64,000 bases of DNA from Rhodanobacter fulvus Jip2 (GTDB lineage Bacteria; Pseudomonadota; Gammaproteobacteria; Xanthomonadales; Rhodanobacteraceae). The notes under the pieces were generated by a model, which was given only the letters and a program-made list of their open reading frames with translations, searched no databases and was not told where the DNA came from. The position numbers and the translations under genes were made by a program. Below are positions 1 to 64,000 of the stretch, one piece after another (position 1 is the first letter of the stretch; each line of letters begins with the position of its first letter). Location: positions 1-64,000 of the forward strand of contig NZ_AJXU01000029.1 in the NCBI RefSeq assembly GCF_000264315.1, in the 5' to 3' direction.

Positions 1-296
1 GTCAAAGATCGTTCGCTTGGTACCGGTTTTCCCGGTACCGCCCCAAGACGTTTCGTCCTAGGTGAGCCGCCCATCTTACATCGATTTTCCTGACCGTCAA
101 CACCCTTGAAACAAAATCTTTCGCGGTGATTTGTGTTGCGGAAGGCCTTCGCGAATGGCGTCTCGTCGAAGGGGCGTGAATCATAGCGCCGTGCCGCCCA
201 TCTGTGAAGGGGCCGGTAAACTTTTCTTCCGAATCGTCGTTCGGCAGCACTGCTGTGCACCGCTAGACTGCCTGCTCTGCCTGCGCGAGCGAAGCG
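1..296. other. Intergenic region, no gene seen
   Basis: No convincing coding frame is present; the open frames here have atypical composition and no recognisable domain. A perfect hairpin, GGTACCGG-TTTTC-CCGGTACC, lies at 19-39 and may be the end of a transcript from outside the window. The promoter of the DUF192 gene should lie between about 230 and 290, where TAGACT (264-269) is a possible -10 box. Confidence 0.4.
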
Positions 297-749
297 ATGA
301 AAACATGGTTTTTTGCGGTACTTGTCCTGCTTGCCGGTTGCGCCAACGCGGCGTCATCCGTGCACACGTCTGTCACGGTGGCGTTGCACGGACAGCGTTT
401 CTCGGTGGAACTGGCCACCGACAACGCGCAGCGGCAACGAGGACTGATGATGCGGCAGTCGCTTCCTGCCGATCGAGGCATGTTGTTCGTGTTTCCGCGT
501 ACGGAGCCGCAGGCGTTCTGGATGAAGAACACGCTCATTCCGCTGGACATGCTCTATTTCGATGCCGCGCGGCAGCTGGTGTCGATGCAGTTGAACGTGC
601 CGCCGTGCCGGGCAGATCCCTGCCCGGTCTATCCCAGCGAGGGCCCGGCGCGCTACGTGCTTGAGCTTTCGGGCGGGACGGCGCGACGGATAGGGGCGCA
701 GCCTGGCGATGAACTGAAGATCGAGGGCGAGATCGGCCCCGTGCGTTGA
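297..749 (+). CDS. DUF192 family exported protein
   Basis: This 150-residue protein matches the DUF192 family, small beta-rich proteins of unknown function that are usually exported. The N-terminus is a signal sequence. It can be read as a lipoprotein signal (LLAGC, Cys15) or as a signal peptidase I site after ANA (residue 18). The family core is visible as the run of motifs 'QRGLMMR', 'MLFVFP' and 'FWMKNTLIPLDMLYFD' (roughly residues 42-84), followed by 'VLELSGG' and 'GDELKI' near the end. The biochemical role is unknown. The 3' end overlaps a small antisense frame at 653-856. The start is the ATG that gives an intact signal sequence; no strong ribosome-binding site precedes it. Confidence 0.85.
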   Translation: MKTWFFAVLVLLAGCANAASSVHTSVTVALHGQRFSVELATDNAQRQRGLMMRQSLPADRGMLFVFPRTEPQAFWMKNTLIPLDMLYFDAARQLVSMQLNVPPCRADPCPVYPSEGPARYVLELSGGTARRIGAQPGDELKIEGEIGPVR

Positions 750-856
750 TCTGAAGGCCGCGAATCCAGCAGCCCGACGCGGTAGGGGATCAGATCCTCC
801 GGCCGCAGTGTTTCCAGCATGTCCCATTCATCTTCGAACGGTATGAACTGTTGCAT
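653..856 (-). CDS. Small hypothetical protein downstream of rubredoxin
   Basis: This is a 67-residue frame starting MQQFIPFEDEWDMLETL. GGGAG lies about seven bases before the ATG. It follows the rubredoxin gene on the same strand with a gap of about 110 bp, so the two may be co-transcribed. The first 35 or so residues are acidic and look like real protein. The last third runs antisense to the conserved 3' end of the DUF192 gene (97-bp overlap) and is serine/proline-rich, so it looks like a read-through tail. I recall similar short acidic proteins beside rubredoxin in related bacteria but cannot verify this here. No function can be assigned. Confidence 0.5.
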   Translation of the reverse strand: MQQFIPFEDEWDMLETLRPEDLIPYRVGLLDSRPSDQRTGPISPSIFSSSPGCAPIRRAVPPESSST

Positions 857-966
857 GGGGATGCTCCCGGCAAAGTCGTACGCGGCGCGTACTTGAGGAA
901 CATCAGAGCAGGCGGCCCGGCGGTTTTGCTGTCCGGATCGGGCCGATTGCTGGCAGAACGCGGACG

Positions 967-1164
967 TCAGTCCAGCTCGATCATCTCGAAGTCGTCCTTG
1001 GTGGTGCCGCAGTCGGGACAGGTCCAGGTGTCCGGCACGTCCTCCCAACGCGTTCCGGGGGCGATCCCCTCCTCCGGCACACCCTCCGCTTCGTCGTAGA
1101 TATAGCCGCAAACAACGCACATCCATTTGCGCAAGGCCGTGGCCTGGTTGGAACTGGCACTCAT
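967..1164 (-). CDS. Rubredoxin
   Basis: This is a 65-residue cytoplasmic rubredoxin, a one-electron carrier with a single Fe(SCys)4 centre. The four ligands are Cys16-x2-Cys19 (in CVVCGYIYDE) and Cys49-x2-Cys52 (in CPDCGTTKDDF), the classic spacing for a type I rubredoxin. An N-terminal extension of about 12 residues precedes the domain. The ATG at 1164 was chosen because upstream codons in the same frame lie in the divergent promoter region shared with hemL and look non-coding. Its redox partner is not in the window; alkane hydroxylase and rubredoxin reductase systems are typical partners, but nothing here shows which one applies. Confidence 0.93.
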   Translation of the reverse strand: MSASSNQATALRKWMCVVCGYIYDEAEGVPEEGIAPGTRWEDVPDTWTCPDCGTTKDDFEMIELD

Positions 1165-1407
1165 GATAGGAATTCTTCGATCGTGACTGGATTCGCCATT
1201 CTCGCAACTCGTCCCACGATGCGAAAGCGCACTGCGGCCCGATTGCATCGACGGGTCGCCTGCGTTGCGTGTCAAAACGTCACGCCAATGGCACGGCGGC
1301 TGGCGATGGATCGCCGCACAACGGAGAATGGTCGGCCTGATGGCCGCTCCGGCGGCATGTAGCGCCTCCCAGCGCATCGCCCTGCTCCCCACTTTCCGGA
1401 ATTTCAC

Positions 1408-2691
1408 ATGACCACCAACCAAGAGCTGTTCCATCGTGCCCAGCGGCTGATGCCCGGCGGCGTGAATTCGCCGGTGCGTGCGTTCAAGTCGGTGGGCGGC
1501 GAGCCATTCTTCACCGCAAAGGCCGACGGCGCCTATCTGTGGGATGTCGAAGGGCGGCGCTACATCGACTATGTCGGTTCCTGGGGTCCCATGATCGTGG
1601 GCCACAACCACCCGGCCGTGCGCGAGGCGGTGGAACGCGCAGTAAAGGATGGGCTGTCGTTCGGCACGCCCTGCGCGGCCGAGGTGACCATGGCCGAGAC
1701 GATCACCCGGCTGATTCCCTCGATCGACATGGTGCGCATGGTCAACTCCGGTACCGAGGCCACGATGTCGGCGATCCGGCTGGCACGTGGCGCCACCGGC
1801 CGCAGCAAAATCGTGAAGTTCGAAGGCTGTTACCACGGGCACGGCGACAGCTTTCTGGTGAAGGCCGGTTCGGGCGCGCTCACTTTCGGCGTGCCTACCT
1901 CGCCCGGTGTGCCCAGTGCGAATGCCGATCTCACGCTGACCTTGCCGTTCAACGATATCGATGCGGCGCGGACACTGTTCGCCGAGCACGGCGCCGATGT
2001 CGCCGCGCTGATCATCGAGCCGGTCGCCGGCAACATGAACTGCATCCCGCCGAAGGACGGCTACCTCGCCGCGCTGCGCGAACTGTGCACGAATCACGGC
2101 ACGGTGCTGATCTTCGACGAAGTGATGACCGGATTCCGCGTGGCGCTTGGCGGCGCGCAGGCGCATTACGGCGTTACGCCCGATCTCACCACGTTCGGCA
2201 AGATCATCGGTGGCGGCATGCCGGTGGGTGCGTACGGCGGCAGGCGCGACCTGATGGAACAGATTGCCCCCAGCGGTCCGATCTACCAGGCCGGCACCCT
2301 GAGCGGCAACCCGGTGGCGATGGCCGCGGGCCTGGCGATGCTGGAGCTGATCCAGGCACCAGGCTTCCACGAGCAACTCGCCGCCCGTACCCGCCTGCTC
2401 ACCGATGGCTTCCAATCCGTAGCTGATGGCGAAGGCGTGCCGTTCAGCACGAATCGTGTCGGCGGCATGTTCGGCTTGTTCTTCAGCGCGGCCAAGGTCG
2501 AGAGCTACGCACAGGCGACGGCGGCGGACAGCGCCCTGTTCAACCGCTTCTTCCACGGCATGCTGGAGCGCGGCGTGTATCTGGCACCTTCGGCGTTCGA
2601 GGCCGGCTTCATGTCCAGCGCGCACAGCGACCAGGACATCGCCGATACGCTGGAAGCCGCACGCGGCGCGCTACGCCAGGCGCGCGGCTGA
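1408..2691 (+). CDS. hemL: Glutamate-1-semialdehyde 2,1-aminomutase
   Basis: HemL is a PLP enzyme that converts glutamate-1-semialdehyde to 5-aminolevulinate, the last step of the C5 route to haem precursors. The 427-residue length is normal for the family. Visible motifs are the N-terminal '[12 protein letters not shown]', the phosphate-binding 'NSGTEATM' (113-120), the PLP-contacting Asp in '[11 protein letters not shown]', and the Schiff-base lysine Lys265 in '[14 protein letters not shown]'. The gene is divergent from rubredoxin, with 243 bp between the two starts that must hold both promoters. The reading frame is intact, and a single enzyme of this family is seen in the window. Confidence 0.97.
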
Positions 2692-2714
2692 CGAAGACGC
2701 GCGCCGCATGGGCG

Positions 2715-3185
2715 TCACCAGACGCCCGTGTTCGGCATGGATGCCCACGGTTCGCGCGGTTCCAGGTGTCCGTCCTGCAGCAACTCGATCGAGATGAGGT
2801 CGGGCGAGCGCACGAAGGCCATGTGGCCGTCGCGGGGCGGGCGATTGATGGTGTAACCCATTGACTGCAGGCGTTCGCAGGTGGCGTAGATGTCGTCCAC
2901 GCGAAACGCCAGGTGGCCAAAATTGCGCGCGGAACCGTAGTCGTCGTCCACGCGAAACGCCAGGTGGCCAAAATTGCGCGCGGAACCGTAGTCCTCGTCG
3001 GCATCCCAGTTGTAGGTCAGCTCCACTTCCGCGTCCGGGCTTTCGGCCGCCGACAGGAACACCAGCGTGTAGCGCCCGGTGGGCACTTCCATGCGGCGCA
3101 CTTCGCGCAGGCCCAGCCCTTCGCAATAGAAACGCAGGGAGGCGTCGAGGTCGCGTACGCGAACCATGCTGTGCAGATATTTCAT
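2715..3185 (-). CDS. gloA: Glyoxalase I family protein with internal tandem duplication
   Basis: This is a VOC-family protein closest to bacterial glyoxalase I (lactoylglutathione lyase), which isomerises the hemithioacetal of methylglyoxal and glutathione. Expected metal ligands are visible: His5 (KYLHSMVRV), Glu55 (EVELTYNW), His74 (FGHLAFRV) and Glu134 (ISIEL). GGAG lies seven bases before the ATG. The oddity is that residues 65-81 are repeated exactly as residues 82-98, so the strand carrying the His74 ligand occurs twice (His74 and His91). Without the extra 17 residues the protein would be 139 residues, close to the usual size. Whether the product still folds and binds metal as a dimer is unknown, so it may be altered or inactive. 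The gene symbol is given by family resemblance. Confidence 0.85.
2892..2993. repeat. Exact 51-bp in-frame tandem duplication
   Basis: Bases 2892-2942 and 2943-2993 are identical over 51 bp; the flanking bases at both ends differ. The unit is 17 codons and lies inside the glyoxalase gene, so the frame is kept. The lack of any substitution between copies suggests a recent event, or an assembly artefact. Confidence 0.97.
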
Positions 3186-3255
3186 CGCAGCTCCGTAGGG
3201 TGATGAAAAAAACCATGGTGCAACGCGGCCGGTGAGCGGCCGGTGCAGGTGTCGA

Positions 3256-3684
3256 TCAATGATCGAGTCGCGCCTTGAGCGTGCGCGCGATGGCGGCGCG
3301 CTGATCCGCATCACTCTGCGGCGGCACACCCTCAGGATACACCCGCAGCAGACCGTCGTCGACCCGGCGCGGGTGCACGTGCAGGTGGAAATGGAAGACC
3401 TCCTGCCCGCCCGCTTCGCCGTTCGACTGCCACAGGTTCAAGCCCGGCGGGTCGTACGCGGCACGCAACGCGCGGGCCACCCGCACGGCCGCCTGCATCA
3501 CCGCCGCGGCCTCGTTGTCGGCCAGCGCGTAGATATCGGGCACATGCCGGCGTGGTATCACCAGCACGTGGCCCGGCACCGCCTGGCGCCAATCCATGAA
3601 GGCCAGCACCTTGTCATCGTCCAGGATCACGCTGGCCGGCGTCGCGCCGGTGGCAATCGCGCAGAACGGGCAGGCGTCATCCAT
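3256..3684 (-). CDS. HIT family nucleotide hydrolase/transferase
   Basis: This is a 142-residue histidine-triad protein of the kind that hydrolyses nucleoside phosphoramidates or dinucleoside polyphosphates. The triad is His98-x-His100-x-His102, followed by His104. An N-terminal pair CPFC (Cys5, Cys8) may hold zinc with further histidines, as in FHIT/HINT-like bacterial members. The start ATG overlaps the stop codon of argD by one base (TGATG), so translation is probably coupled to argD. The substrate cannot be read from the sequence. The size is typical of the family, and the start is fixed by the overlap and by alignment of the CPFC motif. Confidence 0.9.
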
Positions 3685-4916
3685 CAGGCGGACGTCAGCT
3701 CCCGCACGGCCAGGCGCAAGCGCGACAGCCCTTCGACCACGTCGGCGCCGCCGATGTTCAGCGGGGGCACCAGCCGCAGGACATCCGGCCCGGCCTGCAG
3801 CAGCAGCAACCCATGTTTCGCCGCGCATTCCAGGATTTCGCCGGCGCGGCCCTTGTAGGCGTCAGCCAGGACCGCACCCAGCATCAGCCCACGACCACGG
3901 ATGCTGGCGAACAGGCCGCTTTCCTCGCCGATCGCGGCCAGACCCGCACGGAGCGCCGCACCCTGCTTCTCCACATTGGCCAGCAACACCGGCGACGCCA
4001 GTTTGCGCAGCGCGACGCGCGCCACCGCGGCCGCCATGGGGTTGCCGCCGAAGGTGGTGCCATGTGCGCCGTACTGCATGACCTCGGCCACCTTGGGCCC
4101 GGCCAGCATCGCGCCGATGGGGAAGCCGCAACCCAGCGCCTTGGCCAGGGTGACGATATCGGGTGTTACGCCGTCTTGCGGGTGGGCAAACAAGGTGCCC
4201 GTGCGACCCATGCCGCACTGGATTTCGTCCAGCACCAGCAAGGCGTCGTGCGCGTCGCACAATTCGCGCACCCGCTTCAGGAAGCCCGGTGCGGCGGGCA
4301 TGACACCGCCCTCGCCCTGCACCGGCTCGACCATCACCGCAGCGATGTCATTGGCGGCAAATGCCGCCTCCAGCGCCGACGCGTCGTTGAAATCCAGGTA
4401 GCGGAAACCGTCCGGCAACGGCTCGTAGCCCTGCTGGTATTTCGGCTGCGCGGTGGCGGTAACGGCGCCCAGCGTGCGGCCATGGAAGGAGCCGCGGAAA
4501 GTAACGATCACCCGCCGCTCCGGTGGCCGGCCTTGCGCGGTGGCCCACTTGCGCACCAGCTTGATCGCCGCCTCGTTTGCCTCGGAGCCGGAGTTGCACA
4601 GGAACACGCGCTCGGCGAACCCCGACGCCGCCACCAGTTCCTCGGCCAACCGCAGCGGTGGCTCGGTATAGAACACGTTGCTGGCGTGCCACAACTTGTG
4701 CGCCTGCGCAGTCAGCGCGGCCAGCAGGTCCGGGTCCTGATGTCCCAGCGAGTTCACCGCGATACCGGCGCCGAAATCCACGTAATCGTTGCCGTCGGTA
4801 TCCCACAGACGCGAACCCCTGCCGTAGTCGAGCACCATGGCGCGCGGTCGATACAGCGGCAACCAGTAGTGGGCGAGGTCGATCAGGGATGCCGTGTTGG
4901 GGCTGGGCGATTGCAT
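3684..4916 (-). CDS. argD: Acetylornithine/succinyldiaminopimelate aminotransferase family protein
   Basis: This 410-residue class III PLP aminotransferase is most like ArgD, which makes N-acetylornithine from N-acetylglutamate semialdehyde in arginine synthesis and often doubles in lysine synthesis. Visible features are 'DFGAGIAVNSLGH' (48-59), 'NSGSEANEAAIK' (108-119), Asp230 in 'LVLDEIQCGMGRTG', and the Schiff-base Lys259 in 'LAKALGCGFPIGAM'. It lies downstream of the VpsR-like regulator (176-bp gap) and overlaps the HIT gene by one base, so argD-HIT is a two-gene operon. The ATG at 4916 gives a normal N-terminus. Close paralogues that use acetyl-lysine, GABA or succinylornithine cannot be excluded; no other arg gene is nearby. 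Confidence 0.85.
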   Translation of the reverse strand: MQSPSPNTASLIDLAHYWLPLYRPRAMVLDYGRGSRLWDTDGNDYVDFGAGIAVNSLGHQDPDLLAALTAQAHKLWHASNVFYTEPPLRLAEELVAASGFAERVFLCNSGSEANEAAIKLVRKWATAQGRPPERRVIVTFRGSFHGRTLGAVTATAQPKYQQGYEPLPDGFRYLDFNDASALEAAFAANDIAAVMVEPVQGEGGVMPAAPGFLKRVRELCDAHDALLVLDEIQCGMGRTGTLFAHPQDGVTPDIVTLAKALGCGFPIGAMLAGPKVAEVMQYGAHGTTFGGNPMAAAVARVALRKLASPVLLANVEKQGAALRAGLAAIGEESGLFASIRGRGLMLGAVLADAYKGRAGEILECAAKHGLLLLQAGPDVLRLVPPLNIGGADVVEGLSRLRLAVRELTSA

Positions 4917-5091
4917 GAGTGGCTCCAGACTTCGCCATCGGCGAAGCCTCGTGGAATCGGAAGGGAAAGGTGTCGGTCCACCCGCAAGCGGGTGGCTTCC
5001 CGTCAATTATCCACGTACGGCGCCGGAACCTGAAGCCGTGGCCCGCAAGGTCACCCGTCGCGCCCCCGCACACCCGCTCGCGGCCAGCGGA

Positions 5092-6423
5092 TCAGCGCAT
5101 GTCCTCCAGCTGCAGCTGGTGCTTTTTGCACAGCCGGTAGACGGTGACCCGGGAGATGCTCAGCCGGCGCGCGCATTCGCTGATGTTGAACTGGCTCTCG
5201 CGCAGGCAGGCGACGATGGCGTCGCGTTCGGCCGCCACGCGTGCCAGGCCAAGACTGCGATGGATCATGCCGACGTTGGTGCGCAGATCCAGATCCGCCG
5301 GGCCGATCAGTGCATCCTCCGCCACGACGGCGGCACGCTGCACCCGGTTCAGCAATTCACGCACGTTGCCGGGCCAGGAGTAGCTGCGCATCGCACGCCG
5401 CGCGGCACTGCTGAAGCCACGCGCGTAGCTGCAGTGCTGCTCGCGGAAGTGATCCAGAAAATGCTGCGCCAGCAGTTCGACATCGCCACCGCGTTCGCGC
5501 AGCGGCGGCATGTGCAGGCGCAGGACATTGAGGCGGTAGTACAGATCCTCGCGGAAGCTGCCTTGCGCCACCGCCTTTTCCAGGTCGACATGGGTGGCGG
5601 CCAGCACGCGCACGTCGATGCTGATCGGCTGGCTGCTGCCCACGCGCTCCAGCGAGCCTTCCTGCAGAAAACGCAGCAGGTTGGTCTGCGCTTCCAGCGG
5701 AAGATCGCCCACCTCATCCAGGAATACGGTGCCGCCGGCGGCGCTCTCGATGTGTCCGATACGCCGCATGTTGGCGCCGGTGAACGCGCCGCGCTCATGG
5801 CCGAACAGCTCCGACTGCACCAGGTTGGGCGCCAGCGCGCCGCAGTTGATCGGCACGAACGGCCCGGCGCGGCGGGCCGACATGCGATGCAGCGCGGCGG
5901 CGGCCACTTCCTTGCCCGTGCCGGTCTCGCCGGTGATCAATACGGGCAGCTCAACGGGGGCAAACTTGTGCACGCTGGCCACCGTGGTGACCATCACGGG
6001 GCTGCGACCCACCATCTCCGCCAGATGATCGCCGCCGGTGACGTCCTGCCGCGCCGCGTTCCCTGCCCGCCGCAACGCTTCCAGCAGCCGCGGCATGTCG
6101 ACCGGCGCCATCAGGATCTCGCGGCCGCTTTCCAGCACGCGTTTCGCCGACGGCTCCCGCGCGGGTGTTTCCGGTGCGCGCAACACGATCCAGGGGATGC
6201 CGCTGTGCTCGGCCATCAGTCGATCCATCGATGCCAGCGCCGGCGCGTCGCAGTGGCGCATGTCGGCCAGCGCGACGACGCCGTCACCCTGGTGCGCCCC
6301 CGTATCCACGCCAATCGCGGTACCGACCCGGCGAATCTGCCAGCCGGCCCGGATCAGGATGTCACGCTCATGTTCGGCGGGGTGGCCGAACCACACCACA
6401 CAACCCCGGCTGCCATTGACCAT
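5092..6423 (-). CDS. VpsR-like sigma-54-type transcriptional activator
   Basis: This 443-residue regulator has three parts: an N-terminal VpsR-type receiver-like domain (about 1-125), an AAA+ sigma-54-interaction domain (about 135-360), and a C-terminal Fis-type helix-turn-helix (about 400-440). Walker A is GETGTGKE (165-172), Walker B is FLDEVGD (235-241), and the sigma-54 loop GAFTGA (212-217) is intact, so true sigma-54 dependence is plausible. In Vibrio VpsR, c-di-GMP controls biofilm polysaccharide genes; whether this homologue binds c-di-GMP is inference. It stands alone, with no sensor kinase or exopolysaccharide genes beside it, and is divergent from nothing within 230 bp. The first methionine gives the full N-terminal domain. 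Confidence 0.88.
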   Translation of the reverse strand: MVNGSRGCVVWFGHPAEHERDILIRAGWQIRRVGTAIGVDTGAHQGDGVVALADMRHCDAPALASMDRLMAEHSGIPWIVLRAPETPAREPSAKRVLESGREILMAPVDMPRLLEALRRAGNAARQDVTGGDHLAEMVGRSPVMVTTVASVHKFAPVELPVLITGETGTGKEVAAAALHRMSARRAGPFVPINCGALAPNLVQSELFGHERGAFTGANMRRIGHIESAAGGTVFLDEVGDLPLEAQTNLLRFLQEGSLERVGSSQPISIDVRVLAATHVDLEKAVAQGSFREDLYYRLNVLRLHMPPLRERGGDVELLAQHFLDHFREQHCSYARGFSSAARRAMRSYSWPGNVRELLNRVQRAAVVAEDALIGPADLDLRTNVGMIHRSLGLARVAAERDAIVACLRESQFNISECARRLSISRVTVYRLCKKHQLQLEDMR

Positions 6424-6659
6424 TTGCCGCTCCCGCCCAGGCTCTGGCGTGCACCAGAAACCTCGGTTCAGGCAACCCGGCCCCCTTCCGCAGCTGCTCC
6501 ATGTCCTTGTCGCATCCGTGATGCGCCCCGCACGCTATCCAGCCGTTCGGAACGCACCACACCGAGCGCCAATAATGCACCCTGGTGGCGTGAAGAATCA
6601 GTGTGCTTTCAGCCAGTTGGACACTGGCCTTACGGCCTGCCCCAATCGGCCTACGTGGC

Positions 6660-7262
6660 CTAGGATTTCTGGAACCGGGGCAGCACGTCGCGCAGTTCGG
6701 CGAGCCGCTGCAAGGGGTCGGTCAGTTCCAGCATGTGCTGCTGCTCCTCCACGTCCAGCGGCAGCAGTTCGGCAAGGCGGAACCCTACCCAGCCGGCATC
6801 GTCGTACATCGAACGCGGCGCGTGGCGGGACTGTGGCGTCATCGTTTCCACCAGTCGCTCGGCGATGCTTTGCAACAGCGCGAATTCCACCGGGACCTCC
6901 TTTCGCGGTTCGGGCGGCCACATCGCCACGCTGCCACGCAGCAGCCCGTCGGAGCGCGCGCGGGTGCGGTCGACACGGAAACGCGCACCGCCCTCGACCA
7001 CGATCGTCAGCAGCCCGTCGCCGCCGGTATGGAAATCGGTGATGCGAGCAATCGTGCCCACCGCAGCGGGAATCGCCGGCGCGCCCGTCTCGCGCCCCTG
7101 CAGGATCAGGCAGATGCCGAAGCCGCTGTCCTGCCGCGCACATTCGCGCACCATGTCCAGATAGCGCGGCTCGAAAATGCGCAAGGCCAGCTGCCCGCCG
7201 GGAAACAGCACGGTGCGCAGCGGAAACAACGGCATATCGGGGAGGGGAGCGGGGCCGGCCAT
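6660..7262 (-). CDS. LON N-terminal (substrate-binding) domain protein
   Basis: This 200-residue protein consists only of the LON substrate-binding domain. Its hallmarks are 'MPLFPLRTVLFPGGQLALRIFEPRY' in outline (residues 10-34) and 'FGICLI' (48-53). There is no ATPase or protease domain, so it is not a Lon protease. Stand-alone LON-domain proteins are common in proteobacteria and their function is not established; substrate recognition or adaptor roles are guesses. It lies 67 bp downstream of mpl on the same strand and may share its transcript. The start ATG at 7262 begins directly before the conserved domain. Confidence 0.9.
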   Translation of the reverse strand: MAGPAPLPDMPLFPLRTVLFPGGQLALRIFEPRYLDMVRECARQDSGFGICLILQGRETGAPAIPAAVGTIARITDFHTGGDGLLTIVVEGGARFRVDRTRARSDGLLRGSVAMWPPEPRKEVPVEFALLQSIAERLVETMTPQSRHAPRSMYDDAGWVGFRLAELLPLDVEEQQHMLELTDPLQRLAELRDVLPRFQKS

Positions 7263-7329
7263 GCGTTCGAGTTAGTCACAAGCCATCGCGTGAACGCAAG
7301 CCACGGGCACGCGGAGGCGCGGGCGAAAG

Positions 7330-8778
7330 TTACTGCCTCGCCATCCGCTCGACAAAGCGGTGCGGCGCGTTGTCGAAGCCGCCGTTGGACATGAACACCA
7401 CCTGGTCGCCAGGTCGCGCCAACGCCTGCAGATCCGCCAGCAGTGCGTCGACGCTGGAAGCGGTGGTTCCGCGGCCCTGCAGCGCGTCGGTGACCTCGGC
7501 CGCATTCCACGGCAGGTCGGGGCGCTGCAGGAAAACCACCGCGTCGGCATCGGCCAGCGACGGTGCCAGCGCGGCGGCATGCGCGCCCTGGCGCATGGAA
7601 TTGGAGCGCGGCTCCAGCGCCACCAGAATGCGCCCTGCGCCGACCTTTGCGCGCAACCCCGCCAGCGTGGTGGCGATGGCGGTGGGGTGGTGGGCGAAAT
7701 CGTCATAGACGTGCACGCCACCGGCTTCACCGACCAGCTCCATCCGCCGTTTCACGCTGCGGAAATCGGCAAACGCCGGCAACAGTGCGCGTGGATCGGC
7801 ACCCGCCGCCGTGGCGGCAGCCAGCGCGGCCAGCGCGTTCATCACGCTGTGGTTGCCCAGCAGGGGCCAGCGGATTTCACCGATCAGTTCGCCTTTTCGA
7901 TGCACGGCAAACGCCGAGCCGTCCGCCTCGATCAGGCTGGCCTGCCAGTCGCCGCAACCGATGCCGAAGGTTTCCACCGGCGTCCAGCAGCCCATCGCCA
8001 GCACGTCGGCCAGGCGTTCGTCGGAAGCGTTGACGATGAGCCGACCGTTGCCGGGCACCGTGCGCACCAGGTGGTGGAACTGGCGCTGGATCGCGGCCAC
8101 GTCGGGGAAGATGTCCGCGTGGTCGTATTCCAGGTTGTTGAGGATCGCGATGCGCGGCCGGTAATGCACGAATTTGCTGCGCTTGTCGAAAAACGCGGTG
8201 TCGTATTCGTCCGCCTCAATCACAAACGGCGCAGCCAAAGGCTGCTCCACCCTAACGTCCCCCGCTCGCGGGGGAAGGAGACGCGCAGCGCCGGAAGGGG
8301 GGCTCTGGGCGCCGCGCGGCTCCATCCCGCCCAGCCTCGCCGAGACCCCGAAATTCCCCGGCACCCCGCCCACCAGAAATCCGGGCGCCATTCCCGCGCT
8401 TTCCAGCAGATGCGCCAGCAGGCTCGTGGTGGTGGTCTTGCCATGCGTGCCGGCTACCGCCAGCACGTCGCGCCCGGCCAGCACCGTCTCGCCCAGCCAT
8501 TGCGGGCCGGAAACGTAGCGCAGGCGCTGGTCGAGCATGTATTCCACTGCGGGGTTGCCGCGGCTCATCGCGTTGCCGACCACCACCAGATCAGGCGCCG
8601 GCTGCAGATGCTTCGCGTCGTAGCCACGCATCAGCTCGATGCCGAGGGCTTCGAGCTGGTCGCTCATCGGTGGGTAGACGTTGGCGTCGGAACCCTCGAC
8701 CGTGAGGTCGAGCTCGCGCGCCAGGGCGGCGACACCGCCCATGAAGGTGCCGCAGATACCGAGAATATGCAGACGCAT
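7330..8778 (-). CDS. mpl: UDP-MurNAc:L-Ala-gamma-D-Glu-meso-DAP ligase (murein recycling), with in-frame insertion
   Basis: Mpl attaches the recycled tripeptide L-Ala-D-Glu-mDAP to UDP-MurNAc in the cytoplasm. Mur-ligase features are clear: 'HILGICGTFMGG' at the N-terminus, the ATP loop 'GTHGKTTTTS' (110-119), 'EADEYD' (188-193), 'FFDKRSKFVHYRP', 'NNLEYDHAD' and a C-terminal 'YDDFAHHPTAI'. The 482-residue length is about 25 residues more than E. coli Mpl. The excess sits at residues 151-182, between 'SARLG' and 'APFVIEADEYD', where the family normally has only a few residues. That segment is proline/arginine-rich and is encoded by a palindromic repeat (see the repeat entry). The rest of the frame is intact and the insertion may be tolerated as a surface loop. 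Confidence 0.93.
   Translation of the reverse strand: MRLHILGICGTFMGGVAALARELDLTVEGSDANVYPPMSDQLEALGIELMRGYDAKHLQPAPDLVVVGNAMSRGNPAVEYMLDQRLRYVSGPQWLGETVLAGRDVLAVAGTHGKTTTTSLLAHLLESAGMAPGFLVGGVPGNFGVSARLGGMEPRGAQSPPSGAARLLPPRAGDVRVEQPLAAPFVIEADEYDTAFFDKRSKFVHYRPRIAILNNLEYDHADIFPDVAAIQRQFHHLVRTVPGNGRLIVNASDERLADVLAMGCWTPVETFGIGCGDWQASLIEADGSAFAVHRKGELIGEIRWPLLGNHSVMNALAALAAATAAGADPRALLPAFADFRSVKRRMELVGEAGGVHVYDDFAHHPTAIATTLAGLRAKVGAGRILVALEPRSNSMRQGAHAAALAPSLADADAVVFLQRPDLPWNAAEVTDALQGRGTTASSVDALLADLQALARPGDQVVFMSNGGFDNAPHRFVERMARQ
8233..8328. repeat. Palindromic repeat inserted in frame inside mpl
   Basis: This stretch contains the perfect hairpin CCCCCGCTCGCGGGGG (8259-8274). It resembles the C-run/TCGC/G-run palindromes found between genes elsewhere in the window (near 13.7, 49.25, 56.4, 59.0 and 63.65 kb). 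It encodes the extra 30 or so residues of Mpl. Exact element borders are estimated from where the protein departs from the family. Confidence 0.75.
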
Positions 8779-8820
8779 GCCGGGCTTCCTGAAAACCCTT
8801 CCCGACGGGAAGGGGAAAAC

Positions 8821-9405
8821 TCAGCCGTTGGCCACTACCGGGGCGCGGTGCAGTGCCTGCTTGATGCGCACGGTGACTTCGTCCAGCTCACCCACGCCAT
8901 CGACCACCTGCAGCTTGCCGCGGCGGGCGTAGAAATCGGCGACCGGCGCGGTCTGCTCGGCAAAGATGCCCAGCCGGCGGCGCACGGTGTCGGGGTTGTC
9001 GTCGGCGCGGCCCTCGGCGGCGAAACGGATTTCGCAGCGACGAATGATGGCTTCGTTGGGCACTTCCAGCTTGATCACCGCATCCAGCGGCTGGCCGATC
9101 TTTGCCAGCAGCTGATCCAGCGCATCGGCCTGGGCCAGGTTGCGCGGGTAGCCGTCGAGGATGAAACCCGCCTTGGCATCAGGCTGGGCCAGGCGGTCTT
9201 CCAGCATGCCCAGCAGGATGTCGTCGGAAACCAGCTGGCCGGCGTCCATCACCGCCTTGGCCTTGAGACCCATCGGCGTGCCGGCGGCCACGGCCGCGCG
9301 CAGCATGTCGCCGGTCGAGATATGCGGCACACCAAGATCCGTCTTCAACCGGGCGGCTTGTGTACCTTTGCCCGAGCCGGGCGCACCAAGTAGGACGAGT
9401 CGCAT
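8821..9405 (-). CDS. adk: Adenylate kinase
   Basis: This 194-residue adenylate kinase interconverts ATP + AMP and 2 ADP. The P-loop is GAPGSGKGT (7-15). The AMP-binding part 'STGDMLRAAV' and the strand 'FILDGYPRN' are intact. It is the short type: between 'IRRCEIRFAAEGRADD' and 'DTVRRRL' there is only a short LID and no four-cysteine zinc domain, as in other xanthomonads. It lies 42 bp upstream of mpl on the same strand (adk then mpl), so the two may be co-transcribed. The ATG at 9405 begins directly at the conserved MRLVLLGAPG. Confidence 0.97.
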   Translation of the reverse strand: MRLVLLGAPGSGKGTQAARLKTDLGVPHISTGDMLRAAVAAGTPMGLKAKAVMDAGQLVSDDILLGMLEDRLAQPDAKAGFILDGYPRNLAQADALDQLLAKIGQPLDAVIKLEVPNEAIIRRCEIRFAAEGRADDNPDTVRRRLGIFAEQTAPVADFYARRGKLQVVDGVGELDEVTVRIKQALHRAPVVANG

Positions 9406-9610
9406 AATGCTCCACAAGTTCGACGGGCCGCCGCACACTGCCGCCGCCCGAACGTATCCCGAAAACCAACCGTCAAATTAACGTCTGCACCCGTTTCCGT
9501 CAAACCGTGCATGCTGCCGCGTCACGCCGCCGGGCGCTGGCGGCCCGCACCGGTTGCCGCCTTGAAGTCACCCGGCGACACTCCGCTTTTGCCGTTTTCC
9601 GAGGACAGCC

Positions 9611-10888
9611 ATGAGCCCCGCCCGTCGTTCCTCCGCCACCACCGGAAACCTGTTGTACGCCCAGTCCGGCGGCGTCACCGCCGTCATCAACGCCACCGCC
9701 GCCGGCGTCATCGAGGCGGCGCGTGCCAGGGGCGTCAAGGTTTACGCCGCGCGCAACGGCATCCTGGGCGCGCTGCGCGAGGATCTGATCGACACCACAA
9801 AGGAAACCGCCAGCGCCATTGCCGCCCTGCGCCATACGCCGGGTGGCGCGTTCGGCTCGTGCCGCTACAAGCTGAAGTCGCTGGAGGACAACCGCGCCGA
9901 GTACGAGCGGCTGATCGAGGTGTTCCGCGCCCACGACATCCGCTGGTTCCTCTACAACGGTGGCAACGACTCGGCCGATACCGCGCTGAAGCTGTCGCGT
10001 ATCGGCAAAACCCTGGGCTACGACATCCGCTGCATCGGCGTGCCCAAAACGGTGGACAACGACCTGGCCGTCACCGACTGCTGCCCGGGTTTCGGCTCGG
10101 TGGCCAAATACACCGCCATCTCCACCCTGGAAGCCAGCCTCGATGTGGCCTCGATGGCGGAAACTTCGACCAAGGTGTTCATCCTGGAAGTGATGGGCCG
10201 CCACGCCGGCTGGATCGCGGCCGCCGCCGGGCTGGCCGGCGAAGGTCCCGACGCGGCGCCGCATATCATCCTGTTTCCGGAAAACGCGTTCGACGAGGCG
10301 GCGTTCCTGGCGCGGGTGAAGGCCACGGTGGAACGCGTGGGCTGGTGCACCGTGGTGGCGTCCGAGGGTGTGCGCAACGCGGCGGGTCAGTTCCTGGCCG
10401 AAGCAGGCACGCGCGACGCGTTCGGCCACGCGCAGCTGGGCGGCGTGGCGCCGGTGCTGGCGGCGCTGGTGAAGGAGAAGCTGGGCTACAAGTATCACTG
10501 GGCGGTGCCCGATTACCTGCAACGCTCGGCCCGGCATGCGGCCTCGAAGGTGGACGCCGACCAGGCTTTCGCGGTGGGTCGCGCCGCGGTCGACTACGCA
10601 CTGGCCGGCATGAACGCGGTGATGCCGGTGATCGTGCGCAGCGCCGACGCGCCGTACCGCTGGAAGATCGAACCGGCACCGCTGGCGAAGATCGCCAACC
10701 GCGAAAAGAAAATGCCGAAAAGCTTCATCACCCGCGACGGCTTCGGCATCACTGCCGCCGCGCGCCGCTATCTGTCGCCGCTGATCCGTGGCGAGGCACC
10801 GTTGCCCTATGGCAAGAACGGCCTGCCCAACTACGTGAGGCTGAAAAACACGGCGGTGACCGCCCGGCTGCCCGCGTTCAAGCCCTGA
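9611..10888 (+). CDS. pfp: Pyrophosphate-dependent 6-phosphofructokinase
   Basis: This 425-residue phosphofructokinase belongs to the PPi-using branch. It phosphorylates fructose-6-phosphate with PPi, reversibly, so it can serve glycolysis or gluconeogenesis. Motifs are 'SGGVTAVIN' (19-27), GGNDS (117-121), 'PKTVDND' (145-151) and 'MGRHAGW' (195-201). The PKTVDND loop with lysine, and Asn-Asp in place of the ATP-type GGDGS, support PPi as phosphoryl donor. GAGGA lies five bases before the ATG. The xanthomonad enzyme has been described as PPi-dependent. A strong hairpin follows the stop, so it is a single transcription unit, but hppA lies only about 730 bp downstream on the same strand (see finding). 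Confidence 0.92.
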   Translation: MSPARRSSATTGNLLYAQSGGVTAVINATAAGVIEAARARGVKVYAARNGILGALREDLIDTTKETASAIAALRHTPGGAFGSCRYKLKSLEDNRAEYERLIEVFRAHDIRWFLYNGGNDSADTALKLSRIGKTLGYDIRCIGVPKTVDNDLAVTDCCPGFGSVAKYTAISTLEASLDVASMAETSTKVFILEVMGRHAGWIAAAAGLAGEGPDAAPHIILFPENAFDEAAFLARVKATVERVGWCTVVASEGVRNAAGQFLAEAGTRDAFGHAQLGGVAPVLAALVKEKLGYKYHWAVPDYLQRSARHAASKVDADQAFAVGRAAVDYALAGMNAVMPVIVRSADAPYRWKIEPAPLAKIANREKKMPKSFITRDGFGITAAARRYLSPLIRGEAPLPYGKNGLPNYVRLKNTAVTARLPAFKP

Positions 10889-10926
10889 GATCGACGACCG
10901 AGCGCTTGCTGAGTGCCGGCTGAAAA

Positions 10927-10955
10927 GCCAAAACCCCGCACGTGCGGGGTTCAGC
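10927..10955 (+). terminator. Hairpin after pfp
   Basis: A perfect CCCCGCACGTGCGGGG palindrome lies 40 bp after the pfp stop, flanked by an A-run before and TTC after. It is probably an intrinsic terminator, though the T tract is weak. Confidence 0.65.
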
Positions 10956-11027
10956 TGCGCGTTTCTACGATTCACCCATCCGCTGCGACAGCCATCGTGC
11001 GTCGAGCGCTTACCGAGGGAGAACGCC

Positions 11028-11456
11028 ATGAAACTTGTCAGTCGTTTGCTTATTGCCGTGGCCCTGCTGGCTACCGGCAACCTGGCGCTGGCCCAACACG
11101 GCCCTCGTGACCATGACCGGCGCGGTCAACATCATGAACGCAACGACCATCGCTACGACGGGCGCCGCGGCGGTCATGACCGCCATGATGTCCGCCGTCA
11201 CGACGACCGCCGCTACAACCGCACGCGCGTGGTCATCCACGAAGATCACCGCCGCTATGGCTACGACCGTCCGCACTACCGTCATCGCTGGCAGCGCGGC
11301 CATCGCTATGGCGGGCCGATTTACGTGGTGCGCGATTACCGCCACTACCGCCTGCGCCCGCCGCCGCGTGGCTATCACTGGGTGAGGGCCGACAACAGCG
11401 ATTACCTGCTGGTCGCCATCGCCACCGGCATCATCATGGATGTGGCGTTGCACTGA
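11028..11456 (+). CDS. RcnB-like exported His/Arg-rich protein
   Basis: This 142-residue exported protein has a clear signal peptide (cleavage after about residue 22, LALA|Q). A His/Arg/Asp-rich low-complexity middle follows, then a C-terminal RcnB-type module ('[20 protein letters not shown]' region, '[19 protein letters not shown]'). RcnB in E. coli is a periplasmic protein that tunes Ni/Co export. For this homologue, metal handling is only an inference from the family and the histidine content. It sits alone between pfp and hppA on the same strand and is bounded by hairpins on both sides, so it is probably monocistronic. GAGGGAGA lies just before the ATG. Confidence 0.82.
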
Positions 11457-11477
11457 TCACACGCCGTTGCGATAACC

Positions 11478-11510
11478 GAGGCCGTGCATTCGTGCACGGC
11501 CTCTTCGTTT
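11478..11510 (+). terminator. Intrinsic terminator after rcnB-like gene
   Basis: The hairpin is GAGGCCGTGCA-TTCG-TGCACGGCCTC, an 11-bp perfect stem with a stable TTCG loop, followed by TTCGTTT. It lies 22 bp after the stop codon. Confidence 0.85.
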
Positions 11511-11620
11511 CCGCCCCCGGAAAGACGCTGCGCCGCACAACGCTCCGCGCGCCAACCTCTGCCTATACTCGATGCGACCGCCCGTCCGGACGGCCACTGA
11601 CAACTCAAGGGGAGGCTCCG

Positions 11621-13672
11621 ATGCTGCAGCAGTATGGCTGGTGGATCGTTCTGGGGTGTGCCGTAGTGGCGGTGTTGTACGGCGCGTTGTCGGCACGCTG
11701 GATCCTGGCGAAATCGCCAGGCAATGAACGGATGCAGGAAATCGCGGCGGCAATCCAGGAAGGCGCCCGCGCCTACCTCAACCGCCAGTACACCACCATC
11801 GCGATGGTCGGCGTGGTGCTGCTTCTGCTGATCGGTTTTTTCCTCAGCTGGCCGACGGCGATCGGCTTTCTGCTGGGCGCCGCACTGTCCGGCGCGGCCG
11901 GCTATATCGGCATGAACGTTTCGGTACAGGCCAACGTGCGCACCGCCGAGGCGGCGCGCGGTGGCTTGAGCAAGGCGATGGATGTGGCGTTCCGCGGCGG
12001 CGCCATCACCGGCATGCTGGTGGTGGGGCTGGCGTTGCTGGGCGTAGCCGGTTACTGGCTGATCCTCAACCGCATGGGCATCACCGGCGAGCCGGCGCTG
12101 CATGCGCTGGTCGGCTTTGCCTTTGGCAGCTCGCTGATCTCCATCTTCGCGCGGCTGGGTGGCGGCATCTTCACCAAGGGTGCGGACGTGGGCGCGGACC
12201 TGGTCGGCAAGGTCGAGGCCGGCATTCCCGAGGATGACCCGCGCAACCCCGCGGTGATCGCCGACAACGTGGGCGACAACGTGGGCGACTGCGCCGGCAT
12301 GGCCGCCGACCTGTTCGAGACCTATGCGGTCACGGTGATCGCCACCATGCTGCTGGGCAGCCTGATGGTGAGCGAAGTCGGTGCCAACGCGGTGCTGTAT
12401 CCGCTGCTGCTGGGCGCGGTGTCGATCATCGCCTCGATCATCGGCACGCTGTTCGTGAAGGTGAAACCCGGCGGCTCGATCATGGGCGCGCTGTACAAGG
12501 GCGTGGTGGTGTCGGCGGTGCTGGCGGCGGTGGCGTTCTACCCCATCACCACGCGCCTGATGCCCGATTTCAGCCACGGCGCGATGAACCTGTGGGGCTG
12601 CACCCTGATCGGCCTGGCACTGACCGGCGCCATCGTGTGGATCACCGAGTACTACACCGGCACGCAGTACAAACCGGTGCAGCACATCGCGGCGGCCTCC
12701 ACCACCGGCCACGGCACCAACATCATCGCCGGCCTGGGCGTGTCGATGAAATCCACCGCGTGGCCGGTGATCGCGGTATGCGCCGCGATCTGGGGTGCGT
12801 TTGCGCTGGGTGGCCTGTACGGCATCGCGATCGCCGCAACGGCCATGCTTTCCATGGCCGGCATGATCGTGGCGCTGGATGCCTACGGCCCGATCACCGA
12901 CAACGCCGGCGGCATCGCCGAGATGGCCGACCTGCCACCGGAAGTGCGCGGCGTCACCGATCCGCTCGATGCGGTCGGCAACACCACCAAGGCGGTGACC
13001 AAGGGTTACGCGATCGGTTCAGCGGCGCTGGCCGCGCTGGTGCTGTTCGCCGATTACACGCACAACCTCAGCCAGCACTTCAATGGCGCCATCGTGAGTT
13101 TCGACCTGTCGAACCACTACGTGATCATCGGCCTGCTGATCGGCGGCCTGATCCCGTACCTGTTCGGCGCGATGGCGATGGAAGCCGTCGGCCGCGCGGC
13201 CGGTGCGGTGGTGGTGGAAGTGCGCCGTCAGTTCCGTGATATCCCGGGCATCATGGCCGGCACCGCCAAGCCGGAATATTCGCGCGCGGTGGATATGCTG
13301 ACCAAGTCGGCGATCCGCGAAATGATCGTGCCCTCGCTGTTGCCGGTGCTGGTGCCGGTGCTGGTGATCTTCGGCTTCAAATGGCTGGGCGGCCCCGAAG
13401 CCGGCGCGCAGGCGCTGGGCGGCGTGCTGATCGGCACCATCGTCACCGGCCTGTTCGTGGCCATCTCGATGACCACCGGCGGCGGCGCCTGGGACAACGC
13501 CAAGAAATACATCGAAGACGGCAACCACGGCGGCAAAGGCTCGGAAGCGCACAAGGCCGCCGTCACCGGCGACACCGTGGGCGACCCGTACAAGGACACC
13601 GCGGGTCCCGCGGTGAACCCATTAATAAAAATCATCAACATCGTGGCGTTGCTTCTGATTCCCTTGCTGTAA
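11621..13672 (+). CDS. hppA: K+-insensitive membrane H+-translocating pyrophosphatase
   Basis: This 683-residue inner-membrane pyrophosphatase with about 16 helices couples PPi hydrolysis to proton export. The substrate site shows '[18 protein letters not shown]' (about 177-194) and '[19 protein letters not shown]' (about 215-233), and the C-terminal '[16 protein letters not shown]' is intact. Lys457 and Thr460 in [10 protein letters not shown] mark the K+-independent subfamily; K+-dependent enzymes have Ala at both places. GGGGAGG lies four bases before the ATG. The gene sits near pfp and ppa, so the region is rich in pyrophosphate enzymes. A repeat hairpin and then a strong terminator follow. 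Confidence 0.97.
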
Positions 13673-13689
13673 TCGAAGCAACGCCTGCC

Positions 13690-13738
13690 CGGCACCTTCG
13701 CCCCTCTCCCGCTTGCGGGAGAGGGGTTGGGGAGAGGG
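13690..13738. repeat. C-run/G-run palindromic repeat
   Basis: The hairpin CCCCTCTCCCGC-TT-GCGGGAGAGGGG is followed by a partial inverted copy (TTGGGGAGAGGG). It belongs to the same family as the elements near 49.25, 56.4, 59.0 and 63.65 kb. It lies between hppA and its terminator. Confidence 0.8.
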
Positions 13739-13800
13739 AACTCGAGCGCGTATCAGCTCCCAAACATCGCGTCTCCCGCTACCAATCCAGCCAATCTCCA

Positions 13801-13833
13801 AACGAACCCCGCCCATGCGGGGTTCGCCTTTTT
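13801..13833 (+). terminator. Intrinsic terminator downstream of hppA
   Basis: CGAACCCCGC-CCAT-GCGGGGTTCG followed by CCTTTTT gives a 10-bp perfect stem with a T tract. It ends any transcript reading out of hppA before the peptidase gene. Confidence 0.9.
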
Positions 13834-13928
13834 CCGGCCGCGCCCACTCACCGCACTGACTTTAGTCACGCGTGCCCGGCGGGGCGCAATGGCACACTGG
13901 CGACGGATCACTTATCGCAGGACCTCCC

Positions 13929-16058
13929 ATGACAATGAATCGATCGGTCTGGCTGATGCTGGCGCTGGGCGTCACACTGGCGGGCATGAACGACACCCAT
14001 GCCCGCGACAAGACCACCGCCCAGCCCGCCACCGCGGCGGCCACCGACGATCCCTTCCTGTGGCTGGAAGACATCCACGGCACGCGCCCGCTGGCGTGGG
14101 TGGAAAAGGAGAACGCGAAGACCGCCGCCCGGTTCGCCGACGGCGCCAGGTTCGAGAAAACCCGCGACAGCATCCTCGAGGTGCTCGACTCCGACGCGCG
14201 CATCCCCGACGTCAACCGGCGCGGCGACTACCTGTACAACTTCTGGCGCGACAAGGCGCACCCGCGCGGCGTATGGCGGCGCACCACGCTGGCCGAATAC
14301 CGCAAGGCGAACCCCGACTGGGAGGTGCTGCTGGACGTGGACGCGCTGAACCGGGCCGAAAACAAGCGCTGGGTGTTCAAGGGCACGCAATGCCTGAAGC
14401 CGGATTTCAATCGCTGTCTGATCTCGCTGTCGCCCGACGGCGGCGACGCGGTGGCCGTGCGCGAATTCGACATCCCCAGCAAATCATTCGTGAAAGGCGG
14501 CTTCGACCTGCCGGTGGCAAAAACCGAAGCCGGCTGGATCGACGACGACACGCTTTACGTCGGCACGGATTTCGGCCCTGGCACGATGACCGAATCGAGC
14601 TATCCGCGCATCGTCAAGGAGTGGAAGCGCGGCACGCCGCTGTCGGCCGCCACTATCGTGTATGAAGGCAAAGCCAGCGACCTGGCCGTTGGCGCCTACC
14701 ACGACCGCACGCCGGGCTTCGAGCGCGATTTCGTCTCCGTGGCGAAGGACTTCTTCCACAGCGAGCTGTACCAGCGTATCGACGGCAAGCTGGTGCGCGT
14801 GGACGTGCCCACCGACGCCAGTGCCGACGCGCATCGCGAATGGCTGCTGGTGCAGACGCGCTCGCCATGGACGGTCGGCGGCACCACCTATCCGTCCGGC
14901 GCGCTGCTGGCGGCGAATTTCGATGCGTTCATGGCCGGCAAGCCGCAGTTCACGGTCTTGTTCAAACCCGATGCGCACACCTCGCTGGCCTCGTACGACT
15001 GGACCCAGCACCACCTGATCCTCGACATCCTGGATGACGTGAAGAGCCGGCTCGAAGTATTGACGCCGCAGGCGGGCGACTGGAAACGCGAAAACCTGCC
15101 CGGCGCGCCGGCCATGAGCACCATCAGCGTGGTCAGCACCGACCCCGACCACAGCGACGAATACTGGCTCGACGTCACCGGCTTCCTGGCGCCCACCGCG
15201 CTGCAACGTGGCGTGCTGGGCAGCGAGCCGGCCACCACGATCAAGCAGGACCCGGCGTTCTTCGACGCCTCGGCGTTCACCGTGAGCCAGCATTTCGTGA
15301 CCTCGAAGGACGGCACCCGCGTGCCGTATTTCGAGATCGCCCCGAAAAACATCAAGCTCGACGGCAGCAATCGCACGCTGCTGTATGGCTACGGCGGTTT
15401 CGAAGTCTCGCTGCAGCCGCACTACAGCGGCAGCATCGGCCGCGCCTGGCTGGAACGCGGCGGCGTCTATGTGATCGCCAACATCCGCGGCGGCGGCGAA
15501 TACGGCCCGCAGTGGCACCAGGCCGCCTTGAAGGCGAACCGCCCGCGCGCCTACGAGGATTTCGCGGCGGTGGCCGAGGACCTGATCAAGCGCGGTGTCA
15601 CCTCGCCCAAGCACCTGGGCGCCGAGGGCGGCAGCAACGGCGGCCTGCTGATGGGCAACATGCTCACCGTGTATCCGCAGCTGTTTGGCGCCATCGCCTG
15701 CGAAGTGCCGCTGCTGGACATGAAGCGCTACTCGCACCTCTCCGCCGGCGCGTCGTGGATGGCCGAGTACGGTGACCCGGACACCGCGGACTGGGACTTC
15801 ATCAAGACCTTCTCGCCGTACCAGAACGTGAAAAAAGCGGTCGACTACCCGCCGGTGCTGTTCTACACGGCTACCAGCGACGACCGCGTGGGTCCGGTGC
15901 AGGCGCGCAAGATGGCCGCGCGCATGCAGGCGCAAGGTCACCCGAACGTGTGGTTCTACGAGAACCTCGAAGGCGGCCACGGCGCCGGTGCGGACAACCG
16001 GCAATCCGCACACATGCACGCCATGGCCTACGATTTCCTGTGGGATCAGTTGAAGTAG
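13929..16058 (+). CDS. Exported prolyl oligopeptidase family serine peptidase (S9)
   Basis: This 709-residue protein has an N-terminal signal peptide (about residues 1-24), a seven-bladed propeller region (about 60-430) and a C-terminal alpha/beta hydrolase domain. The catalytic triad is visible: Ser569 in GGSNGGLLMG, Asp652 in TSDDRVGP and His684 in GGHGAGA. The family cleaves short proline-containing peptides. Here the signal peptide places it in the periplasm or outside the cell. The ATG at 13929 was preferred over an in-frame upstream codon because it starts the signal peptide. It is preceded by the hppA terminator and followed by the P4H-type gene on the same strand, 86 bp later. Confidence 0.92.
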   Translation: MTMNRSVWLMLALGVTLAGMNDTHARDKTTAQPATAAATDDPFLWLEDIHGTRPLAWVEKENAKTAARFADGARFEKTRDSILEVLDSDARIPDVNRRGDYLYNFWRDKAHPRGVWRRTTLAEYRKANPDWEVLLDVDALNRAENKRWVFKGTQCLKPDFNRCLISLSPDGGDAVAVREFDIPSKSFVKGGFDLPVAKTEAGWIDDDTLYVGTDFGPGTMTESSYPRIVKEWKRGTPLSAATIVYEGKASDLAVGAYHDRTPGFERDFVSVAKDFFHSELYQRIDGKLVRVDVPTDASADAHREWLLVQTRSPWTVGGTTYPSGALLAANFDAFMAGKPQFTVLFKPDAHTSLASYDWTQHHLILDILDDVKSRLEVLTPQAGDWKRENLPGAPAMSTISVVSTDPDHSDEYWLDVTGFLAPTALQRGVLGSEPATTIKQDPAFFDASAFTVSQHFVTSKDGTRVPYFEIAPKNIKLDGSNRTLLYGYGGFEVSLQPHYSGSIGRAWLERGGVYVIANIRGGGEYGPQWHQAALKANRPRAYEDFAAVAEDLIKRGVTSPKHLGAEGGSNGGLLMGNMLTVYPQLFGAIACEVPLLDMKRYSHLSAGASWMAEYGDPDTADWDFIKTFSPYQNVKKAVDYPPVLFYTATSDDRVGPVQARKMAARMQAQGHPNVWFYENLEGGHGAGADNRQSAHMHAMAYDFLWDQLK

Positions 16059-16144
16059 CGGAAGGCCAGCGCCGGGGTATCGCGACCTGCCGGCGGTCTG
16101 GCGGGTAAGCTTTGCGCCTCCTCGATCAGCCCGACTGCCATCCC

Positions 16145-16993
16145 ATGTACCCACGCGTCACCATCACCCCTGAACTGCGCGAATGGATTCTCGCGACCAC
16201 CCGGGCCGGCCATGGCGTCGACGACGTCCTGCGCCTGATGAAGGAGAACGGCTACGACCCGCGGCAGAGCCGCAGCATCGTGGCCGAGGTGATGAAACTG
16301 CCGCTGGCCGCCCTGCACGCCAGCACCGGCAAGCCGGGCGGCTTGCGCACGACGCACCCGGAGGCACCGGAAGTCGTCGTCGACGGACGCACCATCGGCA
16401 TCCCGCTCAGCGTCGACGCGCCGGCGTTGCGCGTGCTCGACGGCCTGCTGTCGGAACGGGAATGCGCCGACCTGATCGAGCTGGCACGGCCGCGCCTGCA
16501 GCGCGCGCTGACCGTGGACAGCGACGGCAAACAGCAGATCGATCAACGGCGCACCAGCGAGGGCATGTTCTTTCGCGCGGGCGAAACGCCTCTGGTCGCC
16601 GCCATCGAGCAGCGCCTGGCGCAGTTGCTTGGCGTGCCCGCCAGCCACGGCGAGGGCCTGCAGATCCTGCATTACGGCCCCGGGCAGGAATACGAGCCGC
16701 ATTACGACTGGTTCGATCCGGCCCTGCCCGGCTACGACAAGCTCACCGCCCGCGCGGGGCAGCGCATCGCCAGCGTGGTGATGTACCTCAACACGCCCGA
16801 ACGTGGCGGCGGCACGGCATTCCCCGAGATCGGGCTCACCGTGACGGCGCGGCGCGGGGCGGCGGTCTATTTCGCTTACGAAGGTGGCGATCAAAGCTCG
16901 CTGCACGCCGGCTTGCCGGTGCTCCAGGGCGAGAAATGGATCGCCACCCACTGGCTGCGCGAACGGCCCTTCGGGCAGGGTTCGAAGCGCTGA
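16145..16993 (+). CDS. Prolyl 4-hydroxylase-type 2OG-Fe(II) oxygenase
   Basis: This 282-residue protein has a C-terminal double-stranded beta-helix dioxygenase domain (about 95-275). The iron ligands are His186-x-Asp188 (EPHYDWFD) and His254 (SSLHAGLP). The 2-oxoglutarate-binding basic residue is Lys264 (GEKWIATHW). The best match is the prolyl 4-hydroxylase alpha-subunit family. The N-terminal 80 or so residues look like a separate small helical region. Bacterial members can hydroxylate proline in proteins (for example EF-Tu) or small substrates; the target here is unknown. It has no signal peptide, so it acts in the cytoplasm. It may share a transcript with the upstream peptidase. Confidence 0.88.
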   Translation: MYPRVTITPELREWILATTRAGHGVDDVLRLMKENGYDPRQSRSIVAEVMKLPLAALHASTGKPGGLRTTHPEAPEVVVDGRTIGIPLSVDAPALRVLDGLLSERECADLIELARPRLQRALTVDSDGKQQIDQRRTSEGMFFRAGETPLVAAIEQRLAQLLGVPASHGEGLQILHYGPGQEYEPHYDWFDPALPGYDKLTARAGQRIASVVMYLNTPERGGGTAFPEIGLTVTARRGAAVYFAYEGGDQSSLHAGLPVLQGEKWIATHWLRERPFGQGSKR

Positions 16994-17098
16994 TGCGGCG
17001 CCCGCCACGCCCCCTGCGGCAGCCTCGGTCGCTGCGATGCAGCAAGGTTTGGCGTATCCTAGGCGGCTGACTTTCCCCTCTCTTGCCTAGGACACCCC

Positions 17099-17644
17099 AT
17101 GGGTCTGCATCTCGTCCCCGCCGGTCGCAACGTGCCGGAAGAAATCAACGTCATCATCGAAATCCCCAAGGATGCGGAGCCGGTGAAGTACGAGGTGGAC
17201 AAGGAAAGCGGCGCGATCTTCGTCGACCGCATCCTGTCCACGCCGATGCGCTACCCGTGCAACTACGGCTACGTGCCCGGTACCCTGGGCGGCGACGGCG
17301 ACCCGCTGGACGCGGTGGTGATCCTGCCGATGCCGCTGACCGTGGGCTCGGTGATCCGCTGCCATCCGGTCGGCATGCTGAAGATGACCGACGAGGCCGG
17401 TGCCGACGAAAAGCTGGTGGTGATCCCCTCGCCCAAGGTGTTCCCGGGCTACGCGCACATCAACGACATGAAAGGCGTCTCGCCGCATTGGCTGGAGCGC
17501 ATCGGCCACTTCTTCGAGCACTACAAGGATCTGGAAAAGGGCAAGTGGGTCAAGGTCGAAGGATGGGCCGGTGCCGAGGAAGCGAAGGCCGAAATCGTGG
17601 CCGGCATTCAGCGCTACAAGGCCAGCCAGCCCAACAAGGCCTGA
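17099..17644 (+). CDS. ppa: Inorganic pyrophosphatase (family I)
   Basis: This 181-residue soluble family I pyrophosphatase hydrolyses PPi to phosphate and pulls biosynthetic reactions forward. The signature is DGDPLD (66-71), with 'EIPK', 'KYEVDK', 'RYPCNYGYVPGT' and 'KKVFPG'-like 'PKVFPGYAHI' also present. Length and motifs are typical of proteobacterial Ppa. It stands alone with a strong terminator behind it. With pfp and hppA within 8 kb, the cell has soluble, membrane and PFK routes for using PPi. The ATG at 17099 starts at the conserved N-terminus. Confidence 0.97.
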   Translation: MGLHLVPAGRNVPEEINVIIEIPKDAEPVKYEVDKESGAIFVDRILSTPMRYPCNYGYVPGTLGGDGDPLDAVVILPMPLTVGSVIRCHPVGMLKMTDEAGADEKLVVIPSPKVFPGYAHINDMKGVSPHWLERIGHFFEHYKDLEKGKWVKVEGWAGAEEAKAEIVAGIQRYKASQPNKA

Positions 17645-17659
17645 TCAGCTGACACATCG

Positions 17660-17693
17660 ACGGCGCGTCGCCTTGCGGTGACGCGCCGTTTTC
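17660..17693 (+). terminator. Intrinsic terminator after ppa
   Basis: The stem ACGGCGCGTC/GACGCGCCGT with a 10-base loop is followed by TTTTC. It lies between the convergent ppa and DUF2333 genes and could serve both. Confidence 0.85.
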
Positions 17694-17716
17694 ATGTCCG
17701 CGCCATGCGCAATGGT

Positions 17717-18742
17717 TCAGCCGCGCTTGAGCAACTCGCGCAAGTCGATCAGCGCCGCATTCGCGCGCGACACGTAGTTCGCCATTACCAGTGAATGGTT
17801 GGCGAAGAAGCCGAACGGCGAACCATTGAGAACCATCGGGCTGTGCAGCGGACGCTGGGCATCTTCCAGCTCGCGAATCACCTGTTGCAGGCTCACATCC
17901 GCATGCTTGCTGCGCAGGATGGGACCGAAATCGTGCTGCATGGCCTTGAGCTGCTCCAGCAGCGTCCAGGTGTAGCCGCGCGCCTCGTAGAAGTTGTCGT
18001 CGATCTTCGTCCAGGGCGTTTTCACCAGCTGGCTGCGGGCGGGCGCACGCGTGGCGCTGCTGCTGGCGCTGGCCGGCTGGTCCGCGCCCGCCTCACCGAT
18101 GCGCATCTGGCCCACGCTGGCCGACAACCGCTGCGACAACGAGCCCAGTCGCGACGACACCAGCTGCAGGTAATCAGCCAGGTTGTCGGCGCGGGCGTAG
18201 AAATGCGCCGACGCCCCCTCGTCGTCGCCCAGGCGCGACAGATAGCCGTCCAGATGGCCAATCGCCTTGCTGTACTGGCTCTCGGAACCGGGCAGCAGCC
18301 AGCGGTCGTTCGGGCTGTTGAGCAGCGGATCGGCTTCGGCCAGGTCCTTGTCTTCGGTGGACTGCGCCTGTGAGCGGCTGAAGTCGTTGCGCAGTGCGCG
18401 CACCAGGTCACGCGAGGCGGTGAGCGAGCCGAATTCCCAGTTTGGCACGTTGTCCATCCACGCGCCCGGCGGCAGCTTGTCGTTGCTGAGATAGCCGCCG
18501 CGCTTGTCCAGCAGGGTGCGCACCGATTCGATCAGGGTGGCGGTGGTGGTGGCGCCGACGCTGGCGGGCCGCTTCAGATCCCGCAACTGGGCCTGGGTGA
18601 CGGCGGGTGGATCGAACAGCGGCGGCTCGGCGTCCCACCACCACATCAGCGCCAGCACCAGCAGCAACACCAGCGCAATGGCGGCGGCGATACCGCGCAA
18701 CAGGCCGCGGCGCGGCGGATTCGTTGTGTCCGGAGTGGGCAT
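17717..18742 (-). CDS. DUF2333 family membrane-anchored protein
   Basis: This 341-residue protein matches DUF2333. It starts with a short basic cytoplasmic tail and one transmembrane helix (about residues 14-34, rich in Leu/Val and ending in WWW), followed by a large periplasmic part. A serine/alanine-rich linker (around 220-235) separates two helical halves. The family's function is unknown. It converges with ppa. Upstream of its start lies the 3' end of the LysR gene on the same strand, only 47 bp away, so read-through is possible. The ATG at 18742 fits the membrane topology; longer in-frame readings look non-coding. Confidence 0.85.
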   Translation of the reverse strand: MPTPDTTNPPRRGLLRGIAAAIALVLLLVLALMWWWDAEPPLFDPPAVTQAQLRDLKRPASVGATTTATLIESVRTLLDKRGGYLSNDKLPPGAWMDNVPNWEFGSLTASRDLVRALRNDFSRSQAQSTEDKDLAEADPLLNSPNDRWLLPGSESQYSKAIGHLDGYLSRLGDDEGASAHFYARADNLADYLQLVSSRLGSLSQRLSASVGQMRIGEAGADQPASASSSATRAPARSQLVKTPWTKIDDNFYEARGYTWTLLEQLKAMQHDFGPILRSKHADVSLQQVIRELEDAQRPLHSPMVLNGSPFGFFANHSLVMANYVSRANAALIDLRELLKRG

Positions 18743-18789
18743 CGGGATTCCTGTGGCTGGGCGGGGATACCGCAAGCTTACAACGCCGC

Positions 18790-19698
18790 TCAACACTCCC
18801 ACGGCGGATGGTCGCCGAACCGTCCGGCCAGGAAATCGATGAAGGCCCGCACCCGCGGCGGCACCAGCCGGCGCTGCGGCATCACCGCGTAGATGCCGGT
18901 GGCATGGATGGGATAGTCCGGCAACAGCAGCTGCAACCGGCCACTGCGCAGTTGCTCGTGCACATGCCACAGTGAATGCATCGCGATGCCCAGCCCGGCT
19001 ACCACCGCATCGCGCAACAGCGCGCCCTGGTTGCTCTCGAAACGGCCTTGCACCCGTTGCGCGATGTCGCGCCCCTTGCGGTCGGTGAAGTGCCACACAT
19101 CCTGCCGGCCCTGGCTGCCGACCAGCAGCAGGCAATCGTGCCTGGCCAGATCCGCGGGCGTGCGTGGCAACCCATGCGTCTGCAGGTACGCCGGCGAGGC
19201 GCACAGCACGCGCCGATTGCTGGCCAGCCGGCGCGCCACCAGCGACGAGTCGCCCATTTCGCCGACGCGGATGCCCAGGTCGAAACCGGAGCCGACCAGA
19301 TCCACGATCTGGTCATCGAGGTTCACGCTCAGCTTCACCCGCGGATGCAGGCCAAGAAACTCCGGCAGCAGCGGCGAAACGTATTGGCTGCCGAACGCAG
19401 CAGACATGGTGACCCGCAGCGTTCCGCTGACTTCGGTGGCGCTCTGGCGCAGTCCGCCGGTGAGCGATTCCAGATCCTCCACCAGCGCACGGCCCTGCTC
19501 GGCCAGTTGCATGCCCTCGGGCGTGGCATGCAGCTGGCGCGTGGTCCGGTGCAAAAGGCGCACCCCCAGTTCGCGCTCCAGCCGCTTCAGACGTTGGCTG
19601 GCCACCGCCACCGAAAGATCCAGGCTGCGCGCGGCGGCGCTGATCGAACCCAGGTCGAGCACGCGCAGAAACAGGCTGAGGTCGCCGATGCGGTCCAT
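18790..19698 (-). CDS. LysR family transcriptional regulator
   Basis: This 302-residue LysR regulator has a winged HTH at residues 1-60 ('DLSLFLRVLDLGSISAAARSLDLS', shown here only in outline) and a periplasmic-binding-like effector domain from about 90. It is closest to the many LysR proteins that control a divergent transporter or oxidoreductase. The ATG at 19698 was chosen over an in-frame TTG three codons earlier. It is divergent from the MFS gene with 99 bp between, which contains two palindromes suited to LysR binding. The likely job, by inference, is control of the MFS-aldo/keto-quinone oxidoreductase genes. The effector is unknown. Confidence 0.93.
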   Translation of the reverse strand: MDRIGDLSLFLRVLDLGSISAAARSLDLSVAVASQRLKRLERELGVRLLHRTTRQLHATPEGMQLAEQGRALVEDLESLTGGLRQSATEVSGTLRVTMSAAFGSQYVSPLLPEFLGLHPRVKLSVNLDDQIVDLVGSGFDLGIRVGEMGDSSLVARRLASNRRVLCASPAYLQTHGLPRTPADLARHDCLLLVGSQGRQDVWHFTDRKGRDIAQRVQGRFESNQGALLRDAVVAGLGIAMHSLWHVHEQLRSGRLQLLLPDYPIHATGIYAVMPQRRLVPPRVRAFIDFLAGRFGDHPPWEC

Positions 19699-19703
19699 GA
19701 CTA

Positions 19704-19740
19704 TCAATTATTTGTTGAAAATGATTAGCCATCTTGATGG
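19704..19740. promoter_or_regulatory. Candidate LysR operator between divergent genes
   Basis: Two palindromes lie in the shared 99-bp region: TCAATTATTTGTTGA (TCAA-N7-TTGA, 19704-19718) and the perfect CCATCTTGATGG (19729-19740). LysR proteins typically bind dyads with a T-N11-A core. Their spacing, about two helical turns, suits a recall/activation site pair. The assignment is inferred. Confidence 0.5.
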
Positions 19741-19797
19741 TTACGGAATAAAACGCAACTGCCTAAGCTGCCGCATCGTTTCTTCAGGACTGTCGCC

Positions 19798-21015
19798 ATG
19801 CGCTCCCTTTCCACCCGGCCACGCACGCCGCTGGCGCTGTACGCGCTGACCGCCGGCGCGTTCGGTATCGGCACCACCGAGTTCGTGATCATGGGCCTGC
19901 TGTTGCAGGTGTCCGCCGACCTGCACGTGAGCATCGCCACGGCCGGCTTGCTGATCTCCGGTTATGCGCTGGGCGTGTTCGTGGGCGCGCCGCTGCTGAC
20001 GGCGGCAACCAGCCGGCTGCCGCACAAGACCGCGCTGATCGCCTTGATGATCATCTTCACCCTCGGCAACCTGGCCAGCGCACTGGCGCCGAGCTACGTG
20101 ATGCTGATGATCGCGCGGGTAATTACCTCGCTGGCCCACGGCACCTTTTTCGGCGTCGGCGCCGTGGTGGCGACCGGGCTGGTGGCGGAGGATCGCAAGG
20201 CGTCGGCGATCTCGATCATGTTCACCGGGCTGACCGTGGCGACCCTGCTCGGCGTGCCGGCCGGCGCGTGGCTTGGCCTGCACTTCGGTTGGCGCAGCAC
20301 GTTCTGGGCGGTCAGCGCGATCGGCGTGCTGGCCACGGTCATCATCGCCACGCTGGTGCCCGCCGACCGCGGCGAGCACGCGCCGATGAAATTCGTCGAG
20401 GAACTGAAGGGCATCGCGCATCCGCAAGTCCTGCTCGGCCTGCTGATCACCGTGCTGGGCTTTGCCGGGGTGTTTGCGATGTTCACCTATATCCAGCCCA
20501 TCCTCACCCGGGTCACCGGCTTCGCCGACAGTGCGGTGTCGCCGATCCTGCTGGTGTTCGGCGGCGGCATGGTGGTGGGCAACCTGCTCGGCGGCAAGCT
20601 GGCGGACAAGCATCTGGTGATGACGCTGCTGGGTTCGCTGGTCGCGCTGGCGATCGTGCTGGGCGCAATGACGTTCGCGCTGCACAGCAAGCCGGCGATG
20701 ATCGCGTTCAGTGCGTTGTTCGGCATCGTGGGGTTTGCCACCGTGGCGCCGCTGCAGTTGCGCGTGCTGCAGAAGGCCACCGGCGGCCAGGTGCTGGCGT
20801 CGAGCTTCAACATCGCCGCGTTCAATCTCGGCAACGCGATCGGCGCCTGGCTGGGTGGCGTGGTGATCAGCCACGGTCCCGGTCTGGGCGCCGTGACCTG
20901 GGCCGCCGCGTTGCTACCTTTGCTCGGACTGGCCGTGGCGGTTTACAGCGTGCGGCTGGACGCAAGGCCATCGCGACGGATGGCCACCGCGGCGTGCGTG
21001 GAAGTTGCGCCCTGA
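19798..21015 (+). CDS. MFS transporter, DHA1 (drug:H+ antiporter/sugar efflux) type
   Basis: This 405-residue inner-membrane transporter has 12 predicted helices. Motif A of the family appears as 'GAPLLTAATSRLPHK' (about 62-76) and motif C-like glycine/proline patterns appear in helix 5 ('GLTVATLLGVPAGAWLG'). It resembles AraJ/YdhP-type and Bcr-like permeases, which export small molecules. The substrate cannot be told from sequence. It starts a likely operon: its stop lies 19 bp before the aldo/keto reductase start, and the quinone oxidoreductase follows 49 bp after that. The divergent LysR gene probably regulates it. Confidence 0.9.
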   Translation: MRSLSTRPRTPLALYALTAGAFGIGTTEFVIMGLLLQVSADLHVSIATAGLLISGYALGVFVGAPLLTAATSRLPHKTALIALMIIFTLGNLASALAPSYVMLMIARVITSLAHGTFFGVGAVVATGLVAEDRKASAISIMFTGLTVATLLGVPAGAWLGLHFGWRSTFWAVSAIGVLATVIIATLVPADRGEHAPMKFVEELKGIAHPQVLLGLLITVLGFAGVFAMFTYIQPILTRVTGFADSAVSPILLVFGGGMVVGNLLGGKLADKHLVMTLLGSLVALAIVLGAMTFALHSKPAMIAFSALFGIVGFATVAPLQLRVLQKATGGQVLASSFNIAAFNLGNAIGAWLGGVVISHGPGLGAVTWAAALLPLLGLAVAVYSVRLDARPSRRMATAACVEVAP

Positions 21016-21034
21016 CTTTCCAGAGGACATCACC

Positions 21035-22066
<1,032 letters not shown>

Positions 22067-22115
22067 ACCGCGCGCCGCACGCCGAATCCTCACACCCGAA
22101 TCACTGGAGCCCCGC

Positions 22116-23132
22116 ATGAAAGCCGTTGCCCTCACCCGCTACCTGCCCATCGACGACCCCGCCTCCCTGGTCGACGTGGAGTTGCCCATGCCCGAACCGG
22201 GCGAACACGACCTGCTGGTGCGGGTGGAGGCGGTGTCGGTGAATCCAGTCGATACCAAGGTGCGCTCGCCCAAGCCACAGGTGGAGGCGCAGCCGAAAGT
22301 GCTGGGTTATGACGCGGCCGGTGTGGTCGAGTCGGTGGGCGCCAGCGTGGAAGGGTTCCGCCCCGGCGACCGCGTCTACTACGCCGGCGACGTCACCCGC
22401 GCCGGCAGCAATGCGCAATACCAGGCGGTGGACGCACGGCTGGTCGGGCACGCCCCGACATCGATCGAGCTGGCGGACGCAGCGGCGCTGCCACTGACCA
22501 CGCTTACCGCGTGGGAGTTGCTGTTCCAGCGCATGCCGTTCGACAGTGAGCGCGGCGGCGAAGGCAAGACCCTGCTGATCATCGGCGGCGCCGGTGGCGT
22601 GGGTTCGATGGCGATCCAGCTGGCGCGGCGCGCGGGCTTCTCCGTGATCGCCACCGCATCGCGCGACGAAACCGCGGCGTGGTGCCAGACGATGGGCGCG
22701 CAGCATGTGATCAACCATCGCGAACCACTGGCGCCGCAGTTGAAGGCGCTGGGGATGAGCCAGGTCGATGCGGTGTTGAACCTCGCCGATACGGATCGCT
22801 ACTGGGAAACCGTAGGCGAGCTCATCGCCCCGCTGGGCCATGTCGGCCTGATCGTGGAGCCTGCCGGCGCGCTGCGAATCGGCGACCCGTACAAGGCCAA
22901 GGCCGTCGGCATCCATTGGGAAATGATGTTCACCCGGTCGCGTTTCAAAACCGCCGACCAGGCCGAGCAGGGCCGTATCCTCGACCGCGTGGCCGCCCTG
23001 ATCGATGCCGGGGAATTGCGCGGCACCCGCACCGAAACGCTGACGCCCATCCATGCGGCCAACCTGCGCGAGGCACACCGCCGCCTCGAATCGGGCACCA
23101 CGGTAGGGAAGCTGGTGCTGGCCGGCTGGTGA
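22116..23132 (+). CDS. Zinc-type alcohol dehydrogenase / quinone oxidoreductase family protein
   Basis: This 338-residue medium-chain dehydrogenase/reductase has an N-terminal GroES-like domain (about 1-125) and a Rossmann domain with GGAGGVGSMAIQLA (about 153-166). It lacks the usual zinc-ligand cysteine clusters, so it groups with the NADPH:quinone reductase-like members rather than with true zinc alcohol dehydrogenases. The start ATG follows a weak purine-rich stretch and lies 49 bp after the aldo/keto reductase. As third gene downstream of the LysR-controlled promoter it probably helps to detoxify quinones or reactive aldehydes; this is inference. Confidence 0.88.
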   Translation: MKAVALTRYLPIDDPASLVDVELPMPEPGEHDLLVRVEAVSVNPVDTKVRSPKPQVEAQPKVLGYDAAGVVESVGASVEGFRPGDRVYYAGDVTRAGSNAQYQAVDARLVGHAPTSIELADAAALPLTTLTAWELLFQRMPFDSERGGEGKTLLIIGGAGGVGSMAIQLARRAGFSVIATASRDETAAWCQTMGAQHVINHREPLAPQLKALGMSQVDAVLNLADTDRYWETVGELIAPLGHVGLIVEPAGALRIGDPYKAKAVGIHWEMMFTRSRFKTADQAEQGRILDRVAALIDAGELRGTRTETLTPIHAANLREAHRRLESGTTVGKLVLAGW

Positions 23133-23138
23133 ACGAAT

Positions 23139-23162
23139 GAGGGGTGGCAAGCGCCACCCCTC
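23139..23162. terminator. Bidirectional hairpin between convergent genes
   Basis: The perfect stem GAGGGGTGGC/GCCACCCCTC with an AAGC loop lies in the 35-bp gap between the quinone oxidoreductase and the ferritin-like gene. No long T run is present, so its efficiency is uncertain. Confidence 0.6.
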
Positions 23163-23167
23163 GAAGC

Positions 23168-23764
23168 TCAGCCACGCTTGCCGGCGGATTTCCCGGGCGA
23201 CGGCTTGGCCGGCTCGCCTTTCTTGCCGAAATCCTCCATCAGCGTCTTCATGTCCTCGGCATGCTCCTCTTCCACCGCCAGGATGCCCTCGAGCATGCGC
23301 TTGGTGGTGGTGTCCCGATCGCCCACGTAGTTGATGATTTCGCGGTAGCTGTCGATCGCGATGCGCTCGGCGACGAGGTTTTCCTCGATCATGCCGGCGA
23401 GGTCGTCCGGCACCACGAACTCGGCGTGGCTGCGGGTGGACAGGCCGTCGGGCTCGAAGTTGGGCGTGCCGTCGAGCTGGGTGATGCGCTCGGCAATCTG
23501 GTCCGCATGGCCCTGCTCCTCGTTGGCATGTTCGAGGAACTCGGCCGCCACGCTTTTGGCATTGATGCCCGACGCCAGGTAAAAGTGCGCCTTGTAACGC
23601 AGCACGCAGACGATCTCGGTTGCCAGCGCCTCGTTCAGCAGCTTCAGCACTACATCGCGATCAAGCGTGTAGCTGTCGGTGACCGCGCCCCGCTGCATGT
23701 GCTCGCGCGCACGCCTGCGGATGGTCTGGATATCGGAAAGAAAGGGTTGGTTCTTGGCGGCCAT
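23168..23764 (-). CDS. Ferritin-like (bacterioferritin/Dps-like) protein
   Basis: This 198-residue four-helix-bundle protein has carboxylate/histidine di-iron ligands. Visible pieces are Glu50 (ATEIVCVLRYKAH), the ExxH of helix 2 (Glu83-Gln-Gly-His86), Glu128 in 'EENLVAERIAID', and the ExxH of helix 4 (Glu165-x2-His168 in VEEEHAED). This fits the bacterioferritin superfamily, which oxidises and stores iron. A lysine/proline-rich tail of about 18 residues follows the bundle. The haem-binding methionine of Bfr was not identified, so it may be a non-haem member. It is convergent with the quinone oxidoreductase. Confidence 0.87.
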   Translation of the reverse strand: MAAKNQPFLSDIQTIRRRAREHMQRGAVTDSYTLDRDVVLKLLNEALATEIVCVLRYKAHFYLASGINAKSVAAEFLEHANEEQGHADQIAERITQLDGTPNFEPDGLSTRSHAEFVVPDDLAGMIEENLVAERIAIDSYREIINYVGDRDTTTKRMLEGILAVEEEHAEDMKTLMEDFGKKGEPAKPSPGKSAGKRG

Positions 23765-23919
23765 GCAGGTTTCCTCGTTGCGTCGAAACGCGTATCCGGG
23801 GAGATTACGCCCCGCCTGCGTGGTGATCGTGTAAACGCGGCCGGACGCATGCCGCGATGCGCCCAACCAGTGACTGACCACGCCCGGTCCAAAAACAGGG
23901 CGCGCCAGGGGCAGCGCAC

Positions 23920-24570
23920 TCAGCGCGGAACGTACGCGCGCAGGAAGGTATTGACCCCGGTGCGCGCCATCGCCTCGATCTCGGCGGCGGCGGTCTCCGG
24001 GCATTCGTCGCAGCCGAACAGCCGGCGCAGCAGCATGTCGCCCTTGATCAGCGAGAAGAACTGCACGCTGGCGGTTTTCACCACCGGAATATCCAGCGCG
24101 CCGTGGTCGACCGCCTGTTGCAGCAGGTTTTCCATCAAGCGGTGCATGCGGGCCGGACCCTCTTCCCACAGCAGCTTGCCGTAGCGCGGATTGCCCTGGC
24201 GGCAGTCGCTGAGGATCGCGCGGAAGGTGCCCACGTGCTCGGCCTGGCAATCGATGTGCATGTGCGCCTGGGCGATGGCGTGCAGGGTCTGTTCGATACC
24301 CACATGGGGGTCGAACTGGTAGATGTCCTCGGGCAGCAGGTCCTCGATGCGGGAGCGGATCACTTCGCGAAAGAGGTTGTCCTTGTCACCGAAATGGCTG
24401 TACACGGTCAGCTTGGAAACCTTCGCCTCGGCGGCGATGGCATCCATGCTGGTACCGGCAAACGCATTGCGTATGAACAATGCCTTCGCCGCAGCGAGGA
24501 TCGCCGCCCGTTTTTCCATGTCCTTGGGGCGGCCCGGTCCCTGTGGCTTTATTTGCGCGCCGCTAATCAT
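23920..24570 (-). CDS. TetR/AcrR family transcriptional regulator
   Basis: This 216-residue TetR-family repressor has an N-terminal HTH (about 17-63; 'SMDAIAAEAKVSKLTVYSHFGDK' in outline) and a helical ligand domain resembling AefR-type regulators. The ATG at 24570 is preceded by GAAGGTG. It is divergent from the pcm-like gene and tolC. By analogy with TetR regulators beside efflux components, it may control tolC; that is inference. Five cysteines in the ligand domain (for example in DCQAEH, SDCRQG, GCDECPE) are noticeable and could sense redox or metals, but no family precedent is claimed. Confidence 0.9.
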   Translation of the reverse strand: MISGAQIKPQGPGRPKDMEKRAAILAAAKALFIRNAFAGTSMDAIAAEAKVSKLTVYSHFGDKDNLFREVIRSRIEDLLPEDIYQFDPHVGIEQTLHAIAQAHMHIDCQAEHVGTFRAILSDCRQGNPRYGKLLWEEGPARMHRLMENLLQQAVDHGALDIPVVKTASVQFFSLIKGDMLLRRLFGCDECPETAAAEIEAMARTGVNTFLRAYVPR

Positions 24571-24603
24571 GCCCGCACCTTCACAAATGAGAGTCTGCCC
24601 TTT

Positions 24604-24632
24604 ATTATACGCGGCGGTACAATTATTTTCCA
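24604..24632 (-). promoter_or_regulatory. Candidate sigma-70 promoter of the tetR gene
   Basis: On the minus strand a perfect -10 box TATAAT (24604-24609) lies 17 bases from TGGAAA (24627-24632), a 4/6 match to the -35 consensus. The predicted start lies about 25 bases before the tetR ATG. The region is unusually AT-rich for the window. Confidence 0.6.
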
Positions 24633-24801
24633 GACGCCATTCTCCCGCGTATGTCATATGCGCTCAATGACGTGCGTCAACCATTCGCGATGACTTCCGG
24701 CACTACGTGGCGGCGGGCGACGCCGTCACGCTGTGATTGTCGGAATGCGGCCAGACGCTTATTCTTCCTCACCTTTTCCGACTCACGGGACACCAGTTGA
24801 A

Positions 24802-25461
24802 ATGGCAATGAACTTCGAGCAGGCACGACTGAACATGGTCGAGAACCAGGTCCGCCCGTGGGAGGTGCTGGATGGCCGCGTGCTGGACGTCATCGGCCGC
24901 GTGCGGCGCGAGGATTTCGTGGCTGCCGAACACCGCCAGCTGGCGTTTGCCGACCTGTGCCTGCCGCTGGGCCATGGCGAAGTGATGATGAAACCCGTGG
25001 TCGAGGGCCGCGTACTGCAGGCGCTGGAATTGCTGCCCACCGACCGTGTGCTGGAAATCGGCACCGGCTCGGGCTTTCTCGCCGCCTGCCTGGCCGGGCT
25101 TTCGGCGCATGTCACCAGCGTGGATATCCATGCCGATTTCACCGCGGCCGCCACCCGGCGGCTGCAGGCGGCGAACGTGACCAATGTCAACCTGGCCACG
25201 GGCGAGGCCGTTGTCGACTGGCAGCCCGATGAGCAGTTCGACGCACTGGTCGTCACCGGTGCGGTCGCCACCATCCCGCCGCGCTGGCTGGGCTGGCTCA
25301 AGCCCGGCGGCCGCGCGGTGATCGTGCGGGGCAAGTCGCCGGTGCAACAAGTCGTATTGCTGACGCTCGAGGGCGAAGGTCGTTTTCGCGAGGAAATCCT
25401 GTTCGAGACCGACCTGCCCTACCTGAAGCACGCCGAGCCGCTGCAACCTTTCGTTCTCTGA
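24802..25461 (+). CDS. Protein-L-isoaspartate O-methyltransferase family protein
   Basis: This 219-residue SAM-dependent methyltransferase is of the PCMT family. SAM motif I is VLEIGTGSGFLAA (83-95), and post-motifs 'VTSVDIHADF' and 'FDALVVTGAVATIP' follow. PCMT enzymes methylate isoaspartyl residues so that damaged proteins can be repaired. The N-terminus ('ARLNMVENQVRP') matches the subgroup commonly found directly before tolC in xanthomonads, whose substrate has not been firmly shown. It lies 34 bp upstream of tolC and is very probably co-transcribed with it. The ATG at 24802 is followed two codons later by another ATG (24808), so the exact start is uncertain. Confidence 0.87.
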   Translation: MAMNFEQARLNMVENQVRPWEVLDGRVLDVIGRVRREDFVAAEHRQLAFADLCLPLGHGEVMMKPVVEGRVLQALELLPTDRVLEIGTGSGFLAACLAGLSAHVTSVDIHADFTAAATRRLQAANVTNVNLATGEAVVDWQPDEQFDALVVTGAVATIPPRWLGWLKPGGRAVIVRGKSPVQQVVLLTLEGEGRFREEILFETDLPYLKHAEPLQPFVL

Positions 25462-25495
25462 ATTTCCGCCCCCGACTTCCCCTACGAGGCAACCC

Positions 25496-26848
25496 ATGCG
25501 TTTGAAGCTGCTCACACTGGCCCTGGCGATGGCCGCCGTTTCACTGCCCAGTCATGGCGAAGACCTGCTGGATGCCTACCGTGAAGCCCGCGCCAACGAC
25601 CCGGTGCTGATGCAGGCAGACGCCCAGCGGCTGTCCATCGGCGAGAATGTCGACCAGGCGCGCGCGTTACTGCTGCCGCAGATCTCGGCGGGGCTGACGC
25701 TGCAGCAGACCAACGGCGGCAACCACGAGGTGGTGCAGGATCCATCGAATCCCAACCAGACGATCAACACCAGCCAGTTCGGCCACACCCGCACGCGCAG
25801 CGTGAACGCCCAGCTCAGCCAGACGGTGCTGGACTTCAGTGAATACGCCAACCTCAAGGCCGCGCATTCCGCCGCCCAGGCGCAGGACGAGCTGTACCAG
25901 TCCGCGCTTCAGCAGCTGTACGTGCGCGTCACCGAGGCTTATTTCGGCGTGCTCACCGGCGAGGACCAGCTGGCCTACGCCAAGGCCAACGAAGACGCCT
26001 ACCGCCAGCAGTACGAGCAATCCAACCAGCGCTTCAAGGTCGGCCTTTCGGCGATCACCGACGTGTACCAGGCCAAGTCGTATTACGAGGCAGCCAAGGC
26101 CAACACGATCGCCACGGAAAACGCGCTCAACGATGCCCGCGAGGCGCTGACCGAGATCACCGGCAAGCCCACCGGCGAGCTGAAGAAGCTGCGTGAAGAC
26201 CTGCCGATGCAGCCACCCACCCCGAACGACCCGGACACCTGGGTCAAGCAGGCACTGGAAACCAACCCCGACCTGCTGGCCCAGCGCAGCAACGTGGAAA
26301 CCACCGAGCACAACATCAGCGCGGCGCGTGCCGGCCACCTGCCCACCATCACCGCCAACGTCAGCTACGGCAAGAACACCAGCTGGTACCAGAACATCGG
26401 CAGCGGTCGCCAGGACAACCGCGGCGCCACCACCATCGGGCTGACCTTGAACGTGCCGATCTTCTCCGGCGGCGCCACCCAGTCGCGGGTGCGGCAGTCC
26501 ATCTACCAGCGTGACTCGGCCCAGGACGCGCTCGAGTCGCAGCGCCGCCAGGTGGTGCGCACCACGCTCAACAACTATCGCTCGGTGATCGCCGGCATCT
26601 CGCAGGTCGAGTCGACCCGCGCGGCGGTGGATTCGGGCAAGAAGGCGCTGGAAGCGACTCGCGCGGGTTTCGACGTGGGCACGCAGACGATGACCAACGT
26701 GCTGATCCAGATCCAGAACCTCACCCAGGCCGAAAGCGAGTACTCGCAGGCGCGCCACCAGTTTGTGCTGAACAAGCTGATGCTGAAGCAGTCCTCGGGC
26801 ACGGCGGACATCAAGGACATGGAAGCGATCAACACGTTGCTGCAGTAA
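25496..26848 (+). CDS. tolC: TolC family outer membrane efflux protein
   Basis: This 450-residue outer-membrane channel protein has a signal peptide (cleavage near residue 21, HGE). Two repeated TolC/OEP domains follow (about 22-220 and 245-440) with long helices and the typical 'LNVPIFSGG' and 'AQLSQTVLDFSEY' strand/helix motifs. TolC works with inner-membrane pumps and periplasmic adaptors in drug efflux and type I secretion; no such partner is beside it. It is co-directional with the pcm-like gene 34 bp upstream and possibly controlled by the divergent TetR. A strong bidirectional terminator follows. Confidence 0.94.
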   Translation: MRLKLLTLALAMAAVSLPSHGEDLLDAYREARANDPVLMQADAQRLSIGENVDQARALLLPQISAGLTLQQTNGGNHEVVQDPSNPNQTINTSQFGHTRTRSVNAQLSQTVLDFSEYANLKAAHSAAQAQDELYQSALQQLYVRVTEAYFGVLTGEDQLAYAKANEDAYRQQYEQSNQRFKVGLSAITDVYQAKSYYEAAKANTIATENALNDAREALTEITGKPTGELKKLREDLPMQPPTPNDPDTWVKQALETNPDLLAQRSNVETTEHNISAARAGHLPTITANVSYGKNTSWYQNIGSGRQDNRGATTIGLTLNVPIFSGGATQSRVRQSIYQRDSAQDALESQRRQVVRTTLNNYRSVIAGISQVESTRAAVDSGKKALEATRAGFDVGTQTMTNVLIQIQNLTQAESEYSQARHQFVLNKLMLKQSSGTADIKDMEAINTLLQ

Positions 26849-26866
26849 GCCGCGGCAAGGTCACGC

Positions 26867-26898
26867 AAAAAAACGGCCGCATGCACGGCCGTTTTTTT
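26867..26898. terminator. Bidirectional intrinsic terminator between tolC and waaA
   Basis: AAAAAAA-CGGCCG-CATGCA-CGGCCG-TTTTTTT is symmetric, with A/T tracts on both sides of a GC stem. It therefore works for both converging transcripts, tolC and waaA. Confidence 0.95.
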
Positions 26899-26929
26899 GT
26901 GTCCGCCGCCGTCGGATGCGCGACGCAAT

Positions 26930-28195
26930 TCACTCCTGCAGCAAGGCGTCCACCATCTGCGTGACGCGCCGCACGGCGCCACGCTCGCGATCGAATACCT
27001 GGTGCGCGACGCGCCCCATCTGGGCGCGCTTCTCGTCATCGAGCAACAGCCGCAGCACATCGGCGCCAAGCTGGTCGCTGCTGTCCACGCATTCGGCGCC
27101 GCCCTCGCGAATCAGGGTGAGCGTGATCTCGGCGAAATTGAACGTGTGCGGCCCGACCAGGACCGGCCGGGCCAGCGCGGCCGGCTCCAGCACATTGTGG
27201 CCGCCGATGGGTACCAGGCTGCCACCCACGAAAGCCAGGTCGGCCGCCGCGTAGAACGGCATCAGCAAGCCCATGGCGTCGATCAGGAACACCTGGTGCG
27301 ACGCCGCCGGCAGCCCGTCGGCACTGTGCGTGGCCATCGAAAAACCCAGCGTGTGCACGGCATGCTCCACCAGCTTGAACCGTTCCGGATGGCGCGGTGC
27401 GATCAGCAGCAGCGCGTCGGGAAACTGCTTGAGCACCTGCAGATGCGCATCCAGTACCGCCAGCTCCTCGCCCTCGTGCGTGCTCGCGGCCATCCACACC
27501 GGTCGTTCGCAGCCCCATTGCCGGCGCATGCTGGCGCCTGCAGCGGCGGCATCGGGTGGTATGCGCATGTCGAACTTCATGTTGCCGCTGACCACGATCT
27601 GCTGCGGCTCGGCACCCAGCAGGCGATAACGCGCTGCATCGGCCACCGACTGCGCCGCGATCACCTGCACGCAGCGCAACGCCGAGCGCACGGTGCCGCG
27701 CAGGAACCGGTACCCCCGCAGCGAGCGATCGGACAGGCGCGCGTTGACGATCATCATCGGCACCCCGCGCTTGTGGCAGGCGTGATACAGGTTCGGCCAG
27801 ATCTCGGTTTCCACGATCAATGCCAGCTGCGGCCGGATCCTCTGCAGGAACCGGTTCACCGCGAACGGCAGGTCGTAGGGCAGATAGACGTGAAACACCG
27901 CGTCGCCAAACAGCTGGTGCACGCGCGCCATGCCCGTCGGGGTGACGGTGCTGATGACGAGGGGCGCGTTGGGGTAATCCTTGCGCAGCGCCTTGATCAG
28001 GGGCTCGGCCGCATTGACCTCGCCCACCGACACGGCGTGCACCCACAGGCTGCCGTTGAAACCCGGCGCATCGAAAAAGCCGAACCGCTCCGACCAGCGT
28101 CGATGGTAGGGCGGCGAGCGCACCCCGCGCAGCAACAGGCGCAGCACGATCAACGGCATCGCCAGGTACATCGCGAAGGTGTAGAGATAACGCAC
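26930..28195 (-). CDS. waaA: 3-deoxy-D-manno-octulosonic acid (Kdo) transferase
   Basis: This 421-residue membrane-anchored GT30 glycosyltransferase adds Kdo to the lipid A precursor. After an N-terminal anchor helix (about 5-22) come 'WVHAVSVGEVNAAEPLI' (with the catalytic Glu), 'STVTPTGMARV', 'YLPYDLPF' and 'VETEIWPNL'. The C-terminal half shows 'AASTHEGEE' and 'GGSLVPIGGHNVLEPA'. The GTG at 28195 was chosen since GGAG lies six bases upstream and homologues begin close to the membrane anchor; longer frames run into the divergent intergenic region. It faces the acyltransferase gene divergently, joining two lipid A-related genes. Confidence 0.93.
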   Translation of the reverse strand: MRYLYTFAMYLAMPLIVLRLLLRGVRSPPYHRRWSERFGFFDAPGFNGSLWVHAVSVGEVNAAEPLIKALRKDYPNAPLVISTVTPTGMARVHQLFGDAVFHVYLPYDLPFAVNRFLQRIRPQLALIVETEIWPNLYHACHKRGVPMMIVNARLSDRSLRGYRFLRGTVRSALRCVQVIAAQSVADAARYRLLGAEPQQIVVSGNMKFDMRIPPDAAAAGASMRRQWGCERPVWMAASTHEGEELAVLDAHLQVLKQFPDALLLIAPRHPERFKLVEHAVHTLGFSMATHSADGLPAASHQVFLIDAMGLLMPFYAAADLAFVGGSLVPIGGHNVLEPAALARPVLVGPHTFNFAEITLTLIREGGAECVDSSDQLGADVLRLLLDDEKRAQMGRVAHQVFDRERGAVRRVTQMVDALLQE

Positions 28196-28384
28196 GCGCA
28201 ACTCCGTGGTAGCGCCGCAGTATACGAGAGCGCGGAAGGGCGCGAAGGCGAAAGCGACCATCAGCCGTTCGGGCTGGGCGTGGCCGGCCAGCGGCGAAGT
28301 CGAAGCCGCGCCGTGTACACCCTTCGACTCCGCCGCTGCGCGGCTACGCTCAGGGCGATCGGTGGAAGTGCGCGATGCCTTCCC

Positions 28385-28419
28385 GATTCCCGATTCCCGA
28401 TTCCCGATTCCCGATTCCC
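28385..28419. repeat. (GATTCCC)5 tandem heptamer array
   Basis: Five perfect tandem copies of GATTCCC are followed by a degenerate GCTTCCC. The array sits in the waaA/acyltransferase divergent region, about 35 bp upstream of the acyltransferase ATG. The reverse-complement heptamer occurs in four copies after ahcY. Confidence 0.95.
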
Positions 28420-28453
28420 GCTTCCCCTTTCCCGGCCAATTACACTAGCGCCA

Positions 28454-29380
28454 ATGCCTGGTGCTTCCCGACCTCCCTTTACCCGCTCCCTGCTGTCGCC
28501 GCGTCACTGGCCGGCATGGCTCGGTGTGGGGGTGATCCGGCTGATCGCGCGCCTGCCCTATCCCGCGCTGCTGTGGCTGGGCCGGCGCCTGGGCGCGCTG
28601 GTGCAGTGGCTGCCCTCGCCGCGGCGGCACATCGTGCAGGTCAATATCGGGCTGTGCTTCCCCGAACTGGGTGCGGCCGAGCAGGCGGCATTGATCGACG
28701 CCAACCTGCGCGACGTGGGTCTGATGCTGGTGGAATTCGCACTGGGCTGGATGGGCAGCGACCGCCAGATCGCGCGGATTCCGCTGCAGGTCGAAGGACT
28801 GGAGCATCTCGCAGCGGCACGCGCCCAGGGCAAGGGCGTGCTGCTGGTGGGCGGCCACTTCTCGCATCTGGAACTATGTGCGCGGCTGGTATCGCAGCGT
28901 ATCCGCATTGCCGGCATGTATCGGCGCATGGATTCGGACGTGTTCGAGTGGAACGTGCTGCGCGCGCGGCTGGATTATGCCGATGCGATGTTCGAGAAGG
29001 AGGACCTCCGCGGCACGGTGAAATATCTGCGCAACGGCGGCACGCTGTGGTACGCGCCCGACCAGGACATGCGCAGCAAGGACAGCGTGTTCGTGCCGTT
29101 CTTCGGCGTGCCCGCGGCCACCATCACTGCCACCCATCACCTGGCGCGGATGTCCGGCGCGCTGGTAATTCCCTTCTTCCACCGTCGCCTGCCGGGCAGC
29201 GAGGGCTACGTGCTGCGGCTGGGTGCACCGCTGCGGGATTTCCCCGGCGCCGACGTGCACCACGACACCGCCCGCATCAACGGTTGCATCGAACAGATGG
29301 TGCGCGAGGCGCCGGCGCAATACCTGTGGGCGCACAAGCGCTTCAAGACGCGCCCGCCGGGGCAGCCACCGGTCTACTGA
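28454..29380 (+). CDS. LpxL/LpxM-type lipid A (Kdo2-lipid A) acyltransferase
   Basis: This 308-residue inner-membrane acyltransferase of the HtrB/LpxL family transfers a secondary acyl chain to Kdo2-lipid A on the cytoplasmic face. The family motif H-x4-E is His135-FSHL-Glu140, preceded by LLVGGH. 'APDQDM' and the C-terminal 'YLWAHKRFKTRPPG' are also hallmarks. The ATG lies only seven bases after a possible -10 box (TACACT, 28441-28446), so the message may have almost no leader. It overlaps the convergent glycosyltransferase by seven bases at its 3' end. LpxL and LpxM cannot be told apart here. Confidence 0.92.
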   Translation: MPGASRPPFTRSLLSPRHWPAWLGVGVIRLIARLPYPALLWLGRRLGALVQWLPSPRRHIVQVNIGLCFPELGAAEQAALIDANLRDVGLMLVEFALGWMGSDRQIARIPLQVEGLEHLAAARAQGKGVLLVGGHFSHLELCARLVSQRIRIAGMYRRMDSDVFEWNVLRARLDYADAMFEKEDLRGTVKYLRNGGTLWYAPDQDMRSKDSVFVPFFGVPAATITATHHLARMSGALVIPFFHRRLPGSEGYVLRLGAPLRDFPGADVHHDTARINGCIEQMVREAPAQYLWAHKRFKTRPPGQPPVY

Positions 29381-30138
29381 TTGGGGCGCTGGCGCCGCGA
29401 CTCGTACAGCTTGGCGTATTTCAGAAACGCATAGAAAGCGTGGATGCGCGCGGCAATGAAACCGGCCCAGCCCGAGCGCCAGTGCCCGCGCAAAAGATAA
29501 AAGCGCAGAAAGGCCACCGTGGGATACGCCACCATGCGCAGGTGCAACCAGCGCACCCGCCGTCGGGCGAGGTCGCCCAGTTGCAAGCTCGAATAGCGAT
29601 CCGCCTTGGCCACGCGCCCCGCGATATCGCGCTCGCCATGGTGATCGATGGTGACGTCGAGCACGCCGACGGAGCCGTCGACACACACTTCCTCATGCAC
29701 CGCGTGACCGCTCATGCGCGCGTGTTGCCGATCGAACAAACGCACGTAGTGGTTGAGCCGCGCACGGCCCGACTGCCAGCGCCAGAACTGCCACTCCCGC
29801 CGCCACAACTGGTACGCCACGTGCGTCGGCGCACGCAGCGCCTGCTGCAGCGGCGCGGCAGCGGCCTCGTCCAGCGACTCGTCCGAATCGAGCAGCAGCA
29901 CCCAGCGGTGGCTGGCCAGGTCGATCGCCGCCTGCTTCTGCGCGCTGTAGCCGGCAAACGGCTGCACGTGCACACGCGCGCCGTAATGCGCGGCGATCGC
30001 CGTCGTGGCGTCGGTGGAGCCGGAATCCAGCACCACGATCTCGTCCGCCCAGCGCACGCCGCGCAGACAGGCATCCAGCGTGGCGGCGCTGTTGAAGCTG
30101 GTCACCACCACCGACAGCGGTTCGCGCGCGGCCGTCAT
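29374..30138 (-). CDS. Family 2 glycosyltransferase (LPS core type)
   Basis: This 254-residue GT2 enzyme of the WaaE/KdtX-like group adds a sugar to the LPS core. The N-terminal GT-A fold shows 'SVVVTSFNSAATLDACLRG', 'IVVLDSGSTDAT' and the metal-binding D-x-D as Asp84-Ser-Asp86 in LLLDSDES. The C-terminal part is membrane-associated ('TVAFLRFYLLRGHWRSGWAGF' in part). Its start overlaps the stop of the O-antigen ligase gene by four bases, so the two are translationally coupled. Its stop overlaps the convergent acyltransferase gene. The sugar donor is not predictable. Confidence 0.9.
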   Translation of the reverse strand: MTAAREPLSVVVTSFNSAATLDACLRGVRWADEIVVLDSGSTDATTAIAAHYGARVHVQPFAGYSAQKQAAIDLASHRWVLLLDSDESLDEAAAAPLQQALRAPTHVAYQLWRREWQFWRWQSGRARLNHYVRLFDRQHARMSGHAVHEEVCVDGSVGVLDVTIDHHGERDIAGRVAKADRYSSLQLGDLARRRVRWLHLRMVAYPTVAFLRFYLLRGHWRSGWAGFIAARIHAFYAFLKYAKLYESRRQRPNQ

Positions 30139-31406
30139 CGACGGCTCGCCCCGTCGACGTCCGCCACCACGTACAGCGCCGCGCACCAAAGCCCCAGCAA
30201 CCAGGCAAACAGCAGCCCCCACCAGGCCGAATAGAAGGCCAGACTGGTGTTCAGCGGAAACAGCATCACGCCCAGCGCCAGCGTGACGGGGAAGGCCCGC
30301 GAGCGCGCCGCCGCACCCACGCTGCGCCATGCACGCCACGCCAGGGCCACCGCCGCCAGCCACAGCAGCAGGCCCAACGCGCCGGTTTCGGTGAGGATCT
30401 CCAGCACGATCTGATGCGCATGGCAGGCGCCCATGCCGGCGCCACAGGGTTCGGCCACCAGGAAGTGGTCGTCGGGTGGTGCGTAATGCGGGTAGGCGTA
30501 GCGAAACGCACGCACGCCCACGCCATTGATCGGATGATCCGCGATCATGCGCGCGCTGGTTTCCCAGATATCCAGCCGGCCGCTGAGTGCGGCATCCAGC
30601 GAACTGTCGGTGCCGTGCAATGCGAGCAAGGTGCGATCCATCCGCACCTGGAACCGCGGTGAGGTTTTCCACGCCACCCCACCGGCCAGCGCCAACAACG
30701 CCGCGCCCAGCAGGCAGAACAGCGCAAACCGCCGCAGCGAGCGCGCCTCATGCCAGGCAAAGCCCAGCGCCACCAGCGCATAGCTCAACCACGCGGCACG
30801 CGAACCGGCCAGCAGCACCGGGCCGAGCACCAGCGCGAAGGCGATCAACAGCCCGCGCAAGCCCCAGCGCCGCCGCGCCGCCCACAGCGCAAACGGCGAC
30901 AGCACCGCCAGGGTCGGGCCCAGCTTGAGATTGTCCGCACCGAAGATGCCCGACACCCGTTCGGCCTCGGCACGGCCGCCCAGACTCCAGCCGGTCAGCG
31001 CCTGCACCCAGGCATCCAGCACCCACAGCGCCAGCACCAGCGCCACGGCGACAAACAGCGATTGCAGCTTGCTGTCCCGCCGGATCGCGAAACAGGCGTA
31101 CAAGACCAGCGGAACATAGCGCAGCTGGCCCGCCACCGTGCCCCAGCTTTTCCCCGGCGCGTACGAATCGAACGCCGACAACAGCGCCGCGGTGATGAAC
31201 GCCCCCAGCAGCCACAGCGACATCCGGGCACCCGCATGTTCGCGCAACGCATCGCGCTGGCGCGCGAACAGCAGCACCACGCCGAGCAGGCACAGGAACG
31301 TCCCCAATTCCGCGCTGCGGCCAAACGGCAGCAGCGCGATCACCAGCCAGAACGGCAGCAAGGGCGAGCGCAGCGCGGCACCCAGCGTGGTTCCAAGGGA
31401 GGTCAT
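30135..31406 (-). CDS. O-antigen ligase family membrane protein
   Basis: This polytopic membrane protein of 423 residues with about 11-12 helices matches the Wzy_C/O-antigen ligase (WaaL) family, which joins O-antigen to lipid A-core on the periplasmic side. Expected features are a long periplasmic loop (about 215-335) containing 'SGRLDIWETSARMIADHPINGVGVRAF' (in outline) with conserved Arg and the 'H-P-x-G-x-G' pattern, and a later His in 'CHAHQIVLEILTETG'. The ATG at 31406 is preferred; an in-frame ATG 10 codons earlier (31436) also exists and neither has a strong ribosome site. It is coupled to the downstream GT2 gene. A role as a polymerase (Wzy) is also possible. Confidence 0.85.
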   Translation of the reverse strand: MTSLGTTLGAALRSPLLPFWLVIALLPFGRSAELGTFLCLLGVVLLFARQRDALREHAGARMSLWLLGAFITAALLSAFDSYAPGKSWGTVAGQLRYVPLVLYACFAIRRDSKLQSLFVAVALVLALWVLDAWVQALTGWSLGGRAEAERVSGIFGADNLKLGPTLAVLSPFALWAARRRWGLRGLLIAFALVLGPVLLAGSRAAWLSYALVALGFAWHEARSLRRFALFCLLGAALLALAGGVAWKTSPRFQVRMDRTLLALHGTDSSLDAALSGRLDIWETSARMIADHPINGVGVRAFRYAYPHYAPPDDHFLVAEPCGAGMGACHAHQIVLEILTETGALGLLLWLAAVALAWRAWRSVGAAARSRAFPVTLALGVMLFPLNTSLAFYSAWWGLLFAWLLGLWCAALYVVADVDGASRR

Positions 31407-31478
31407 GCGCCAGCCTGTGCGAGAGGGAAAACGCATTGTAGGCGAGCGCGTCGCGGCGGTGGCGTGCGCGCACCCTCC

Positions 31479-31558
31479 GTGGGAGCGGCTTCAGCCGCGA
31501 TGCTCCTGGCTTTGAGGTGATTCGGGGGGAAAAGCATCGCGGCTGAAGCCGCCCCCAC
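31479..31558. repeat. REP-type inverted pair (GTGGGAGCGGCTTCAGCC)
   Basis: The outward half GTGGGAGCGGCTTCAGCCGC begins at 31479 and is mirrored by a near-perfect inverted copy ending at 31558, about 30 bp apart. This is a bacterial interspersed mosaic-like REP doublet of the type known in pseudomonads and xanthomonads. A second pair lies at 56340-56408. Confidence 0.95.
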
Positions 31559-31573
31559 AAGAACACAGGCCGC

Positions 31574-32698
31574 TTAGCCGGCCACCTCGTGGTACAGCGC
31601 CAGCGTGGTTTGCTGCATGTCCACCAGGCGGTAGCTGTGCAGCAAGGGGATGGGCGGGGCCACCCGCAGCAGTTCGGCGGCGCGTTCGACCAGGCGTTCA
31701 CGGTCACCCGGCGGCACGCGGCCGGCGGGGTACAGCTCGGCCAGCAGCTCGCCCACGCCGCCGTGCGCATAGCCGAGCACCGGCCGGCACAGCGACAAGG
31801 CCTCGACCACGGTGCGACCGAACGATTCGGGCTGGTTCGACAACTGCAGGATCAGGGTGGACACCGCGTAGATGTCACGCACGTCGTCACGCTGCGGGGT
31901 CAGCACCACCTGGGCGCCGACGCCGCGCGCGCGGATCAGCTCGTTCAACTCCGCCACATAGGCTTCGCGGCCCGGCTCGATCACGCCCAGCAACAGCAGG
32001 CGGGTGTCGATGCCGCGACCTTTCAGGTCGGCGACCAGCTCGATCGCATCGTGATGCCCCTTCAGGCGCGTGCCGCGGGCGGGCAGCGTCAGCAGCGGCG
32101 CACCCATCAACGAGGGGTATTCGGAGAAGAACGAGGTCTTCCAGCCGTCGTCGGCGCGATGGCCGTAGGGGAATGCCTCCGGGTCGATACCGCGCGGGAT
32201 CACCCGCACCCGGCCCGGCTCCAGCCAGCGATAGTGGCTGAGCACGTAATCGCGCAGCGTCTGCGAAACCGCCACCACGCGTTCGCCGCGCAGCAGGATG
32301 GCGCTGTAGCGCGAGGGCGAGTTGAGCCCGTGCACGGTGGTAATGAAATGCGGGCGCGGCGACAGCCCCTTCATCGCCCACCAGCCCAGCCACGCGGGCA
32401 GGCGCGAGCGCGCGTGCACGATGTCGGGGCGAAGCTGGCGCAGCACGCGCCGCAGCTTGCCCAGCCGCAGCAGGGTGAGCAGCGATTTGCGGCCGATATC
32501 CAGGGTGATGTGCTCGCCGCCCTCGGCCAGCAACTGCGCCACCAGCCGGCCGCCGGCGGAAATCACCACCGAGCGGTGCCCGGCCTGTACCAGGGCACGG
32601 CTGATCTCCAACGCCGACCGCTCCGCGCCACCCGCGTGCATGGCGGGAATCAGCTGGACAACGGTCAGCAGCTTGTCGGGCGCGGCGGTGCTGGACAT
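31574..32698 (-). CDS. Family 1/4 glycosyltransferase
   Basis: This 374-residue retaining GT-B glycosyltransferase (GT4) is likely to act in LPS or another surface glycan. The N-terminal domain starts 'VVQLIPAMHAGGAERSALE'; the C-terminal donor domain shows 'IPRGIDPEAFPY', 'LPARGTRLKGHHDAIE' and the EX7E region 'PESFGRTVVEALSLCRPVL', with Glu residues eight apart. The ATG at 32698 is favoured over a TTG 12 codons upstream. It lies upstream of the O-antigen ligase gene on the same strand, separated by a REP pair. The sugar and acceptor are unknown. Confidence 0.9.
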   Translation of the reverse strand: MSSTAAPDKLLTVVQLIPAMHAGGAERSALEISRALVQAGHRSVVISAGGRLVAQLLAEGGEHITLDIGRKSLLTLLRLGKLRRVLRQLRPDIVHARSRLPAWLGWWAMKGLSPRPHFITTVHGLNSPSRYSAILLRGERVVAVSQTLRDYVLSHYRWLEPGRVRVIPRGIDPEAFPYGHRADDGWKTSFFSEYPSLMGAPLLTLPARGTRLKGHHDAIELVADLKGRGIDTRLLLLGVIEPGREAYVAELNELIRARGVGAQVVLTPQRDDVRDIYAVSTLILQLSNQPESFGRTVVEALSLCRPVLGYAHGGVGELLAELYPAGRVPPGDRERLVERAAELLRVAPPIPLLHSYRLVDMQQTTLALYHEVAG

Positions 32699-32775
32699 GG
32701 GCTCATGTTTCGGGGCGTTGATCGCAGGAGACAAGCAGAAACCATGCCGCCGATCGCATCACGCCGCGCCCGTGG

Positions 32776-32985
32776 TCAGTCGCGCAACACGTAATGGGCC
32801 GCGCAGTAGGCGCAGGTTGACTCGCCGCCGTCATCGACGATCGGCAGGTACACCTTGGGATGCGAATTCCACAACGCCATGCCGGGCATCGGGCAGGACA
32901 ACGGCAGGTCCGCGCGCGTCACTTCGTAACGATTTTCGGCATTTGCCGGTATCAGCGGGACGGCCGCGGAAAGGGGGCGCGACAT
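32776..32985 (-). CDS. CHCC-type zinc-finger domain protein
   Basis: This 69-residue protein ends in a zf-CHCC domain like that of the complex I accessory subunit NDUFS6. The putative zinc ligands are Cys31, His42, Cys58 and Cys61 (CPMPGMALWNSHPKVYLP ... CAYC). Bacterial members of this size are widespread, and their role is not established. It is on the same strand as the downstream glycosyltransferase with a 77-bp gap, so linkage to glycan genes may be accidental. No upstream gene is coupled to it. The ATG at 32985 gives the family-typical N-terminus. Confidence 0.88.
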   Translation of the reverse strand: MSRPLSAAVPLIPANAENRYEVTRADLPLSCPMPGMALWNSHPKVYLPIVDDGGESTCAYCAAHYVLRD

Positions 32986-33080
32986 GGACGAAACTCCAGA
33001 CAGACCATCAAGCCGCAAATGGTAGCAGGCACGGCCAACCACAGGCTGACCGGCATGCATTTGGGGCGGCCATGCGACAA

Positions 33081-33100
33081 GGGCGGCCGAAGCCGCCCCG
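33081..33100 (-). terminator. Hairpin after yceI
   Basis: On the minus strand GGGGCGGC-TTCG-GCCGCCC is followed by TTGT, a perfect GC stem with a stable TTCG loop. It lies 22 bp after the YceI stop codon. The T run is short. Confidence 0.65.
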
Positions 33101-33122
33101 TCACTGGCCCATCGCTGCCGGC

Positions 33123-33707
33123 TTATTTCGCCTTCGGCACCGAGCCTTCGGTAGTGATGCGGATGGTGATCTCGTCGCTGACGCTGGGCACGTAGGCGCC
33201 CACCCCGAAATCGGAGCGCTTCAGGCTGGCAGTGGCGTCGAAACCGATCGACTGCGCCTTGCTCATCGGATGCACGCCGACCTTGTTCAGAGTGGCGTCC
33301 AGCACGATCGGGTGGGTCACGCCATGCACGGTGAGATCACCGGTGACCTTGAACTTGTTGCCGCCCAGCGGCTGCACCGCCGTGCTCTTGAAGGTCACCG
33401 TCGGGTATTTCCCCGCGTCGAGGAAGTCCGGCTTCTTCAGGTGCTCGTCCAGCGCCGGCACGAACGTGTCGAGCCGATCCAGCGGCAGGGTCACCTGCAC
33501 GCTCGATTGCGCCGGGTGCTGCTCGTCGTACACCAGGGTGCCCTCGCCCAGGCCCAAATTGGCGGAGGGGTCGGAGAACCCGAAATGACTCCAGGTGAAC
33601 AACACCATCGTGTGGTCAGGATCGAGCTTGTAGGTCACCGGGGCAGCCTGTGCCGACACGGCGGCGCCGAGCAGGCAGGCCACAACGAGATAACGAAATG
33701 CGCGCAT
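33123..33707 (-). CDS. YceI family periplasmic protein
   Basis: This 194-residue exported protein has a signal peptide ending at SAQA|APV (about residue 22) and a YceI lipocalin-like barrel. Characteristic pieces are 'YKLDPDHTMVLFTWSHFGFS', 'LDRLDTFVPALDEHLKKPDFLDAGKYP' (in part), 'FKVTGDLTVHGVTHPIVLDA' and 'IGFDATASLKRSDFGVG'. YceI proteins bind long-chain isoprenoids; in E. coli YceI is induced at high pH. The exact role here is unknown. The ATG at 33707 gives the signal peptide; a frame starting ten codons earlier lacks one. It is followed by a hairpin terminator. Confidence 0.93.
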   Translation of the reverse strand: MRAFRYLVVACLLGAAVSAQAAPVTYKLDPDHTMVLFTWSHFGFSDPSANLGLGEGTLVYDEQHPAQSSVQVTLPLDRLDTFVPALDEHLKKPDFLDAGKYPTVTFKSTAVQPLGGNKFKVTGDLTVHGVTHPIVLDATLNKVGVHPMSKAQSIGFDATASLKRSDFGVGAYVPSVSDEITIRITTEGSVPKAK

Positions 33708-33746
33708 GGTGAATCTCCAGGTAGGTATCAGATGCAAGGGAAAGGA

Positions 33747-34340
33747 TCAGGCGATCCGGCAGGCCTCGTCGAACGACAGCCGCGGGCTGCGCGGAAACAG
33801 GTTGCGGCTGCCATCGCCGTAGCCGATGGCGATCAGGAAGTTGGATTTGACCGCGGTGCCCGCAAAGAAAGCCGCGTCCACGCCGGCCTGGTCAAACCCC
33901 GACATCGGGCCGCAATCCAGCCCCAGCGCCCGCGCCGCCATCAGCACGTAGGCACCCTGCAGGCTGGCATTGCGAAAGGCGGTGGTATCGATCAGCGGCT
34001 GGTTGCCGACGAACCAGCTGCGCGCGTCGGCGTGCGGAAAGAGTTGCGGCAGACGCTCATAGAATTCGTGGTCGGTGCCGATGATGGCGGTGACCGGCGC
34101 CTCCATCGTCTTGGCGCGGTTGCCGTCGGACAGGTGCGGCGCCAGCCTCGCCTTGGCTTCCTCGGATTTCACGAAGACCACCCGCATCGGCGAGGCGTTG
34201 GCGCTGGTGGGGCCGAACTTGGCCAGCGCGTAGAGCTGATGCAGTTGTTCGTCGGTCACTTCCTGCGGCGACCAGGCGTTGAACGTGCGCGCCTCGCGAA
34301 ACAATTGATCCAGCGCCATCTCCGAAACCGAATCACTCAT
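33747..34340 (-). CDS. Nitroreductase family protein, RutE/HadB-like
   Basis: This 197-residue FMN-dependent nitroreductase-fold protein is most like RutE (malonic semialdehyde reductase of the Rut pyrimidine pathway) and related HadB-like enzymes. Family features include '[20 protein letters not shown]', '[12 protein letters not shown]' (FMN phosphate site) and '[16 protein letters not shown]'. No other rut gene is present, so the physiological role cannot be assigned and a general reductase is possible. It lies 39 bp upstream of yceI on the same strand and may be co-transcribed with it. It is divergent from the ELM1 gene. Confidence 0.87.
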
Positions 34341-34482
34341 GGGTATCCTCCAAGGCATGCGCACGCCAACGGGGCGGCGCGATCGCGAATAAAGAGTGTA
34401 ATGGTGGCCTGGCGCGATCGGACCACGGCCGAGGGGAACGCACTGTGTACGCCAGCGAAACAATCTCCCACAAAACGCCGCC

Positions 34483-35454
34483 ATGCTGACGCCAGGCGAA
34501 TGCTGGGTGATCACGGACAACGCCGCCGGCAACCAGCGCCAGGCGCTTGCGCTGGCCGAACACATGCAGCGGCCGGTGCGCCACCTGCGCCTGCGGCTGC
34601 GGGCGCCGTGGTCGTGGCTGTCGCCGCGTTTCACGCTGGGAAACACGCGGGCCTTGCCGGCGGCACAGCGATCGCTGTTCGCGCCACCGTGGCCCGAGCT
34701 GGCAATCGGCTGCGGCCGCTCCGCGGCGCTGCTCACGCGGATATTGCGGCCGCTTTCCGCGGGGCGCTGCTACACGGTGCAGATCCTGGACCCGCGCATC
34801 GACCCGCGCCATTGGGATGCGGTAATTGCGCCACGGCATGACGGCCTCGACGGCGCCAACGTGCTGCGCCCGCTGGGTTCGCTCAACACGGTGGACGCGC
34901 GCTGGCTGGCCGACGGACGCGACGCCTGCCCCCTGCTGGGCGAGCTGCCGCAGCCACGGGTCGGCGTGTTGCTGGGCGGGCCACGTCGCGGCATCGATCT
35001 GGATGATGACTACGCCGGCCGCTTGCTGGGCCATCTGCTGGCCCGCCACCGGCGCGAGGGCGGCAGCCTGCTGGTGCTCGCCTCGCGCCGTACGCCTGCG
35101 GAACTCATCGAGCTTTTCCGCGCGGCGTTGCGCGACGTGCCCGGCATCGTCTGGGCCGGCGCCGACGATGGCCGCAACCCGTTCCCCGGCGTGCTCGGCT
35201 GGGCCGATCGGCTGGTGGTAACCCCCGATTCGGTAAACATGCTGTCCGAGGCCTGCGCCGTGGGCTGCCCGGTGCACACCCTCGCCACGGCGCCCTTGCC
35301 GGCCAGGATCGCCCGCTTCCATCAGGCATTGCGCGCGGCGAACCTGCTGCACGACATCGACGACACCACCGCATCGACGCAACCACCACTACGCGAAACG
35401 GCCGCCCTCGCCGGGCAGTTGCTGGCGCGCATGGCGCAACGCCGGGGCGACTGA
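34483..35454 (+). CDS. ELM1/GtrOC1 family protein (possible glycosyltransferase fold)
   Basis: This 323-residue protein matches the 'mitochondrial fission ELM1' family (PF06258), whose bacterial members are often found with LPS or nucleotide-sugar genes. Recognisable parts are the N-terminal '[22 protein letters not shown]', a central '[18 protein letters not shown]' and a C-terminal '[22 protein letters not shown]', which resembles a GT-B donor site. Function in bacteria is unproven; a glycosyltransferase role is inferred from fold predictions in the family. Its stop lies four bases from the stop of the convergent MgtC gene. The LPS genes are 2-6 kb away. Confidence 0.85.
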
Positions 35455-35457
35455 GCC

Positions 35458-36165
35458 CTACTTCGGACGACTGGCGCCGCGGATGGCGCTGCCCAACTGG
35501 ATCGCCGTGACACCCGCCACCTCGCGCAGCGCGTCGGTCAAAGCGGTCATCCGGGTACTGTCCACGCCATGTTCGAAGATCAGGATGAGCTGGTCGTCGG
35601 CATCTTTGCGGCAATTCAGGATCAGCTTGAACAGCGGCAGCTGTTGCGCCGCCACCACGGCTTCCACGCCGGCCACCGCACCATCGTCAGCCAGGCTGAG
35701 CAGCACCCGCGGACGCAGGTTGTGGCGCGCAAACAAGCGTCGCTGCAACGGTTTGAGCAGTACCAGGATCACCCAGATCAACGCGGTGGTCATGGCTGCC
35801 GCCGCATACAGGCCGGCACCCGCGGCCAGGCCGATCGACGCCACCGCCCACAACCCGGCGGCGGTGGTCAGGCCACGCACCACCTGTTCGCGCTGCATGA
35901 ACAGGATGGTGCCGGCGCCGAGGAAGCCGATGCCGCTGACTACCTGCGCCGCCACGCGCGACGGGTCCAGCACCACGCGCGGGTTTTTCAGCGCATCGCC
36001 GAAACCGTAGGCCGACACGATGATCGCCAGCGCCGCGCCCACGCACACCAGCATGTGCGTACGCAGGCCGGCGGCCCATTCACGCCGCTCGCGGTCGGCG
36101 CCGATGACCGCGCCGAGCACGGCCGCCAGCACCAGTCGCTGCAGTATTTCCCACGTATCAAGCAT
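35458..36165 (-). CDS. MgtC/SapB family membrane protein
   Basis: This 235-residue inner-membrane protein has about five helices in the N-terminal 150 residues, with the MgtC signatures 'VIGADRERREWAAGLRTHMLV', 'VSGIGFLGAGTI' and 'RGLTTAAGLWAVASIGLAAG'. A soluble ACT-like C-terminal domain follows (about 165-235). MgtC proteins aid growth at low Mg2+ and inhibit ATP synthase in Salmonella; SapB-type members in other species lack a proven role. GGGAGG lies six bases before the ATG. It sits 60 bp downstream of glnE on the same strand and may be read through from it. Confidence 0.9.
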   Translation of the reverse strand: MLDTWEILQRLVLAAVLGAVIGADRERREWAAGLRTHMLVCVGAALAIIVSAYGFGDALKNPRVVLDPSRVAAQVVSGIGFLGAGTILFMQREQVVRGLTTAAGLWAVASIGLAAGAGLYAAAAMTTALIWVILVLLKPLQRRLFARHNLRPRVLLSLADDGAVAGVEAVVAAQQLPLFKLILNCRKDADDQLILIFEHGVDSTRMTALTDALREVAGVTAIQLGSAIRGASRPK

Positions 36166-36225
36166 GCCCGCCTCCCGTGATCCATCGGACGTCGCGACCC
36201 GCACCGATCCCACCCAGGTCGGCGG

Positions 36226-39066
36226 TCATTCGTCGAAGCTGAAACCCAGCGCCGCGGTGACCTCGCGCACGCTGGCGCAAAGCGTCGCCAGCGCCTCGTC
36301 ACGCGGCGCGATGCGCGAGCGCAGGTCCATCGTGCAACGCAGCGCGCGATGCAGCAGCTCGGCATGGGCGGCACCGAGCACGGCGGCCTGGTTGGCATTC
36401 ACCAGGCCGGCGTCGTGGCAGGCGCCGATCACCGAGGCATTGGCGGTGATCTCAAGCAGGCCCGGCCGCTGGGCGTGCGCCAGCACCAGTCCCTGCAGCG
36501 CGAACTCGATGTCCAGCAGGCCGCCGTGGCCCTGCTTCAGGTCGAATTGCGCCGCATCGGAGCGGTCGCGTTCGGCACGCCAGCGCTGGCGCATGCTGCT
36601 GACCTCGGCCAGTACGGCGACCGGATCGCGCGGCACGGCAAGGATTTCGCGACGGACTTCGGCGAGCTGAGCGGTGAGCGCGCGGTCGCCGGCCACGGGG
36701 CGCGCACGCAGCAAGGCCTGGTGCTCCCAGGTCCAGGCGCGGCCGCGCTGGTAGGCCACAAAGCCGTCGAGGCTGCTGACCAGCAAGCCCTTGGAGCCGT
36801 CCGGCCGCAGGCGCGTATCGACCTCGTACATGCGCCCGCCGCGGGTCAGCACGGTCAGCCAGTTCATCACCCGCTGCGCCAGGCGCTGGTACCAGCGCGC
36901 GCCTTCCAGCGGGCGCGCGCCGTCGCTCATCGCCTGCGCGCGGCGACCGTCATAGACGAAGACCAGGTCCAGATCCGAGGCGAAGCCCAGCTCCTCGCCG
37001 CCCAGGCTGCCATAGCCCAGCACGGCAAAGCCGGAGCCCTCGCCCGGCAGCCGGCCGTGCTGCACGGCCAGTTCGCGCTCGGCCAGCGAGGTGACCGTGG
37101 CGACCACCGATTCGGCCAGCGCGGCCAGCCGGCGCGCGGTGGCCACCGCGTCGGCGCGGCCATCGTTGAACGCCAGCCCCAGCCGGAAGGCGGTGCTGGC
37201 CTTGAACTCGTTGATGCGCTCCAGCTCCGCCTCGGCCTCGCGCTCGTCCAGCGTACCCAGCACGCGGGTGATCTCGGCGCTGATGTCGGCGCGCTTCAGC
37301 GGCAGCTGATCGATACGCGGATCGAGCACGTCGTCCAGCAGCAGCGGCTGCATGATGACCCGCTCGGCCAGGAACGCGCTGTCGCCGAACAGCCGGGCCA
37401 GCCGCTTGCGCGCCAGCGGTTGTTCTTCCAGCAACGCAAGATAGGCGGAGCGGCGCGCCACCGCCTGCACCAGGCGACACAGCCGCAGCATGCACGCCAC
37501 CGGCGCGGCGCTCTCGCGCGCCACACCGAACAGCTGCGGCATCAGCCGATCCAGCCGTTCGCGCGAGCGCGCCGACATCGCACGCACCGGCGAGGCTTGC
37601 GGCAGTTTCAGCAGCGCGTCGGCCAGCTCGGCGCCGGGCACGAAACCCGATGCCTCCAGCGTGCCCGCCTCCAGCGACTCGTCGCAGGCGCGCTGCCACA
37701 GCACGTTGTCGGCCGCGGGCACCTTGGCGGCGCGCCCGCCCTGCGGCATCAGCACGGCGGCAAACTCCTCGCTGACATGGGCGCGGTGGTGCGCCAACGT
37801 GGCGTTCAGGGTGTCCCAGTCGGGATGGCCCAGACCCAGCGCGATGCGCTCGCGGCTCAGCGCGTCGTCGGGGATGTCGTGGGTCTGCGCGTCGCGCAAC
37901 ATCTGTACCCGGTTTTCCAGCCGGCGCAGGAACAGGTAAGCCTCGCGCAGCATGCGCGCCCGCGAGGCGCCGATATGCCCGCGCGCCTCGCAGGCGGTCA
38001 GCGCCGGCAACAGGCCGCGCACCCGCATCGAGGGTTCCCGGCCGCCGCGGATCAGTTGGGTCAGCTGCACGATGAATTCGATTTCGCGGATGCCGCCGGG
38101 GCCCAGCTTCAGGTTGTCGGCCAGGTCCTTGCGCGCCACCTCGGCGTCGATCAGTGCCTTCATCTCGCGCAGTCCGGCGAAGGCGGTGTAGTCGAGGTAC
38201 TTGCGATAGATGAACGGCCGCAACAGCTCCTGCAACTGCTTGCCGGCCTGGCGATCGCCGGCCACCGGGCGCGCCTTGATCCAGGCGTAGCGCTCCCAGT
38301 CGCGGCCCTCGTTCTGGTAGTACTGCTCCATCGCCGCGAACGACAGCGCCAGGCGCCCGGCATTGCCGAACGGGCGCAGGCGCAGGTCGACGCGGGCGCA
38401 GATGCCATCCATGGTCGGCTCGTGCAGCAGCCGCACCAGTTGGCGTCCCAGCCGCACGAAATACTCGCTGTTGTCGAGCGTGCGCGCACCGTCGCTTTCA
38501 CCGCCGTGCGGATAGGCCAGCACCAGGTCGATGTCGGACGAGAAATTCAGCTCGCTGCCGCCGAGCTTGCCAAAGCCCACCACCACCAGCCGCTGCACGG
38601 CGCCGTCGCCATCGCGCGCCTGGCCGTAGCGCGCCGCCATCCACCGTTCCGACCAGCCCAGCGCGGCACTCAGCAAGGCCTCGTACAACACGCTGGTGGC
38701 CGACAGGGTTTCGGGCAGTTCGTCCAGGTCGTTGACGTCGCGGAACACCAGCCGCAAGGCCTCGGCGTGACGAAAGCGCCGCAGCGTTTCCATGCAGGCC
38801 GCTTCGTCGTCGGGCAACTTCAACGCGGCAATGCGCGTGGACGCATCGCCGCCTGCACGCAGCCGTTGCAGGCCCGGCGCCAGCAGTTCCGGCTGGTGGC
38901 ACCACACATCGAAGGCGAAATCGCTGGCCAGCAAAGTGTTGCGGATGCGCTCGGCCACACCGGCATCGTCGTGCAACGGGATGCCGGCGGCGCGGCAACG
39001 GGCCGCCAGGTCGCCATAGCGGTCGTCGATCAGCGCGCGCAGCGCGGGGGAAGGTTGGACAGGCAT
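36226..39066 (-). CDS. glnE: Bifunctional glutamine synthetase adenylyltransferase/adenylyl-removing enzyme
   Basis: This 946-residue two-headed nucleotidyltransferase adds AMP to, or removes AMP from, glutamine synthetase under control of PII. The N-terminal adenylyl-removing domain has GKLGGSELNFSSDIDL (166-181). The C-terminal adenylylating domain has the matching GSLGGEELGFASDLDL (near residue 690). Each carries the paired Asp of the GS-x-D-x-D nucleotidyltransferase motif. Full length is normal, so both halves are likely to work. The ATG at 39066 lies downstream of the divergent LTA-synthase-like gene (169-bp gap). No glnA or glnB is in the window. Confidence 0.96.
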   Translation of the reverse strand: MPVQPSPALRALIDDRYGDLAARCRAAGIPLHDDAGVAERIRNTLLASDFAFDVWCHQPELLAPGLQRLRAGGDASTRIAALKLPDDEAACMETLRRFRHAEALRLVFRDVNDLDELPETLSATSVLYEALLSAALGWSERWMAARYGQARDGDGAVQRLVVVGFGKLGGSELNFSSDIDLVLAYPHGGESDGARTLDNSEYFVRLGRQLVRLLHEPTMDGICARVDLRLRPFGNAGRLALSFAAMEQYYQNEGRDWERYAWIKARPVAGDRQAGKQLQELLRPFIYRKYLDYTAFAGLREMKALIDAEVARKDLADNLKLGPGGIREIEFIVQLTQLIRGGREPSMRVRGLLPALTACEARGHIGASRARMLREAYLFLRRLENRVQMLRDAQTHDIPDDALSRERIALGLGHPDWDTLNATLAHHRAHVSEEFAAVLMPQGGRAAKVPAADNVLWQRACDESLEAGTLEASGFVPGAELADALLKLPQASPVRAMSARSRERLDRLMPQLFGVARESAAPVACMLRLCRLVQAVARRSAYLALLEEQPLARKRLARLFGDSAFLAERVIMQPLLLDDVLDPRIDQLPLKRADISAEITRVLGTLDEREAEAELERINEFKASTAFRLGLAFNDGRADAVATARRLAALAESVVATVTSLAERELAVQHGRLPGEGSGFAVLGYGSLGGEELGFASDLDLVFVYDGRRAQAMSDGARPLEGARWYQRLAQRVMNWLTVLTRGGRMYEVDTRLRPDGSKGLLVSSLDGFVAYQRGRAWTWEHQALLRARPVAGDRALTAQLAEVRREILAVPRDPVAVLAEVSSMRQRWRAERDRSDAAQFDLKQGHGGLLDIEFALQGLVLAHAQRPGLLEITANASVIGACHDAGLVNANQAAVLGAAHAELLHRALRCTMDLRSRIAPRDEALATLCASVREVTAALGFSFDE

Positions 39067-39235
39067 GCCCGCATTGTGCCGCAGTGCGGCGTGCAGCCGA
39101 CACCGTTCCGGGCGAACGTGGTGAACCCATTGAAGCGCGCCCGTGCAGGCCCGAAACTGCGCGATCCGACCAACGTGCGGTTCATGTTGGCTTGATTACA
39201 TTCGCTGCCCCCGCGATGACAGCAACAGGACTGCC

Positions 39236-41125
39236 ATGTCGTTGAAACCCACCCGCCCTCCGCGCCGCTGGCATGCCCCGGTCTGGCGCACGCTTGCGCT
39301 GCTGGCCGTGGTGCTGGGTTTCGTGCTGCTGACCGGACTGATCGACGGCGGCGTCGGCGTGGTGCCCAGGCGCCTGCTCGACCAGGCCCGCTTCCCGTTC
39401 GCCAATGCCCTGCCCGGCCTGCTGCTGGCGGGCGTGCTGCTGCTGCTCACCCGCCGGCTGCTGCTGTCGTTCGGCATGGTGCTGCTGGTCGAAGGCGTGG
39501 TCTACGGGGTCAACGCGCTGAAGGTGGCGAACCTGGGCACGCCGCTGCTGCCGGCCGATTTCCAGATGGTGGGCCAGTTGCGCAAGGGCGGCATGCACCT
39601 GCTGTCCGGCTACCTGCCGCACAGCCCGTGGCCGTACCTGGGCTTGCTGGCCGCTCTGGCGCTGGTGATCGCGATGTGGCGTTTCGAGCCGCCGCTGCTG
39701 CCGCGGCGCACGGGCGGCAAACGCCTGCTTGCCGGCAGCGTGCTGGCGGCGGCGCTGCTCAGCCTGCTGCTGGGCGTGACCGCGTGGGAGCGTCTCTACA
39801 ACGGTCGCGTGCTGTGGCTGGAGCCGTGGTCGGCGATGTCCACCGCCAACCACTCGGGGCTGATCAGCGGGCTGATCATGTTCGACCTGCACTACGGCCA
39901 CGGCAAGAAGAAACCCGACCTCGCCCTGGCCAGGCAGCTGATTGCCGATTACGACCACCCGCTGCGGCAGCGCCTGCTGCAGCCCTCGGCGGGCGGCGCG
40001 CTGCCCGACATCGTGGTGGTGCAGAGCGAATCGTTCTTCGACCCAACCATCATGAAGGGTTACGAGCACAGCCACTTCACCCCCAACCTGCGCCGGCTGG
40101 CGCGGCAGGGGACCAGCGGCGAGCTGCACGTGCCGACCTTCGGCGGCGGCACCATCCGCACCGAATTCGAGATGCTGACCGGCCTGTCGTTGCGCTATTT
40201 CGACAACCTGCAATTTCCCTACCTGCAGCTGAGCCACGCCACCGTGCCCAGCCTGGTTCGCGTGCTGAACCAGCATGGCTACGACACGATTGCGCTGCAC
40301 GGCAACGACCCCGCGTTCTGGAACCGCAGCGCGGCATTCAAGGCGCTGGGCTTCGACAGCTTCGTGTCGCAGGCGTCGTTCCCCGCCGATGCGCCAATGG
40401 ATGGCAAATACATGGCCGACAGCGCCATGACCGACGAAATCCTGCGCCAGCTGAAGGACAGCGGCCCGCCGCAGTTCATCTTCGCCATCAGCATCGAGGC
40501 GCACGGGCCCTACGACATCGAGCCGGCCCACACTGCCGAGCGCGACGCCATCGCCGTACCGCAAGGCATCGAAGGGCGCGACAAGCTGGAGCTGCAGACC
40601 TACCTCTATCACATCGGCCACGCCGACGCCGAGCTGGGTCGGCTGGTGAAACAGCTGGCCACGCGCCGCCGCCCGAGCCTGGTGCTGTTCTACGGCGACC
40701 ACCTGCCGGCGCTCAGCAACAGCTACCAGATCGCCGGCTTCGTCGACGGCAAGGACATGCTGAGCCAGGCCGGTACCTGGCTGTTGATCGAGCCGCAACA
40801 TCCGATCAAGCCGGTGCACCTGGACACCGCCTCCTGGCTGCTTCCCGGCCTGCTGCTGGAACAGGTGGGCATCCACGATGACGCGTACTTCGCACTGACC
40901 CAATTGGTAGGCCCGGAACTGGCGGCGCTCACCGAGGCGCCCGGTGCACCGCCACCGACGGAAGGCACCGAGCAGCGCAAGCTGGACCAGGCCATGTCCA
41001 GCATCGACCAGCTGCGCATGGACGGGACACTCGACAGCCTGCTGCCGAAAGTCCTCGCGCCGATCAGCGGTGTTGCCCACGATGTCGCCCCGGCGCCGCC
41101 GCAGGCCGCCGCCGTCGGGTTTTAA
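39236..41125 (+). CDS. LTA synthase-like phosphoglycerol/phosphoethanolamine transferase
   Basis: This 629-residue inner-membrane protein has five N-terminal helices (about 20-205) and a large periplasmic sulfatase-fold domain (about 255-560). The domain has the catalytic Thr306 in FGGGTIRTEFE and metal ligands Glu265 (QSESFFD) and Asp488-His489 (YGDHLPAL). It resembles LtaS, but in Gram-negatives such enzymes move phosphoglycerol or similar groups onto periplasmic glucans or surface glycans (OpgB-like). The acceptor is unknown. The C-terminal 60 residues are extra and low in complexity. It is divergent from glnE and upstream of metK without a clear terminator between. Confidence 0.88.
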   Translation: MSLKPTRPPRRWHAPVWRTLALLAVVLGFVLLTGLIDGGVGVVPRRLLDQARFPFANALPGLLLAGVLLLLTRRLLLSFGMVLLVEGVVYGVNALKVANLGTPLLPADFQMVGQLRKGGMHLLSGYLPHSPWPYLGLLAALALVIAMWRFEPPLLPRRTGGKRLLAGSVLAAALLSLLLGVTAWERLYNGRVLWLEPWSAMSTANHSGLISGLIMFDLHYGHGKKKPDLALARQLIADYDHPLRQRLLQPSAGGALPDIVVVQSESFFDPTIMKGYEHSHFTPNLRRLARQGTSGELHVPTFGGGTIRTEFEMLTGLSLRYFDNLQFPYLQLSHATVPSLVRVLNQHGYDTIALHGNDPAFWNRSAAFKALGFDSFVSQASFPADAPMDGKYMADSAMTDEILRQLKDSGPPQFIFAISIEAHGPYDIEPAHTAERDAIAVPQGIEGRDKLELQTYLYHIGHADAELGRLVKQLATRRRPSLVLFYGDHLPALSNSYQIAGFVDGKDMLSQAGTWLLIEPQHPIKPVHLDTASWLLPGLLLEQVGIHDDAYFALTQLVGPELAALTEAPGAPPPTEGTEQRKLDQAMSSIDQLRMDGTLDSLLPKVLAPISGVAHDVAPAPPQAAAVGF

Positions 41126-41305
41126 GGTCCAGCCCACGGGCGGCCACCTCGCCGCGCCGCGCCGCCGGCTGGCGACGCGCCGGGCGGCTGAACACGGCTG
41201 GAATCCCGCCCACGACGTGCTTGCGCGAAGCTGCAAAACCGGGGATGGCGTTGTATCATCGCGCCTTTCTTTATCTTTCTATCCGTACAAAGGGATATAG
41301 CCGCG

Positions 41306-42505
41306 ATGTCCAACTACCTGTTCACCTCCGAATCGGTCTCCGAAGGCCATCCGGACAAGGTCGCCGACCAGATCTCCGATGCCGTGCTCGACGCCATCAT
41401 CGCGCAGGACCCGCGCGCCCGCGTCGCCTGCGAAACGATGGTCAAGACCGGCGTGGCGATCGTCGCCGGCGAAGTCACCACCAACGCCTGGATCGACCTC
41501 GAGGCGCTGACCCGCAAGGTGATCCTGGACATCGGCTACGACTCCTCCGACGTCGGTTTCGACGGCGCCACCTGCGGCGTGCTGAACCTGATCGGCAAGC
41601 AGTCGCCCGACATCAACCAGGGTGTGGATCGCAAGAAGCCCGAAGAACAGGGCGCCGGCGACCAGGGCCTGATGTTCGGCTACGCCACCAACGAAACCAA
41701 GACCTTCATGCCCGCCGCCATCCACTTCTCGCACCGCCTGGTCGAGCAGCAGGCCAAGGTGCGCAAGAAGAAGAACTCGCCGCTGCCGTGGCTGCGCCCG
41801 GACGCCAAGAGCCAGGTCACGCTGCGCTACGAGAATGGCGTGGCGGTGGCGATCGACGCGGTGGTGCTGTCCACCCAGCACGATCCGGGCGTCAAGCAGA
41901 AAGACCTCATCGAAGGCGTGCGCGAGCTGATCCTGAAGCCCGTGCTGCCGGAGAAGTGGCTGCACAAGGGCACCAAGTTCCACATCAACCCGACCGGCAA
42001 GTTTGTCATCGGCGGACCGGTGGGCGACTGCGGCCTCACCGGCCGCAAGATCATCGTGGACACCTACGGCGGCTGGGCGCGCCACGGTGGCGGTGCGTTC
42101 TCGGGCAAGGACCCGTCGAAGGTCGACCGCTCGGCTGCCTACGCCGCGCGCTACGTGGCCAAGAACATCGTGGCCGCCGGCATCGCCGACCGTTGCGAAG
42201 TGCAGGTGAGCTACGCCATCGGCGTGGCCCATCCCACCTCGATCTCGGTCACCACCTTCGGCACCGGCAAGATCAGCGACGAGCAGATCGAGAAGCTGAT
42301 CCGCAAGCATTTCGACCTGCGCCCGTTCGGCATTCTGAAGATGCTCGACCTGATCCACCCGATGTACCAGCAGACCGCCAGCTACGGCCACTTCGGCCGC
42401 ACGCCGCAGGAGCTGACCGACGCGAACGGCAACAAGTTCACCTCGTTCTCGTGGGAAAAGACCGACCGCGCCGAGGCGCTGCGCAAGGACGCGAAGCTGA
42501 AGTAA
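41306..42505 (+). CDS. metK: S-adenosylmethionine synthetase
   Basis: This 399-residue MetK makes SAM from methionine and ATP. Signatures '[20 protein letters not shown]' (in outline), '[12 protein letters not shown]' (about 117-128), '[18 protein letters not shown]' and '[11 protein letters not shown]' are all intact. The 180-bp leader holds a TATCAT box (near 41255) and a pyrimidine-rich stretch but no SAM riboswitch that I can fold. A clear terminator follows the stop codon. With ahcY and metF 12-14 kb downstream it completes three steps of the activated methyl cycle in this window. Confidence 0.98.
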
Positions 42506-42535
42506 GCGTCTGCGCAGACTTGCCACTTCGACGAA

Positions 42536-42561
42536 AGGCCCCGCACATGCGGGGCCTTTTG
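42536..42561 (+). terminator. Intrinsic terminator after metK
   Basis: AAGGCCCCGC-ACAT-GCGGGGCC followed by TTTT forms a 10-bp perfect stem with a T tract, 30 bp after the metK stop. Confidence 0.92.
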
Positions 42562-42626
42562 CGTTTCGTGTTCGCGACAGCCGAGCCGCATGTCTCCTTC
42601 CCACCTGCGGGGGAAGCGCCCGAAAC

Positions 42627-45533
42627 TCAGGGCGTGAGCATGCGGATGGCCTCGTCGCGCACGCTGCGCATGCTGGCGTTGAGGTTGGCCGGGTTCATGG
42701 CGATGACGGGATCCAGATACTCCTGGCGGACATTTTCGGCGGCATGTTGTGCGCCCAGTTCGGCAAGCGCGTAATGCAGGCGCGACGCACTCTCGATCGT
42801 ATGCGCATCGCGCGGCCCAAGCAGCTTCTCGCGCCCGGTCAACGCCTGCCGGTAGGCCACGCGCGCCGCCTTCCAGTCGCCCGCATCGCTGTTGATATCG
42901 CCGATCAGTGTCAGCGTGCCGAAGATGATCGGATGATCGTCACCCAGCGCACGGCGCTGCCCCGCCAGCGTGAGCTCGGCCTCGGCCAGCGCCTTCCGGT
43001 GCTGACCGGCGGCGTTCAGCAGGCTGGCCAGGCTGCCGTGGGCCATCAGCGTGTGAGGGTGGTTCGGCCCCAGCATGCGTTCATGCGACGCCAGAATCCT
43101 GCGCTCCAGCGCAATGGCTTTCGCGTAATACCCCTGCGCGATCGCCGGGTCATCGGCAAAATGCCCCTGTTTGGCCACCAGCCGCACCATCACCGTGAGT
43201 GACGCCATCGTGTCCGGATGATCCGGGCCGAGCAGTCGCTCGCGCGTGGCCACCACCCGATCCAGCAGCGCATGCGCCTGCTTGAACGCGGCCGGATCCT
43301 GCGCCAGGTAGACCTCGTCGGTGGCGACCATGTTCTGCGCGCGCAGCGTCTCGGGGTGATCCGCGCCCAGCTTGCGCTCGCGGATGGTCGCCACTTCGCG
43401 CGCCAGCTCCAGTGATTTCTCGTACTCGTGGCGGTAGTGCAGCAATTTGGCCAGCACCACCATGGCCTTGAGTGTTTCGGGGTGCTCCGCGCCCAGCTTG
43501 CCGCGGTCCAGCGCCACCAGCGCCTCGGCCTGCTTGCGCGCTTCGTCACGCATGCCCAGGCCGATGAGGGTGGTCACCAAGTCCTGCCGCAGTTCCATCA
43601 CACCGCTGTCGGTGGCCGGCAACGGCAGCTGCAGTTGCGCATACAGCTTCTGCTGCAGCGCCAACGCCTGCTGCAGATGGCCTTGCGCCGCCAGCACCCG
43701 ACCGCGCCCGGCTTCCGCCGCAACGCGCAACGGCGCGGTCACCGGCAGCGAGGACGATTCCCTGCCCGATTGCTTGAACAGTTGCGCCGCGGCATCCAGG
43801 TCGCCCTTGCGATACAGGGCCTGCGCCAGGTCGATCTGCGTCGAAAGCCGCGCCTGGTCATCGGCGGGCGCGTCGTGGTCGCGGGTCGCCAGCACCTTGC
43901 GCAATTCGGTGACGGCGTGCGGGTAACTGCCGATGTTCACCAGCACGCGGGCCAGGGACTGGCGCATGTCGGCGGCGAGTGTCGGTGCATCGGCAAACGC
44001 CGCGTCCAGGCTGTCCAGCGCGTGCGTCACCACGTAGGTATCCAGCACGTTGCGGGCGGTGTCGGTCGCCGAGATGCCGGCGAAGGCGCGCTGCAATTCC
44101 TCGACCGCGCCCTTGTCCGGCGCGGGCCCGTCCTTGCCGCTCGAGAGCATGGCGGTCAGTTGCCGCTCCTGATCGCGCTTGATCGCATGACCCATCGCGT
44201 CGATGTCCACGCTGTCGAACATCGACTGCTGGAAGTGCACGATGCGCTCCAGTTGCTGTTGCCGATGTTCGGCCAGCTGCTGCTGGGTGCGCGCCTGGCC
44301 AAGCGCATACAGCGATGAGCCCAGGCCGGACAGCACCGCGATCAGCAGCACCGACGCGGCCGCCAGCGGCCAGCGGTTGCGCTGCACGAAGCGGCGTACG
44401 CGATACAGCCGCACGCCGCGCCGCGCGTGCACCGGGTGGCGCGCCAGAAAACGCCGCAGGTCCGCCACCATTTCGCCCACGGTGGCGTAGCGTTCAGCCG
44501 CATGCCGACGCAGTGCTTTCAGCACGATCGCATCGATATCGGCCGGCACCGAGAACCCGGGCGTCTTCTCGCCGTTGAACTCTCTTGCCGCCGCCTTCGC
44601 GACACGGCTTGGCGCCACCACGGCGCCGCTGATGATGGCGTTGGTCAACAGGTGCGGCGTCACCAGATGCTGGAACGGCCGCCGCCCGGACACCAGCTGG
44701 TAAAGCACCACGCCCAGCGAATAGACGTCCGCGGCGGTGGTCAGCGGCTGGCGTTCGATCTGTTCCGGGCTGGCGTAGGCCAGGGTCAGCGCGTGGGCGC
44801 CGGTGGCGGTGTCGGCGACCTCAACGTGCTCGTCGATGATCCGCGCGATGCCGAAATCCAGCAGTTTCGGCTCGCCATATTCCGTTACCAGGATATTCGC
44901 CGGCTTGATGTCGCGATGGATGATGAGGTTGCGATGGGCGTATTCCACCGCCGCGCATACCTTCAGGAACAGCAACACGCGCTCGCGCAGGTCGGCCCCA
45001 TGGTGTTCGCACCAGGCATCGATGCGCTCGCCCTCGACGTACTCCATCGCCAGGAACTGCTTGCCATCTGTCAGCACGCCGCCATCGAGCAGATGCGCAA
45101 TGCCCGGATGCTCCAGCCGCGCCAGCACCTGCCGCTCGCGGGTGAAGCGCTCCAGCAGCACCGGCGAGCCTTCCGCCGACGCCTGCAGGAATTTCAGCGC
45201 CACCTGCTGCACGAAATCACCGTCGGTGCGCTCGGCCAGGTAGACCGTACCCATGCCGCCTTCACCCAGGCGGCGCAGCAAGCGGTATTGCCGCGGCGCC
45301 GAGGCCTGCGCGTCGTGGCCGCTGAGGTCGGCCGTCTGCATCTGGTCGCCCGGCATCGGCGCGGTGTGGCTGCTTTCGATGGCGCTGATCATCCAGCGCA
45401 CTTCGCGGCCGAGCTCCTCGTCGCCGGCCACCGCCGACGCGATCATTTCCTCGCGCGCATCCATGCCAAGCTCGATCGCCGCCATGGCGATAAGCTTCGC
45501 CTCGCGATAGCGATCCGTCAGTTGCCTGGTCAT
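42627..45533 (-). CDS. Membrane-anchored Ser/Thr protein kinase with TPR-type C-terminal region
   Basis: This 968-residue Hanks-type kinase has three parts. The cytoplasmic kinase domain (about 83-365) has G-loop GEGGMGTVYLAE (90-101), Lys114, catalytic HRD (206-208, HRDIKPANIL) and DFG (226-228), all intact. One transmembrane helix (about 388-411) follows. The periplasmic C-terminal half is made of TPR-like repeats, several with the pattern 'LGxDHPxT' typical of tetratricopeptide/NB-ARC-linked repeats. Such kinases in xanthomonads often pair with an ECF sigma factor, but none is adjacent here. The protein-binding periplasmic part suggests sensing; partner and target are unknown. Confidence 0.93.
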   Translation of the reverse strand: MTRQLTDRYREAKLIAMAAIELGMDAREEMIASAVAGDEELGREVRWMISAIESSHTAPMPGDQMQTADLSGHDAQASAPRQYRLLRRLGEGGMGTVYLAERTDGDFVQQVALKFLQASAEGSPVLLERFTRERQVLARLEHPGIAHLLDGGVLTDGKQFLAMEYVEGERIDAWCEHHGADLRERVLLFLKVCAAVEYAHRNLIIHRDIKPANILVTEYGEPKLLDFGIARIIDEHVEVADTATGAHALTLAYASPEQIERQPLTTAADVYSLGVVLYQLVSGRRPFQHLVTPHLLTNAIISGAVVAPSRVAKAAAREFNGEKTPGFSVPADIDAIVLKALRRHAAERYATVGEMVADLRRFLARHPVHARRGVRLYRVRRFVQRNRWPLAAASVLLIAVLSGLGSSLYALGQARTQQQLAEHRQQQLERIVHFQQSMFDSVDIDAMGHAIKRDQERQLTAMLSSGKDGPAPDKGAVEELQRAFAGISATDTARNVLDTYVVTHALDSLDAAFADAPTLAADMRQSLARVLVNIGSYPHAVTELRKVLATRDHDAPADDQARLSTQIDLAQALYRKGDLDAAAQLFKQSGRESSSLPVTAPLRVAAEAGRGRVLAAQGHLQQALALQQKLYAQLQLPLPATDSGVMELRQDLVTTLIGLGMRDEARKQAEALVALDRGKLGAEHPETLKAMVVLAKLLHYRHEYEKSLELAREVATIRERKLGADHPETLRAQNMVATDEVYLAQDPAAFKQAHALLDRVVATRERLLGPDHPDTMASLTVMVRLVAKQGHFADDPAIAQGYYAKAIALERRILASHERMLGPNHPHTLMAHGSLASLLNAAGQHRKALAEAELTLAGQRRALGDDHPIIFGTLTLIGDINSDAGDWKAARVAYRQALTGREKLLGPRDAHTIESASRLHYALAELGAQHAAENVRQEYLDPVIAMNPANLNASMRSVRDEAIRMLTP

Positions 45534-45723
45534 CCCCCACCCCCGTGTTGGCCAGTCAGTATAGACGCCTGGCGGTCGACAGCGCTTAGCGGGTGCGGAG
45601 GGGAACGGCCCAGCCAGCGCCTGCGATCAAACGGGCCCGACGAAACCCGGCCAGTGGCACATCACGTCGCGACAGGACTTTCGCGACCAGGGGATTTGCC
45701 GCCATCGCTATCGCGCCGCGCCC

Positions 45724-46017
45724 TTATCCACCGATGGCCTTGCGCAACTGCGCCGCAACCGATATCCCGGCGGTTGCCGCATCCGTCGCCATCACGAACA
45801 CGCAGCGTCCTTCGCTGGCGGCGGCCCAAACGGCGCCGATGTCGCGCTTTTCCTTCGAGTCATCGTTGCTGTAACGATCGCCGCCCTTGTACTCCAGCGC
45901 GAACAGACGGCCGTCGGTGAGCTCGGCGACAAAGTCGGGGTAGAAGCGGTCGGTGGACGTCGGCAGCCAGAACGAGGCATCGGGCTGGCGTTCCAGGTTG
46001 CGTACCCAGTGCTTCAC
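45724..46017 (-). pseudogene. Remnant of type III restriction enzyme Res subunit (C-terminal nuclease domain)
   Basis: This is a 97-codon fragment, read from HWVRNLERQP on. It matches the C-terminal end of DEAD/DEAH-type Res subunits and carries the PD-(D/E)xK nuclease core: 'FYPDFVAEL' and then 'FALEYKGGD' (Asp, Glu-x-Lys). The helicase domain and everything upstream are gone. Its 5' border runs into a palindromic repeat at 46018-46044 and then the stop of the Fic gene at 46057. A GTG could start it but no ribosome site is seen. It is best read as the tail of a lost restriction-modification system. A working small nuclease cannot be wholly excluded because the catalytic residues survive. Confidence 0.75.
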
Positions 46018-46044
46018 GATTCCCGCCTTCGCAGGAATGACGAG
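46018..46044. repeat. Palindromic repeat at the broken end of the Res remnant
   Basis: GATTCCCGCCTTCGCAGGAATGACGAG carries the stem ATTCCCGC/GCAGGAAT (one mismatch) around a CTT loop. It resembles the common 'cgtcattcccgcgaaggcgggaat' intergenic repeats of xanthomonads. It lies exactly between the Fic gene and the truncated Res fragment. Confidence 0.7.
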
Positions 46045-46056
46045 ACGGGTTGTTCT

Positions 46057-47229
46057 TCAGCGCTGCTCATCGCGTTCCTCGGATGGGCTCTCGATCGCCT
46101 TCAGCACGCCGCGCGCAAGGTACTGGCGACCCCACTGACGGCCGCTGGTCTCGGCGATCAGGCCCGCGCGTTCCAGCTCGGCCAACGCCGCGCGGGCGGT
46201 GGGGTCGGAGACGCCCAGCAACCCTTTCACCCGCGCCGCATTGATATGCGGGTTGGCGAACAGTTCGTCGACCAGCGCCAGCGCCTTGGGTGACTCGGCC
46301 ACGTTGCGGCGCATGCTTTCGCGCAGATCCATCAGTTCGCGCGCCTGCCGCGCAGCGCGGCGGGCGCTCCATTGAACGCCCGCCAGGAAGTAATGCAGCC
46401 AGCCGCTCCAATCGCCGTGGGTGCGGATGCGCTGCAGGCTTTCGTAGTAGCCGCGCCGCTCGCGCTCGATGTACTCGGATAGGTACAGCAACGGCTGGGT
46501 CAATCGTTCGCGCTCGATCAGGAACAAGGTGATCAGCAACCGGCCGACACGGCCATTGCCATCGAGAAACGGATGGATCGCCTCGAAGTGTTCGTGCACC
46601 AGCGCGCACTGGATCAGATCGGGCAACTCGTCGCGCCGGTGCATGAAACGCTCCCAATCACTGAGTGCCTGCTTCATCTCCTCCACGGGAGGCGGCACGT
46701 AAAAGGCGCTGGCAAGCGTGCTACCTGGCGGACCGATCCAGTTCTGGCTGCGGCGAAAACGGCCTGGCGTGGCGGTTTCGCCGCGCACCCCGTGCAGCAG
46801 CTTTTCGTGCAGCTCGCGCACCAGCCGCAGCGACAACGGCAACGAATCCAGCCGTTGCACGCCGTACTCCAGTGCGGTGACGTAATTGCGTACTTCCAGC
46901 ACATCGTCGGCTGGTGCCTGCGGCGATTGTCCGGCTTCGTCAGCCAGCAGATCGGTGATGCTGGCTTGGGTGCCTTCGATGCGCGACGACAACACGGCTT
47001 CGCGGCGCAGATAAGGCGCGATCAGCAGATGCGGGTTGGGCAGTTGTCGACCAAGCCCGGAAAGTTCGCTGAGCGCGGCATCAGCGCGCGACAGCGCCAA
47101 CACCAGGGCATGGTCGAAGATCACCGATGGCGGCAATGCCGCCGGCACGAACGCCAGAGGTCCCTGTGGTGTACGCACCAGCCGACCAGCTTCGGTGGAT
47201 AAAAAGTCTGCGGTGTCCACGATCTCCAT
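46057..47229 (-). CDS. Fic family protein (class II, self-inhibited AMP-transferase type)
   Basis: This 390-residue Fic protein has an N-terminal Fic_N region with the inhibitory motif S/T-x3-E-G as Ser81-SRI-Glu85-Gly86. The Fic core follows with the complete active site HPFLDGNGRVGR (219-230), and a C-terminal winged-helix-like segment (about 325-375, 'SDPTARAALAELERAG') completes it. Fic enzymes usually transfer AMP from ATP to a target Thr/Tyr. The intact motif predicts an active but autoinhibited enzyme. It stands alone between a restriction remnant and the ABC-F gene, in a locus that looks like a reduced accessory region. Target and trigger are unknown. The ATG at 47229 opens the domain; no antitoxin gene is seen. 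Confidence 0.92.
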   Translation of the reverse strand: MEIVDTADFLSTEAGRLVRTPQGPLAFVPAALPPSVIFDHALVLALSRADAALSELSGLGRQLPNPHLLIAPYLRREAVLSSRIEGTQASITDLLADEAGQSPQAPADDVLEVRNYVTALEYGVQRLDSLPLSLRLVRELHEKLLHGVRGETATPGRFRRSQNWIGPPGSTLASAFYVPPPVEEMKQALSDWERFMHRRDELPDLIQCALVHEHFEAIHPFLDGNGRVGRLLITLFLIERERLTQPLLYLSEYIERERRGYYESLQRIRTHGDWSGWLHYFLAGVQWSARRAARQARELMDLRESMRRNVAESPKALALVDELFANPHINAARVKGLLGVSDPTARAALAELERAGLIAETSGRQWGRQYLARGVLKAIESPSEERDEQR

Positions 47230-47352
47230 CCCTTGGACAGGCGTTAGCCGAGCCTCGACTTTAGTTAGCTTTGAAAGAAATCGCAATAAACTTTCAAAAA
47301 AAGAAGAACTCCGAAAGGCGGCTTTCAAAGCACCGCCCGCTACAATGGGCGG

Positions 47353-49212
47353 ATGTCTCTTATCCAATTGCAACGCGTCGACTTCAGCATCGGCGGCCCC
47401 CTCCTGCTCGAACATGTCGATCTGTCGATCGAGGCGAACGAGCGTGTCTGCATCGTCGGTCGCAACGGCGAAGGCAAATCCACCCTGATGAAGCTGATCG
47501 CCGGCGAGCTGCAGGCCGACGACGGCGAGGTGCGCATTCAGAACGGCATCGTGGTGGCGCGGATGGCGCAGGAGGTGCCGCAGGGCACCGAGGGCAGCGT
47601 GTTCGACGTGGTCGCCGAGGGGCTCGGCGACCTGGGCCGGCTGCTGGCGCGCTATCACCACCTGCTCGACACCGGCGACTTCGACGCACTGGGCGACGTG
47701 CAGCACCAGATCGAGGCGCAGCACGGCTGGGACCTGGACCGCCGCGTCAGCGAGGTGATCACCCAGCTGGAACTGCCCGGCGAGACCGATTTCGCGGCGC
47801 TGTCCGGCGGCATGAAGCGGCGCGTGCTGCTGGCGCAGGCGCTGGTGCGCAAACCCGACGTGCTGCTGCTGGACGAGCCGACCAACCATCTGGATATCGA
47901 AGCCATCGGCTGGCTGGAAACCTTCCTCAAGCAGTTTGCCGGCAGCATCATCTTCGTCACCCATGACCGCAGCTTCCTGCGCGCGCTGGCCACCCGCATC
48001 GTGGAAATCGACCGCGGCGCGCTCACCGACTGGCCCGGCGATTACGACAACTACCTGCGCCGCCGCGAAGAGCGCCTGCACGCCGAAGCGCAGGCGAACG
48101 CGCTGTTCGACAAGAAGCTGGCGCAGGAAGAGGTGTGGATCCGCCAGGGCATCAAGGCCCGGCGTACCCGCAACGAAGGCCGCGTGCGCGCGCTGAAGGC
48201 GCTGCGCAACGAACGCGCCGAACGGCGCAACCTCAGCGGCAACGTGAGGATGACCGCCGCCAACGCGCAGTCTTCCGGCAAGAAGGTGATCGACCTCAAG
48301 CACGTGCACCAGGCCTACGGCGGCCGCGTGCTGATCGACGACCTCAGCACCACCATCCTGCGCGGCGACCGCATCGGCATCATCGGTCCCAATGGCGCCG
48401 GCAAGAGCACCCTGCTGAAGATCATGCTGGGCGAGCTGATTCCACAGCGAGGCACGGCGGAGCTGGGCACGTCCATCCAGATCGCCTACTTCGACCAGCA
48501 CCGGCTGCAGCTCAACGACAAGCTCAACGCGCTGGACAACGTGGCCGAGGGCCGCGAGTACATCGAGCTCAACGGCCAGCGCAAGCACATCATCGGCTAC
48601 CTGCAGGATTTCCTGTTCTCACCCGAGCGCGCGCGCGCGCCGATCACCCGCCTCTCCGGCGGCGAGCGCAACCGCCTGCTGCTGGCCAAGCTGTTCGCGC
48701 AGCCGTCCAACCTGCTGGTGATGGATGAACCGACCAACGACCTCGACGTCGAGACGCTGGAGCTGCTGGAAGAACTGCTGACCGACTACCAGGGCACCCT
48801 GCTGCTGGTCTCGCATGACCGCGCCTTTCTCGACAACGTGGTCTCCAGCACCCTGGTGCTGGAGGGCAACGGCCAGATCGGCGAGTACGTGGGCGGCTAC
48901 AGCGACTGGCTGCGGCAGAAACCCGGCCCGCGCACGGCCGGCCACGCGGCGAAGCCGGCCGCCGCCCCCGCGCCGGCAGCGCCGGTTGCGGCGAAGCGCA
49001 AGCGCAGTTTCAAGGAGCAGCACGAGCTGGATCAGCTGCCCAGGCGCATCGAGCAACTGGAAAGCGACATCGCCACGCGCAGCGCCGCGATGAACGAGCC
49101 AGCATTTTTCCAGCAGGACAGCGCGGCGATCGTCAAGGCGAACGAGGCCCTGGTGGCCGTGCAGGCTGAGCTTGATGCGGCGTATGCGCGGTGGGCGGAG
49201 CTGGATGGCTGA
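47353..49212 (+). CDS. uup: ABC-F family ATP-binding protein, Uup type
   Basis: This 619-residue soluble protein has two ABC ATPase domains and no membrane segments. The first Walker A is GRNGEGKST (36-44) and the second is GPNGAGKST (about 344-352); each is followed by a LSGGxxxR signature ('LSGGMKRR', 'LSGGERNR') and a DEPTN Walker B. A linker (P-site tRNA-interaction motif region) lies between. The C-terminal 90 residues are a charged coiled coil after an Ala/Pro linker, typical of Uup. ABC-F proteins act on the ribosome; Uup is also linked to transposon excision and DNA junctions. A TACAAT box lies only eight bases before the ATG, so the message may be leaderless. Confidence 0.94.
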   Translation: MSLIQLQRVDFSIGGPLLLEHVDLSIEANERVCIVGRNGEGKSTLMKLIAGELQADDGEVRIQNGIVVARMAQEVPQGTEGSVFDVVAEGLGDLGRLLARYHHLLDTGDFDALGDVQHQIEAQHGWDLDRRVSEVITQLELPGETDFAALSGGMKRRVLLAQALVRKPDVLLLDEPTNHLDIEAIGWLETFLKQFAGSIIFVTHDRSFLRALATRIVEIDRGALTDWPGDYDNYLRRREERLHAEAQANALFDKKLAQEEVWIRQGIKARRTRNEGRVRALKALRNERAERRNLSGNVRMTAANAQSSGKKVIDLKHVHQAYGGRVLIDDLSTTILRGDRIGIIGPNGAGKSTLLKIMLGELIPQRGTAELGTSIQIAYFDQHRLQLNDKLNALDNVAEGREYIELNGQRKHIIGYLQDFLFSPERARAPITRLSGGERNRLLLAKLFAQPSNLLVMDEPTNDLDVETLELLEELLTDYQGTLLLVSHDRAFLDNVVSSTLVLEGNGQIGEYVGGYSDWLRQKPGPRTAGHAAKPAAAPAPAAPVAAKRKRSFKEQHELDQLPRRIEQLESDIATRSAAMNEPAFFQQDSAAIVKANEALVAVQAELDAAYARWAELDG

Positions 49213-49240
49213 TTCGCGGGGCGGCGGAAAAGCTGCCCCC

Positions 49241-49330
49241 ATCCGCCCTGCCGGGCACCTTCCCCCGCAAGCGGGGGAAGGGAGCTGGCTGTTTCGAGGA
49301 GCCCGTCCGCTTCCTTCCCCCGCCTGCGGG
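49241..49330. repeat. Double C-run/G-run palindromic repeat after uup
   Basis: Two related hairpins, CTTCCCCCGC-AA-GCGGGGGAAG and CTTCCCCCGCCTGCGGGG, lie in tandem in the 262-bp gap between uup and the GST gene. The rest of the gap holds a further palindrome (ATGGCAGGATTGCCAT, near 49335) and no convincing gene. Confidence 0.8.
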
Positions 49331-49474
49331 GACAAGATGGCAGGATTGCCATCTTGAGCAGCGAAGCTGCCCGCAGGGTGGATGCCATGGATAGCATCCG
49401 TTCAAGGTGCCCGAAGGGCGGAAGGGGGCGCTCTTCCGCCGTATCATCTCCTGACCTCATTCGCGGACACGCCC

Positions 49475-50104
49475 ATGTACACGCTCTACTACGCCCCCGG
49501 CTCGGCCAACCTGCTAGTGCATCTGGCGCTGCTGGAAATCGGCGCGCCACACGAGCTCAAGCGCATTGATCTCGACAAGGGCGAGCAGCGCAGTGCGGCG
49601 TATCTGGCGATCAATCCGAATGGTGTGGTGCCGACGCTGGTGATCGACGGTGTGCCACACAGCGAAGCGGCGGCGCTGGCGATGCTGCTGACCGAACGCC
49701 ATCCCGAAGCCGCGCTGGCGCCGGCGACTGGCAGCGTCGAACGCGCGGACTACCTGCAGTGGATGCTGTACCTCGCCAACAACCTGCAGCCGCTGTTCCG
49801 CCAATGGTTCTATCCCGGCGACCATCTGCCCGAAGGCGCCGACACGATCAAGCAGGCCGCCCGCGCCGGCATCGAGAAGTGCTGGACGAAGATCGATGCC
49901 CACCTCGCCGCACACGGCCCATACATGCTCGGCGGCACCTTCGGCATGGTCGACCTGTACGCGCTGATGCTGATGCGCTGGTCGCGCAACATGCCAAAGC
50001 CGGCGACGGAATGGCCGCAGCTGGCGGCCCTGGCCACGCGTCTCAAGGCACGCCCGTCATGGAAACAGGTCTGCGAGGCCGAGGGCCTGGTCGAATGGGC
50101 CTGA
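49475..50104 (+). CDS. Glutathione S-transferase family protein
   Basis: This 209-residue GST has an N-terminal thioredoxin-like half ('YTLYYAPGSANLLVHLALLEIG' in outline, with 'NPNGVVPTL' and the Ser in 'HSEAAAL') and a helical C-terminal half ending 'KARPSWKQVCEAEG'. The glutathione-contacting cis-Pro (VVP) and Glu-Ala pairing are present. It is most like bacterial GSTs of the beta/theta-related, unassigned kind; no substrate is predicted. It precedes the GIY-YIG gene by 32 bp on the same strand, so they may be read together. The ATG at 49475 begins directly at the fold. Confidence 0.92.
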   Translation: MYTLYYAPGSANLLVHLALLEIGAPHELKRIDLDKGEQRSAAYLAINPNGVVPTLVIDGVPHSEAAALAMLLTERHPEAALAPATGSVERADYLQWMLYLANNLQPLFRQWFYPGDHLPEGADTIKQAARAGIEKCWTKIDAHLAAHGPYMLGGTFGMVDLYALMLMRWSRNMPKPATEWPQLAALATRLKARPSWKQVCEAEGLVEWA

Positions 50105-50136
50105 TCGAGTGGGCCTGATCGGGTGGAATTGAGCCC

Positions 50137-50457
50137 ATGAGCGACGCCCCCGGCGCCACCGCCTGGGCCGTCTACCTGCTGGAATGCGCCGACGGCCGTG
50201 TCTACACCGGCATCGCCCGCGATCCCGGGCAACGCTACGCGAAACACCTGGCCGGCAAGGGTGCGCGCTTCACACGCTCCAACCCGCCGAAGCAGATGCT
50301 GGGTTGGGTCTGGGTCGCCAGCCACGGCGAAGCGTTGCGGCTGGAGATCGCCTGGAAGCGCCTGCCGCGGGCGCAGCGCATCGCCGCGTTGCATGAACGC
50401 ATGTCGCTGGCGAACGGGTGCGGCGCGCGTGCTAGCATCGTCCACGAAGGGGAGTAG
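50137..50457 (+). CDS. GIY-YIG domain nuclease (YhbQ/SLX1-like)
   Basis: This 106-residue single-domain GIY-YIG protein of the YhbQ/UPF0213 group acts, in homologues, as a DNA structure-dependent nuclease. The motif pair is 'VYLLECADGRVYTGIA' (residues 12-27; the YLL-YTG variant). Arg33 and His37 follow at the usual spacing and Glu70 ('RLEIAWK') fits the metal ligand. The stop codon at 50455-50457 lies inside the conserved GGGGAGTAGC box of the downstream yybP-ykoY riboswitch, so the two features overlap. The transcript of this gene may therefore pass through the riboswitch. Confidence 0.9.
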   Translation: MSDAPGATAWAVYLLECADGRVYTGIARDPGQRYAKHLAGKGARFTRSNPPKQMLGWVWVASHGEALRLEIAWKRLPRAQRIAALHERMSLANGCGARASIVHEGE

Positions 50458-50570
50458 CTCCCAGTCGCTGTCGCCGTCAATACGGGCTTTTGTCCCGGTG
50501 CAGCAGCAAGCCGGCAAACGGTTTGCGAGCAAGACCTTCGCCGATCCACGGCGAAGGTGCGTCCATCACA
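50447..50570 (+). promoter_or_regulatory. yybP-ykoY (Mn2+) riboswitch aptamer upstream of terC
   Basis: The leader has the yybP-ykoY consensus: AAGGGGAGTAGC (50447-50458); a CGGG/CCCG helix; GCAAAC-G-GTTTGC (50514-50526); and the metal-loop motif GAGCAAGACCTTCGCC. The last closes on GGCGAAGGT (helix 50534-50542 with 50550-50558). This family binds Mn2+ and in proteobacteria controls MntP- and TerC/Alx-type genes, which is what follows here. The remaining leader to 50769 should hold the expression platform; a GGCGAA-CCC-TTCGCC hairpin lies near the terC start. The 312-bp gap between the flanking genes thus holds this leader and no gene. Confidence 0.92.
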
Positions 50571-50769
50571 GATGCCCCGCAGCCGTGGCCCATGAGCCTC
50601 GCCGGAGCAGCCGTACGCCCATGAAACTTGCTTCCCCGTAGCACCGCGCCGCATTCGCCGGCGACGGTCGAACCGCTGTCAACCTCTTCACCGCCGCCAT
50701 TCGCTGACGGCGGCATGCTTTACCCCGGTGGCGAACCCTTCGCCGCCTTCATCCACCCGAGAGATTCCC

Positions 50770-51531
50770 ATGGAAGCACTGGCCAATCCCGAAATCTGGA
50801 TCGCCCTCGCCACGCTGACCGCCCTGGAGCTGGTCCTTGGCATCGACAACATCATTTTCATCTCGATCCTGGCCGGCAAATTGCCGATCGAGCAGCGCGA
50901 CAAGGCGCGCCGCCTCGGCATCATGCTGGCGGCGATCACGCGGTTGGGCCTGCTGCTGGCGATCGCCTGGATCGTGGGGCTGACCGCGCCGCTGTTTTCG
51001 CTGTTCGGCCACGCGTTTTCGTGGCGCGACCTGATCCTGGTCGGCGGCGGCCTGTTCCTGATCGCCAAGGCCACCCACGAAATCCACCAGAAGCTGGAAG
51101 GCGCCACCGAGCAGGTGACGGCGGGCACGGCAGCGGCGACGTTCGGCGGGGTGATCGTGCAGATCATGCTGCTGGACGTGGTGTTCTCGCTGGACTCCAT
51201 CATCACCGCGGTGGGCATGGTCGATCAGCGCTGGGTGATGGTCACCGCCATCCTGGCCTCGATCGGTTTCATGCTGGCGTTCGCGCGGCCGCTGGGCGAG
51301 TTCGTGGAGCGCCACCCCACCGTCAAGGTACTGGCGCTGAGCTTCCTGATCATGATCGGGCTGGTGCTGATGGCGGACGGCTTCGGCCAGCACATTCCCA
51401 AGGGCTACATCTACGCCGCGATGGCCTTCTCGGTATTCGTGGAGCTGATCAACCTGTGGATCCGCCGACGCGCCGCCAACCCGACCGCACCGGTGGCGCT
51501 GCATGAGAAATACCGCGGCGAGCCGGGCTGA
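50770..51531 (+). CDS. TerC family membrane protein (Alx-like)
   Basis: This 253-residue inner-membrane protein has about seven helices and the TerC family signatures: 'TALELVLGIDNIIFISILAGKL' (in outline) with paired acidic residues in the helix, and 'LLDVVFSLDSIITAVGM' with the matching pair. Intramembrane Asp/Glu pairs of this kind are proposed to bind or move Mn2+; E. coli Alx is a pH- and manganese-controlled member. The upstream yybP-ykoY riboswitch strongly supports manganese homeostasis as its job. It is preceded by GAGAG eight bases before the ATG. The next gene (ppc) converges 49 bp away. Confidence 0.92.
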   Translation: MEALANPEIWIALATLTALELVLGIDNIIFISILAGKLPIEQRDKARRLGIMLAAITRLGLLLAIAWIVGLTAPLFSLFGHAFSWRDLILVGGGLFLIAKATHEIHQKLEGATEQVTAGTAAATFGGVIVQIMLLDVVFSLDSIITAVGMVDQRWVMVTAILASIGFMLAFARPLGEFVERHPTVKVLALSFLIMIGLVLMADGFGQHIPKGYIYAAMAFSVFVELINLWIRRRAANPTAPVALHEKYRGEPG

Positions 51532-51579
51532 CCCGGCGGAACGGTGGCGCGCCGCGTGTGCACGCCGCCGTCCCGGCCA

Positions 51580-54291
51580 TCAGCCCGTGTTCTGCAGACC
51601 CTGCGACACGCCGTTGACGCAGGCGACCAGTGCCTGCAGCAACGCGTCGTCGGTGCCGTTGCCCGCGCGCCAGCGGCGCAACAGGTCGACCTGCATCAGG
51701 CTCATGGGATCGACGTACGGGTTGCGCAGTCGGATCGAGACGGCCAGCCGCGGCGAGTCGTTCAACAGCGTGCCGGTGCTCTTCAGGCGCAGCAGCCAGC
51801 GCCGGGTGCGTTCGAACTCGTCGCGGATCAGGCTGAAGAACTCCTCGTGCAGCGGCCCGGACAAGGTGGAGAACGCCTCGGCGATGTCGAGATCGCACTT
51901 GGCCAGCACCATCTCGACGTCGTCGAGCATGTTGCTGAAGAACGGCCAGTGCCGCGCCATTTCCGCCAGGGTGTCCTCGCCGAACTGCTCGACGCCCTGC
52001 TCCAGCGCGCTGCCCAGACCGTACCAGCCGGGCAGGATCGAGCGGCACTGGGTCCAGGCGAACACCCACGGGATGGCGCGCAGATCCTGCACGCCGCGCA
52101 TGCTGCGGCGGCTGGCCGGGCGCGAGCCCAGGGTCATCTTCTCGATCACGTCGACCGGCGTGGCGGTGCGGAAATATTCCACGAAATGCTCGCGGTCCAC
52201 GAAGGCGCGATAGGTCTTGCGGCTGGCGGCCGACAGCGCCGTCATCACCTCGGACCAGCGCACTTCGCGCGGGTCGGTCTGCCGGGGGCGCAGCGAGGCG
52301 CGCAACACCGCGCCCACGGTCTGCTCCAGCCCGCGCAGGGCCAGCGCGCGGATGCCGTACTTGCGATGGATCACCTCGCCCTGCTCGGTGACGCGCAGCA
52401 CGCCGGCCACCGCGCCACGCGGCGAGGACATCAGCGCTGGGGTGATGCGGGCGCCACCACGGCTGGCCGAACCGCCGCGGCCATGGAAGAACGCCAACTG
52501 GATGTCCGCTTCGCGCGCCACTTCCAGCAATTCGCCCTGTGCCCGTTGCAGGGCCCATTTCGAGGCCAGCGTACCGGCGTCCTTGCCGCTGTCGGAGTAG
52601 CCCAGCATCACCCACTGCTGATCGCCGCGCGCCGCCAGGTGCTGGCGATACACCGGATCATCCAGCAGCGCCCGCAGCGAGGCCGGCGCGTTCTGCAGGT
52701 CGTCGACTGTCTCGAACAGCGGCGCGATGTCCAGCGGCACGTCGTGCGGCTGTTCCGGCGACACCAGTCCGCCGCGCCGCGCCAGCGCCAGCACCGCCAG
52801 CACGTCGGCGGCCGAGCGCGCCATGCTGATGATGTACAAGCCGGTGGCATCGAGGCCGTAGCGCTGGCGGCTCTCGCGCAGGGTGATGAAAACCGACTGC
52901 AGGTTTTTCGCTGCGTCGTCGTCGCAGTCGCCAAACGCCTGCGCGCCGCTGGCATACGGGCGCAGCCGATCGCCACGCTCCAGCTTCGGCCGGCTGGCCC
53001 AGTCGGGGTCGTTCAGCAGGGCGCCGAGCGCGTCGTCGTGCACCCGCGAATCCTGGCGCAGGTCGAGCCGGGCCAGGTGGAAGCCGAAGCTGCGCACGCG
53101 GCAAATCAGTCGTTCCACCGCATAGGCGCCGGCATGCAGGCCCAGGTTGTCGAACAGGCTGTCGGCGATCAGTTGCAGGTCGTCGGTCAGTTCCGCGGCG
53201 GACGTATAGCCGTCTTTCTGGTCATCGCGCGTGGCTTCCAGCCGCGCGCCGATCAGCACCAGGAAACAGCGATACGGCATATCCAGGTGGCGCGGCCGGA
53301 TCTTCGCCGCCGCATCCGGAAAGCGTTCGCGGTAATCAGCGAGCCGGGTGCGCAGGCCGCGCGCCACGCCCACCCGGCCTTCGGTCTGGCTGAGCTGATG
53401 GGCCAACGCGTTGATGTCTTCAAGATAGCGCTCCAACACCTGGGCACGCTGCGAGGCCAGGCTGGAGGCGATGGTGTCGGAGCCCACGTTGGGGTTGCCG
53501 TCCATGTCGCCACCCACCCAGCTGGCGAAGCTCAGCAGCCGCGGCAGCTTCACCGCTACGCCGTAGACTTCCTGCAGCGAGCGGGCCAGCGACTCGTACA
53601 GCGCCGGCACGATGCGGTAGAGCGGATTGGCCAGGTAGTAACCGACGTGCTCGTATTCGTCCTGCACGCTGGGCCGCACCGGCGACGCCTCGGCGGTTTG
53701 CCAGCCGGCGGAGAGCGCCATGTAGATGCGGTCGTCGTCCTCGATGCGCTCCTGCGGGGTGCGGTTGTGGTTGAAGTTGTCCACCAGCGACTTCACGATC
53801 GCCTGCTCTTTTTCCAGCAGCGAACGACGCACCGCCTCGGTGGGATGGGCAGTGAACACCGGCTCGATCCACAGCCGCTCCATCCAGCCCAGCAACTCGT
53901 CGGCCTGTACGCCATCGGCCTTCAGCTGGCCCAGCACGTCGAGCAGGGATTCCGGCTGCGGGGTGCCGCCCTCGCGCTGGTAATCGCGTCGACGGCGGAT
54001 GCGATGGACTCGCTCGGCGGTGTTCACCGCCTGGAAGTAGGTGGCGAAGGCACGGGCCAGCGTCTCGGCGTCGGCCGCGTCCAGACCTGCCAGCGAGTCG
54101 GCCAGCTCGTCCACCGACGCGCCTTCGCGCCGACGTCGGATCGCCGCGGTGCGCACCTGTTCGACACGCTCGAAAAAGGCCGGGCCTTCCTGCTCGGCCA
54201 ACATCAAACCCACCATCGCACCCAAGCGACTGACGTCCTCGCGCAGCGGGCCGTCATGCGGCAAAAACTCGAGTTCGCGGTTGTCTTGCAT
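51580..54291 (-). CDS. ppc: Phosphoenolpyruvate carboxylase
   Basis: This 903-residue PEPC converts PEP and bicarbonate to oxaloacetate, refilling the TCA cycle. The catalytic motifs are intact: His149 in VFTAHPTEAVRRS, 'SWVGGDMDGNPNV', 'GYSDSGKDAGTLASKW', 'FFHGRGGSASRGG' and the conserved C-terminal QNTG. Length is close to the E. coli enzyme (883). Allosteric aspartate-site residues were not checked individually. GGAG lies eight bases before the ATG at 54291. It converges with the TerC gene. A weak promoter probably lies between 54310 and 54350 on the minus strand. Confidence 0.98.
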   Translation of the reverse strand: MQDNRELEFLPHDGPLREDVSRLGAMVGLMLAEQEGPAFFERVEQVRTAAIRRRREGASVDELADSLAGLDAADAETLARAFATYFQAVNTAERVHRIRRRRDYQREGGTPQPESLLDVLGQLKADGVQADELLGWMERLWIEPVFTAHPTEAVRRSLLEKEQAIVKSLVDNFNHNRTPQERIEDDDRIYMALSAGWQTAEASPVRPSVQDEYEHVGYYLANPLYRIVPALYESLARSLQEVYGVAVKLPRLLSFASWVGGDMDGNPNVGSDTIASSLASQRAQVLERYLEDINALAHQLSQTEGRVGVARGLRTRLADYRERFPDAAAKIRPRHLDMPYRCFLVLIGARLEATRDDQKDGYTSAAELTDDLQLIADSLFDNLGLHAGAYAVERLICRVRSFGFHLARLDLRQDSRVHDDALGALLNDPDWASRPKLERGDRLRPYASGAQAFGDCDDDAAKNLQSVFITLRESRQRYGLDATGLYIISMARSAADVLAVLALARRGGLVSPEQPHDVPLDIAPLFETVDDLQNAPASLRALLDDPVYRQHLAARGDQQWVMLGYSDSGKDAGTLASKWALQRAQGELLEVAREADIQLAFFHGRGGSASRGGARITPALMSSPRGAVAGVLRVTEQGEVIHRKYGIRALALRGLEQTVGAVLRASLRPRQTDPREVRWSEVMTALSAASRKTYRAFVDREHFVEYFRTATPVDVIEKMTLGSRPASRRSMRGVQDLRAIPWVFAWTQCRSILPGWYGLGSALEQGVEQFGEDTLAEMARHWPFFSNMLDDVEMVLAKCDLDIAEAFSTLSGPLHEEFFSLIRDEFERTRRWLLRLKSTGTLLNDSPRLAVSIRLRNPYVDPMSLMQVDLLRRWRAGNGTDDALLQALVACVNGVSQGLQNTG

Positions 54292-54587
54292 GGGTACGCT
54301 CCAGCCGAATCAGTGGGCCAGTTTAGCGAATTGTGCAGCGCAGCGGAAAATTTTCGTTTTGGACGTCTTTACCGCCTTTCGCCATGAACACGGCGGCGCC
54401 GCAACCATCGGCCGGCTCGCTGCGCCGCGTGTCGGCCCTCGTGGTCGGGTCGAACATGGAACGGGCTTGCGCCCCTGACAACGCCGGCGTGAAGGCTGCC
54501 GTTCCGCACGCCGATGGGTGCGATTCGCTGATTCGCCCAGGCTGCCGACGCTCCCAAGGCAGCAGAAACGCTTCCCGCCCCGACGGA

Positions 54588-54616
54588 TTCATGCCGGCGG
54601 GGCTTCCGGTTACAAT
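54588..54616 (+). promoter_or_regulatory. Candidate promoter for the ahcY leader
   Basis: TACAAT (54611-54616) is a good -10 box placed about 15 bp before the SAH aptamer. A poor -35 (TTCATG, 54588-54593) lies 17 bp upstream. The position fits transcription starting just before the riboswitch, but the assignment rests on weak motifs. Confidence 0.45.
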
Positions 54617-54630
54617 GGCCGCTTCGCTTG

Positions 54631-54736
54631 CCCGCCGAGGGGCGCTGCGACCGTTTGTGAGCGCGAATGCGGATGCCTCCGCGTCTCACGGAAAACGGCC
54701 AGGCTCGGCGCGGCACGTTCCACAACGGCGCCCGGT
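54631..54736 (+). promoter_or_regulatory. S-adenosylhomocysteine (SAH) riboswitch upstream of ahcY
   Basis: The leader holds the SAH aptamer consensus. P1 is CGCCGAG (54633-54639) with CTCGGCG (54704-54710). The conserved core is CCGAGGGGCGCTGCGACC and, on the 3' side, CCAGGCTCGG. The pseudoknot is GGGCGC (54640-54645) with GCGCCC (54728-54733). A hairpin CGTT-CCAC-AACG (54716-54727) precedes the pseudoknot's 3' strand, and an extended P2 hairpin fills the middle (GCGGA/TCCGC). The known Ralstonia aptamer pairs GAGCGC with GCGCUC, so this looks like a compensatory change. SAH binding normally turns ahcY on. About 100 bp remain to the start codon. The wider gap (54292-54819) otherwise shows no gene. 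Confidence 0.94.
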
Positions 54737-54819
54737 TGTTTTACGCGAGTCCCTTCGCGAAAGACCGGCCATCCATGGCCGGACTCTTCACAAGAACCTC
54801 GCACTAACCGGAGATATCC

Positions 54820-56259
<1,440 letters not shown>

Positions 56260-56266
56260 TGTAGCC

Positions 56267-56294
56267 GGGATTCGGGATTCGGGATTCGGGATTC
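56267..56294. repeat. (GGGATTC)4 tandem heptamer array
   Basis: Four perfect tandem copies of GGGATTC lie eight bases after the ahcY stop. It is the reverse complement of the heptamer array at 28385-28419. Confidence 0.95.
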
Positions 56295-56307
56295 GGAAGA
56301 TTACAGA

Positions 56308-56339
56308 ACGGGGCGCAGCGATGCGCCCCGTTTTTTTTT
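56308..56339 (+). terminator. Intrinsic terminator after ahcY
   Basis: ACGGGGCGCA-GCG-ATGCGCCCCGT with nine T residues after it gives a strong stem and long T tract. It ends most ahcY transcripts before metF. Confidence 0.95.
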
Positions 56340-56408
56340 GTGGGAGCGACTTCAGTCGCGATGCTCTTGCTCCAGCTCCAAAGCCATCGCGGCTGAAGCC
56401 GCTCCCAC
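56340..56408. repeat. REP-type inverted pair (second copy)
   Basis: GTGGGAGCGACTTCAGTCGCGAT (56340-56362) is mirrored by ATCGCGGCTGAAGCCGCTCCCAC (56386-56408). It belongs to the same family as the pair at 31479-31558 and directly abuts the ahcY terminator. Confidence 0.95.
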
Positions 56409-56431
56409 AAGCGACGGACCCTGCCGCTCTG

Positions 56432-56470
56432 CTCCCTCCCCTGCTCGCAGGGGAGGGCTGGGGAGGGGTT
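56432..56470. repeat. C-run/G-run palindromic repeat before metF
   Basis: CTCCCTCCCCTGC-TC-GCAGGGGAGGG followed by CTGGGGAGGGG belongs to the same family as the elements near 13.7, 49.25, 59.0 and 63.65 kb. It lies about 70 bp before the metF start. Confidence 0.85.
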
Positions 56471-56538
56471 GCTCTTGATCCATCGCTTCATCGCGAAACA
56501 AAGATATACTTGCCCGTACCACGACAGGGAGCCATGCG

Positions 56539-57363
56539 ATGCCGGCCGTCAGTTTCGAATTTTTTCCGCCCAAGACCGATGAGCAGCGGGCGCAGTTGGA
56601 CCGCACCGTCGCGGCGCTGAAGGCGTACCAGCCTGACTACGTGTCGGTGACTTTCGGTGCCGGTGGCTCCACGCTGAGCTATACCGGTGAAACCGCGCGG
56701 CACCTGCATGAACAGCACGGCCTGCCCGCCGCGCCGCATCTGTCGTGCGTGGGCGGCAACCGCGCCGAGCTGGCCGCCTTGCTGGACGATTACCGCGCCG
56801 CCGGCTATCGCCGCATCGTGGCGTTGCGCGGCGACCTGCCCTCGGGCATGGCCACGCCGGGCGACTTCCGTTACGCCGCCGAGCTGGTGCGTTTCATCCG
56901 CGAGCACAGCGGCGACCATTTCCACATCGAAGTGGCGGCCTATCCGGAAACCCACCCGCAGGCCGACGACGCCCTGCGCGACCTGCAGCACTTCAAGGCC
57001 AAGATCGATGCCGGCGCCAACGGCGCGATCACCCAGTATTTCTTCAACGCCGATGCCTATTTCCGTTTCGTCGACGACGTGCAGCGCCTGGGCGTGAACG
57101 TGCCAATCGTGCCGGGCATCATGCCGATCACCAACTACAGCCAGCTGCAGCGCTTTTCCGACATGTGCGGCGCGGAAATCCCGCGCTGGATCACCCAGCG
57201 CATGCGCGCCCACGGCGACGACGCCGACGCCGTGCGCAAACTGGGCACCGAGGTGGTGACGACGCTGTGCCGGCGCCTGCTCGATGGCGGCGCGCCGGGG
57301 CTGCATTTCTATACGCTGAACCGGGCCAAAGCCACCGAGGCGGTGCTGAAGCAACTGGCGTAG
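56539..57363 (+). CDS. metF: 5,10-methylenetetrahydrofolate reductase
   Basis: This 274-residue FAD enzyme reduces methylene-THF to methyl-THF, the methyl donor for methionine synthesis. The N-terminal 'SFEFFPPKTDEQ' and 'VSVTFGAGGST' (active-site Glu in FEFF) and 'AGANGAITQYFFNADAYFRFVDD' (in outline) are conserved; length is normal for the bacterial form without a regulatory domain. It is downstream of ahcY on the same strand, but a strong terminator lies between, so it probably has its own promoter in the 200 bp that also hold the repeats. Its product links back to metK in this window. Confidence 0.97.
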   Translation: MPAVSFEFFPPKTDEQRAQLDRTVAALKAYQPDYVSVTFGAGGSTLSYTGETARHLHEQHGLPAAPHLSCVGGNRAELAALLDDYRAAGYRRIVALRGDLPSGMATPGDFRYAAELVRFIREHSGDHFHIEVAAYPETHPQADDALRDLQHFKAKIDAGANGAITQYFFNADAYFRFVDDVQRLGVNVPIVPGIMPITNYSQLQRFSDMCGAEIPRWITQRMRAHGDDADAVRKLGTEVVTTLCRRLLDGGAPGLHFYTLNRAKATEAVLKQLA

Positions 57364-57379
57364 GGGAAGCCTCAGGCAA

Positions 57380-57411
57380 GCCGTCATCCCGACGAACGCT
57401 GGAATGACGGC
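57380..57411. repeat. Inverted repeat after metF
   Basis: GCCGTCAT-CCCGACGAACGCTGGA-ATGACGGC has an 8-bp perfect outer stem 17 bp after the metF stop. It resembles the 'cgtcattccc...' intergenic repeats and may also act as a transcript end. Confidence 0.65.
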
Positions 57412-57445
57412 AACGAACGGATCGGACCATCTCTGGCGGCAAGCT

Positions 57446-58003
57446 ATGCTGGCTGCCATGCGCTTGCCTTTCGCCCTGCTGGCCGTTGCCCTGCCCGTCG
57501 TGGCGGGGGCGCAGACGGCCATCCATCACTGCATCGGCAGCAGCGGAAATCCCGTCTTCACCGACCAGCCCTGCGCCAGCATGCAGGCCTCGCCGGTGCG
57601 CGCATCGCCCATCCCGGAAGGCGCACCGTCATCCGCGCCCATGATGTTGTGCGCCGCCACCCGCGACGACTTGCGCCAGGGCGTGATCGAGGCGTTCGCG
57701 CAACAGGACGCCAACCGGCTGGCCGGACTGATGCTGTGGAACGGCTACGGCAAGGGCGCCGCCATCGCCGACATCGAAATGCTGGCCGGCCTGGTACGGC
57801 AACCGCTGCTGGGTATCGATTTCCCCGGCACCCCGGCGCCAGCGCGCAGTGCGGCAGCCCCCTATCCCGCGACGGTATCGGCCGCACCTCCCGCGCCCAT
57901 GCTGGTGCTGGACGTCGCCGACCGCACGGGTACCGGCGCACGCCAATGGCACTTCGACCTGGTGCACCGCGCCGGTTGCCTGTGGCTGCGCAACGCGGAC
58001 TGA
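57446..58003 (+). CDS. Exported hypothetical protein with DUF4124-like start
   Basis: This 185-residue protein starts with a signal peptide (cleavage near VAGAQ|T). A short segment resembling the DUF4124 start follows ('IHHCIGSSGNPVFTDQPC'), as in many proteobacterial envelope proteins of unknown function. After a proline/serine-rich linker the C-terminal half has no family I recognise; it contains 'CAATRDDLRQGVIEAFAQQDANRLAGLMLWNGYGKGAA' (in part) and ends 'GCLWLRNAD'. Four cysteines could form two disulphides in the periplasm. The start is uncertain: ATGs at 57404, 57446 and 57458 are possible; 57446 gives a complete signal peptide. It lies between metF and ilvE and has no assigned role. 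Confidence 0.7.
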   Translation: MLAAMRLPFALLAVALPVVAGAQTAIHHCIGSSGNPVFTDQPCASMQASPVRASPIPEGAPSSAPMMLCAATRDDLRQGVIEAFAQQDANRLAGLMLWNGYGKGAAIADIEMLAGLVRQPLLGIDFPGTPAPARSAAAPYPATVSAAPPAPMLVLDVADRTGTGARQWHFDLVHRAGCLWLRNAD

Positions 58004-58074
58004 TGCCGCCCGGGCCATCGCGGCGGCCTTGAGCAGGCGGCGTTATGATGGTTGTTCCCCACGGAGGAACGACC

Positions 58075-58995
58075 ATGGCGCAGCAGCAATACCCCGACTG
58101 GATCTGGCAGAACGGCAGCATCAAGCGCTGGCAGGACGCAACCGCCCATGTGATGTCGCACGCGCTGCATTACGGCTCCTCGGTTTTCGAGGGCATCCGC
58201 AGTTACGCGACGCCCGACGGCGCGGCGATCTTCCGGCTCACCGACCATCTGAACCGGCTGTACCAGTCGGCCCGCGTCTATGACATGACGATCCCGTACA
58301 GCGTCGACGAGCTGGCCGCAGCCTGTCGCGACGTCATCGGCAAGAACGGCCTCGACGCCGCCTACCTGCGCCCCGTGGCCTATCGCGGGCTGGGCGGTTT
58401 CGGCCTGTCCGCCGAAACACCGATCGACGTGGCCGTGGCCGCCTGGCCGATGGGCCCGTACCTGGGCGCCGAAGCGCTCGAGAACGGCATCGACGCTTGC
58501 GTGTCCAGCTGGCAGCGCTTCGCGCCCAACACCATCCCGGCCGGCGCCAAGGCCGGCGGCAACTACCTCTCCGGCCAGCTGATCGCACGCGAGGCGCGCC
58601 GGCTGGGTTTCGGCGAGGGCATCGCGCTGGCCTCCACCGGCCTGCTCAGCGAGGGCGCGGGCGAGAACCTGTTCCTGGTATTCGACGGCGTGCTGCACAC
58701 GCCACCGGCCAGCGCCTCGCTGCTGGCGGGCATTACCCGTCACACGTTGATAACGCTGGCCCGCGAGGACGGCATCGAGGTGATCGAACGCGACCTGCCG
58801 CGCGAATACCTCTACCTCGCCGATGAAATCCTGATGTGCGGCACTGCCGCCGAAATCACCCCGATCCGCTCCGTCGACGGCAAGCAGATCGGCACCGGCA
58901 AGGCCGGCCGCGTCACCCTGCGCCTGCAGGAACTGTTCTTCGGCCTGTTCGACGGCCGCACCCACGACAAGTGGGGCTGGCTGGAGCAGGTGTAA
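58075..58995 (+). CDS. ilvE: Branched-chain amino acid aminotransferase
   Basis: This 306-residue class IV PLP aminotransferase makes or degrades Leu, Ile and Val. Visible features are 'HYGSSVFEGIRSY' near the start, the PLP lysine in 'PAGAKAGGNYLSGQLI' (about 160), 'STGLLSEGAGENLFLVFDG' with its PLP-phosphate contacts, and 'DEILMCGTAAEITPI'. It matches IlvE rather than D-amino acid aminotransferase or ADC lyase by the EGIRSY and AGGNYL motifs. GGAGG lies eight bases before the ATG at 58075. It is followed by a repeat and the convergent sensor kinase gene, so it is monocistronic or linked to the gene before it. Confidence 0.95.
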   Translation: MAQQQYPDWIWQNGSIKRWQDATAHVMSHALHYGSSVFEGIRSYATPDGAAIFRLTDHLNRLYQSARVYDMTIPYSVDELAAACRDVIGKNGLDAAYLRPVAYRGLGGFGLSAETPIDVAVAAWPMGPYLGAEALENGIDACVSSWQRFAPNTIPAGAKAGGNYLSGQLIAREARRLGFGEGIALASTGLLSEGAGENLFLVFDGVLHTPPASASLLAGITRHTLITLAREDGIEVIERDLPREYLYLADEILMCGTAAEITPIRSVDGKQIGTGKAGRVTLRLQELFFGLFDGRTHDKWGWLEQV

Positions 58996-59003
58996 TCGCC
59001 ATG

Positions 59004-59031
59004 CTCCCTCCCCTGCTCGCAGGGGGAGGAG
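59004..59031. repeat. C-run/G-run palindromic repeat between ilvE and sensor kinase
   Basis: CTCCCTCCCCTGC-TC-GCAGGGGGAGGAG is a perfect-stem member of the repeat family. It lies in the 45-bp gap between two convergent stops, where it may double as a terminator. Confidence 0.85.
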
Positions 59032-59040
59032 CCGAGCACG

Positions 59041-60327
59041 TCAGCTGAACTTGATGCAGGCCACCGCGCCGTTGCCGTCGTCGCGCGGGCGCATCGAAAC
59101 ATCCCAGCCGTACAGCTCGCACAGCCGGCGCACGATCGCCAGGCCCAGGCCCGCGCCGCTGCCGCCGGCGCCTTCGCCGCGCACGCCGCGCTGGAACAGG
59201 CGCTCGGCGTCCTCGGGCTTGATGCCGGGGCCGGTGTCGATCACCTCGATGCGGCCATCGCCCACCTCGACCCGCACGGTGCCTTCCAGGGTGTACTTGA
59301 TGGCGTTGCCGATCAGGTTGGTCAGCGCCACCGCCAGCACGGACGCGGGCGCGTTCACGCTGACCGCCTGGTCCTGCACGGCCAGCTCGATCGTCAACGG
59401 TTTGCCGCGCACCTGCGGGCGCTGGCTTTCGATGACGTCGGCGGCCACCTTGCCCACCTCGGTGGTTTCGCCGCGGGTGGGGCCGCGCCGCTCGGCGCGC
59501 GACAACAGCAGCAGCGCCTCGATCAGTTCGGTGGCCTGGCGTGAGGCGCGCTCGATCCGCTTCAGCCGTTCGCTCAGTTTTTCGGTGAGATCGGGCGATC
59601 CCTGCAGCAATTCCGTGGTGCTGGCGATCACCGCCAGCGGCGTGCGCAACTCATGGCTGACATCGGAGTTGAACTCGCGGTCGCGCTCCACCATCGCGGT
59701 AAGCCGCACCGAATATTCATCCAGCGCGTGCGCCAACTCGCCCACCTCGTCGTCGGCGAAATACGGCGCCAACGGTTCGGCCTTGCCCACCTTGCGGAAG
59801 TCGCGCAAACGATTGGCCAGCTCGGTCACCGGCTTGAGCACCTTGCGCGAAAGCCAAAGGCCCAGCACCAGCGACAGCAGGCCGAACAGAAACACGGCGC
59901 CGATCACGCTGATCAACAGTTGCTGCTTGCCCAGGTCGTCGCGGCTGACGTCGTATTTGACGAACGCGATCAGACCATACTTCCGGCTGACCGCGAGCTT
60001 GTAGTGCCGCGTTTCACCATCCTGATCGGTTTCGTAAATGTCGTGCACGCCGCTGGGCAAGGCCTGCCACGACAAGGGCGCTTTGTAGAGCGTACGGTCG
60101 CTCCAGCCCCAACCCGTCATCAACTTGGAATAGAAGGGCTGCCCCGGGGACTCGTGCATCTGCTGGACGTAGCTGTCCGCATCCCGCTGCAACGAGGAGA
60201 CCACCAACTGATCCTCGACCTTGGCCCGCACGTACAACGCCGCCACGGCAAACAGCGCGCTGAGGCCAAAGCCGAACAGCGCGAAGGAGACGATCAATCG
60301 AAAGCGAAGCTTACGCCTGGATCGCAT
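59041..60327 (-). CDS. Sensor histidine kinase, ColS/PhoQ-like
   Basis: This 428-residue membrane kinase has two transmembrane helices (about 11-33 and 137-160) enclosing a periplasmic sensor loop. A HAMP linker (about 161-212), the phospho-accepting His225 in SDVSHELRTPL, and an HATPase domain with N-box 'ALTNLIGNAIKYT', G1 'DTGPGI' and G2 'GAGLGLAIV' follow. The start ATG overlaps the response regulator stop by 17 bp. Its partner resembles ColR, so a ColRS-like envelope-stress or metal system is the best guess; the classic ExxE metal motif of ColS was not found in the loop. A longer start (60351) is possible. Confidence 0.9.
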   Translation of the reverse strand: MRSRRKLRFRLIVSFALFGFGLSALFAVAALYVRAKVEDQLVVSSLQRDADSYVQQMHESPGQPFYSKLMTGWGWSDRTLYKAPLSWQALPSGVHDIYETDQDGETRHYKLAVSRKYGLIAFVKYDVSRDDLGKQQLLISVIGAVFLFGLLSLVLGLWLSRKVLKPVTELANRLRDFRKVGKAEPLAPYFADDEVGELAHALDEYSVRLTAMVERDREFNSDVSHELRTPLAVIASTTELLQGSPDLTEKLSERLKRIERASRQATELIEALLLLSRAERRGPTRGETTEVGKVAADVIESQRPQVRGKPLTIELAVQDQAVSVNAPASVLAVALTNLIGNAIKYTLEGTVRVEVGDGRIEVIDTGPGIKPEDAERLFQRGVRGEGAGGSGAGLGLAIVRRLCELYGWDVSMRPRDDGNGAVACIKFS

Positions 60328-60997
60328 CCGGCTCGACCATCCGATAGCCAATGCCGTGACGGGTGTGGATCAGCGGCTTCTCGAACGGCTTGTCGATGGC
60401 CGCGCGCAGACCGTGGATATGCACGCGCAGCGAATCGCTGTCCGGCAACTCCTCGCCCCACACTTTCTGCTCCAGATCCTGGCGGGTGACCACCGAGGGG
60501 CTGGCCTCCATCAGCGCCTGCAGCAGCTTCAGGCCGATCGGGTTCAGCTGGATCGACTTGCCTTCGCGGTTCACCGTGAGCGTGTCCAGGTTGAAGGTGA
60601 GGTCGGCCACTTTCAGCACGCGGCTTTGCGGGCCCTTGCCGCGGCGGGCCAGCACTTCCAGCCGCGCGGACAACTCCTGCAGCGCGAACGGCTTGGTCAT
60701 GTAGTCGTCGGCGCCGGACTCGAAACCGGTCAGCTTCTGCTCCAGCGCATCGCGCGCGGTGAGCATCAGGATCGGCGTCTGCTTGTGCGCCTCGTGGCGC
60801 AGCTTGCGTGCCACGTCGAGGCCGTCCATGCCCGGCAGGGTGAGGTCGAGCACGATCACGTCGAAGTCGTGCACCACCGCCAGATGCAGCCCGGTGACGC
60901 CGTCGCCGGCGAAATCCACCACGTGGCCGCGGTCTTCCAGGTAATCGCCGATATTGGTGGCGATATCGGTGTTGTCTTCAATCACCAGAACGCGCAT
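60311..60997 (-). CDS. OmpR-family response regulator, ColR-like
   Basis: This 228-residue response regulator has a receiver domain (1-115) with phospho-Asp51 in VIVLDLTLPGMDG, Thr80 and Lys102, followed by a winged-helix DNA-binding domain (about 128-222; 'SDSLRVHIHGLRAAID', 'TRHGIGYRM'). 'GLHLAVVHDFDVIVLDLTLPG' resembles ColR of pseudomonads and xanthomonads. It overlaps the sensor kinase start and forms a two-gene operon. Upstream (minus strand) AAGCTTTGTTAAGCTT, a direct repeat near 61055, is a candidate binding site for self-control. Target genes are not in view; ColRS systems elsewhere protect the envelope against metals and polymyxin. Confidence 0.92.
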   Translation of the reverse strand: MRVLVIEDNTDIATNIGDYLEDRGHVVDFAGDGVTGLHLAVVHDFDVIVLDLTLPGMDGLDVARKLRHEAHKQTPILMLTARDALEQKLTGFESGADDYMTKPFALQELSARLEVLARRGKGPQSRVLKVADLTFNLDTLTVNREGKSIQLNPIGLKLLQALMEASPSVVTRQDLEQKVWGEELPDSDSLRVHIHGLRAAIDKPFEKPLIHTRHGIGYRMVEPDAIQA

Positions 60998-61044
60998 GCG
61001 TCACTCCGCTACGCAGCCGGCGACAGGGGCCGGACTGAGGGTTG

Positions 61045-61070
61045 CAAGCTTAACAAAGCTTGGATGAAGG
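61045..61070. promoter_or_regulatory. Candidate autoregulatory repeat upstream of the response regulator
   Basis: Read on the minus strand, AAGCTT-TG-TTAAGCTT is a near-direct repeat within 60 bp of the response regulator start. OmpR-family proteins bind direct repeats with about 10-bp spacing. The spacing here is 10 bp between AAGCTT starts, but the role is inferred from position only. The rest of 60998-61292 contains no gene; it holds the terminator at 61110-61156. Confidence 0.4.
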
Positions 61071-61109
61071 GCGCTTGCACTCCCGGCTGAAGGCAAGGCT
61101 CCAGGCAAG

Positions 61110-61156
61110 AAAAAGGCCCAAGTGAAACGACTCGCCGTCGCCGCACCTGGGCCCAA
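61110..61156 (-). terminator. Intrinsic terminator downstream of rimK
   Basis: On the minus strand GGCCCAGGTG (61144-61153) pairs with CACTTGGGCC (61115-61124), with one G-U, around a 19-base loop, and is followed by TTTTTC. It lies about 135 bp after the rimK stop, so the transcript may have a long 3' end, or a small RNA may end here. Confidence 0.75.
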
Positions 61157-61292
61157 GCTACTGCCCCGATACCGTCATCTGTCGCCACCGCCTCGCGGTT
61201 GAGGTGCCAGACAAAAACAGTGGGATCGTTATAGAGGTTCGAAAGTTACAGAGCGGTTAATCCGGCGTGTTTTCGCGTCACCGAACAGAAAA

Positions 61293-62171
61293 TCACTTGC
61301 CCGCGTGCTGCTCCAGGTGCTGGATGATGTGGCCGGAAACATTCACGCCGGTGGCCGCTTCGATGCCCTCCAGCCCGGGCGAGGCGTTCACCTCCAGCAA
61401 CAGCGGGCCACGGTTGGAACGCAGCAGGTCGACCCCTGCGATGCCCAGCCCCAGGGTGCAGGCGGCGCGCACCGCGATGCGTTTCTCGTCGGCGCTGAGC
61501 GTGGCCGCCACCGCGCTGCCGCCGCGATGCAGGTTGGCGCGGAATTCACCGGGGCTGGCCACGCGCTGCATCGCCGCCACCACTTTCTTGCCCACCACGA
61601 AGCAGCGCAGGTCGCTGCCGTTGGCCTCGGCGACGAACTCCTGCACCAGGAAGTTGGCGTACAGGCCGCGGAAGGCCTCGATCACGCTTTGCGAGGCGCT
61701 GCGCTTTTCCGCCAGCACCACGCCGGTGCCCTGGCTGCCCTCGTTGAGCTTGATCACGTGCGGCGGCTCGCCCAGCATCGCCAGCACGTCGGCGGTGTCG
61801 TCGGGGTTGTCGCCGAACACCGTCACCGGCATGTCGATGCCCTGCGCCGCCAGCATCTGCAGGCAGCGCAGCTTGTCGCGCGCGCGCAGCACCGCGTCCG
61901 AGGGATTGGGCGTGTACACGCCCATCATCTCCAGCTGGCGCAGCACGGCGGTGCCGTAGAACGTGCTGGAGGTGCCGATGCGCGGAATCACGCAATCGAT
62001 ATCGCGCACCGCCTTGCCCTGGTAGCGGATCGCCACCGCACCCGGCGCGATGCGCACGTAGCAGCGCAGCGGGTCGAGCACGCGCACCACGTGGCCGCGC
62101 TCGCGCGCCGCCTCGACCAGCCGCTTGGTGGAATACAGACGGGTATTGCGCGACAGGATCGCGATCTTCAT
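61293..62171 (-). CDS. rimK: RimK-family alpha-L-glutamate ligase
   Basis: This 292-residue ATP-grasp ligase adds glutamate residues to the C-terminus of ribosomal protein S6 in E. coli and Pseudomonas. The ATP-grasp motifs are present: '[14 protein letters not shown]', '[16 protein letters not shown]' (P-loop-like), '[16 protein letters not shown]' and the Mg ligands in '[14 protein letters not shown]'. Length matches E. coli RimK (300). It follows rimB by only seven bases on the same strand, so the pair is an operon, here without a recognisable rimA. Substrates other than S6 are known to be possible for the family. The ATG at 62171 starts at MKIAILSRN. Confidence 0.93.
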
Positions 62172-62178
62172 GCAAAGG

Positions 62179-62640
62179 TCATCGGGAAAGGTCCGCTGCC
62201 GGCAGCGTCGGCCGCGGCTGGGTATAGGAACGGGCCGGATCGACCACAAAACGCCCCACCAGGGCGCTGCGGCCGAGCAGCATGGGAAACAGCATGTGTC
62301 GGCGATCCACGAGGTTGATATCGATACTGAATTGCTGGCCGGCCAGTTGTACTGCGCTGCGGATGAACCAGCGCTCAGTGCGCCGTCCGCCGGTGTCGGT
62401 CACCACGCGCCGGTCCAGCGCCGGCGCCTCGCAAAGGACTTCGTGTGGTTGCCGGCGCCCCACATGCATGCCGAAACGCAGCCACGTCGTGCCGTCGCGA
62501 TCGAAGGTTTCCAGCGTATCCACGTGCAGCGCGCTGCTGCGCGCACCGGTGTCGAGCTTGGCCTTGAGCAGGCCGATGCCCAGCTGCGGCAGGCAAACCC
62601 GCTCGCGCCATCCCAGCACCAAGAGATCCGCGGTGATCAT
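62179..62640 (-). CDS. rimB: RimB-type retropepsin-like protease (ATP-dependent Zn protease family)
   Basis: This 153-residue single-domain aspartic-protease-like protein carries the active-site motif Asp30-Thr-Gly-Ala ([13 protein letters not shown]) and a downstream strand '[14 protein letters not shown]' typical of retropepsin-like RimB proteins. The family is named 'putative ATP-dependent zinc protease' in databases although no zinc site or ATPase is visible. In Pseudomonas RimB works with RimK to control S6 glutamate tails. It starts 34 bp downstream of the tRNA-Gly gene with no terminator between, so the tRNA and the rim genes may be one transcript. GGAG is not evident before its ATG. 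The symbol is by context. Confidence 0.88.
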
Positions 62641-62674
62641 GCAGGTTCGAAGACGTCGACAAGGACCACGGGGA

Positions 62675-62748
62675 TGGAGCGGGTGAAGGGAATCGAACCC
62701 TCGTCAGTTGCTTGGGAAGCAACAGCTCTACCATTGAGCTACACCCGC
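62675..62748 (-). tRNA. tRNA-Gly (anticodon CCC)
   Basis: On the minus strand the acceptor stem GCGGGTG/CACCCGC, D arm GCTC/GAGC, anticodon stem GTTGC/GCAAC with loop TTCCCAA, and T arm with GGTTCGATTCC all fold. The anticodon is CCC (Gly GGG codon). The 3' CCA is encoded. rimB starts 34 bp downstream of the 3' end on the same strand. Confidence 0.97.
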
Positions 62749-62905
62749 ATGGGTCGAGGGATGGTAACCCGGGATTCGCGCGGTTGGAACTGCCGGCGCC
62801 ATCGCCGGCTCGGCAAACGGCGGCACTCGCTACAATGGCCGGCCATCACCCGGGGTTTCCGATGGGATGCCGCGCCACGTCGCGTCATCGGCTGAAACCC
62901 TCTCC

Positions 62906-63628
62906 ATGCCGCACCCAACGACCCGCATGACCGACACGCCTCACGACAACGCCCATTACATGCGCCGCATCCGCAGCTTCGTGCTGCGCGAGGGACGCAT
63001 GACGCCCGCGCAACAGCGCGCGTTCGACACGCTGTGGTCGCGCTTCGGCATCGACTACCGCGGCGCGCCGCATGATTTTTCGGCCAGTTTCGGGCGCGCG
63101 GCGCCGCTGGTGATGGAGATCGGCTTCGGCAACGGCGAAGCGCTGGCCTGGGCCAGCGAGCATGACGCCGGGCGCGATTTCATCGGCGTGGAAGTGCACG
63201 GCCCCGGCGTGGGCCGGTTGATGAATGCACTGGCCCAGCGCGATGCCACCAACGTGCGCCTGTACAAGCACGACGCGGTGGAGGTGCTGGAACACGAGAT
63301 CGCCCCCGGCACGCTGGCCGAGGTGCGCATCTGGTTCCCCGACCCATGGCACAAGGCGCGTCACAACAAGCGGCGCCTGATCCAGCCCGAATTCGTGGCC
63401 CTGCTGGCGTCGCGGATGGCACCGGGCGGTCTGCTGCACCTGGCCACCGACTGGCAGGCGTATGCCGAACACATGCTGGCGGTGATGGAGTCGGCGTTGG
63501 ACTGGCGCAACGACCTGGCGCCCGGCCAATACGCGGAAAAGCCCGCCTGGCGCATCGAAACGCATTTCGAGCGGCGTGGGTTGAAGCTGGGGCACGGGGT
63601 CTGGGATTTGTTGTATCGGAAGGTTTGA
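62906..63628 (+). CDS. trmB: tRNA (guanine-N7-)-methyltransferase
   Basis: This 240-residue SAM-dependent enzyme methylates G46 of tRNA. Family motifs are '[17 protein letters not shown]', '[15 protein letters not shown]' (SAM motif I), '[12 protein letters not shown]', the catalytic '[18 protein letters not shown]' and '[10 protein letters not shown]'. The start is uncertain between 62906 and 62927; both give a full domain. A TACAAT box at about 62831-62836 is a likely -10. It is divergent from the tRNA-Gly gene; the pairing of a tRNA-modifying enzyme with a tRNA gene is probably chance. A double repeat follows the stop. Confidence 0.95.
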
Positions 63629-63640
63629 GAACAAGAGCTT

Positions 63641-63731
63641 TACCCCTCCCCAACCCTCCCCTGCAAGCAGGGGAGCGAGAACCGCCGGCTTTGCTCCTCC
63701 CCCTGCTGGCAGGGGGAGGTTGGGAGGGGGT
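63641..63731. repeat. Double C-run/G-run palindromic repeat after trmB
   Basis: Two family members lie back to back: CCCTCCCCTGC-AA-GCAGGGGAG and CTCCTCCCCCTGC-TG-GCAGGGGGAGG, with outer copies of CCCCTCCC/GGGAGGGG. The element fills the gap between the convergent trmB and DUF559 genes. Confidence 0.85.
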
Positions 63732-64000
63732 CAAGCTTCTGACTTTTCCTCCAGCACCCGAAAAATCTCCCTCATCACATCGTCCGTGCGCAACAGCACA
63801 TCGTCGTTCCAGAACCGCAGCACGCGATAGCCTTCGCGTTGCAAAGCCGCACTGCGCCGTTCGTCGTATTCGATGGCGTCCAAATGCTGGCCACCATCCA
63901 GCTCGATCACCAACCGTGCCGGCACACAGATGAAATCCACGATGTAGCCGGCCAGCGGATACTGCCGGCGGAACCTGTGGCCAGCCAATTGACGGCGACG
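63731..64000 (-). CDS. DUF559 family endonuclease-like protein (5' end outside window)
   Basis: This is the C-terminal part of a DUF559 protein, read from 64000 to the stop at 63731. The visible frame runs 'QLAGHRFRRQYPLAGYIVDF', 'VPARLVIELDGGQH' and 'ALQREGYRVLRFWNDDVL', which carry the Vsr/PD-(D/E)xK-like nuclease features of the family (paired Asp and Glu-x-Asp). DUF559 proteins are common single genes in Rhodanobacteraceae and their role is not proven. The N-terminus and start are beyond the window edge. It follows the trmB repeat and converges with trmB. Confidence 0.85.
   Translation of the reverse strand, partial: RRRQLAGHRFRRQYPLAGYIVDFICVPARLVIELDGGQHLDAIEYDERRSAALQREGYRVLRFWNDDVLLRTDDVMREIFRVLEEKSEA

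Follow-up and report, generated by a model that had tools for sequence, protein, structure and literature searches.

The glyoxalase I-like gene of Rhodanobacter fulvus Jip2 (gloA by homology) carries an exact, in-frame 51-bp tandem duplication of the segment encoding its putative metal-ligand strand, and this two-copy form is a lineage-specific allele, present here and absent from all relatives examined. The gene lies near the start of the 64,000-nucleotide stretch of contig NZ_AJXU01000029.1 that was analysed (positions 1 to 64,000, here called the window). On balance, we favor an account in which short seed repeats drove a duplication private to this lineage, copy 2 in reading order is the working copy, copy 1 is looped out, and the enzyme is probably active, with no special function for the extra unit. 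The gene and the two copies are placed as follows:

2715..3185, minus strand: glyoxalase I-like gene, termed gloA by homology (156 sense codons and a stop codon, including the 17-codon duplication; identified from its translation, PF00903, and its PDB relatives)
2943..2993, minus strand: copy 1 in reading order (amino acids 65 to 81, with His74), an exact copy and the putative looped-out extra in the inter-module linker
2892..2942, minus strand: copy 2 in reading order (amino acids 82 to 98, with His91), an exact copy and the putative working metal-ligand strand

The two copies adjoin and are identical at 51 of 51 nucleotides, and the run of period-51 matches is exactly 51 nt long. Tandem Repeats Finder scored this repeat highest in the window (209 versus 89 for the runner-up). 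Because the repeat is in frame, the protein contains a 17-amino-acid unit twice, and with it the metal-ligand histidine, as His74 and His91. The first-pass annotation had described two perfect adjacent 17-codon copies inside gloA and two candidate ligand histidines; the copies were borne out and the residue numbers agree with the translation. Across 390,304 scanned bases (including 2,576 N) of the 3,879,600-base (3.88-Mb) genome, three short all-N contigs aside, near-perfect tandem copies with periods of 20 to 400 were detected only at gloA and at one site within a heptamer array at 28380. Given the exact adjacent copy, the top score in the window, and the genome scan, a chance repeat is not a plausible explanation. 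At E ≤ 0.01 the genome has one match to the protein; no second enzyme close to the gloA product was found at this threshold, and a second gene copy was rejected as the source of the unit.

The name gloA rests on homology only. The protein scored 74.7 bits against Pfam PF00903 (Glyoxalase / VOC superfamily; gathering cutoff, 20.6) and 112.1 bits against the lactoylglutathione lyase equivalog model TIGR00068, under its curated cutoff of 120. Three single-copy relatives (L002, L033, and L034) likewise fell short of the latter, at 105, 110, and 101.4 bits; the shortfall is therefore not caused by the duplication, and we rejected it as a sign of damage. A phylum-wide search with TIGR00068 returned no match from this genome at 1e-25. 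Since they score under the NCBIfam cutoff, this gene and the three tested relatives may be annotated automatically as just VOC family proteins. The best PDB relatives of the protein are nonetheless glyoxalase I enzymes. The solved fold closest to its AlphaFold model is Pseudomonas aeruginosa GloA2 (4mtq; Z = 15.9, rmsd = 2.0, 119 residues aligned), and Escherichia coli glyoxalase I (1f9z) aligns with Z = 15.4 and rmsd = 1.9 over 116 residues; these scores and the elements of the model correspond to the paired beta-alpha-beta-beta-beta fold. The columns of H5, E55, H91, and E134 are invariant in 73 aligned sequences and give the His, Glu, His, Glu pattern (with H91 or H74); these four we take, by analogy with the E. 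coli enzyme, to be the metal ligands. The earlier proposal of a glyoxalase I homolog with its metal-ligand strand inside the in-frame repeated unit, and with two candidate ligand histidines, is supported. The genome also encodes gloB (314 bits). Of its 10 other PF00903 matches, 8 were scanned, in their matched parts only, and gave no match to lactoylglutathione lyase models at 1e-5.

Across 100 genomes, 87 (this one included) contain a match to the gene. The 65 full-length matches comprise the present gene, at 468 nt, and 64 others of 417 to 438 nt; 12 more genomes match in two overlapping or adjoining pieces that jointly span 417 to 438 nt (worked out by hand), and the matches in 10 of the 87 are distant or partial. 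The whole gene was therefore measurable in 76 relatives of other species (64 plus 12), all with the single-copy size. Within the genus, full-length matches of 417 or 420 nt occur in 43 of 44 other genomes; the remaining genome, 89% complete, lacks one. A family-wide search matched 191 of 233 genomes at 1e-20, and among the matches listed the lengths, judged by eye, were 417 to 435 nt except for the present gene. Match lengths at 80 loci taken from titled records were 411 to 450 nt. Among the genomes examined, the duplication is thus confined to this one, and we rejected the idea that it is an ordinary family feature.

The sister genome, G001, has a single copy and encodes 139 amino acids, compared with 156 here. 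Within the 60 kb of G001 that was compared, segments at 92 to 96% identity cover the first 59 kb of the window, with some gaps. The sister species is about 94% identical in DNA sequence, and its gene differs at 25 of 417 positions, 6 of them within the unit. Outside the extra copy the proteins differ at two amino acids, a comparison that is hardly informative on activity since the duplication. As in this genome, the gene sits roughly 3 kb from the end of a contig in many relatives (e.g., L006, L015, and L029), which suggests that a repeated element near the gene, such as an rRNA operon, breaks the assemblies.

The likely seeds of the mutation are legible in the sequence, as two imperfect 13-nt repeats at the outer ends of the duplication and a hybrid between the copies:

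2987..2999, minus strand: left seed repeat, coding sequence GACGAGGACTACG, which straddles the start of copy 1 and matches the other seed at 10 of 13 positions
2885..2897, minus strand: right seed repeat, coding sequence GACGACATCTACG, which straddles the end of copy 2
2936..2948, minus strand: hybrid junction between the copies, coding sequence GACGACGACTACG, whose first 6 nt equal the right seed and last 7 nt the left seed

In a would-be single-copy gene the two seeds would be spaced 51 nt apart. At the same position in 30 relatives, 5 to 9 of 13 nucleotides match, and in the genes of those relatives none of 3,570 in-frame pairs 51 nt apart reaches 10 matches (mean, 3.58). The seeds and the hybrid junction point to replication slippage or short-homology recombination between the 13-nt repeats as the most likely origin; either route would account for both the length and the ends of the unit. 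We propose that the 17-codon tandem duplication arose, in frame, on the branch leading to this Rhodanobacter genome, from a single-copy gene whose unit was flanked by the two repeats.

The age of the event is bounded loosely. A duplication dating back to the divergence from G001 would be expected to show 3.1 to 6.0 differences between its copies, the figure varying with the rate assumed; the observed zero places the 95% age bound at 0.50 to 0.98 of the branch that began at this divergence, again by the rate used. The first-pass annotation had called the event very recent. The absence of any difference between copies, on which it relied, holds, and a very recent origin is possible, but the bound makes the claim weaker than stated. 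Correction between the copies could also mask a greater age.

Which copy serves as the metal-ligand strand was judged from the pattern of insertions and deletions in relatives, because every alignment tried for modeling either favored one copy or failed. The survey began with 141 loci, from which one without the search motif and the present gene were left out, giving 139 rows (132 distinct), and indels were tabulated over residues 45 to 99. The linker between the strand with the Glu ligand and the strand with the His ligand varies from 11 to 21 amino acids in the 132 distinct relatives, being 12 amino acids in single-copy relatives and 11 in short-type loci, and further indels occur ahead of it, after residues 46, 49, and 51. 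Long linkers of 19 to 21 amino acids, with a conserved sequence of the YHNGN..P.G type, occur at 21 loci, which resemble the Zn-type enzymes. From residue 70 to residue 99, a stretch that takes in the strand, the turn, the helix, and the residues after it, the 139 aligned rows are free of insertions and deletions. If copy 2 is the strand, the surplus falls in the length-tolerant linker, which then reaches 29 amino acids; if copy 1 is the strand, the surplus falls in a turn that is invariant in length across the sample. This pattern suggests that the working strand is formed by copy 2 (His91) and that copy 1 makes a flexible loop, with the tolerance of a 29-amino-acid linker extrapolated beyond the longest linker seen (21).

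Structure prediction agrees with this register but cannot choose it. An AlphaFold model built with 73 sequences has a mean pLDDT of 85.8, with 109 of 156 residues at 90 or more; it places a strand at residues 92 to 96, in copy 2, and leaves copy 1 without a strand and with pLDDT below 50 at residues 67 to 80, from an input alignment that was already gapped at copy 1. The one extra beta strand suggested earlier was thus not seen, with the same alignment bias applying. Prediction from the single sequence gave a pLDDT of 36.7 and says nothing on register. Alignments of small sets and of full homologs (72 of 80 loci) placed the gap at or within copy 1. Terminal pieces were also aligned, with 8 of the 72 homologs dropped for motif mismatch; of 60 listed, 44 were used with the unit and 43 without it. 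Both the N- and the C-terminal pieces that bear the unit aligned to copy 2, and the pieces without the unit were mis-stacked, the N module onto the C module. AlphaFold is, moreover, a poor judge of destabilization.

The reading frame is intact, the ligands are kept, and one reading of the insertion places it on the strand's tolerant side. The most likely outcome, judged from sequence, is that the protein still folds. Copy 2 would replace the normal metal-ligand strand beside the following helix, and copy 1 would be pushed out, lengthening the linker that joins the two beta-alpha-beta-beta-beta modules by a flexible segment. The enzyme is probably active, perhaps with lowered stability or activity, and the duplication probably has no special function.

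The main alternative is a loss-of-function allele, in which the 17-amino-acid insertion misplaces the metal strand or blocks the dimer, leaving the enzyme dead or nearly so, and the gene otherwise looks intact owing to the youth of the event. A ligand strand is affected by the insertion, in an enzyme with active sites at the dimer interface (PMC5412262), and the linker would be 29 amino acids long against a maximum of 21 seen. We nevertheless consider loss of function unlikely: the indel pattern places the linker on the tolerant side of the strand, H5, E55, H91, E134, and the frame are intact, and no obvious backup glyoxalase I was found in the genome, so that loss may cost methylglyoxal tolerance.

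An assembly or sequencing artifact, with one copy in the cell, is highly unlikely. In its favor, the draft assembly is in 130 contigs, and the 76 measurable relatives all have the single-copy size. Short-read assemblers, however, are more prone to collapsing short tandem copies than to inventing them; the hybrid junction sequence is not given by any single-copy path, and no other such coding duplication occurs among the scanned bases of the genome.

A still slighter chance attaches to a functional shift. According to a review (PMC5412262), the Zn-dependent forms of glyoxalase I have extra loops, and deletions in GloA3 indicated that metal choice is governed by an alpha-helix part and the activity level by two small loops. 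A lengthening of the inter-module linker, in which short Ni-type and long Zn-type enzymes differ, together with a second histidine might provide two exchangeable ligand strands and shift activity or metal preference. By analogy with the GloA3 deletions (PMC5412262), an effect on activity would be more likely than a change of metal. A reversible switch, in which slippage between the perfect 51-bp copies restores the single-copy form in some cells so that the locus varies between two forms, is the least probable reading: slippage can delete one of two perfect tandem copies, but this holds for any exact tandem copy and so is no sign of a selected switch, and two copies occur in one genome only, the single representative of its species, with one copy in the 76 measurable relatives, all of other species.

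The protein shares its fold and ligand pattern with the short (Ni/Co-type) glyoxalase I enzymes GloA2 (4mtq) and E. coli glyoxalase I (1f9z), and the linkers of its single-copy relatives are likewise short, but here the linker and ligand strand are present twice. The long (Zn-type) enzymes also have extra linker residues before the ligand strand (19 to 21 amino acids at the 21 loci). Theirs form a distinct conserved sequence, whereas the surplus here is a copied strand: the linker lacks the YHNGN..P.G-type sequence of 19 to 21 amino acids and consists of the protein's own strand copy, at 29 amino acids if copy 2 is used. In T4 lysozyme with an engineered tandem duplication of a helix, one copy of the exactly repeated element can reportedly fold while the other loops out; both cases are exact repeats of a secondary-structure element, but the present one is a strand, natural, and known from sequence and a model. 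In yeast and Plasmodium, a single glyoxalase I polypeptide contains two glyoxalase I domains (PMC5412262), a doubling of the whole domain rather than of one strand and linker. Bacterial genes are known to carry small internal tandem duplications: rcsB of one E. coli O157:H7 isolate has a 5-bp tandem duplication (PMC5343319) that, like ours, is a small within-gene event private to one isolate; that one truncates the protein, whereas the 51-bp duplication is in frame and the protein runs on. No equivalent natural glyoxalase case was found in the literature searched, which is not proof of absence in print.

The gene thus appears to be a known enzyme in a lineage-specific allele with a readable mutational origin and not a new system. 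If the protein is stable, it provides a natural test of what a new, exact repeat of an active-site strand does to an enzyme and bears on whether the inter-module linker of glyoxalase I can grow without loss of function. If the two strands were exchangeable, it could be a natural snapshot of a loop gain starting to change metal class.

The window contains several other repeats. About eight heptamers (TTCCCGA) at 28380-28434 lie between two divergent genes, one waaA/kdtA-like (26930-28261, minus strand) and the other lipid A acyltransferase-like (plus strand), both named from reading the open reading frames; this array may be variable in length, with possible effects on either promoter. At 56266-56296 a related array of heptamers (CGGGATT, 4.4 copies) lies past an apparent stop codon and ahead of an apparent terminator hairpin. 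Two families of short dispersed repeats, one at 31530-31561 and 56380-56411 and the other at 56425-56453, 58997-59025, and 63687-63715, resemble REP elements. Finally, four diverged 31-nt repeats spaced 126 to 159 nt apart at 43048-43501 are perhaps part of a repeat protein.
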